Part shown: positions 1 to 35,025 of the stretch, in pieces
Position numbering within the stretch: position 1 is the first letter of the stretch
Layout: every line of letters starts with the position of its first letter
Position numbers and translations under genes: made by a program
Notes under the pieces: model-generated
What the model was told of the DNA's origin: nothing
Seen by the model: the letters and a program-made list of their open reading frames with translations, nothing else
The model's database searches: none
From: Cyclobacteriaceae bacterium
GTDB taxonomy: Bacteria; Bacteroidota; Bacteroidia; Cytophagales; Cyclobacteriaceae
DNA length: 35,025 nt
Reading direction: 5' to 3'
Assembly (NCBI GenBank): GCA_013140555.1
Contig: JABFSO010000051.1
Location: 1-35,025, forward strand

Positions 1-387
1 CTTGAATTTGTCACACTTAGTATGATTATCAATAAATTCCGATATAATTTCCCAAGACTCTTCTCGTGATCGATAGCAAATAGCAGGAACAAGCATCGGC
101 TCTGAACCAATGAAATGTTTAATTACGACTGTGTCCTTTAAAGGGGTATTTTTAATTAGCGGCACAAATTTAACATCATAATAAAGGAAAAAACCATGCG
201 GGTGGTCATAGAAAAAAACCAATATTAAATCCCTATTATTCTCGCGTACTACAATTGCTGAATCTCCAGTGGTTTCTTTAGACCAGTAATTTTGATCATA
301 GTTATAGATTATCTTTTTTATGAAATCTTCATCTGGATCCTCTACCTCGTCTCCTAGCGGAGATCTATAAGTGCACCTAGTCTTCAT
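1..387 (-). CDS. Partial hypothetical protein, possibly an Imm1-like immunity protein
   Basis: The frame reads from an ATG at 387 leftwards without a stop to the window edge, so 129 residues are visible and the C-terminus is missing. The product is acidic and aromatic-rich, with no signal peptide or membrane segment. The end of the visible part (GSEPMLVPAICY, then a helix ending in EFIDNH) resembles the closing segment of Imm1-type immunity proteins; this is by-eye similarity only. It lies on the same strand as the toxin gene (1601-7429) and its probable immunity gene (1210-1593), as expected of an accumulated orphan immunity gene. It could equally be an unrelated cytosolic protein. The open frame is convincing; the family call is weak. 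Confidence 0.6.
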   Translation of the reverse strand, partial: MKTRCTYRSPLGDEVEDPDEDFIKKIIYNYDQNYWSKETTGDSAIVVRENNRDLILVFFYDHPHGFFLYYDVKFVPLIKNTPLKDTVVIKHFIGSEPMLVPAICYRSREESWEIISEFIDNHTKCDKFK

Positions 388-826
388 AACTACTGTTTTG
401 CCTTTAAAACTTTAGATTTCAACAATAGACCACTACTGGTCTTCCATTGGATAATTTTGACTTCCTGAACTTTCATAGCTTTTAAGACATATTCCATTTG
501 CCCGACACACATGTTACAAGTTACCCTATCTACAAATACAATTACTTTATAGTGTTGTGATCGAAATTATCTAAAAAGATAGGTATATAGATTGAATAAT
601 CCGAGGAGTGGGTTGATGGGTCTATTAACTGCTAGAGTAGCTTATGAGAGCAGACTAGACTAACATTAGGTTCGATGTCACTAGTTGCAAACTAAGGACA
701 GCAATTTAGACTAACACAAGCTGCCGATAGCTGAAGGGGAAAACTAAGGATAGCAATTGAGGTTGGCACCAACTAAAGATAGCTGAGGGATTTAATCCGA
801 AATAATTACTACATTAGTGTATCAAA
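388..826. other. Gene-poor interval with a diverged tandem duplication
   Basis: No frame with coding character was found here on either strand. The stretch is AT-rich and contains the imperfect 50-base direct duplication at 690-790 and a small hairpin, GTTGG-CA-CCAAC, near 763-774. It probably holds the promoters of the flanking divergent genes, but no clear TAnnTTTG element was picked out. Confidence 0.4.
690..790. repeat. Imperfect ~50-base tandem duplication
   Basis: Copy 1 (690-740) and copy 2 (742-790) both begin AACTAAGGAYAGCAATT and both end with GATAGCTGA followed by a G-rich tail. The middle of each copy has diverged. The copies are non-coding. They could be a decayed repeat unit or remnants of small inserted elements. 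Confidence 0.5.
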
Positions 827-1132
827 ATGATTAATGATATCCAATTCAAATTTAGAGAACGCTTACAAAGCAATTCCTCGATTCCGTATAAAGAAATTTG
901 TGAAATTATGAGTGCTTTCCAAATTGCTTCAGGACAAAACTTTGCTATCGGTAAAACTAAAGCCTTGCTAGATTTTATCAAACAAGGTAAATCAATCATA
1001 ATTGAAAATTTCGATTATACAGACAAGAACAAAGAAGTATCGTCTATAAAAGAATTGGTCAATATCTTTAAAGACATTGACCAATTTGTTGATCTATCGA
1101 ATGATAAAGATTTTAAAGAATATTTTGCTTAA
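827..1132 (+). CDS. Hypothetical protein, 101 residues
   Basis: An ATG-started frame of 101 codons ending in TAA, on the strand opposite to both neighbours. The product is lysine- and aspartate-rich and predicted helical, without signal peptide, membrane segment or cysteine pair; I recognise no family. No clear Shine-Dalgarno sequence precedes the ATG, which is usual for Bacteroidota. A 61-codon frame on the other strand (814-999) overlaps it and looks less protein-like. Its place beside a toxin/immunity pair makes a small accessory or orphan immunity role possible, but nothing in the sequence shows this. Confidence 0.45.
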   Translation: MINDIQFKFRERLQSNSSIPYKEICEIMSAFQIASGQNFAIGKTKALLDFIKQGKSIIIENFDYTDKNKEVSSIKELVNIFKDIDQFVDLSNDKDFKEYFA

Positions 1133-1209
1133 TGAACTATTGTGGATTTTTCATAAGTAATCCAATAATTAGCAGGTAAAAATATTTAATTAACATTCCT
1201 TAATAATCC

Positions 1210-1593
1210 TTACGGATAATTGGTTGGATTTTTTTGATTATACTTCTCTATATAGTCTCGCCACTCCCGCATCAACTCGTATACTTCAGCGGTAGGTATT
1301 ACTGCATCCACCTTACCACCTTCAAAAATATTCTTTACTTTAGCATTTTCCTTATCGCACTCTATCATATACATTTCATAACCAAAACCGTCATAATTTT
1401 TCAACTTGCCGCTTAATACTTCTTCTAATTTTGATACTATTTCTTTGACGTAATCGGGATTGAATGAAAGGTTATTGATCTCATCGTAAAAAAACCATCC
1501 ATATTGGATGGGATTTTCAATATCGACAATCGGTCTTTCTTTTTCTATTCCATTTGGGGTTGAATATTTGTGAATATTAAATTTATACTTCAT
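1210..1593 (-). CDS. Putative immunity protein for the upstream EndoU-type toxin
   Basis: A 127-residue cytosolic-looking protein with no signal peptide, rich in Tyr, Glu and Asn. It starts 7 bases after the toxin stop codon, on the same strand, so the two genes are almost certainly co-transcribed. Polymorphic toxins usually have their immunity gene directly downstream, and size, charge and position fit. Visible landmarks are YGWFFYDE near residue 31, EMYMIECDKEN around residue 73, and a C-terminal helix with MREWRDYIEKYN. I cannot name its family; the immunity role rests on position. Confidence 0.75.
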   Translation of the reverse strand: MKYKFNIHKYSTPNGIEKERPIVDIENPIQYGWFFYDEINNLSFNPDYVKEIVSKLEEVLSGKLKNYDGFGYEMYMIECDKENAKVKNIFEGGKVDAVIPTAEVYELMREWRDYIEKYNQKNPTNYP

Positions 1594-1600
1594 TGAGATT

Positions 1601-4600
1601 TTAATTTTTTGCTGGAAAATAAGAACCTATAGCTCCGTCTGACATATAATAAAAATGTATTTCTACTTTTCCATCGCTTGATAATCCAAAATATTCATTA
1701 CTACCGGGCTTTGTAGGATCATATTTTCCATTATTATTTGCAATTGCATACTCTACTTCATCTAATATTTTAGCCTCATTCCAAGCATCTGGGAAGAATG
1801 TAGATTTACCCGCATTATTTGTCTTAACTAATTCAGTACCATTTTGCAATTTGATTACTGGGTTAGCTTCATACACTCCATTACCGCTTGCATCCATTAC
1901 CTTGTTTCTAAATTCAAATGTTGCTGTTCGGTTGTTGGCTATGTAGTCATCTAATGCAATTTTACTATGACATCCGTTAAAACCTGTGTTGCTAGCATTG
2001 ATATCTATTCTTAAAACATGAGATTTTTTAGCTATTACTTTATTTGTAATGTCAGTGACTTCAATCCAATTGGCGTGTTTGATACCAAGCCAATTTTTAA
2101 TGTTCTGGAATTCTGCTTCAGAAACATTCTTCGGCTTATATCCCTTCGTAGCTAAATAATTTAGCTCCTGAGCGTAAGCGCCTTTTAAATTCCCTGCTGC
2201 ATCAACTATATCTGCTTTGGTAGGAATTGTGGCAAGATAAATGTCATCTCCTCTCTCAATTGCCTTCTCAAGCCAAGGTTTGTTGTAAGCGCTCCACCAA
2301 GAAGATGCATCATAATAGTAATCAGGTTTATTAAGAATATTTATGCCTCCCTTTGTTTCGCCAAGTCCCACATTTTTAAACGAACCAAATTCATTAAGTA
2401 GATTTGCAATGTCAGGCCTAAATCTCCCAAGTATTGTGGTTACCTTACTTGTACTGAGCGAAACGGTTCTTCCGGAAATAGTTAATTGCCTTGAAACAAC
2501 TCCCGAAAGCACTTTTAACTTATCAGAATTGGTCAATAATAAATCTGATAATTTGGTTTTAAACACATCATCACTAACATTTAATACAGATGACTTGAAT
2601 GCTCCAAAGTCATCATTGAAAACAGCAAAAGCATTATAGTTGCCGTTAGTGTTTCCCAATAATATTCTACCATCATCCAAGTCAAATTTAACATAGTAGC
2701 CATCGGTTAAAACCGCATCATACAAAGATGTACCCGTTTCATTTGCAAAAGATTTTGCATTTGATAAAACATTAGTATTGGGGTTGGCCCAAATTAAATT
2801 TGTTTCGTCAAGGTTCTTCCATGAAATATTTTCAGAAGATGCCTTACCTATTAATTTATTTAGTGAGCCAGATATAATACCATTATTACTTGCGACAACT
2901 TTACTGCTTTCGATATAATTCGCTTGGTCGTCTAAAAGCTCTACAAATTCTTCTTGCTGAGAAAGTTTTTGTTTAGTCGCATCATCCAAGTTATCCCAAC
3001 CACCTCCAGGCCTTTTAAGATCGGCAAGGTATTTTTTAAATGTTTGGATCTGAACCGATAAAAATAAGCGTAAACTTTGTTTGTTTTGAATAGCTGTATT
3101 AACGTAATCGGGGATATTTTTTATTACATTCTTTACTCCTTTGGCTGCATTTTTTAATCCCACGACTGCCATCACTACATTGAAGGCGTTTACGGTCTTA
3201 GCATAGTTTGAATTGGGGTCGATGCTTCCCGTGTTGATAGCAATATTACTTCCAGCTGCCACTATTTCAGTAATTGCCCAGATTCTCCTTGCCCAAGTAA
3301 CCTTTGTTGCAAGAGCGACACCACCACTTGTTGCGATTGTGATGGCATCAAAGGTGATCATAACACCTTTTTCTACTGCGTCATTAAATTCCTTTTGTGT
3401 TTTGTATTGCAAAAAAATAGCAGGTACTACGCAAAGGTTTTCTCCTATCGGTTCAATTCCATTTATCACAGATTCAACTAAAGGGAGTTCCTGCTTAGTC
3501 AATATTATAATAGGGTCAAGAGGACTTAATTGGACCGGATCAAAGTCATCGTCTTTTACCCAAGATGGGACTGAAATGCTTCCATTTGGGGAGGTCGTAG
3601 AGACTAAGTATTTGACATACCTTTTTATTTCGACTCTAGCTCCATTTAGATCACCTTCAAATTTGGCTTCTCCAAGCGCTGGCATTAAAATATCAATGAT
3701 TGGTCCATTGCTTGGCGCAGAGAACTTGAAAGGAGCCAATGAAACAACCTGCCCAATAAGATCTGTGTTTGTAAAAGGCTTTATTCTTTCTATCCAGATT
3801 TCAGGCTTGAGTTTGTAAATAGCACAAAGACCACTAATGAAAGACGTGAAATTATCACCATCCCAAGGATTAATAGATTTGTCTTGAATTTTGGAAATTA
3901 GGTTCAATAACAACTTGTTATCTGCTTTCTCAAGTAATGCGATAAAATCTTTGTAATTAGAAGAATTGATTGCTGACATCAATCGCAAGATTGTTATCTC
4001 CCTTTTCTCCCATATCGACTCACTCGAATTTCCCAACTGTTCAATCCCTTTACTCAAATTTTCCCAGGTCAACCTTCTAAGGGCTGCTAAACAGACACCT
4101 CCGTCATATACCAAACCGGTTAATTCATCATTAGTGAAACTTTGTCTGGCAAAAAGCTTTTCTAATTTTTCAGAATCTGATTCAATTTTTAAAATTGAGC
4201 ATTGATTTGAATTTTTATCCTTTGAAATCAAGGACAATAGAGAGTTTATCATTGTACATGAGGCATCTGGTTTGAATAAGCTTAATGTCTCCCAGTTTGG
4301 CTTTTGCTCATTGATTTTTAATTTAATGGTCTCTTTTATTGAAGTGGGATCCGAAGGTTTTACCCAAGCAGTTAAATTGCATATACTATAAGTACATTGA
4401 TCGTTTAGGATCGCAATCATTGCATTCCCAGAACTCGAGACTTCAACAGAATAGGGCATCTCTTTACTTGATGCATCTCGATAAACTACTTTTCCAGCTT
4501 CTATAAAAGCGTTGTAAGAAGCTAAAAGGGTTTTGCTCTCATCATCCGTATATTCACGGTATCCTGTTCTCAAATAGGGTCTATCTTTGTCTAGTGTTCC

Positions 4601-7429
4601 GACCAGTTTCCTACCTGGAACTCCAAATACAACTCTTGTAATAATGTTACCAACCAAATCAATGCCATCGTTAATTCTATTTTCCGAATCCTTATCATCC
4701 TCAAACAATCCCATCACAATCTCCGGATAGCGCATCCTGTCCCATTGGTATTTGTATAATGCAGTGCCAGACAATGTATAATCCATCAGGTTGTTGGTAC
4801 TTCCTTGAGGCTTCATTGTATATTTCTCATCCGCAAATGGGTGCTGCAGCGTAAATGCGCCATGGCCCAACTCATGCGCTATCGTGCGGACTATCGCTTC
4901 CTCGCTGCCATTTTTATCAACGAAAATAAATCCGCACTCTTTGCTGCGTGGCATGAAGCCCGCCAACGTGCTTCTCTTGGGGTTCTTTACTAAAAACAAA
5001 TAGTAGGTATTAGGCTGTAGGTTTGCCTTGTAGGCATTCACTACTTTGCGCATGTCGGGGCTGTAGTTACTCAGCAGTCCACTGCCGCCATCGTCAAACG
5101 GATCGATACCCGGCACATCGAAATTGGAAGCAAAGGTGATGTTCCACTTTACTACTGCCTGTCCATAAATTTTATTGAGTTGTGTGCGCAGTACATCTTC
5201 GCTGTAAGGATACTTGTTTCCATTTACCGGAACGATCACCAAGTCTTTAACAATTTGATCGTAGGTAATCACACTCAGTTTACCTAGGACTTGAGTCTTG
5301 GTCACTGGTGAATTGTCATTGGTCACTGGGGCTTGCGCATCGTAGAGAGCGATGAGTTCGCTTTCCACACCGTCTCCGGCACCTAAAATGCTAATAGTAG
5401 ATTGGTCATTGGTCATTGAGGTGGAGCCACCATTGACTAGTGACCATTGACTATTGACCATTGCCCCATTAAGTTCAAAGCGTATCTTTGATTTATCGAT
5501 GCCAGTCCCTTCAAGCTGCGCAATGACATTGTCGGCCTGCCCTGTGGCAACAGACTTCCACGAGAGGTATTGGTCTTCTACTTTTGTGTAGGTAGACGCA
5601 ATCGGATCATACCGTTTTGCATCAAAGCCAAACTTCTGATCTTGTGCTTCTGCAAACTTTAATTTGAGGTTGTACTCGCGCTTAGCAGCTGCTGTTGCAA
5701 TAGCGGCTGTGGTGGTGTGTACTTTTCCTTTACTGTCAATAATATATCCTTTGCCACTGCTATCTACCACCGAAGCAGTAGTACCCGCAGGTACTTCCGT
5801 GCGCTTACCGCTTCCATCTACAATCACCACGCTACCATTGCTGCCTGGCGTAACCGTAGCTGTGCCCGGCACGGTGATTAGTGTGCTGGTGACGGCTGCG
5901 TTTTCATCAAACTGTTGGGGAAGATTCCTCTCAATGCTATCGAGTTTTTGATCGATCTTGTTCAACGTCTCGCTCAAATCATCCATCAGAGCCATCACGC
6001 CTGCTGGGATCACTTCTACTCCGGCTCCGGTCACGTTCATGTAACCGTTCACCATCCGCATTTCATTGTTGACGTTGATGTTGGTGAACTCGGCTTTTAC
6101 TTTTGCCTGATTGAAATACGAAACTTCAATCACGCCCTCACCCGAGAAGGTGCCGTTGCTGCCTGACACTTTACTGAGCACCACATCAAAATCTCCTGCC
6201 TTAATGACATCGCCTATTTTCAAGCTATTGATTAACTGCGAGGGGTCCAGATTAAATGGAGTAAGTGGAACACCACATGAATATTGAATGCCCGGATTAT
6301 CTTTGGTGGTCACATTTGTCACTAGCGAATAGTCACTCGTGAAGGTGCCACAACCGGCATTGACTTGAAATTCGTAGCGTGTGTTTGGCTGAAGTGAGTT
6401 GACGGTCACATTTGGCGTAAGTGATTGATTCGTGTACCAGTTACCCGTATTTGCAAATCGATAGCGCAGCGCATAAGTCGTTTGATTCGATGCTCCATCC
6501 CAACTCACATTAAAGCGCGTAGTTCCCACATCGCTAACCGAAATATTTTTTGGAGGTAAACAGGCATCGCCATATACAAATGTGTAGACCTGACTGTAGC
6601 CATTGTTTTTGAAAAGACTTAGTTCGTCCGCACCCGCATACGCATGTGCACGCAGCTGAAACGCATAGCGCCTGCCCGGCTCCAGCGGTGTTTCGGCAGG
6701 GCCATAGATGATTGTCGTTTCACTGGTCGTAGTTTGAAAAATAACCGGTGACGTTAATATCGCATCATTCGGGTTGCGTGTGGACGGCCAAACTTCCACT
6801 AACTTAAAATCATACTCCGCATTGAATGCGCTGTTGGGGGTGCCCCGATGGCGAGGTGTCCACTGGAAGATAACTTGTTGTGGATCTTGAATGCGAATCT
6901 TCTCATTGTCGGCCGGCACGTTTACAATAGGAGGATCATTTAAAATCAACCAAGCTACTGCGCATCCGGTATTCGAAATTTTAACACCGCGATTGTATTC
7001 GATTACTTCAAAACAAAATTGATAAAGGCCTTCCGGCAAAGCACCGCGTTGTTCGATCTCGCGTTGCGTGATGCCGGTGAAATTTAAATTGCGCGGATCG
7101 AAGTAAGCCGCCAGATCAGAGCTGATCAATTGCAATGGTACACCACCCAACAACGTAACAGGCGGTGGCATGAACTCCGGCTTCGTCTCAATTTTTATTC
7201 CATTGCCCTCGATGCGTAAGCGAAAGCGAACGTTCAGTTCAGGACGGGTAGCATCAATCAGGAAAGCCGTTACCCGTAATCGCTCCGAACCCGGTGCCGC
7301 ATAATCCGACAGGTACAATGAATACGGAGGCGTCAACTGCACCGTGGATTGGACGGGGAAGACTTGGCCCTCACTCATTAATGAGGCCACCGTCAATAAA
7401 AAAAGTAATATGGTTTTAATTCGTGTCAA
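1601..7429 (-). CDS. Polymorphic toxin: fibronectin-III, zinc-protease motif, C-terminal EndoU-type nuclease
   Basis: A 1942-residue exported protein. A short signal peptide (hydrophobic ILLFLLTVASL) precedes a beta-rich N-terminal region, a fibronectin-III domain (about 287-375) and a short coiled coil (about 480-510). A metzincin-like motif, HELGHGAFTLQH, has zinc-ligand candidates H852, H856 and H863, catalytic E853, and a possible Met-turn NLMDY (Met about 882). The region about 960-1660 is mostly helical and low in GC. A pre-toxin module (about 1664-1810) contains YYDASSWWSAYNKPWL. The last 127 residues match the bacterial EndoU nuclease pattern: GCHS with candidate catalytic His 1821, STFFPDAWNEAKILDE around 1876, and a final SYFP. 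There is no T9SS tail, so the route across the outer membrane is unknown. The only usable start is a TTG inside a heptamer array; an in-frame TGA lies two codons upstream and no ATG fits. Two further heptamer arrays are translated within it. The nuclease call is by motif memory, not a search. Confidence 0.85.
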   Translation of the reverse strand: MTRIKTILLFLLTVASLMSEGQVFPVQSTVQLTPPYSLYLSDYAAPGSERLRVTAFLIDATRPELNVRFRLRIEGNGIKIETKPEFMPPPVTLLGGVPLQLISSDLAAYFDPRNLNFTGITQREIEQRGALPEGLYQFCFEVIEYNRGVKISNTGCAVAWLILNDPPIVNVPADNEKIRIQDPQQVIFQWTPRHRGTPNSAFNAEYDFKLVEVWPSTRNPNDAILTSPVIFQTTTSETTIIYGPAETPLEPGRRYAFQLRAHAYAGADELSLFKNNGYSQVYTFVYGDACLPPKNISVSDVGTTRFNVSWDGASNQTTYALRYRFANTGNWYTNQSLTPNVTVNSLQPNTRYEFQVNAGCGTFTSDYSLVTNVTTKDNPGIQYSCGVPLTPFNLDPSQLINSLKIGDVIKAGDFDVVLSKVSGSNGTFSGEGVIEVSYFNQAKVKAEFTNINVNNEMRMVNGYMNVTGAGVEVIPAGVMALMDDLSETLNKIDQKLDSIERNLPQQFDENAAVTSTLITVPGTATVTPGSNGSVVIVDGSGKRTEVPAGTTASVVDSSGKGYIIDSKGKVHTTTAAIATAAAKREYNLKLKFAEAQDQKFGFDAKRYDPIASTYTKVEDQYLSWKSVATGQADNVIAQLEGTGIDKSKIRFELNGAMVNSQWSLVNGGSTSMTNDQSTISILGAGDGVESELIALYDAQAPVTNDNSPVTKTQVLGKLSVITYDQIVKDLVIVPVNGNKYPYSEDVLRTQLNKIYGQAVVKWNITFASNFDVPGIDPFDDGGSGLLSNYSPDMRKVVNAYKANLQPNTYYLFLVKNPKRSTLAGFMPRSKECGFIFVDKNGSEEAIVRTIAHELGHGAFTLQHPFADEKYTMKPQGSTNNLMDYTLSGTALYKYQWDRMRYPEIVMGLFEDDKDSENRINDGIDLVGNIITRVVFGVPGRKLVGTLDKDRPYLRTGYREYTDDESKTLLASYNAFIEAGKVVYRDASSKEMPYSVEVSSSGNAMIAILNDQCTYSICNLTAWVKPSDPTSIKETIKLKINEQKPNWETLSLFKPDASCTMINSLLSLISKDKNSNQCSILKIESDSEKLEKLFARQSFTNDELTGLVYDGGVCLAALRRLTWENLSKGIEQLGNSSESIWEKREITILRLMSAINSSNYKDFIALLEKADNKLLLNLISKIQDKSINPWDGDNFTSFISGLCAIYKLKPEIWIERIKPFTNTDLIGQVVSLAPFKFSAPSNGPIIDILMPALGEAKFEGDLNGARVEIKRYVKYLVSTTSPNGSISVPSWVKDDDFDPVQLSPLDPIIILTKQELPLVESVINGIEPIGENLCVVPAIFLQYKTQKEFNDAVEKGVMITFDAITIATSGGVALATKVTWARRIWAITEIVAAGSNIAINTGSIDPNSNYAKTVNAFNVVMAVVGLKNAAKGVKNVIKNIPDYVNTAIQNKQSLRLFLSVQIQTFKKYLADLKRPGGGWDNLDDATKQKLSQQEEFVELLDDQANYIESSKVVASNNGIISGSLNKLIGKASSENISWKNLDETNLIWANPNTNVLSNAKSFANETGTSLYDAVLTDGYYVKFDLDDGRILLGNTNGNYNAFAVFNDDFGAFKSSVLNVSDDVFKTKLSDLLLTNSDKLKVLSGVVSRQLTISGRTVSLSTSKVTTILGRFRPDIANLLNEFGSFKNVGLGETKGGINILNKPDYYYDASSWWSAYNKPWLEKAIERGDDIYLATIPTKADIVDAAGNLKGAYAQELNYLATKGYKPKNVSEAEFQNIKNWLGIKHANWIEVTDITNKVIAKKSHVLRIDINASNTGFNGCHSKIALDDYIANNRTATFEFRNKVMDASGNGVYEANPVIKLQNGTELVKTNNAGKSTFFPDAWNEAKILDEVEYAIANNNGKYDPTKPGSNEYFGLSSDGKVEIHFYYMSDGAIGSYFPAKN
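5301..5328. repeat. In-gene heptamer array (GTCAYTG type), four units
   Basis: Four in-register 7-base units: GTCACTG, GTGAATT, GTCATTG, GTCACTG. A short stretch of the second repeat family (CCTAGGACTTGAG, 5283-5295) adjoins it. The array lies inside the toxin gene and is translated as PVTNDNSPVTK. The unit whose TGA would fall in the reading frame is the degenerate one, so the frame stays open. Confidence 0.75.
5405..5461. repeat. In-gene inverted heptamer arrays with a GGTGG-AG-CCACC core
   Basis: Two GTCATTG units (5405-5418) are followed by the perfect inverted repeat GGTGG-AG-CCACC (5420-5431) and then four units of the opposite orientation: TGACTAG, TGACCAT, TGACTAT, TGACCAT (5434-5461). 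The whole block can fold back on itself. It is translated within the toxin gene as MVNSQWSLVNGG and STSMTNDQ. Confidence 0.75.
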
Positions 7430-7553
7430 TGGTCAGTGGTCAATAGTCAATAGTCATTGGTCATTAAGTCATTAGTCATTAAGTCGATAGTCATTGGTCA
7501 TTAAGTCAATAGTTAGTAGATGGTCTTACTAATGAATATTGACAAATGACTAT
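7425..7553. repeat. Left heptamer array flanking the four-helix-bundle gene
   Basis: From 7425 to about 7515 the sequence is a tandem series of GTCAATG, GTCAGTG, GTCAATA, GTCATTG and GTCATTA units, with occasional one-base spacers. It ends with a reversed stretch (ATTGACAAATGACTAT, about 7538-7553), so GTCAATAGTTAGTA and TACTAATGAATATTGAC can pair as an imperfect hairpin. The array overlaps the TTG start of the toxin gene on one side and touches the stop codon of the four-helix-bundle gene on the other. Confidence 0.85.
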
Positions 7554-7967
7554 CTATATATCATTTAAGCCATAGGGTTCTATTGGTTCATTTATTTCTT
7601 TTGAGTCTGGTTTCGGGCCGATCGTTTTTATATAGTTGTTTAGCATTTTTACTAAAATAGTCAATGAAGCAGAATACTCGGAAAATCTTTGCTCACTTAT
7701 TAGGTTCCGGTTTTTAGCCTTCGTCAACCAAGTCTTTGTTTCGTACAGAGAACCACGAGAATAATAGGCAAAATTCTTTTCTTCCTTAAAATGATATCTG
7801 CCATAACCTTCACTCAAATTTGCCGCAATAGAATCTACTGCTCGTATCAATTGCTTTCCTACCGTGTCCTTTTCTAAATAATTCCAACCGGTTACATCCT
7901 GCCACACTTTCTCTCCTATTTCCATTGCCTGATTGTAAATCTTCAAATCATTCAAGTTTTTGCTCAT
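7554..7967 (-). CDS. Four helix bundle protein (23S rRNA intervening-sequence protein family)
   Basis: A 137-residue protein with the hallmarks of the 23S rRNA intervening-sequence (IVP) / four-helix-bundle family: a short N-terminus NDLKIYNQAMEIGEKVW, the diagnostic AANLSEGYGR (about residues 48-57), then FAYYSRGSLYETKTWL and a last long helix. The usual family length is about 115-125 residues, so the C-terminal NEPIEPYG-type tail is a small extension. Relatives are found inside split 23S rRNA genes, as scattered orphan genes, and as the Avd accessory protein of diversity-generating retroelements. No rRNA or reverse transcriptase is present here. Heptamer arrays in opposite orientation flank the gene on both sides, and it interrupts an otherwise coherent gene train, so I infer it was inserted. 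Its molecular function is not known to me beyond possible nucleic-acid binding. Confidence 0.9.
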   Translation of the reverse strand: MSKNLNDLKIYNQAMEIGEKVWQDVTGWNYLEKDTVGKQLIRAVDSIAANLSEGYGRYHFKEEKNFAYYSRGSLYETKTWLTKAKNRNLISEQRFSEYSASLTILVKMLNNYIKTIGPKPDSKEINEPIEPYGLNDI

Positions 7968-7991
7968 ATCCTCACCGCTTACCTGTACTAA

Positions 7992-8067
7992 ACATTGGTC
8001 ATAGGTATTGATTACAAATGACTAATGACTACTGTCTATTGACCAATGACTAATGACCATTGACCAG
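7992..8067. repeat. Right heptamer array flanking the four-helix-bundle gene
   Basis: Seven perfectly phased 7-base units run from 8019 to 8067: TGACTAA, TGACTAC, TGTCTAT, TGACCAA, TGACTAA, TGACCAT, TGACCAG. Their orientation is opposite to the main part of the left array. The inner end (CATTGGTCATA, 7993-8003) is reversed and can pair with the first units. ACAAATGACTA occurs at the inner edge of both flanking arrays (about 7542 and 8014). The array ends three bases from the barrel gene's stop codon. Confidence 0.85.
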
Positions 8068-8070
8068 CAA

Positions 8071-9837
8071 CTAAAACGAATACACATACCCAAGCGTGGC
8101 AGTAAATTCCGTGAAGGATTTTGCTGCGCCTTCTTGTACGCTGTTTCGATTTACTACTACTGTGCTTAAGTTAATATTATGTTTCTTTTTAATCGACACG
8201 TTGCCGGACAATCGGCCATTTAAAATACTTCCGGTATGCAAACCATTGGCATACGACTCGTTGTGCGAGATCGAAGCGGTGGTTCGTAACTTTTTTTCAA
8301 AGAACTGTTTTGTAACTGCTACCGTTGGACCGAAGGTGCGTGACTGCGATGCAACGCCATCGCTCATACTTAAATTGAATGAAGTTGAAAGAGTTAAGCT
8401 CTGTGGCGTGAGCGACAGGCTATAGGATGAATTGAAATTATAAAACCGCAATCCGGAATTTTGTTCTACTTGTCCCTGCTTATCAGAAGCATCTTGCGCG
8501 GTCAGGTTAAGGCTGATAGTTTGTCGCCTGTTTTTATTGTTGCCCAACTGATACATGGAATTAATGTTGGCGTTCTGGCTGATTTGTGTGAAGTTGAGTG
8601 TATCTAAAAAATCAAACTGTGTGAGTCGGTTGATGTTCACAAACTGCGAACGGACATTGGTGAACGATTGAAAGCTCGAATAGGAAACTGACAAATTAAA
8701 TTTCTGTGACGGTGCAAAGGCTACATTCAAAGCTGTCACCACCCGCCTCATGGTAGTGGCTTTGCTCTCATCGAGGTTATCGCGCTGCGTGCCTACGTTG
8801 GCCGACAAATTTACTTTGCCCTGTAGTACTGACGTGGCCGCGTTGACTGTAATGTTTTCTAAGTCGTTGTTGAAAAAATAGGAGCCTAATGTTCTGTATT
8901 GCGGGTCGATGCGTTCGTAACCCATTCCCACTGAATAACCGTTGCCCTGGTAGGTGACATTGGCCTTCATCGCATTGTAGTAAGATGATGATGTGCGCGG
9001 AGTGAATAGGCCACCCACATTACCTAACGGATTTTCAGTGGTGGTTTGACCTGCGCGCGTATCTCTGGTGATCGCGCTGGTAGCCCACTCAAATCGTAGT
9101 AATAATTTTTGGAACAATGATTTGCCTCCGGTAAATCCCAGAACTAAATTTTCCTGCGGCAAGATGCCTTGTGTCTCGGGTACGAAACGGATTGATTGCT
9201 GTTCGTCCTGTGCGCGGAACACAATGGCTTCCACAAAATCTTTTCCATCGCCATAGCCAACCTTCATGCCATATCCATAACGATCATACGCAGCTTGTAC
9301 TCTTGATCCGGCCGTTGTGTCGGGCTGAACCGCTTTTAAAAAGCGACCATAGAGCGCACTGATTCGTAATTTACTAGTTGGATTCGCATCTACTCCTACT
9401 CCACTGAATAAGTGACCACCTACGGTGTAAGGCGAAAAATTCATACTCGTAAATCCGGCATGAAGCGTAATCCACTTGTAGGTGGGATGCATTGAAAATT
9501 GATTGAAGGGTTGCTGGAATGAAACTCCCTGATTGGAGTAACTAAAGCTCAGCGGAATACTCCAACCATACAAACTCACATTCAAATTTCCGGTAGCATA
9601 ATACGAATAGGGATCACGCCTGCTGTCGATTCCACTGGCGGCATATCCAATCTGACTCAACGAAACACCACCTGATAATTTTATTGGTTTCTCTTTACCG
9701 ATGGTCTCCAAGTTCTGCGAAAAACTATTGAGAGAAAGAAAAAGCAGACATACCAATACAATGACCTTTGGACTTAGGACTTGGGTATTAGGCCAAGTCG
9801 CTACTCCAAAATCTTTGTATCTAAACAACGTGCTCAT
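8071..9837 (-). CDS. Outer-membrane beta-barrel protein, 588 residues
   Basis: An exported protein whose hydrophobic signal core (VIVLVCLLFLSLNSFSQ) begins only at about residue 25. The mature part is a run of alternating-hydrophobicity strands with many Tyr, Phe, Gly, Ser and Asn, closing with GYVYSF, a terminal aromatic typical of outer-membrane barrels. It is longer than PorP/SprF-type barrels (about 300 residues) and I recognise no named family. The first 24 residues are odd: a second-family heptamer array encodes NTQVLSPK in front of the signal core, so the original start may have lain closer to it. It follows the adhesin gene after 75 bases and is probably in the same transcript. A role as membrane anchor or export partner for the adhesin or toxin is inference from context. 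Confidence 0.8.
   Translation of the reverse strand: MSTLFRYKDFGVATWPNTQVLSPKVIVLVCLLFLSLNSFSQNLETIGKEKPIKLSGGVSLSQIGYAASGIDSRRDPYSYYATGNLNVSLYGWSIPLSFSYSNQGVSFQQPFNQFSMHPTYKWITLHAGFTSMNFSPYTVGGHLFSGVGVDANPTSKLRISALYGRFLKAVQPDTTAGSRVQAAYDRYGYGMKVGYGDGKDFVEAIVFRAQDEQQSIRFVPETQGILPQENLVLGFTGGKSLFQKLLLRFEWATSAITRDTRAGQTTTENPLGNVGGLFTPRTSSSYYNAMKANVTYQGNGYSVGMGYERIDPQYRTLGSYFFNNDLENITVNAATSVLQGKVNLSANVGTQRDNLDESKATTMRRVVTALNVAFAPSQKFNLSVSYSSFQSFTNVRSQFVNINRLTQFDFLDTLNFTQISQNANINSMYQLGNNKNRRQTISLNLTAQDASDKQGQVEQNSGLRFYNFNSSYSLSLTPQSLTLSTSFNLSMSDGVASQSRTFGPTVAVTKQFFEKKLRTTASISHNESYANGLHTGSILNGRLSGNVSIKKKHNINLSTVVVNRNSVQEGAAKSFTEFTATLGYVYSF
9765..9792. repeat. Second-family heptamer array inside the barrel gene start
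   Basis: Three phased units, GGACTTA, GGACTTG and GGTATTA (9770-9790), with matching flanks. Read on the minus strand it is nearly the same as the array at 9884-9917, so the two form an inverted pair about 90 bases apart. It is translated near residue 20 of the barrel protein. Confidence 0.7.
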
Positions 9838-9883
9838 TATTCTAATTCAATTTACCTTCAATCTTATTTGATCAGATTCAACA

Positions 9884-9917
9884 TCCAAGTCCTAATCCCC
9901 AAGTCCCAAGTCCTAAA
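9884..9917. repeat. Second-family heptamer array at the adhesin stop codon
   Basis: Phased units TCCTAAT, CCCCAAG, TCCCAAG and TCCTAAA (9890-9917), preceded by TCCAAG. The TAG stop codon of the SprB-repeat adhesin (9913-9915) lies in the last unit. The array is inverted relative to 9765-9792. Confidence 0.75.
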
Positions 9918-12900
9918 GAATCACAATCCTCACCACTCGTTTTTGATCTTTTACATCTACTAATAAAAAATAAACACCCGGTGCTACTCCTTGCAATGTT
10001 ATTTCAAAATCGTAGGCATCCTTACCGCTATCACTAAAATCAGTGACGATCACATTACCTTCTAAACTTACCAACCGCACGCGCACGGGAGCCACCTCAT
10101 TTAATTCTAATTTTAAATTGATGAACCCTTGGGCCGTTGGGTTTGGAAATGCTTGGAGCAGTTTGATTAAGTCGGTGCTACCACCTCCCGATCCTCCACC
10201 TGTTTCTCCTGCCTTTAATATTTCTATTGACGCTGTGTATTCGCTTTGACACTCGGCTAATTTGGCCGTTATTTTCACCGGATAAACTCCTTCCTTCTTA
10301 AATAAAATAGATGAATAATCCTGCGATTGCAAAATGACAGTGGCCTCGGTTGGGAATGACCAGGTAATCTGATCCGGCAACGGCCAACTAATATCGATGA
10401 CAATAATCGTGTCATTCACATGAGCTTCGGGTGCCATCAAAAAGTCCGCTTTTAATAAATCATTGGATGTGGTGAGTTCGAATGAATCTTCGGCAATACA
10501 ACCATTGTTGTTCGTAACCCGAAGTTTGTAAACACCCGGTTGTGTCAATGTAACTTGCTTTCCTGTTTTGTTAAATCCTGCTAAGGAAGTCCACAAATAA
10601 TCTGCGGCATCGATGGGTGATGTAATCGTTAACGTACCGCCTGTACATATTTTTTTATCAGGACCTAAATCAATCGTAAACGGAGGAGGGTCAGTCATCG
10701 TAAACGATTTGGTAAAGGAACATCCATTGGCATCTTTTACCTCTAATTGAAAGTTGCCTGCTTTGATGTTTTGGATAAAAGAAGTTCCGGATTGACCGTT
10801 CCATTGAAATGAGTAAGGAGCTGTTCCGCCTGTGGCAGTGACTTGTATTGCGCCATTGCCTCCTGAGCAAACAGGAGCAAAAATTGTTTCAGCGATTAAT
10901 GAAATAGCCGAAGGAGAATTGACGGAAAAAGTTTGTTGCAATGAACAGCCATCGGCATCTGTTACTTTTACTGTATTGGTGCCGGCTACTAATTGCGTAG
11001 CGGCAACGGTTGTCTCTCCACTCGACCACAAATAAGTGTAAGGTGCCTTGCCCACTACATTAGCAACCACTGCCGATCCATCGGAAGAGATTGAACATTT
11101 TGTTGTAGTCACATTGGAGATTGAAAAACTTACATTCGTAGATGGAGCGATCGTAACTACTTTTGTGGATGTACATGAGTTTGCATCGGTGGTTATAATC
11201 TCGTAGTTACCGGCACTCGCATTTTGCAATGTGTTGGTAGAGGCTACTAATTGATTAGCTGAGTTGAACCATTGATAGGTATATGGTGCAGTGCCACCCG
11301 AACCGGAAGCTGTTGCAGATCCATTTGCTAATCCACAAGTGGTATTGGTAGTTGAACTAATCGTGCTCGATAAAACAGTTGGCTGTGTGATGACTACACT
11401 GGTCGTTCCGATACAGCCGTTGCTATCTCGTGTAGATGCCGTGAAGGTAGTAGCCGCTAAGCCGGTAAAAGTTGCCGATGTTTGCCACGTGCTTCCACCA
11501 TTGATGGAGTATTCATATGTTCCTGTTCCACCCGAAGCAGAAAGAGTAACACTTCCATTCGCGCCAGCAAAACAACTGACTTGTGTTGAGTTGACAATGG
11601 ATAAATTGAGAGCCGCAGGTGCGATCAATGTGATGGATTTTACTTGCGTACAATTCTTGGCATCTTTTGCTGTAACGGTGTAGGTTCCACCAACCAAGCC
11701 ATTGATCGATGCGCCTGTGGCTCCGGTATTCCAGGAATAGGTAAATCCTCCATTCCCTCCGGAAGAAGAAACTTGAATACTTCCATCTGCTGTTGCAGCA
11801 CAAGAAGGAGCTATCTGGTTTACGGTAGCAATGGTTATTGGAGCGGGATCGCTGAGTGTAATCGCTTGATTCAATGAACAGTTTTTAGAATCGTTGATCT
11901 GGAGATTATATGTGCCACTCGCAATTCCAGAAAGAATATTGGTTCCACTGGCGCCATTCCATTGATACGAATAGCCACCATTTCCTCCCACTGCTGTCAC
12001 TTGTATACTACCATTATTTCCGCCAACACAATCAGGAGAAGTATTAGTGATAGCACTCAAGGATATCGCTGCTGGTGATGGAATTGTAAATGTGGATGAC
12101 ACCGAACAATTGCCTGCATCTTTTATGGTGACCGAATTACTACCACCCGGTAATTGAATGGCTGACGTGCCTGTCTCTCCATTGCTCCAGGTGATTGTAA
12201 ATGGCCCTACTCCACTTGAAATATTTACTTGCGCTTTTCCATCGACTGAATTAAAACACGAAGTACTTACGAGTGAGCCCACCGTAAACACAGCTCCCCC
12301 ATTAGAGCCAACAGCTGTCGCGGAAGTTTTGGAGCACGAAAATTGATCGGTAACCGTTACCGAATAACTCCCACTAACGACATTTGATAAGGTAGAAGAA
12401 TTGCCAACAACATTGTTTGCCTGATCTCTCCACTGGTAGGTTAACGCACCCGTTCCACCGGATGCTATGGCTTGCACTGATCCGTCTGCCGCACCACAAT
12501 TCGCATTTTGAAATCCGGAAAAAGTGATTGTGATCGCAGCCGGTTGTGTAATGGATACCGCTAATGGAGTTGGGCTATTACAGTTATTCTGATCTCTTGT
12601 CAAAAATGTATAAGATCCTTGCGGCAAGGAAGTAAACGTATTACTTACCTGCCAAACGATACCGTCCTTTGAATAGTTATAAACTCCGGTACCACCCGCT
12701 GCACTGAGCGTTACAGCTCCATCGGTTCCACCATCACAGGTCACATTTGTTTTGTTTGTGAGTGCCACCGTAACCGTAGTTGGCGCTGTTAAGGTAGTAG
12801 ACGCTATGGCAGAACAAGATTTGGAGTCCATTATCGTTACCGAATACGTGCCAGCTGTTAAACCTGAAATATCTTTTACAGTTGCTCCATTCGACCATGT

Positions 12901-15900
12901 GTAGAAGTAGGGTGCTGTTCCTCCTGCTACAGTCAAATTTATAAAGCCTGTTGCAGCACCGTTACAGTTTACTCCAAAACCATTATAAGTTGAAGAGGTG
13001 GTGGATGCACTTAGCGCAACAGGTTGTGTAACTAAAAAACTGGCTGAACCTGTGCAGCCTTTTGAATCTGTAATTGCAACTGAATAGTTACCCGCTGCAA
13101 GAGAACTAATATTCTGTGAGGTTGCACCATTGCTCCAAAGGAAATTAAATGGTCCTGTTCCACCTGATACAGAAAGGTTAAGTGAGGCAGTACTTTGCCC
13201 GAAGCAATTGATGAAGACTGGTTGAGAAATGCTGCCGGCTATGGCAGTCACCGTAGTAATTGTTGCTGAACGTGTGATGGAACAATTGTTTGCATCTTTT
13301 ATGGTGATGGTATAATTGTTAGCATGCAGTCCGTTAAAAATCGAACTGAGTTGAAAATTTGTGCCATCAATGGAATACTGCAATGTGCCTGTTCCTCCGG
13401 AAGCCGAAACGGTCAATCGTCCGTCTGTGATGGCAGAACAACTTTGTGGTGAAGCTGTAACTGTAGCAGCGAGTGCGGCAGGGTTGACTAATGATTGAGA
13501 AGCCGAAACGACTGTACAATTATTTGCATCTTTTACAGTTACCACGTAATTGCCCGATGACAGTCCGCTAATTGTATTGGAGGAAAGAAAATTTGTTCCA
13601 TCAATAGAGTATTGATAGGGTGCGGTGCCACCAGTGACTGACACCACTAAACTGCCATTGGTATTTCCGTTACACAACGGATTATTTTTTACAATGCCCG
13701 AAATTGACAGTGCTGCAGATGGCTGCGTAATGCTGATAGCCGTAGTTACTTGCGTACAGTTATTTGCGTCTTTCGCTGTGATGGTGTAGTTGCCGGGAGC
13801 TAGACCCGTAAAGCTGGCGCTTGTTTGAAAATTGGTTCCGTCCTTACTGTACGTTATAGTTCCTGTTCCTCCGGATGCTGTTACAAGAATACTGCCATTC
13901 GACAAACCAAAACAAGTGACATTGGTTTTTGATTGTAGAGATACGGTTACAGCTGTAGCTGGTTCAGTAATAACAACGCTCGTGGAATTGTTGCTACAGA
14001 CATTCGCATCTGTTACCGTGACGGAATACGATCCAGACGCAAGTCCCGAAATATTTTGAGAGGTTGCGCCATTCGACCAAAGAAATGTTTTTGTACCTGT
14101 GCCTCCGTTTACCACGAGGTTAATACTTCCATTATTGCCGCCTTTACAACTGATATTGGTTGCACTCGGTGTAACGGTCAATACCGTTGGTTGAGTGATC
14201 GAAATACTTGCTGTTCCCGTACATGTTTTACTGTCTGTAATGGTGACATTGTAACTTCCTGCGGGAATGTTCGGATTGTTTTGAGTGGTAACACTATTCG
14301 ACCAAGAGTACGTATATGGCGCGGTGCCACCGGAAGGCGTTACGGATATAGAAGCTGTTGACTGGCCAAAACAATTAATAAATGAAGTTTGTGAAATAGT
14401 GCCGGTAATGGACGGCTGTAACGCAACCGCAGCGTTGTTGATGGTAAACTCACAACCATTCCCATCTTTTACTTTTAATACATACGTTGCTCCTGTCGCT
14501 AACGAAGAGAAAGTAATGCTTGCGCCAAACGCACCATTATTGATTGAGTAAGTATACGAGCCATTTCCTCCTGTTACACCGGTAATAGTGAGTGATCCAT
14601 CGTTGACTGCTGCACAACTTGCCGGCACAGAAGTATAGCTTGCTGCTATCGGAGTATTTACTACAAAATTAGATGTGTTAATAGAACATCCATTGGCATC
14701 TGTCACTTTTGCGTAATAGGTTCCGGCAGCTACACTGATTGCACTCGCCACTGCCGTTGATGCCGAAACAGCAACATTGGAAAGATTATAAATCTGCCAC
14801 GTGTATCCAGGAGTGCCACCGGATACTCCGGTGATGGAGATGGAGCCGGTAGTTGATGTGGCTCCCACGCATTGGGGGTGAATGATCGTAAAGGCACCTG
14901 GATTTATTAATACCGGCTGAAACACTTCAACCGCCAGTGTTCCGCTTTCACATCCATTTTGATCTTTTACTCTAAGTTGGTAAATGCCTGCTGTTAAGTT
15001 GGTAAAAGTATTTCCTGCTTGATAGGAGGCACCATTATTTTTACTGTATTGATAATTGCTTATTACTCCACCACCAACACCTCCACTTGGTGTAATTGTT
15101 AAAGCCCCTGAATTTCCTCCGTTGCATAGCACATCTGTCTTTGATGATGATCCAATTGTTACAACTGTTGGGGGAGAAATCGTAACTGATGGCGTTGACG
15201 TTAAAAGGCATCCATTTCCATCCTGTATTCCAAATATATAAGTACCTACACCAAGGCCAGCAAATACATTGCTAGCCTGATAAGCACCGGAATTTAATCT
15301 ATACTGTAAAGTACCCGTACCACCTCCTCCGGTAATTGTTATAATTCCATCTGTAGCAGTAGGGCAAGTTATTTGAGAACCACTATAATTGGAGGTTACT
15401 GAACCTGTAGCGGTAATTGTGGGTGGATTAGCAAAAGTGATAGCACTGGAAAAGCTCGCTGTTGAACAAGGAACAATATTGCTTTCGACCAAAACATAAT
15501 AGGTTCCTGGCGCTATCCCTGAGATACTATTCCCCGGACTGCTTTTATAAAAATAAATAGGATTTGCATCAGGCTGAGTGTAGAGCGAAGTTGAAACAAT
15601 ATTTTCGCCAAGTAATAAATTTCTATCAAATGAAGTAGAGGCTACGGGAATTGTTAACGATCCATTTGCTGAACCAACACATGTTATTTCATTCTTAACT
15701 ACCTGAGCAATATTCGTTTTAAGTGGATTTGGCGCAAACTTATATGGACCTATCGATGAAGAGTTAATGGCTGTGCAATTGCCAACAGAATATTGAAAGT
15801 ACACGTTTTGGTTAGATCCTAGTCCTAAAGCAGCTAATTCATTATAGCTAACAGAGATAGAATTTGTTGTTGATACCCTAAACGATTGGAATCCACTGGA

Positions 15901-16395
15901 GGAACTGCGACTATACTGCCAGTTGTATGAACCAAATCCACTTGTCGCGGTTAATAAGATGGATGAAGAACTAGCGCAATAGGTGACATTGACAGGTGGA
16001 CCCACAGGGGCACCTAGAATGGGCTCTATTGTAAATCCGATATTGCCTGAATAACATCCATTGTAGAAATAACTAAAGCTATCACAATCATTAAGACTTA
16101 GGCTTATGATCGGGTTATCACTACAAACTACAACAACATTATTACATTGTCCATCAGAAGTTTCTGAAGTTGAATTAATAACGAGTTCAGTTGGCTTATT
16201 ATTCCAAAAAGATGTACCAGCACCGCCATTCTCTGTGCTGTTTCTAATATAAGATGTAAAAGAAGATCCGTTGCATCCAGAAGCGCCATCGCTTTCAGAT
16301 CCTGAATAATTAGTAACCTTATACTTTTGAGCTAACAAAACTATAGGAGTACAAAAGGTTATAATTACAAAGGCTAGGATGTATTTCTTAGACAT
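9913..16395 (-). CDS. Giant SprB-repeat surface adhesin with T9SS sorting domain
   Basis: A 2160-residue secreted protein. The signal peptide MSKKYILAFVIITF is followed by a unique Cys- and Ser-rich N-terminal region (about 24-235), then about 21 SprB-type repeats of 75-80 residues (about 237-1890). Each repeat has a Cys near its start, a GGTGxYxYS core, and an end like GxYxVTVxDxNxC. Two PKD-like beta domains (about 1895-2050), a GGGSGGGS linker and a T9SS type A sorting tail (about 2075-2160; FPNPTAQG, then GVAPGVYFL) follow. SprB of Flavobacterium johnsoniae is a mobile gliding adhesin exported by T9SS; repeat family and tail suggest a similar cell-surface filament here. I chose the ATG at 16395; a TTG four codons upstream is possible, but the ATG lies directly before the signal peptide. 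The gap to the Fn3 gene is 33 bases. The stop codon lies in a heptamer array. Confidence 0.9.
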   Translation of the reverse strand: MSKKYILAFVIITFCTPIVLLAQKYKVTNYSGSESDGASGCNGSSFTSYIRNSTENGGAGTSFWNNKPTELVINSTSETSDGQCNNVVVVCSDNPIISLSLNDCDSFSYFYNGCYSGNIGFTIEPILGAPVGPPVNVTYCASSSSILLTATSGFGSYNWQYSRSSSSGFQSFRVSTTNSISVSYNELAALGLGSNQNVYFQYSVGNCTAINSSSIGPYKFAPNPLKTNIAQVVKNEITCVGSANGSLTIPVASTSFDRNLLLGENIVSTSLYTQPDANPIYFYKSSPGNSISGIAPGTYYVLVESNIVPCSTASFSSAITFANPPTITATGSVTSNYSGSQITCPTATDGIITITGGGGTGTLQYRLNSGAYQASNVFAGLGVGTYIFGIQDGNGCLLTSTPSVTISPPTVVTIGSSSKTDVLCNGGNSGALTITPSGGVGGGVISNYQYSKNNGASYQAGNTFTNLTAGIYQLRVKDQNGCESGTLAVEVFQPVLINPGAFTIIHPQCVGATSTTGSISITGVSGGTPGYTWQIYNLSNVAVSASTAVASAISVAAGTYYAKVTDANGCSINTSNFVVNTPIAASYTSVPASCAAVNDGSLTITGVTGGNGSYTYSINNGAFGASITFSSLATGATYVLKVKDGNGCEFTINNAAVALQPSITGTISQTSFINCFGQSTASISVTPSGGTAPYTYSWSNSVTTQNNPNIPAGSYNVTITDSKTCTGTASISITQPTVLTVTPSATNISCKGGNNGSINLVVNGGTGTKTFLWSNGATSQNISGLASGSYSVTVTDANVCSNNSTSVVITEPATAVTVSLQSKTNVTCFGLSNGSILVTASGGTGTITYSKDGTNFQTSASFTGLAPGNYTITAKDANNCTQVTTAISITQPSAALSISGIVKNNPLCNGNTNGSLVVSVTGGTAPYQYSIDGTNFLSSNTISGLSSGNYVVTVKDANNCTVVSASQSLVNPAALAATVTASPQSCSAITDGRLTVSASGGTGTLQYSIDGTNFQLSSIFNGLHANNYTITIKDANNCSITRSATITTVTAIAGSISQPVFINCFGQSTASLNLSVSGGTGPFNFLWSNGATSQNISSLAAGNYSVAITDSKGCTGSASFLVTQPVALSASTTSSTYNGFGVNCNGAATGFINLTVAGGTAPYFYTWSNGATVKDISGLTAGTYSVTIMDSKSCSAIASTTLTAPTTVTVALTNKTNVTCDGGTDGAVTLSAAGGTGVYNYSKDGIVWQVSNTFTSLPQGSYTFLTRDQNNCNSPTPLAVSITQPAAITITFSGFQNANCGAADGSVQAIASGGTGALTYQWRDQANNVVGNSSTLSNVVSGSYSVTVTDQFSCSKTSATAVGSNGGAVFTVGSLVSTSCFNSVDGKAQVNISSGVGPFTITWSNGETGTSAIQLPGGSNSVTIKDAGNCSVSSTFTIPSPAAISLSAITNTSPDCVGGNNGSIQVTAVGGNGGYSYQWNGASGTNILSGIASGTYNLQINDSKNCSLNQAITLSDPAPITIATVNQIAPSCAATADGSIQVSSSGGNGGFTYSWNTGATGASINGLVGGTYTVTAKDAKNCTQVKSITLIAPAALNLSIVNSTQVSCFAGANGSVTLSASGGTGTYEYSINGGSTWQTSATFTGLAATTFTASTRDSNGCIGTTSVVITQPTVLSSTISSTTNTTCGLANGSATASGSGGTAPYTYQWFNSANQLVASTNTLQNASAGNYEIITTDANSCTSTKVVTIAPSTNVSFSISNVTTTKCSISSDGSAVVANVVGKAPYTYLWSSGETTVAATQLVAGTNTVKVTDADGCSLQQTFSVNSPSAISLIAETIFAPVCSGGNGAIQVTATGGTAPYSFQWNGQSGTSFIQNIKAGNFQLEVKDANGCSFTKSFTMTDPPPFTIDLGPDKKICTGGTLTITSPIDAADYLWTSLAGFNKTGKQVTLTQPGVYKLRVTNNNGCIAEDSFELTTSNDLLKADFLMAPEAHVNDTIIVIDISWPLPDQITWSFPTEATVILQSQDYSSILFKKEGVYPVKITAKLAECQSEYTASIEILKAGETGGGSGGGSTDLIKLLQAFPNPTAQGFINLKLELNEVAPVRVRLVSLEGNVIVTDFSDSGKDAYDFEITLQGVAPGVYFLLVDVKDQKRVVRIVIL
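10690..15681 (-). repeat. SprB repeat region (~21 modules) with a five-module higher-order duplication
   Basis: Translated repeats of about 78 residues. A five-module order can be followed by eye. The series CDGGTDG, CGAADGS, CFNSVDG, CVGGNNGS and CAATADGS is followed by CFAGANGS, CGLANGS, CSISSDG and CSGGNG, with matching internal signatures such as YQWRDQANN/YQWFNSANQ and YQWNGASGT/FQWNGQSGT. The first cysteine codons of the two series are 1164 bases (388 residues) apart. A separate related pair carries FINCFGQSTAS. Confidence 0.8.
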
Positions 16396-16428
16396 TACCC
16401 TTTTCAATTAACTTCATTATCTTTTTCA

Positions 16429-18489
16429 TCAAAAATCCACTACTTGCTCATTTGAAAATTGATTCTCAGATCCATTATCAAATACAGCCTTTATTCTGTA
16501 TTTATAAAGATTTCTGATCATTAAATTCAAATCCTTAAAAAGAAATTTACCACCTGCAACTGTTTTATAAAGCATCAGGGGTTCATTATTTACAGATCGG
16601 TAAATCAAAAACTTAGTAACATTTGATTCATTGTAGCTCCATCTCAAGGTTATACTCTTTTCGCTTCTGTCAATTTCAATCTTAATATTAGAAATAGTAG
16701 GTTTGATGAGATTGTTAATTAACCGACCTGCTGCTGGCTGAGATAGTGATGACATTAATTTCGATTTATCAGTAGCCACAATGGTGTACTGATATTCTTT
16801 TCCCAATGCCACACTTCTATCAGTAAAGACAAGAGAATCTTGAGCGCGAAAGGTTTTTAACGTATCCCATGATCCTGAAGACGGTACGCGTCTTAGTAAA
16901 CTATAGGAAACCACATCATCACTCGCGCTGGGCCCCCAACTAATTCTTACCCCTTTCGAAGTTGAACGGATCGATTCTATTACTGGAGAAAGCGGTGGTA
17001 TGATATCGGGCAATTCAACAACAACTGGTTCAGAAAAATCAGATGGATTAAATCTTCGGTCTACTGCTACTAGTTTGTAATAAACTTTAGAATTCAGTCG
17101 GTTTATATTAATCGAATCTACATAAAACGAATTTAAAAAAGGATCTCTATTAATTTGTGAGTATTCGGATTTAGAAAAGTTTGAACGATAAACTCTGTAT
17201 CCTAGTAAGTCGCTTTCTGTATTCGATATCCAGGAAAGTTTAGCTCTTCCACTTGTATCAATCACAACTTTTAATCCCTTTGGAGGCATAGGCGGCACGC
17301 TGTCCGCAAGTTGTGCTAAATATGGAAATGAAAAATTCTCTTGTCCATTTTCTCCCAACACCTTGATTCGGTAATAACTTGTACTTAATGGCCTGTCATC
17401 TGTATACGTAAAAGTCAATGAACTTAAGTTACTGTTATTTACGGTTTCAAATTTGCCATTAACGGTTCTTGATCTTTCAACACTAAATCCAGTAATACTA
17501 TTTCGATCACCGGATAATTCCCAATTGATAACCATCGTTTCATTCTTTTCTCTGGCACTTTTAATTGCTGCTGTTGCGTTTAGTAATTTGAAGCCTTTTC
17601 CTGAAACTTGTTCAGACTCCGGACCTAAATCTCCAAATGCGTCCAGCCCTCTGATACGATACAAATACTCAACTCCATTTTGAGGTAATGAGTCCATCGC
17701 CTGAAAGTGCGTCTCTTCTTTGGCAAGTGTATTAATCAAAGGAAGTTTATTAATCCGTTTGAATTCGCCTTTCGCTTCTGCACGCTCTACAATAAAACTA
17801 GTATACTCTCTTTCCACCGCAAAACGCGGCCACCGTAATTGAACGTGTCTATCACCAAACTTAGCTTGTAAACTAATAGGCGCTGTTTGTCTTACACTAT
17901 CCTTCAACCCGATATAAAACAAAGCTGTATCTGATTTAGCCTTCTCATCACCTATTAGAACGCTTACGCGATACAGATAGCGCTCATCTATCTTAACAGA
18001 ACTATCCTGAAAGCCAAGTGCCGAAAGCTTTGCTGTATTGAAAGATTGATCTGCGGCAAATAAAGCAAATGAAAACCGCTGCTCCTGCTCGCGAGATTGG
18101 TTCATAACCTGAGCAAGATCGCTCGTGTTTGAAACTTTCACTTGAAATGTCTTTCCATAAATAGCTTGAGCTGCTATTGCCGAATATCTGTTAACCGAGG
18201 CGTCTTCTTGCCATTGCTCCACAGGCTTTGGTCGAATGGTTTGAAGGATTACTTTCTCAGGTTTACTCAACAAAGTATTTCCTCTTACGATCGTATATCT
18301 CTCTATTTGATAACCATTGGTATTTCCCATAATCCATGTTGTCGGATCATTAGGAGCCCACCTTAACCAAATTGAATTTGACTTTACTTTTGCTAAAAGC
18401 TTTATAGACCTTTGTTGTTGCGAAATACCTTGCAAACTAACAAAGACAATTAACAATATGGTAAAGACTGTTTTCTTCATCTTACTCAT
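16429..18489 (-). CDS. Secreted multi-fibronectin-III protein
   Basis: A 686-residue exported protein with signal peptide KKTVFTILLIVFVSLQGISQ and at least four fibronectin-III-like beta domains in tandem. Their marks include IWLRWAPN near residue 40, HVQLRWPR near 220, RAKLSWISN near 415, VRISWGPS near 510 and ITLRWSYN near 615, each followed by a YxYRI or YxYTI strand. There is no T9SS tail. Its ATG overlaps the stop of the upstream gene in the sequence TAATG, a strong sign of translational coupling, and the adhesin follows after 33 bases. A structural or scaffold role in the cell envelope is inferred from domain type and context. Confidence 0.85.
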   Translation of the reverse strand: MSKMKKTVFTILLIVFVSLQGISQQQRSIKLLAKVKSNSIWLRWAPNDPTTWIMGNTNGYQIERYTIVRGNTLLSKPEKVILQTIRPKPVEQWQEDASVNRYSAIAAQAIYGKTFQVKVSNTSDLAQVMNQSREQEQRFSFALFAADQSFNTAKLSALGFQDSSVKIDERYLYRVSVLIGDEKAKSDTALFYIGLKDSVRQTAPISLQAKFGDRHVQLRWPRFAVEREYTSFIVERAEAKGEFKRINKLPLINTLAKEETHFQAMDSLPQNGVEYLYRIRGLDAFGDLGPESEQVSGKGFKLLNATAAIKSAREKNETMVINWELSGDRNSITGFSVERSRTVNGKFETVNNSNLSSLTFTYTDDRPLSTSYYRIKVLGENGQENFSFPYLAQLADSVPPMPPKGLKVVIDTSGRAKLSWISNTESDLLGYRVYRSNFSKSEYSQINRDPFLNSFYVDSININRLNSKVYYKLVAVDRRFNPSDFSEPVVVELPDIIPPLSPVIESIRSTSKGVRISWGPSASDDVVSYSLLRRVPSSGSWDTLKTFRAQDSLVFTDRSVALGKEYQYTIVATDKSKLMSSLSQPAAGRLINNLIKPTISNIKIEIDRSEKSITLRWSYNESNVTKFLIYRSVNNEPLMLYKTVAGGKFLFKDLNLMIRNLYKYRIKAVFDNGSENQFSNEQVVDF

Positions 18490-20129
18490 TAATCACCAAT
18501 TGGATTTTCCAAAATCACTTGCTTAAAAGAATTGATAGCCGGCTTGTTCGGAAGAGTATATTGTACGTTGACCTTGTAGTCCCCTTTTAACATGATTGGA
18601 AACTGGCTCCAAAGTATTTTCTCTATTCTTGGGCTTGTGATGCCTTTAGCGAGGTATTGATTTGCCGCTTTATATTGAATTTCCAATAAATCATTATTCA
18701 TATAATATGATAAATCATACCAATAGTATTGCTGAAAAGAAGAAAATGAATTCATTGGATCAGTGAGGTTCATTTCGAAATTATCAGGACTTTGGATAAT
18801 TCGTAAACCACTCAAAGGCGGCACGCCTAATTCTGACGGTATTCTATTTGAAATAGTGATTTTACCATCTATTGGATATCCCTCATAAATCAATGGATAT
18901 AATTCTTGGTTATAATATCGATTATCAGAAACATCAGCTATAAAAGAAACTAGCGGTTTATTCTTTGTATAGATGTTTCCATATAGTTCTATTTTATCAA
19001 ATGGTTCATCTATTTCAAAAGATGTCATTAAACTATGCACTCTCCATAAAACCTGTAACACTCTATATGTTTGAGACAATTTTTGAGCGGTAATCTTCTG
19101 ATTAAAAGTGGAATATTTACTAGATCGAATAACGGCCGTAAAAATCGCCTTCTCTTCTAATTCGGTTAAGTTACCTTCTGCCTTCTTCGTTTTGATCTCT
19201 GTATTTGTATTTTCGCCTGCTACCACCAGATTTGTTTTTTGCGCTGTTACGTTTCGATCGATAGAGCCTGAAGCTTGCTTAGGAACATTCAATAATTCAA
19301 AAGCATATACTTGATTGGTTTGCAAATCATTGGGTGTTGCAAATGTTATTAATCCTGCATTGTAAGCGAATCCAAATTCAGATTTCTTACCTGTTGCTGT
19401 TGTAAACCGTCCTACCTGATTCCACTCTGCACCTGGTTCAAATAAATAAGGTTGTCCCTGCTTTAATTTGATATATCCCTCGCGGGTTTCGTCTTTGTAA
19501 TAATTCAATTGCCCGATGACAGGATAGGTATACTCAATATTCGAATGAGGAATGTAGTCTGGGGCTGTGCCGGTGGTAAACGTGGTCTCCAGTTTTTCTG
19601 TCACACGTTTTCCTTCAAACAACACTTGTGTCCATGTACCATTTTTATTTTCCTCAAAACTTACTTCCACAACTCCCTTAATCTCTTTTTTCGGAGGAAG
19701 TACATCGATGGAGTTAAAAGCAACCACATCCTGTGCTTCATTCCATTGCATGGCTCCGGTTATATCTTTTCCCTCACTGGTAAATTTGAATTGTTCTAGT
19801 TTAATCCGGAACGAACGTTGAACGGTTTTTCCGACTTGCTTATCGCTGACATTAAACTCTTTGTTTACTGCCATATTAAACACCGCTTGCGGAGCATTGA
19901 ATACGTTTACTTCTTTTTCTCCTTGCGATGGTGTAATCTGAGAAATCACGCGGATGCCGCTCAACACATTTTGCTGCTTCTGCACTAATTTACATTTATC
20001 ACCAAGTGTTACTTGAAAACTGCAACTGCCCGAAACAAGTCCACCTAAAAATGCTGAACCTTCCCCCCACGGTGCCTTGCATCCAAAATGGATTGGGGAA
20101 TTGTGCTTGTAAGATCGCGGCTGCGCCAA
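18489..20129 (-). CDS. C-terminal part of a frameshifted large exported protein
   Basis: This open frame of 546 codons continues the protein encoded by 19999-23097. It has no believable start: its first possible codon is a TTG within the overlap, and there is no signal peptide. The first 30 or so residues are a wrong-frame reading; from GSAFLGGLVSGSCSFQVTLG on it is the natural continuation of the upstream frame. Removing one G from the six-G run at 20063-20068 joins the two into one 1535-residue protein. The C-terminal part is beta-rich, with no catalytic motif or T9SS tail that I recognise. Its stop overlaps the ATG of the Fn3 gene (TAATG). Whether this piece is translated depends on whether the frameshift is real. 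Confidence 0.7.
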   Translation of the reverse strand: MAQPRSYKHNSPIHFGCKAPWGEGSAFLGGLVSGSCSFQVTLGDKCKLVQKQQNVLSGIRVISQITPSQGEKEVNVFNAPQAVFNMAVNKEFNVSDKQVGKTVQRSFRIKLEQFKFTSEGKDITGAMQWNEAQDVVAFNSIDVLPPKKEIKGVVEVSFEENKNGTWTQVLFEGKRVTEKLETTFTTGTAPDYIPHSNIEYTYPVIGQLNYYKDETREGYIKLKQGQPYLFEPGAEWNQVGRFTTATGKKSEFGFAYNAGLITFATPNDLQTNQVYAFELLNVPKQASGSIDRNVTAQKTNLVVAGENTNTEIKTKKAEGNLTELEEKAIFTAVIRSSKYSTFNQKITAQKLSQTYRVLQVLWRVHSLMTSFEIDEPFDKIELYGNIYTKNKPLVSFIADVSDNRYYNQELYPLIYEGYPIDGKITISNRIPSELGVPPLSGLRIIQSPDNFEMNLTDPMNSFSSFQQYYWYDLSYYMNNDLLEIQYKAANQYLAKGITSPRIEKILWSQFPIMLKGDYKVNVQYTLPNKPAINSFKQVILENPIGD

Positions 20130-23097
20130 TACTTAAAATCTCAAAATCACCGCTCACTAAAAATAAGTCTACATGAATTCCAACGGAGCCTTCGAAGTAT
20201 GCATACACCTGTCCATTCGCATACCACCCATTCACACCAATCCGATCGCTACTGCCCTCGCATCGCACATCGCCATAATTTTTTAGCATGATGTCGAAGC
20301 CCATTCCTGCTTCAAAGCGTGCGTAGAAAATCAAAAAGTTAAGATTACCGGTGTTGAAACTAAATGAAGATCCAAAAGCAAAGCCACCACCAGTGCCAAT
20401 TTCATTTAGGTCTTTCATGTAGTTGAAATCGCGGCCGCCCAAAATGCGAGAAACTGCTTCCGGTGGCGGTGGGCTACCGAGTATTTTTGTGCCCACCATA
20501 AAATAAGCATCGGCTTGTGCACGAATCGATCCGACTCCAAAGCCCAAGTTGAATCGATTGTCAGGCGTGCCAATGTAAACATACCAGTCGCTTGGCGCAA
20601 AGTGGAGTACAGCTTCTCCACCACCTTTAATTAAACCCGAAGCCACATCGATGCCCACATTGAAATTTGCATGCAGCACACTGTTTTCAAAATCATAGCT
20701 AATAAAGACCCGCGCAGAGATGGCACCTCGCTTAATCACCCCAGGCCCTATGATACCATGAATCTCATTGATGAGTTGCGTATCGGCTGTTTGTGAATCC
20801 AACAGATCTTTGTTTTCTGAAGTGATGCCTTTCTTTTTCAATACTGCTAACATCTTTCCAGTCGAGGCCTGTATGTTACCCAGTACATTTTCCATACCTG
20901 CTGTAGCTATAAATGCATTTCCCATAAATGACATATATCTAACTCCACCTGCTGGGAAAAATGAAATTTCGAATGTAGCATCAGCATTAAATGCCTCTTC
21001 TGTTGGTGATGAACTAATCGCAACCGATGCTTTTAATCCTAAGCCTGCATTTTCAGAAGGAACATAAATTATTCCGGAAGCTGTCTTTCCTAATTCGCTG
21101 CCTCCTGCATTGTCCATCTTCATACCAAAGTAGGCGCCTCCACCAAAGCCGCTAATAGCTACACCCGGAAATATGGGAAGACCTGGTTTAAAATCTGCCA
21201 TCGCATCTGCATACCAATAGCGCATGCCCTTTACATTACCAAATATGGCAGAGGCTTTAACCTTAATCATGGAAGCAAAGTCGGCATCCACTATTCCGTT
21301 GAAGCCATCGCCATATGCTTTGTCATTGCGATAGAATACCAACCGACCTTTAAATTTAAATGCACCACCGTTAATGTCAACCGCAATATCTCTAACATCA
21401 ATACTTTTAAATCGCCAATTTTGGATTCCAGATTCGGTACCCATATTTCCTACGATTGTTAAACCTGCATCGGCAGCAAAAGCCCCATTTTTTTCTCCTA
21501 CCAAGTTCAACTTCAGATTGAATTCTAGACCTAGCTCTTTATCGGTGATATTTCGAAGTCCGATTTTATTTATACTTACCGGAAAACCAGCCATGGTCTG
21601 TTGCAATGCCTCCGATCCAAATGAGAAGGTGCCAACTTGTATAAATGGTTTTACAGATTGAATGCGTAAATTTTCAAATCGAATATCTGCCAATTCCAGT
21701 CCTTGACCACCATCACTTAGTTTTGCTTTGACGTTCATGCGTCCGTGCAAATTTGCCTTTGGCAAAAAGGTTCCGTTTAGCACACGAACTTCCAGCGATG
21801 ATCCGCGATAGATATCCACTTTGGCTGCCTGAAACATTGGGAAACTCATGTCGCTTTTAGCAACCACATTGAAAAGATAATTATCATCACCATTGATGAT
21901 TGCCTTATAATCAAATGATTTTTGTTCTCCTGAAATAGGAATGACTATTCCACCATTGAATCCGGCTTGAACGAGTTGATTGGCTTGCAATTCAATTCCC
22001 AACGAATCCAGTGAAAATGCCCAGCCACTCATATCACCTTTATCAAGTGCAATCAAATTCTTTCCTTCAAACAAGCCCGACACGCCTTGTTGATCGATGA
22101 TCATGTTGTAGGCCGAAAGTGAAGTACGGTTGTTGTCTTTCGTTTTAAATTGCTGTGGCAATCTCACGGAGAGTTGTCGCACATAAAATCCCCGCCATAA
22201 ATTTTGGTTGTCCGGCAGCATTTGCGTGCTCGTATATCCGTTTGGGAAAACGACTGCAGGTGAATTGCGCAAATCGCTGAAATCAAATACAGCCTGATCT
22301 ACAGTAAATCCAAATCCCGTAAGCCCCTTCACCTGAAAATTAGGTAAACTTACATGTACTAATAAATCATTCCAGTTACTAATGATTGATTGAAAGGAAG
22401 TTGTTACACGTCCTTCAGGTTGAACGGTGCCATTTAAATTTTCCGGAAGCAGCAGATCACGTGAAAAAACAACACTGGCATCTAATCCTATTTCCTTGAA
22501 ACCATCGCAGTCTATTTTTGCATAGGTGCCACCTAACTGCTCCTTTGATCCGCCCTTGATAATTAACTGAATTTTATCTCCACTAAAGTTAATTCCGTAG
22601 TCACCTATTAATTGAAGGGTGGCGTCACCAATTATTCCACCTTGATTTGAAAGTTTGATTCCTGTCGCCATGAAAGTAAGCTCTTTTCCATTTTGAGGAA
22701 TTTCAATCTGCATCACCACATCCAACTCAGCATAGAGTGGCTTGAGTCGGACTGCATATATTGCCACATCGTAATTGACACCCGCAATGGTCTTACTGAT
22801 TCCAACCGGAAGACTAAATTTAGAATTGGCATCAATTGTCTTTATGAAATTTTGTGCACTTCTAACTTGTTTAAGAATAGATCTTGCAAATTCAATCTTC
22901 TGAATTATGGAGTCATTTTGATCTATTTCCGTCAATAGACCTTCCTCCAAAAAATCAGGAATGGCATTAGATGAAGTAATTCCGGAAGACAGTACCGAGT
23001 CTAATCGGGCTTTTACATTTAAACTATCGCGTACGTCAAGGCCAAATGCGGAAGCACTCCATAAAAAAATCCCGAATAGAATAAAAAGTCTTTTCAT
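19999..23097 (-). CDS. N-terminal part of a frameshifted large exported protein
   Basis: A 1032-residue frame starting at the ATG at 23097, directly before the signal peptide MKRLFILFGIFLWSASAFG. A GTG seven codons upstream also keeps the frame open but would spoil the signal peptide. The body is beta-rich, with repeated amphipathic strands and Gly-rich segments (GGGAYFGM, GGGFAFGSSFSF); no enzyme motif is seen and I cannot name a family. The last roughly 20 residues (RFSIFRWTCFG onward) are the wrong-frame tail after the six-G run, ending at a TGA at 19999. The intact product would be about 1535 residues. It follows the helical-repeat gene by 37 bases. A large periplasmic or surface scaffold of the same system is the likeliest reading, by context only. 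Confidence 0.75.
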   Translation of the reverse strand: MKRLFILFGIFLWSASAFGLDVRDSLNVKARLDSVLSSGITSSNAIPDFLEEGLLTEIDQNDSIIQKIEFARSILKQVRSAQNFIKTIDANSKFSLPVGISKTIAGVNYDVAIYAVRLKPLYAELDVVMQIEIPQNGKELTFMATGIKLSNQGGIIGDATLQLIGDYGINFSGDKIQLIIKGGSKEQLGGTYAKIDCDGFKEIGLDASVVFSRDLLLPENLNGTVQPEGRVTTSFQSIISNWNDLLVHVSLPNFQVKGLTGFGFTVDQAVFDFSDLRNSPAVVFPNGYTSTQMLPDNQNLWRGFYVRQLSVRLPQQFKTKDNNRTSLSAYNMIIDQQGVSGLFEGKNLIALDKGDMSGWAFSLDSLGIELQANQLVQAGFNGGIVIPISGEQKSFDYKAIINGDDNYLFNVVAKSDMSFPMFQAAKVDIYRGSSLEVRVLNGTFLPKANLHGRMNVKAKLSDGGQGLELADIRFENLRIQSVKPFIQVGTFSFGSEALQQTMAGFPVSINKIGLRNITDKELGLEFNLKLNLVGEKNGAFAADAGLTIVGNMGTESGIQNWRFKSIDVRDIAVDINGGAFKFKGRLVFYRNDKAYGDGFNGIVDADFASMIKVKASAIFGNVKGMRYWYADAMADFKPGLPIFPGVAISGFGGGAYFGMKMDNAGGSELGKTASGIIYVPSENAGLGLKASVAISSSPTEEAFNADATFEISFFPAGGVRYMSFMGNAFIATAGMENVLGNIQASTGKMLAVLKKKGITSENKDLLDSQTADTQLINEIHGIIGPGVIKRGAISARVFISYDFENSVLHANFNVGIDVASGLIKGGGEAVLHFAPSDWYVYIGTPDNRFNLGFGVGSIRAQADAYFMVGTKILGSPPPPEAVSRILGGRDFNYMKDLNEIGTGGGFAFGSSFSFNTGNLNFLIFYARFEAGMGFDIMLKNYGDVRCEGSSDRIGVNGWYANGQVYAYFEGSVGIHVDLFLVSGDFEILSIGAAAILQAQFPNPFWMQGTVGGRFSIFRWTCFGQLQFSSNTW
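20063..20068 (-). other. Probable frameshift site (six-G homopolymer)
   Basis: The two frames overlap by 131 bases around this C6 run (G6 on the coding strand). Deleting one G gives the join GTVGEGSAFLGG, which flows into GLVSGSCSFQ. This could be a sequencing error, a recent inactivating mutation or a slippage switch. Confidence 0.65.
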
Positions 23098-23134
23098 ATC
23101 ACAACTCAAATACGGCACAACAGACTATTATTTG

Positions 23135-24049
23135 TTAATAGGTATCTCTTAAAATCGAATAGTTCTTATTGTTCTTAAACCAATTTCTTACTTGTTGCAA
23201 GGCTGCCGTGTAATCGGTTGTCTCGATATCCCCGCTTGCGTTCTGTTTTAGAGGATAATTCTCAATAACCGCAGCGAGCATTTCCATTATGCGATACGCA
23301 CAGGGAATTCGCTCTGCGCTATCAGAGTTCGGGGACTCACAATTCTTTGCATCACTATAGATAGCTTCCACTAAAAATGCGATGGCTTCAGGTCTTCGCG
23401 TAAAAATCAAATCAGGAAAAATCTCATACACTACTGCATCTGTTAGTGGCATACGTTTCACTCGATTGAGTACGTCTGTCATGGCTTGTTCATCATTCAT
23501 TCGCGCAAGCGCCAGCATGGCGGTCCAGCGATCTTTTCTCCCCAGACTTTGATCTTGCGACAAATTGTATAAGTCATTTTTCGATGTTTGGATTTCGAGA
23601 TAACCCATCAATCGAATCAGTGTATTTAGGTGCGCTTGTTTTCGTTTAAAAAGTGAGTAGAGTGTATCCAGATTAGCCTTACTAAAGTCGTTTTTCTTAA
23701 ATTCGGTGAGGTATAAAAGTGCAGCACCCACGTTGCCATTGTCTTTATCTTTGGCTGATATTACTATTTGATCCACAGCTTTCGTACGTACTGAACTCAC
23801 CTTCGCTTGAGTGCCAACATATCTTGATAAAGATGCGGCTCGCTGTCTTATGATAGTAATGGAGTCACTTAAATATTTGTTCAATTCTTTTAAGGCGTTG
23901 AAAGCATTTTCCGGTTTGGAAATCTCAGCCGGAATTGAAGGATATTTTCCGGTGCGCACTTGATTAAAATAACTTTCCAGTTTGGATTGCTGGGCATAAA
24001 CTCCACATGCACTCATCACACAAACCGTAAACACTAGAAAACGCAGCAT
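23135..24049 (-). CDS. Secreted helical-repeat (HEAT-like) protein
   Basis: A 304-residue protein with signal peptide LRFLVFTVCVMSACGVYAQ. The cysteine is not clearly a lipobox, and cleavage after AQ looks more likely. The mature part is almost wholly helical, with two-helix units such as KDRWTAMLALARMNDEQAM and EAIAFLVEAI, which resembles HEAT-type repeats. Two cysteines in the late part (NCES and PCAY) could form a disulphide. It is the first gene of the long minus-strand train and has a good -7 element (24069-24076) in front, so it probably opens the operon. A protein-binding role in the periplasm is inferred from the fold type. Confidence 0.75.
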   Translation of the reverse strand: MLRFLVFTVCVMSACGVYAQQSKLESYFNQVRTGKYPSIPAEISKPENAFNALKELNKYLSDSITIIRQRAASLSRYVGTQAKVSSVRTKAVDQIVISAKDKDNGNVGAALLYLTEFKKNDFSKANLDTLYSLFKRKQAHLNTLIRLMGYLEIQTSKNDLYNLSQDQSLGRKDRWTAMLALARMNDEQAMTDVLNRVKRMPLTDAVVYEIFPDLIFTRRPEAIAFLVEAIYSDAKNCESPNSDSAERIPCAYRIMEMLAAVIENYPLKQNASGDIETTDYTAALQQVRNWFKNNKNYSILRDTY

Positions 24050-24068
24050 ATAAATTATCTAAGCCTAC

Positions 24069-24076
24069 CAAATATA
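24069..24076 (-). promoter_or_regulatory. Candidate -7 promoter element for the gene train
   Basis: On the minus strand this reads TATATTTG, a perfect match to the Bacteroidota -7 pattern TAnnTTTG, about 20 bases before the ATG at 24049. No clear -33 TTTG was found at the usual distance. Confidence 0.5.
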
Positions 24077-24156
24077 TTGAAAAATCACATAAAATATCTA
24101 CGAACATGGAGAACGTGGTCTAGGGAAGATGTTCACCAGCAGGACGAACTTTTCAT

Positions 24157-24176
24157 TTCAATCGAAACCGATTGAA
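24157..24176. repeat. Perfect 8-base inverted repeat in the intergenic region
   Basis: TTCAATCG, a four-base spacer AAAC, then CGATTGAA. It lies upstream of the candidate promoter and downstream of the susD terminator. It could be an operator or a small hairpin; no T-run follows it. Confidence 0.45.
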
Positions 24177-24195
24177 TAGTAGGTGAAACAAAGAC

Positions 24196-24226
24196 AAAAA
24201 AAAGAGGCACCATTTAGATGCCTCTT
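24196..24226 (-). terminator. Rho-independent terminator after susD
   Basis: On the minus strand the stem AAGAGGCA pairs with TGCCTCTT across a nine-base loop and is followed directly by eight T residues. It begins about 20 bases after the susD stop codon, so it ends the susCD transcript. Confidence 0.9.
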
Positions 24227-24247
24227 AATGTCAAATCAAGAAACGAC

Positions 24248-25543
24248 TTAACTTGCCGGATCAGCCGGAGTATTTGGGTTGTTGTCTCTTTCTGAAAAAG
24301 GATATGGAAGGAAGTCACGGCCTCTTTCACTTGCAGGTCTTCCAAATCTTCTGCTGTCTTCCAGACGCATACCTGTAAGGTAAAGTTCAATGCAACGTTG
24401 CTTATAGATTTCAGTAAGAATATCTGCTTTAATGTTTGCCCCACTATAGGCAGGTAGATTTGCTCCGATTCCCCATGCATCTCCAACTGCTGTTTTTTGC
24501 AGAATTTTATTCAATTCTATCGTTGCATTTGCCAAATCATCTTTCCTCGCGTATGCTTCCGCTTTAATAAGCGTTACTTCACCACCTCGATAAATAGGCA
24601 AATCGCTATTATTTGCTGTAAAAAAACTAGCTCTTGCTAAATTGACCGCACCTGTTCCACCCGAAGGATTAATATAGAATGCTATTCGGCCGTCATTGGT
24701 AGGTGTCTGTAATGCCAATGGCAGACTAAACTTATTGTCAAGAGGTTCACACACATTTCTATTTGAAAAACTAGTTTCAAATAAGGCATTACGTGTCAGA
24801 TCATCGTGAGTAAACTTAGACTTAACGGATACGGCAAGATTAACAAGGTTAGCAGCAGCCAGGGCTTTGTCATAATTTCCAGCCATCAGTGCATATCGCG
24901 CAATAAGCGCATTGATTGTGTTTGCGTAATCAATTCCACTTACAATTCTCGATGTAAAAGCTGTGGAGATTGGCGCTTTTGCTAATTCAACAGACGCTGC
25001 TTCTAATATGGCAATCGCTTCATTCAAGACTTCCGTACGTGTAAGAAAAGGAGCCGCTGCTTGAGTTTTGGTTGGCGCCTTTTCCCAGAAAAGTGCAAGG
25101 TTTCCCAATGCCATCGCTTTAAAAATTGCTGCATGTGCCTGCAATGCTCCTTTCGTTCCCTGGTCAGATACAATTCCCAAATTGTTCAAAATCAAATCCG
25201 CATTTGATTTTATCAAATTGCATTGATTCCAAAGATTTGAGATCACGCCATTGTTACCGATAACACTCGCGCCACCCTGCATTAAATTTTGCTCATCTGT
25301 ATTACCTGCATTCAATACTACCAGCTCTTTTGATAATAAGCCACCAGTAGTTGGCAAAGTATAATTAGGTGATACTCTTGAAATGGAATACTTGTATTGC
25401 AATCCATTAGCTAGAGTGATTAAGCCAGTGACATCATTTACTACTTGTGTTTGACTGGCAGCACTTGGATTAAGGTATTCTTGATTGCACGAAGCAAACA
25501 TAAACACCCCGATCAGAAATAATATTGAAAATGACTTTTTCAT
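24248..25543 (-). CDS. SusD/RagB-family nutrient-binding outer-membrane lipoprotein
   Basis: A 431-residue lipoprotein: the signal peptide ends in a lipobox MFASC (Cys 19), followed by NQEYLNPSAASQ. The helical TPR-like core and the C-terminal signature (RGGEVTLIKAEAYAR, then IYKQRCIELYLTGMRLEDSRRFG) are classic SusD/RagB. It is at the short end of the family (usually 450-600 residues). SusD caps the SusC barrel at the cell surface and passes ligand into it. It lies 18 bases downstream of susC, in the same operon, with its own strong terminator. No glycoside hydrolase or sulfatase is near, so the substrate cannot be told. Confidence 0.93.
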   Translation of the reverse strand: MKKSFSILFLIGVFMFASCNQEYLNPSAASQTQVVNDVTGLITLANGLQYKYSISRVSPNYTLPTTGGLLSKELVVLNAGNTDEQNLMQGGASVIGNNGVISNLWNQCNLIKSNADLILNNLGIVSDQGTKGALQAHAAIFKAMALGNLALFWEKAPTKTQAAAPFLTRTEVLNEAIAILEAASVELAKAPISTAFTSRIVSGIDYANTINALIARYALMAGNYDKALAAANLVNLAVSVKSKFTHDDLTRNALFETSFSNRNVCEPLDNKFSLPLALQTPTNDGRIAFYINPSGGTGAVNLARASFFTANNSDLPIYRGGEVTLIKAEAYARKDDLANATIELNKILQKTAVGDAWGIGANLPAYSGANIKADILTEIYKQRCIELYLTGMRLEDSRRFGRPASERGRDFLPYPFSERDNNPNTPADPAS

Positions 25544-25561
25544 AGCTATTGTAATTGGGTG

Positions 25562-28500
25562 TTAAAATGTAAATGTTAACTGCATTTTGTACGAACGTGG
25601 AATAGGTACGTTACCAAAATCTACTCCTCTAATCCGATCGCTGTTTCCGCCCGCATTAGTTTCGGGGTCATAACCGTTGTAGCTATCCCATGAAATAAGG
25701 TTTCGTCCGGAAAATCCAATGTTAATATTTTCAATTCCTTTAACTGGGCTCTTTAAGCTGTACGATAGTCCTATTTCGCGAAGTTTAACAAATGAACCAT
25801 TATCTACACGCCACTCTTCAATTGGACCAATCGCGAATGTATAACCGCGCACGATTTCACCTTTCATTTCCTTTTCCGCAATAGGGCCAATCCCTACATT
25901 TTCTCTGGTTCTTTTATCCGCATTAAAGACACTCACCCCCTGTACAAAATCCAGCAAGAAATTAAAGCTAAGATTTTTGTAGCTTAGATTACTTACAATA
26001 GATCCGGTCCAGTCAGGATTGGGGTTACCAATGATCGTTCGAACACTGGACGTTCCAGCAATCACAGGTTGACCACTGCCATCTCTTACAGAAGTGTAAG
26101 TAAGAGGAGTGGCAGAATTTTGTATACCTCTTTCAGATTGTAAAAAACCTTGTGGTGTTAACAAGGGGTTTCCATTCGCATCTTTTGCAATGGTTGTACC
26201 ATAAAATACACTGGCCGGTGCGCCTTCTATCAAATAAACTGGTGCACCAGCAGAATTGGAAATTGAAATTGTAGGGCTTCCTAACTTGGTTACTTTATTT
26301 CTGTTTTGGTTAAAAATAAATGTTACATCCCAAGATAGATTTTGTGTCTTTACAGGATTGATGTTCAATGATATTTCCATTCCATTGTTCTCCATTGTAC
26401 CTACATTGTTCACAATATTGAGTCCGCCTTCAGATGAAGCTAACCCTCTGCTCACTACTAAATCAGAAATACTTTGATTATAGAAAGTTGCTCCTAAACT
26501 GATCCGGTTGCGCCATAAGGAAATATCAGCACCGAATTCATATTCAGTCATGCGTTCTGGTTTTACATTTGGATTAGCAAGCTGAGAGCCTGGTACAATT
26601 GTATTCTTACCTAGAAATCCGACAGGAGAGAATTGCCAGAATCTCGAAAATGGATCTAGTCCAACTAAGTTTCCAGATTGTCCCCATGAGGTTCTCAATT
26701 TAAGCGAGTTGATAATATCATTGGTTAACTTGTTCTTCCAAAACTCCATATCTGAGATTACAAAACTTCCACTCACTTTTGGATACGTTTGAGTTCTTTG
26801 ACTTTCTGAGAAAATGGAAGATTGATCTCTTCGTACAGCAGCGGTTACAAACGCATAATTTTTATAACCCAAAGTTGCCTGAACAAAATATCCACTCACG
26901 CTATATTGAGGAAGTCCGTAGCCGGACGTTACCGTGGTGCTGGTTGCGCCACTGACCGTTTCAATAAAAGGCGCTAAACCTTCGCCACTAGATCGCTGAA
27001 TCTCTACTCGTTGATATTGATAATTGGTACCGGCTACAGCATTTAGTTTAAGATCTTTTGTTAATTGACGTTCGTACGAAATATTTAAATCTGTATTGAA
27101 CTGCAACACGGAGTTACTGGCATTGGCAGCATATCCAGTTGGGTAACGTTCCAATGGCAAACCAGCAACTGCTTGATATGGATAAGGCTTTATGAGGCTT
27201 TTCCCGTTTTGAGTATATGAATCAACACCAATGACCCAATCAATACCAAGACCTTTAATAGGTGTAAGATTTAATTGCAGGTCATTAATTGTCCGGTTGA
27301 TAGATTGTGTAAAATTCATGTCTTCAATAGTAGAGAGGGGGTTTACCCTCGTAGGCTCTACTGCCAACAATTTTCCGGCACCATCCCGTTGATTAATGTT
27401 ATAGATATTGTTTGTTATGTTAACGGAGTTAATCGGGCTATAGAAAACATTTCCATTTGCTTTTTCATTTGAAAACGAATTAGCATACGAAAGCCCCACA
27501 CTCAATTTAGCCCAATCGGCTAATCGCTGCTCGATTCTGACACGCAAATTATAGCGCGTAAAATCTGTACCCTTTATGATCCCTTCGTTTTTTGTATACG
27601 ATAAAGATGTAAAATATTGTGTCTTGTCACTTCCACCGTTTATAGATAAATTATTATCCGTGCCATAACCTTTTTGAAAAATCTGATCCTGATAATCATA
27701 GCGAGTTACATCAACTAAATTGGTTCTTAAATTACTAACCACTCCATCCCGAGTAACGGCCGTAAAGGTTTCTCCTGGCTGGGGAACATAGCCGGCTAAT
27801 TGCGTATTTGATAACGCGGCTATTGGATGCAAACGCAAAGACGAAAACCCAAATTGCTTACCATAAGTAGTTATTGGTACTTTCTTTCGCAGTTCATTCA
27901 TTGTTACACTTGTTGTGAATGATATGCGGGGAGCTCCTTGCTTTCCCTTTTTAGTGGTGATTAATACCACACCATTAGATGCACGCGATCCATAGATAGC
28001 AGCCGCTGCCGCACCACTAATTACACTTATCGTTTCGATATCAGCGGGGTTGATATCAGTCATACGATTGCTACCCAACGTGGCTTCGCCTGCCTGGTTA
28101 GTAAGGGCAGTTTGAGAGACGTTAGAAGTTGCATTGCTTATAATTACTCCATCTATTACATATAAAGGATCTGAAGGACCAGAAAGCGACTTCACACCAC
28201 GCAAACGGATGGTCATTCCTCCACCTGGATCTCCTGAATTTTGAGTGATTTGTGCTCCCGGCACTTTACCTTGTAGTGAACTGAATAAATCACTGCTTCC
28301 AGATTTCTCGAGCATTGAAGAGTTAACCGTTGAAATATTATTACCTAATTCTCTTTTAGCTTGCTTGAGAGTAGATCCCGTTACAACCACTTCATCCAAT
28401 GCTTGAAAATCCGGTTGCAGTGGAATTGATAAGGGTGCTGTTGAACCATTGGAAACATTTACATCAATGGTGGTAGATGTATACCCAACAAAGCTTACAG

Positions 28501-28747
28501 CAAGTTTGATAGGACTGCTTCCATCAACTGAAAGTGTAAAATCACCATTCACATCGGTAACTGTGCCCGATGTGGTACCGACTACCAACACAGATGCTCC
28601 TGGTAGCCCCTGCTGTGTTTCGCTGTCTGTTACTTTACCTGTAATGGTCACTGACTGCCCCTGCGCCATCGCTGCAGATAAGGCAAACACAAAAGCCAGT
28701 CCTAGATACTTAAGGCTGCGCTTCCTGAAAGTGTAAAATTTAAGCAT
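25562..28747 (-). CDS. SusC/RagA-family TonB-dependent outer-membrane transporter
   Basis: A 1061-residue TonB-dependent transporter. A signal peptide ending AQGQ precedes a carboxypeptidase-D regulatory-like domain (about 33-110; ITGKVTDSETQQGLPGASV), a TonB-box region ALDEVVVTGS (about 115), a plug with LRGVKSLSGPSDPLYVIDG, and a barrel ending QLTFTF with a terminal Phe. The length is typical for SusC. No N-terminal secretin/TonB signalling (STN) domain is seen, so it is unlikely to signal to an anti-sigma factor. It is the first gene of a two-gene operon with susD and is divergent from a DeoR-type regulator, its likely local controller. Confidence 0.95.
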   Translation of the reverse strand: MLKFYTFRKRSLKYLGLAFVFALSAAMAQGQSVTITGKVTDSETQQGLPGASVLVVGTTSGTVTDVNGDFTLSVDGSSPIKLAVSFVGYTSTTIDVNVSNGSTAPLSIPLQPDFQALDEVVVTGSTLKQAKRELGNNISTVNSSMLEKSGSSDLFSSLQGKVPGAQITQNSGDPGGGMTIRLRGVKSLSGPSDPLYVIDGVIISNATSNVSQTALTNQAGEATLGSNRMTDINPADIETISVISGAAAAAIYGSRASNGVVLITTKKGKQGAPRISFTTSVTMNELRKKVPITTYGKQFGFSSLRLHPIAALSNTQLAGYVPQPGETFTAVTRDGVVSNLRTNLVDVTRYDYQDQIFQKGYGTDNNLSINGGSDKTQYFTSLSYTKNEGIIKGTDFTRYNLRVRIEQRLADWAKLSVGLSYANSFSNEKANGNVFYSPINSVNITNNIYNINQRDGAGKLLAVEPTRVNPLSTIEDMNFTQSINRTINDLQLNLTPIKGLGIDWVIGVDSYTQNGKSLIKPYPYQAVAGLPLERYPTGYAANASNSVLQFNTDLNISYERQLTKDLKLNAVAGTNYQYQRVEIQRSSGEGLAPFIETVSGATSTTVTSGYGLPQYSVSGYFVQATLGYKNYAFVTAAVRRDQSSIFSESQRTQTYPKVSGSFVISDMEFWKNKLTNDIINSLKLRTSWGQSGNLVGLDPFSRFWQFSPVGFLGKNTIVPGSQLANPNVKPERMTEYEFGADISLWRNRISLGATFYNQSISDLVVSRGLASSEGGLNIVNNVGTMENNGMEISLNINPVKTQNLSWDVTFIFNQNRNKVTKLGSPTISISNSAGAPVYLIEGAPASVFYGTTIAKDANGNPLLTPQGFLQSERGIQNSATPLTYTSVRDGSGQPVIAGTSSVRTIIGNPNPDWTGSIVSNLSYKNLSFNFLLDFVQGVSVFNADKRTRENVGIGPIAEKEMKGEIVRGYTFAIGPIEEWRVDNGSFVKLREIGLSYSLKSPVKGIENINIGFSGRNLISWDSYNGYDPETNAGGNSDRIRGVDFGNVPIPRSYKMQLTFTF

Positions 28748-28788
28748 GAAAAATTGGTTAAAATGAATAGATGGGTACCTAGTCTATA

Positions 28789-28801
28789 GGTTTTTAAAAC
28801 C
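28789..28801. promoter_or_regulatory. Palindrome upstream of susC
   Basis: GGTTTT-T-AAAACC, a perfect six-base inverted repeat about 45 bases before the susC ATG. A second GGTTTT copy follows on the susC strand. It may be an operator or part of a leader; no further support. Confidence 0.3.
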
Positions 28802-28860
28802 GCAAAAAACCGTAAACATGATTTGAATTTGCGTTTTTTTTCGATAATTACAATAGATTG

Positions 28861-28886
28861 TGCATCAAATTTTGTAAAATCGTGCA
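28861..28886. promoter_or_regulatory. Candidate operator in the susC / deoR-type divergent region
   Basis: A near-palindrome with outer arms TGCA and TGCA and inner arms ATTTT-GT-AAAAT (28869-28880), the two centres one base apart. It ends 16 bases before the regulator's ATG, a place where binding could act on both divergent genes. The assignment is by position and symmetry only. Confidence 0.35.
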
Positions 28887-28901
28887 ACATACCTACTCCC
28901 T

Positions 28902-29651
28902 ATGCTTCGAGAAGAGCGCTATAATTATATAGTGAACGAAGTCAAAATCCGTAATAGGGTCTTGCTTACTGACATTGCGCGTAAACTAAATGTATCCGAA
29001 GACACCATCAGGCGTGATCTAAATCACTTGGATGAACAAGGCAAAATCAAAAAGGTACATGGAGGTGCCATTTCCAGTTCTTTTCATCTTTATAGCTACC
29101 GTGAAGATCAGATCTATGCTCATGAACATAAATCCACCATTGCAAGTAAGGCTGTGAAACTGCTTCACGAAAATTGTGTGGTACTGATGAGTGGCGGAAC
29201 AACCAATCTGGAGTTAGCTCGATTGATTCCGGATAATATACGCTTTACCGTTTTTACACCTAGTCTACCGGTTGCCATGCAACTAATCGCCCACCCTTTA
29301 GTTGAAACTATTTTTATTGGTGGCCGACTTTCGAAAGACGCACAAATTGCCTTAGGTGGCGATGCTATTCGCACGCTGTCTCATCTCAAAGCTGACATCC
29401 TGTTTATGGGTACGGGCAATTTAGATCTTGATTCTGGCCTGACTGAATTTGACTGGGAAGTAGTTCAGTTAAAAAAGGCTATGATGGAATCCGCCAAAAA
29501 AACAGTGGTACTCACTATTTCTGAAAAAATAAATTCGTCTCAACGATTCAAAATCTGCGCCACCAGCGAAGTGCATACACTTATTACAGAATTAGAACCA
29601 TCGCATTCGCTATTGATTCCCTTCCGGGAAAAAGGATTGGAACTAATTTAG
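28902..29651 (+). CDS. DeoR/GlpR-family transcriptional regulator
   Basis: A 249-residue protein of standard DeoR family length. The N-terminal winged helix starts MLREERYNYIVNEV, with recognition region LNVSEDTIRRDLNHLDEQG (about 27-45) and the typical KKVHGGA linker. The C-terminal sugar-phosphate sensor domain has LMSGGTTNLELAR (about 95-107), FIGGRLSKDA and GTGNLDLDSGLTEFD. Members usually repress transport or sugar-catabolism genes and are released by a phosphorylated sugar. It is divergent from susC across 154 bases, so autoregulation and control of susCD are likely; that is inference. It converges on the gene at 29665-30357 with a 13-base gap. Confidence 0.93.
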   Translation: MLREERYNYIVNEVKIRNRVLLTDIARKLNVSEDTIRRDLNHLDEQGKIKKVHGGAISSSFHLYSYREDQIYAHEHKSTIASKAVKLLHENCVVLMSGGTTNLELARLIPDNIRFTVFTPSLPVAMQLIAHPLVETIFIGGRLSKDAQIALGGDAIRTLSHLKADILFMGTGNLDLDSGLTEFDWEVVQLKKAMMESAKKTVVLTISEKINSSQRFKICATSEVHTLITELEPSHSLLIPFREKGLELI

Positions 29652-29664
29652 ATTGCTACAAGAA

Positions 29665-30357
29665 TTACTTCATGTACGAAGTTTCGAAATAGGTAAGCAT
29701 CTCCAACAATCCATCAAAGTCATTCGAAAAACGCTTTTCATCAACCATCTTCACCATTTCCGGATACTCCTTAAACAAGCGTTTTAATTTTGATTGTGCT
29801 TTATTCGGAAATACTTTCGGAAAGTAGTTCAATATATGGTATCCTTTCCCTGTGTGTTTTCCTACTTTAAATTCCAACAGCACACCATAATTCAGTTTTG
29901 CCTTCGCGCTTATTCTGATGTCTTCAATAGATACATTAACGGGAGCTGTCACCAAAAAATACTTATTCTCAAACAGAAGTCGATTAATGAAGAGACAATT
30001 AGCACCGCATCCGGTTAAACGTTGGTTGATTAGAACAATGGAATCTGTTCGTATCTGTTTAAAGTTTGAACTATTCAAAAGCAAACACCGATCCACACCA
30101 ACCAAGTCGTCACCTGCCAACCCCGAAGGCAATGAATCTAAGAAAAGTGCGTGATGGTAGAACCCAACAAAATTAGTTGCGAATGAAACAAAACCCTTTC
30201 TCACAGATTCATCTACCTTCATGATGACTGTTGCGGGTAGAAATGTTTTGATCTTTACGCTAGTAATGGTACGTTGTTGAACACTAACCGTTTGCCCTTT
30301 TACGAGACTCTTTGGGAGGCAAATCATTACTAGACAAAACACAAGAATCAATCGCAT
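29665..30357 (-). CDS. Secreted hypothetical protein, 230 residues
   Basis: The signal peptide MRLILVFCLVMICLPK is followed by a mature domain of mixed strands, with two close cysteines (TGCGANC, about residues 115-121) that could form a disulphide, and a C-terminal helical part rich in Lys, Phe and Tyr. I recognise no family. It has its own candidate -7 element (30386-30393) and lies 65 bases downstream of anmK, so it may be read alone or as the tail of the anmK transcript. It is probably periplasmic; the function is unknown. Confidence 0.7.
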   Translation of the reverse strand: MRLILVFCLVMICLPKSLVKGQTVSVQQRTITSVKIKTFLPATVIMKVDESVRKGFVSFATNFVGFYHHALFLDSLPSGLAGDDLVGVDRCLLLNSSNFKQIRTDSIVLINQRLTGCGANCLFINRLLFENKYFLVTAPVNVSIEDIRISAKAKLNYGVLLEFKVGKHTGKGYHILNYFPKVFPNKAQSKLKRLFKEYPEMVKMVDEKRFSNDFDGLLEMLTYFETSYMK

Positions 30358-30385
30358 AGAAAAAATTCAATTTGATAAGTTGCGA

Positions 30386-30393
30386 CAAAAATA
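30386..30393 (-). promoter_or_regulatory. Candidate -7 element for the secreted hypothetical gene
   Basis: On the minus strand TATTTTTG matches TAnnTTTG, about 30 bases before the ATG at 30357. No clear -33 box was found. Confidence 0.4.
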
Positions 30394-30422
30394 ATTTTTT
30401 TTACCTAATTCGGATGGCAACT

Positions 30423-31625
30423 TCAACCTGGGAAAGAAATTTTTCCCATTGAAACCGAGGGGATTCCTTCGCGGTTCTTGCCGAACGAAACATTTCCTCC
30501 ACCAATACTTTCGTTCGCCAAAGTGGCAAACAGTACAGCTTCTTTTGCATCGGGATTGATACCAAGATCAGATGTGGTTAAAAAGTGCGCATCTTTCAGT
30601 TGACTTTGAATTCGCTCCATCAGCAAAGGATTGTGCATGCCACCACCACTGGAATAAATAACAGGATTTTTACTATTGCGCAATGTCTTCTGCATTGCAT
30701 CCACAATCGTATCGGCTGTGAGTTGATTGAGGGTGGCCATGCAATCTTCCATAGACAGATGAAGTGTATTTGTTTTCAGTTGTGCACGTTCCAAATAAGC
30801 AAGATTAAAAACTTCCGGTCCGGTCGTTTTTGGAAATGAAAGATTAAAAAATGGATTTTGCTTTAACTCATGAAGTAATTCAGAATGGCACTTGCCCGCC
30901 AGAGCGATCGTTGCATTCTCATCAAAATATTTTCCTGGAAAATATTTTTGTGTAAGTACATCCATCAATGTATTGCCAGGCCCTACATCCGTACTGAACA
31001 CCTCATCTGCGCGCAGGTTGCCCGGCAAAAAAGTAAAATTGGCAATACCGCCAATGTTTAAAAGAATCCGGTCTTCATCTTGTTTCGAAAAAATGAGATA
31101 ATCACCGTACACCGCCAGTGGAGCTCCCTCTCCTCCGGCCGCAATATGTTTTTGTCTGAAATCGCTCAGTGTAATGATTCCGGTATCAACTGCTAAATGA
31201 TCGCCATCACCAATTTGCAGTGTTGCATTTCCAAACTTAGTTTGTTGATGCTGACGTGCCGGAGCATGATAGATGGTTTGGCCGTGACTTGCTATCAAAT
31301 CAACATGCTTGGCATCCACGCCCCATTTGGTCAACAGTTGCAAAATCATTTGCGCATGCAGTTTAGCAACCCATGGATTGAGCAAGCAAACTTTTTCCAG
31401 GCTGGCTACTTCTTTTGCAAATACAGATTTAATTTCTTGCTTGAAGGTGGCATCGTAGCTTACTGTCTCAAAAGCAATCAACTCCACTTTTGTATTCAAT
31501 CCATGGCCGTGAAACTTACAGAGCGCTACATCCAATCCATCCAATGAAGTTCCGGACATCAATCCAATAATCAATCGCTCTGGTTTATTTGCAATTTGAT
31601 AGAGCTTTTCAATTTGTAGATTCAT
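30423..31625 (-). CDS. anmK: Anhydro-N-acetylmuramic acid kinase
   Basis: A 400-residue cytosolic sugar kinase that opens and phosphorylates 1,6-anhydro-MurNAc to MurNAc-6-phosphate in peptidoglycan recycling. Marks of AnmK are the N-terminal phosphate loop GLMSGTSLDGLDVAL (about 21-35), ASHGQTIYH (about 112), the sugar-site region with DFRQKHIAAGGEGAPL, and DVGPGNTLMD (about 214-223). A late SSGGGMHNPLLMERI also fits. It is slightly longer than the E. coli enzyme (369 residues). It lies 10 bases after the YihY-type gene, on the same strand as mltG, whose reaction makes anhydro-MurNAc ends, so substrate and enzyme genes sit in one cluster. No MurQ etherase gene is in the window. Confidence 0.95.
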   Translation of the reverse strand: MNLQIEKLYQIANKPERLIIGLMSGTSLDGLDVALCKFHGHGLNTKVELIAFETVSYDATFKQEIKSVFAKEVASLEKVCLLNPWVAKLHAQMILQLLTKWGVDAKHVDLIASHGQTIYHAPARQHQQTKFGNATLQIGDGDHLAVDTGIITLSDFRQKHIAAGGEGAPLAVYGDYLIFSKQDEDRILLNIGGIANFTFLPGNLRADEVFSTDVGPGNTLMDVLTQKYFPGKYFDENATIALAGKCHSELLHELKQNPFFNLSFPKTTGPEVFNLAYLERAQLKTNTLHLSMEDCMATLNQLTADTIVDAMQKTLRNSKNPVIYSSGGGMHNPLLMERIQSQLKDAHFLTTSDLGINPDAKEAVLFATLANESIGGGNVSFGKNREGIPSVSMGKISFPG

Positions 31626-31635
31626 TTTTTCTCTA

Positions 31636-32631
31636 TTACCGCGATGCTCTTTCCATTCTTGATTTGCGCTGAAATGCTTCGACCGCTTCTACTTTTCTGC
31701 CATAATGTAAGCTCGCGTTGATCTCGTAACCATACAACAAAATAATAGTGACCAATTGAATCCACGCCATCAAGGCAATGAGTACGCCAATGGAACCATA
31801 CACTTTGTTGTAACTTCCAAAGTTGGTGATGTAATACGAAAATCCATACGACAAACCCAAGATTGCCAAAGTGGCCAACAAAGACCCAATGGAGAAAAAA
31901 CTCCAATTATAATGAACAGCCGGCCCAAAGAAGTAAATACAAGATATTGCAATGAAAAACACAATGAAGATAACCAGAAAGCGAAGCATGAATAATAAAT
32001 AAATTGTGTACTGATCTAAATTCAAATGACTGAATTCTGATAAGTGACCGGTAACGTAATCGAGGGCAAACTGACCTACTACCAAAAGCAAAATAGCAGA
32101 TACCATAACCAGTGCCAGCATAATAGTGAGTGCCAACGATGTAAAACGCATCCGAATCCAATGGCGCTTTTCTACCGTGCGATAGCATGCATTGAACGCG
32201 CGCATCAAAGCCATCATTCCATTTGAAGAAAGATACAAGGCAAAAACGAAACCAAACGTAAGCAAGCCTCCCCGCTGATTGCTGATGATATCGAATACGG
32301 TTGAAGCTATTGCACCATACATGGTAGATGGAACAAACTCTTTAATAAAATCCATGATGGATTCTGTTGTTACCTCCGGAAAATAGACAGAGATGTAAGG
32401 CAATAAAGTAAAAAGAAAAATGATAGCCTGGAATGTGGCGAGGATAAAATTATACGCTACGCCATTGGCGCGATCCATAATTTCATCTTCTTGAATATTA
32501 TGCCCGAATATTTTTAAAAATTTATAAAGCGATAAATCATCGTATCGTTTAAATTTAATACGCTTCAGCCAACTGCGACTGGTACGTGCGGTTGAATATT
32601 GAAGAATTCTCTTTCGGGTTACGTACTTCAT
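31636..32631 (-). CDS. YihY/BrkB-family inner-membrane protein
   Basis: A 331-residue membrane protein with about six transmembrane helices, e.g. AIIFLFTLLPYISVYF, LTIMLALVMVSAILLLVVG, LRFLVIFIVFFIAISCIYFF and GVLIALMAWIQLVTIILLYG. The last of these, followed by YEINASLHY and preceded by NKVYGS, is the family signature. The family was once called ribonuclease BN by error; its true role is unsettled. The N-terminus (about 60 residues) is basic and cytosolic. It lies 89 bases after the thioesterase gene and 10 bases before anmK. The minus-strand leader contains a small perfect inverted repeat, TGATTC-AA-GAATCA. Confidence 0.9.
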   Translation of the reverse strand: MKYVTRKRILQYSTARTSRSWLKRIKFKRYDDLSLYKFLKIFGHNIQEDEIMDRANGVAYNFILATFQAIIFLFTLLPYISVYFPEVTTESIMDFIKEFVPSTMYGAIASTVFDIISNQRGGLLTFGFVFALYLSSNGMMALMRAFNACYRTVEKRHWIRMRFTSLALTIMLALVMVSAILLLVVGQFALDYVTGHLSEFSHLNLDQYTIYLLFMLRFLVIFIVFFIAISCIYFFGPAVHYNWSFFSIGSLLATLAILGLSYGFSYYITNFGSYNKVYGSIGVLIALMAWIQLVTIILLYGYEINASLHYGRKVEAVEAFQRKSRMERASR

Positions 32632-32720
32632 TATTCAATTTGAAATTTTGAAAATACTACTCTGCTAATTATTGATTCTTGAATCATCCATTAGAATCCA
32701 TTCAACAACCCATTTTAACA

Positions 32721-33125
32721 TCAAAAATAAGGCTTGAGCACATCCATGAATACTTGTGGCGGTCTACATGGGCGTCCGGTTTTCTTATTTACAAATGCTA
32801 AATGAGTTTCACCTTCGTGAATTAGTTTTCCGCTTCCGTTATAGATTGAATAATAAAACGCAATGCGCACTCCTGGCTTCTCTCGTATCGTTGTCACAAT
32901 TTTGAGGTGGTCATCATATAAAGCGGCCTGATGAAACTTCGATTTGTTTTCCAAGACCGGCATCATCACGCCCATATCTTCCAACTCTTTATAGGTAAGC
33001 CCCAACTGTCGCAAACTTTCTACACGCCCTACTTCGTAGTACATGGCATAGTTTCCATAATAGACATAACCCATTTGGTCGGTCTCTCCGTAGCGCACAC
33101 GTACAAATGTTTCGGATGTATACAT
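32721..33125 (-). CDS. Acyl-CoA thioesterase, YbgC/4HBT hotdog family
   Basis: A 134-residue single hotdog-domain protein. The N-terminal motif GETDQMGYVYYGNY (about 14-27) holds the catalytic aspartate (D16) of 4-hydroxybenzoyl-CoA-type thioesterases, and the helix YYEVGRVESLRQLG is typical. Length and order fit YbgC, which hydrolyses acyl-CoA or acyl-ACP thioesters near the membrane. Its ATG overlaps the mltG stop codon (TAATG), so translation is probably coupled. The exact substrate is not shown by the sequence. Confidence 0.92.
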   Translation of the reverse strand: MYTSETFVRVRYGETDQMGYVYYGNYAMYYEVGRVESLRQLGLTYKELEDMGVMMPVLENKSKFHQAALYDDHLKIVTTIREKPGVRIAFYYSIYNGSGKLIHEGETHLAFVNKKTGRPCRPPQVFMDVLKPYF

Positions 33126-34177
33126 TATTTTTTATTCGCCTCCGCTTTCTTCATTTCGGCTGTCAATGCCTTCTGATACTTACGTGCATTTACATTGTGC
33201 TCGCTCAAATTTGCAGCAAAATTATGGTAACCGGAGAAATCTTCTTTGGCGCACATATAATAATAATCGCTCTTTTTATAGTTAAGCACCGCATCAATGC
33301 TTGCTATCTGTGGCACATTGATGGGGCCGGGTGGCAATCCTGCATTTTTGTAAGTGTTATACGGAGAGTCAATTTCCTTATGTCCATTCAGCACACGCTT
33401 TAAACCAAAATCACCCGATGCATAAACCAAAGTGGGGTCTGCTTGCAAGGCAATATCTTTCTTGAGGCGATTCAAATACAACCCTGCAATCAAAGGTGCT
33501 TCATCTTGTTTCACAGTTTCCGCTTGTACGATTGAAGCTAGAATTGAAACCTCAATTGGTGTTAAACCAATATCCTTTGCTTTTTGCTTACGCTTTTCGT
33601 TCCAGAATTTATTAAACTCTTCGTGCATTTTCTCAATCAAATCACTGGGCTGCACATTAAAATACACTTCATACGTATTTGGCAAAAACATGCATCGCAC
33701 ATTTTCTTTGGTAAAGCCCTCATTATTGTTCTCAACAAAATCATTCAATGCATCCAGAAATTCATCTTGCGATACTCCAATATTGCGAGTGAGCTTCTCG
33801 GCCAATTCATCGGTAAGTCGCACATAGGAAAACGTAATTTTAACAGGTTCTTGTTTGCCAGTTTTCAGGATTTTAATGGCCTGAAGATTGGTCATTCCTT
33901 TGCGTAGAATAAAACGACCCGGGATGATTTTTTTGTCGTATCCGGAGAGGCGGGCTAAAAAACTAAAGGAAACCATATCGTTCACAAAGTGCCCTTTGCC
34001 CAAATCGGTGAGTACTGTTTGATAGGAAGATCCCGGCTTTACTATAAATACACGATCGTCTCCTTCCACCAAAATATTGGGCACATAAACAATTTGGTAA
34101 GCATAAAAGATAAAAGAGATCAGCAACACCGATCCAACCAAAAACAAAACGAGTTTAACTTTTTTTACTTCAGCCAT
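33125..34177 (-). CDS. mltG: Endolytic peptidoglycan transglycosylase MltG
   Basis: A 350-residue inner-membrane protein that cuts nascent glycan strands and leaves 1,6-anhydro-MurNAc ends. A single N-terminal membrane helix (LFLVGSVLLISFIFYAY) is followed by a LysM-like part (FIVKPGSSYQTVLTDLG) and the YceG catalytic domain. There ILASIVQAETVKQDEAP carries the catalytic glutamate, and LQADPTLVYA and SPYNTYKNAGLPPGPI are family signatures. I start at the ATG at 34177; a non-ATG codon six codons upstream keeps the frame but lies within the -7 element at 34193-34200. It leads a cluster with the thioesterase, YihY-type and anmK genes. Confidence 0.93.
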   Translation of the reverse strand: MAEVKKVKLVLFLVGSVLLISFIFYAYQIVYVPNILVEGDDRVFIVKPGSSYQTVLTDLGKGHFVNDMVSFSFLARLSGYDKKIIPGRFILRKGMTNLQAIKILKTGKQEPVKITFSYVRLTDELAEKLTRNIGVSQDEFLDALNDFVENNNEGFTKENVRCMFLPNTYEVYFNVQPSDLIEKMHEEFNKFWNEKRKQKAKDIGLTPIEVSILASIVQAETVKQDEAPLIAGLYLNRLKKDIALQADPTLVYASGDFGLKRVLNGHKEIDSPYNTYKNAGLPPGPINVPQIASIDAVLNYKKSDYYYMCAKEDFSGYHNFAANLSEHNVNARKYQKALTAEMKKAEANKK

Positions 34178-34192
34178 AATTAAAATTGATCT

Positions 34193-34200
34193 CAAAAATA
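34193..34200 (-). promoter_or_regulatory. Candidate -7 promoter element for mltG
   Basis: TATTTTTG on the minus strand matches TAnnTTTG and lies about 15 bases before the chosen mltG ATG, giving a short leader. It argues against the longer mltG start. Confidence 0.45.
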
Positions 34201-34287
34201 CGAAAGTATATCTACTATCCGATACATCGATTGGGCAGTGATATGTGGTCTCTGAAAAAAATTACAACTCTTCAACTTCAAATCAGC

Positions 34288-34295
34288 TATTTTTG
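34288..34295 (+). promoter_or_regulatory. Candidate -7 promoter element for the Sua5/YrdC gene
   Basis: TATTTTTG matches TAnnTTTG nine bases before the ATG at 34305, implying an almost leaderless transcript. An ATG at 34245 would lie upstream of this element. Confidence 0.4.
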
Positions 34296-34304
34296 CAGTT
34301 ACGT

Positions 34305-34928
34305 ATGGCAGCCGAGTTATTATCTATTCACCCGCTCAATCCGGAACCACGCAAAATCAGCAAAGTGGTGGAAATTCTACAAAACGGAGGTGTGATTATT
34401 TATCCGACTGACACCATCTACGGCATTGGCTGCGACTTGATGAATAAGCGGGCGGTGGAGCGTCTCTGCCAGATTGAAAACATCAAGCCGCAAAAAATGA
34501 ATTTATCTTTCATTTGCAACGACCTCAGCCACATATCTGAATATGTGAAGCGGATTGATACACCTGCATTCAAAATTTTGAAGAAGCTTTTGCCCGGCCC
34601 GTTTACATTTATATTTGAATCGAACTCAAATGTTCCGAAAATTTTAGGCGTCAATAAAAAAACAGTTGGTATTCGTATTCCACACCATGCCATTCCGGTT
34701 GAAATTGTAAAATTATTGGGCAATCCTTTGATTACCTCTTCTATCAAAGATGACGACTTGATTAAAGAATACACCACCGATCCGGACGAGATTTATGAGG
34801 ATTTCAAAAACAAAGTTGATTTGGTGATTAGTGGTGGGCAAGGAGGCAATGTGCCATCTACTATTGTTGATTTTTCGTCAGGCGAACCTGTTTTAGTTCG
34901 TCAGGGGTTGGGTGATTTCACGCACTAA
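34305..34928 (+). CDS. L-threonylcarbamoyladenylate synthase (Sua5/YciO/YrdC family)
   Basis: A 207-residue protein with the YrdC fold: [21 protein letters not shown] (about 27-47), [21 protein letters not shown] and a late [10 protein letters not shown], all family signatures. It makes threonylcarbamoyl-AMP for the t6A37 modification of tRNAs that read ANN codons. It lacks the C-terminal Sua5 domain, so it is the short YrdC/YciO-like type, and a separate paralogue could be the main enzyme. I choose the ATG at 34305; the upstream ATG at 34245 adds 20 poorly structured residues and lies before the likely promoter. Its stop overlaps the stop of the converging partial gene by about three bases. 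Confidence 0.92.
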
Positions 34929-35025
34929 TTTCCATCCTTGAATTGGCTCTCAAGCGGCTCCTCTCGCTCTAAGTCCTGAATAATTTTCTTATCAAGCGCG
35001 CTTTCTTTGATCACGTTGTAGTTGT
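34925..35025 (-). CDS. Partial C-terminus of an unidentified protein
   Basis: A minus-strand frame enters from the right edge and ends at a TAG at 34925-34927. The 33 visible residues are charged and helical ([19 protein letters not shown]). They look like a cytosolic tail; no family can be named. It converges on the Sua5/YrdC gene with a tiny overlap. The alternative is a non-coding tail, but the other two frames close quickly. Confidence 0.55.

What the first reader, a model, noticed from the sequence alone, without database searches (positions are those of the whole stretch)
5283..5461. Heptamer repeats translated inside the toxin gene, with in-frame stops avoided
Two repeat blocks lie within the coding region and encode peptides such as PVTNDNSPVTK and MVNSQWSLVNGG. 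Because the unit is 7 bases, every third TGAC unit on the coding strand would place TGA in frame. In the first block exactly that unit is changed (TTCAC in place of TTGAC); in the second the TGAC-oriented series stops after two units. This is the pattern expected of a spreading repeat filtered by the reading frame.
Basis: seen in the sequence. Interest (0 to 1): 0.7.

Follow-up and report, generated by a model that had tools for sequence, protein, structure and literature searches.

The report
Spreading seven-base repeats inside genes
A seven-base repeat that clutters the spaces between genes in this group of Bacteroidota has also written itself into tolerant loops of proteins, including an essential tRNA-charging enzyme in which related species carry different repeats in the very same loop.

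Summary
Two blocks of the family TGAC(C/T)A(A/T) lie in the 1942-aa ORF 1601-7429(-), an fn3/zincin-like/EndoU polymorphic toxin, and exceed dinucleotide, synonymous and codon-order shuffles. Thirty homologues lack the extra 7-9 residues at both places. Among four near-orthologues (81-91% identical), two share the TGAC repeat at block 1, one carries a different heptamer (TCCYAAK) and one is empty. A third loop of the gene is empty in the window but holds heptamers in G197 and a palindrome in G196. The repeat family inside the gene matches the one just upstream.

The same repeat writes the same peptide (MVNSQWS) into valyl-tRNA synthetase. Across 28 species of the genus that loop is 7-periodic in 13, with several heptamer families; none is periodic at the other (non-multiple) lags tested.

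Intragenic arrays are rare (2 of about 25 clusters in this genome). Credible ones have the orientation that can stay open; the opposite orientation occurs only broken or at start codons. "Spreading repeat filtered by the frame" is thus largely right, but stop avoidance alone is circular, and part of block 2 is ancestral coding sequence. The kind is known (heptamer repeats; coding repeats of Rickettsia); recurrent overwriting of one loop by different repeats looks new.

The parts
1601..7429 (-). Host ORF, 1942 aa, TTG start: signal peptide, fn3, zincin-like HELGHG motif, EndoU_bacteria C-terminal domain (polymorphic toxin)
   Evidence: PF14436 E 9.3e-13; PF00041 E 1.8e-12; weak TANFOR match below cut-off
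5298..5332 (-). Block 1: TGAC-oriented heptamers with a broken third unit (TTCACC); residues about 700-711, PVTNDNSPVTK; 7-8 aa longer than the closest family homologues
   Evidence: 30 homologues lack it; TGAC type in L076 and L079, TCCYAAK type in L077, absent in L078
5402..5415 (-). Block 2, TGAC-oriented two units (SMTNDQST); partly ancestral coding sequence (NDQST)
5434..5463 (+). Block 2, GTCA on the coding strand, four units, residues 657-666 MVNSQWSLVN; block 2 as a whole is 8-9 aa longer than distant homologues
7425..7526 (-). TGAC heptamer array at the 5' end of the toxin gene; the array's TTGAC supplies the TTG start codon, with an in-frame TGA of the array just upstream
7554..7967 (-). 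S23 four-helix-bundle gene (23S_rRNA_IVP) between two heptamer arrays
   Evidence: PF05635 E 1.5e-25; present in G196 (97%), different in G197 (59%), a 30-aa remnant in G198
8012..8067 (+). Intergenic TGAC heptamer array
9766..9793 (-). Second heptamer family (TCCYAAK) coding about TWPNTQVLSPK near the N-terminus of the neighbouring 588-aa ORF
9890..9917 (+). Second heptamer family (TCCTAAT CCCCAAG TCCCAAG TCCTAAA) between the 588-aa and 2164-aa ORFs, running up to the latter's stop

Best explanation
The two blocks are in-gene copies of a dispersed, intergenic heptamer repeat. The genomes of this genus carry several unrelated heptamer families, which grow in 7-base steps. Shown: in-gene blocks of different families at homologous positions in different species, absent from homologues; family matching between the gene and its own upstream spacer; periodicity of 7 bases and no other. 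Inferred: new copies are seeded by short-range copying from nearby arrays (slippage, template switching or conversion at microhomology) and survive in coding sequence only where the protein tolerates them (loops and linkers) and where the frame stays open. That means the GTCA orientation with TGG rather than TAG at each third unit, or a TGAC orientation broken at each third unit, with net length changes in whole codons (21 bases = 3 units is the neutral step). The peptide itself most likely has no function beyond being tolerated.
For: 30 homologues at 28-51% identity lack both insertions. Near-orthologues show three states at block 1. Upstream spacer and block 1 share their family in all three repeat-bearing orthologues whose spacer is known (window, G196, G197), and G198 lacks both. 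Third site: the fn3 loop is empty in the window and G198, +10 aa of TCCYAAK heptamers in G197, +23 aa of a palindromic sequence in G196. ValRS of this genome carries the same peptide MVNSQWS from the same repeat; its loop is 7-periodic in 13 of 28 genus members with different families and never at lags 4, 5, 8, 10, 11 or 13. Loop families tend to match the genome's own arrays: CAGTCRG in G238, 14 matches against 0-4 elsewhere; TCTCAAA in G240 and G198. Arrays avoid coding sequence: 21 intergenic and 2 coding in loci that are 89% coding. The credible coding arrays are in GTCA orientation.
Against: The ValRS loop keeps its length in most species, so simple insertion is not the whole story; overwriting, or gain plus loss, is needed. 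G017 has few TCTCAAA arrays outside ValRS, so no obvious seed there. G199, basal in the toxin gene tree, shares block 1 with the window while G198 lacks it, so block 1 was lost in G198 or moved by recombination. Only two independent genes with homologues carry TGAC-type blocks. No mobility machinery was demonstrated.
Confidence: 0.8

Rival explanations
1. Selection on the protein for flexible S/N/Q/T/P-rich linkers, coded by chance with similar codons; no DNA-level process.
For: The positions are linker-like and the peptides are polar; the low-confidence model places block 1 between strands 128-139 and 150-162 of the segment.
Against: The periodicity is 7 bases, not a multiple of 3, in block 2 and in 13 of 28 ValRS loops; the same DNA repeats dominate intergenic arrays; synonymous shuffles do not give it.
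Confidence: 0.05
2. The heptamers travel with S23 (23S_rRNA_IVP) four-helix-bundle genes as one selfish unit, and the in-gene blocks are local spill-over from such a unit upstream of the toxin gene.
For: An S23 gene sits between arrays in the window and in G196; G197 has a different S23 (59%) together with a different heptamer family; G198 has only an S23 remnant and neither upstream array nor block 1. S23 next to arrays also in G132 and G055; none by tblastn in about 970 kb of other sampled sequence. The Coxiella IVS has tandem heptamers GACAGAT before its S23 ORF (PMC4990558).
Against: Most arrays in this genome have no S23 gene nearby; only three independent S23-array loci; S23 genes were sought with one query sequence.
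Confidence: 0.2
3. The repeats are functional recombination sites for swapping toxin modules or for phase variation.
For: In G199 homology to the toxin begins at residue about 680, just after block 2; heptamer copy-number changes could shift the frame.
Against: ValRS, a housekeeping gene, carries the same repeats; the blocks are not at the variable C-terminal junction; the units are imperfect; no frame-shifted copy of the toxin blocks was seen.
Confidence: 0.07
4. Assembly artefact or chance resemblance.
For: The genome is a 498-contig draft.
Against: The same blocks occur in independently assembled genomes (L076, L077, L079) and exceed all shuffles.
Confidence: 0.02

Closest known systems
TAACTGA heptamer direct repeats of Beggiatoaceae, Cyanobacteria and Bacteroidetes (MacGregor 2015, PMC4679880)
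   Same: Seven-base tandem direct repeats, mostly intergenic, often abutting start codons; inside ORFs mainly in the orientation that does not create stops; mixed heptamer families; sporadic distribution
   Different: Different unit; no homologous-site comparison showing different families in one protein loop; there mostly at protein ends, here inside a toxin and ValRS
Cyanobacterial STRR heptanucleotide repeats
   Same: Degenerate tandem heptamers dispersed in intergenic DNA (from my own knowledge; not tested here)
   Different: Different sequences and phylum
Rickettsia palindromic elements in protein genes (RPE; Ogata 2000, reviewed in PMC2229807)
   Same: Dispersed intergenic repeats found in frame inside conserved protein genes
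   Different: RPEs are 105-146 bp palindromes with terminal inverted repeats; here short direct heptamers, although palindromic sequences share the same loops in G196, G199 and G209
Borg tandem repeats creating disordered regions in proteins (PMC9879509, title and abstract only)
   Same: Rapidly evolving, independently arising tandem repeats inside ORFs
   Different: Archaeal extrachromosomal elements; not a dispersed chromosomal heptamer
Coxiella burnetii 23S rRNA intervening sequence with S23 ORF (PMC4990558)
   Same: S23 ORF preceded by tandem heptamers of variable number
   Different: Located in rRNA, different heptamer, no protein-coding insertion

Membership tests
Dispersed bacterial heptamer direct repeats (LSSR/STRR/TAACTGA-like) | Unit of exactly seven bases, in tandem | tested here: met
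   Lag 7 (and its multiple 14) stands out; lags 4-6 and 8-13 do not
Dispersed bacterial heptamer direct repeats (LSSR/STRR/TAACTGA-like) | Many dispersed copies, mostly intergenic | tested here: met
   About 25 clusters in the genome; 21 intergenic and 2 coding arrays in the sampled loci
Dispersed bacterial heptamer direct repeats (LSSR/STRR/TAACTGA-like) | Unit TAACTGA itself | tested here: not met
   Unit is TGACYAW (and TCCYAAK), not a rotation or reverse complement of TAACTGA
RPE-type protein-coding repeat | In-frame intragenic copies of an intergenic repeat, absent from homologues | tested here: met
RPE-type protein-coding repeat | About 100-150 bp palindromic element with terminal inverted repeats | tested here: not met
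   Blocks are short direct heptamers
EndoU polymorphic toxin (host gene) | EndoU_bacteria domain at the C-terminus of a secreted multidomain protein with variable C-termini | tested here: met
   PF14436 at 1843-1940; orthologues align only to about residue 914-956
S23-associated selfish element | Linkage of S23 genes to heptamer arrays | tested here: inconclusive
   Three independent linked loci, none in about 970 kb of other sequence, but most arrays have no S23

The most novel reading that the evidence does not exclude
Certain protein loops, above all the ValRS loop before the QDEDVLDTW motif, are recurrent landing or overwriting sites where each species writes its own currently active heptamer (or palindromic) repeat into an essential protein, by a 7-base copying process, possibly linked to S23 four-helix-bundle genes, that has not been described.
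Probability: 0.35. Interest if true: 0.75.

Novelty: new variant of a known kind. Interest (0 to 1): 0.58.

Why it matters
Heptamer repeats in bacteria have been catalogued for decades without a mechanism. A conserved housekeeping loop that carries different heptamers in closely related species gives a clean, alignable readout of how such repeats arise, switch family and grow, and shows noncoding repeats feeding new sequence into essential proteins. The possible linkage to S23 genes, hinted at independently in Coxiella, offers a testable candidate driver.

Tried and rejected
An AlphaFold model of the toxin segment from four sequences was poor (mean pLDDT 46), so loop placement rests on alignments plus weak local strand predictions. 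A random sample of 360 kb of the genome held no further strong lag-7 segments in coding or intergenic DNA, so coding arrays are rare. The larger composite intergenic units on contig C476 (GTCTCGCAACAC boxes joined to both heptamers) were read but not resolved. Protein-level selection and assembly error were considered and rejected. The idea that TTCACC was mutated from TTGACC to avoid the stop is not supported: it is shared across species. Papers linking heptamers to S23 genes: only the Coxiella case was found.

Full report
Observation. The family is TGAC(C/T)A(A/T). In the window it occurs 28 times as a two-unit match with up to two mismatches against 3.5 in shuffles. Within the ORF, three exact two-unit matches compare with a mean of 0.16 (maximum 2) in 500 synonymous-codon shuffles and none in 500 codon-order shuffles; the best 28-base window at lag 7 scores 22, which no shuffle reaches, while lags 4-6 and 8-13 peak at 14-17. 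The repeat is one of the genome's own: 59 exact two-unit matches in about 25 clusters, against 2 for the reversed pattern.

Host gene. The protein has a signal peptide, an fn3 domain, a HELGHG metalloprotease-like motif and a C-terminal EndoU domain, so 'toxin gene' is fair; the blocks lie between the fn3 and zincin-like parts, not in the toxic domain.

Insertion test. The 340-residue segment was searched in 196 genomes of the family; 38 have a relative. Aligned, 30 homologues at 28-51% identity lack the repeat peptides; against the closest of them the window is longer by 8-9 residues in block 2 and 7-8 in block 1.

Orthologues. Four much closer copies came from genome contigs: L076 (91%), L077 (85), L078 (83) and a fragment L079 (81). 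The DNA alignment shows three states at block 1: TGAC heptamers in the window, L076 and L079; a different heptamer array (CCCAAGTCCTAATTCCCAATTCCCAATTCCCAAAACCCAAG) in L077; nothing in L078, whose YPGDKKDQVLG resembles the distant homologues. L077 and L078 also show that the NDQST part of block 2 is ancestral coding sequence rather than insert. A third site was found: the fn3 loop near residue 326 reads RFANTGNWYTN in the window and L078, carries ten extra residues of TCCYAAK heptamers in L077 and 23 extra residues of a palindromic sequence in L076.

Local matching. The window, L076, L077 and L078 have the same gene order: 2164-aa ORF, 588-aa ORF, S23 gene (or its remnant), toxin. Directly upstream of the toxin, the window and L076 have TGAC arrays, which even supply the TTG start codon; L077 has TCCYAAK arrays; L078 has no array there, although it has a TGAC array one spacer further up. 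Thus the family inside the gene matches the family next to it. The S23 gene varies in parallel: 97% identical in L076, 59% in L077, a 30-residue remnant in L078.

A second protein. On contig C139, valyl-tRNA synthetase reads EEAFAQLSMVNSQWSIDEIRQDEDVLDTW: the peptide MVNSQWS again, from five GTCA-oriented units. In the ValRS of relatives the same loop carries decayed TGAC-type repeats in G197 and G196, TCTCAMA heptamers in G198, four TCTCAAA units in G017 and a palindrome in G199, while G137 and the more distant family members have none. Extending to the genus, 13 of 28 species reach 16 of 21 matches at lag 7 in the loop, none at lags 4, 5, 8, 10, 11 or 13, and none elsewhere in the gene except one hit that appears at every lag (G241, read as a masked run). 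The families include TCAATGG, TCTCAAA, CAGTCGG, AGTTCAA and GTCAACA types. Many loops keep the same length (46 residues between the anchors); three have 53, that is plus 21 bases or three units (G238 with heptamers, G199 and G209 with palindromes). The G238 family is abundant in G238 (14 matches) and nearly absent elsewhere; TCTCAAA is common in G240, G198 and G199. G017 is the weak case.

Frame filter. Among three-or-more-unit arrays in the sampled loci, 21 are intergenic and 2 coding in this genome; in loci of four relatives 51 are intergenic, 5 coding and 3 at gene edges (some loci there overlap). The coding arrays in genes with homologues (toxin, ValRS) all have GTCA on the coding strand, where a stop (TAG) is avoidable by using TGG; TGAC-oriented arrays occur at first codons, in one short doubtful ORF (L264), or broken as in block 1. 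This supports filtering by the frame, but with two independent genes it is a small sample, and lack of stops in an open ORF is by itself circular.

Distribution. Three-unit arrays of this family occur in 17 of 196 genomes of the taxonomic family and four-unit arrays in 11 of 395 of the phylum: sporadic, as reported for other heptamers (PMC4679880). The genus members G137 and G017 lack the TGAC family.

Mechanism. Shown: coding copies at homologous sites with family turnover, 7-base periodicity, avoidance of coding DNA, local matching. Inferred: slippage in 7-base steps plus short-range copying at microhomology (for example the ancestral CAAGTCCTAGG next to block 1 resembles TCCYAAK, the family found there in L077), with survival only in tolerant loops. 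A role for S23 proteins is a lead: arrays flank or adjoin S23 genes in the window, G132 and G055, no S23 was found by tblastn in about 970 kb of other sampled sequence, and the Coxiella IVS has heptamers before its S23 ORF (PMC4990558).

Comparison. Heptamer repeats in ORFs were described by MacGregor 2015 and in-frame selfish repeats in conserved proteins by Ogata 2000 (via PMC2229807). What I have not found described is one housekeeping loop occupied by different repeat families in related species. The literature search was limited to the open-access library.

Noticed in passing
G000:C139:6542-7324 (L132, L142) and ValRS loci L143-L160, L277-L302: ValRS loop before QDEDVLDTW carries 7-periodic repeats of different families in 13 of 28 species of the genus.
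   Followed up: yes
window 7554-7967: S23 (23S_rRNA_IVP) gene between heptamer arrays; S23 type and heptamer family change together in orthologues.
   Followed up: partly
L076 9234-9252 (fn3 loop of the toxin, G196) and L146 1924-1943 (ValRS, G199): Palindromic sequences inserted in frame in the same loops that carry heptamers in other species; a GTAGCTTYAGCGAAGGNGGA pattern also occurs in 12 viral-contig stretches.
   Followed up: partly
L126 (G000:C476) 5385-8374: Composite intergenic units: GTCTCGCAACAC box, then TCCYAAK heptamers, then TGACYAW heptamers, then GTTGACAAATGGGCAATTGAC; repeated many times.
   Followed up: no
window 7427-7429; L270 1767; L265 1690: Heptamer arrays appear to supply the start codon (TTGAC or ATGAC) of the downstream gene.
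   Followed up: partly
L079 9953-11971: Toxin fragment in G199 whose homology starts just after block 2, suggesting a breakpoint there.
   Followed up: partly
L283 (G247:C77): ValRS with an in-frame TAA inside the repeat-bearing loop; sequencing error or a disrupted copy.
   Followed up: no
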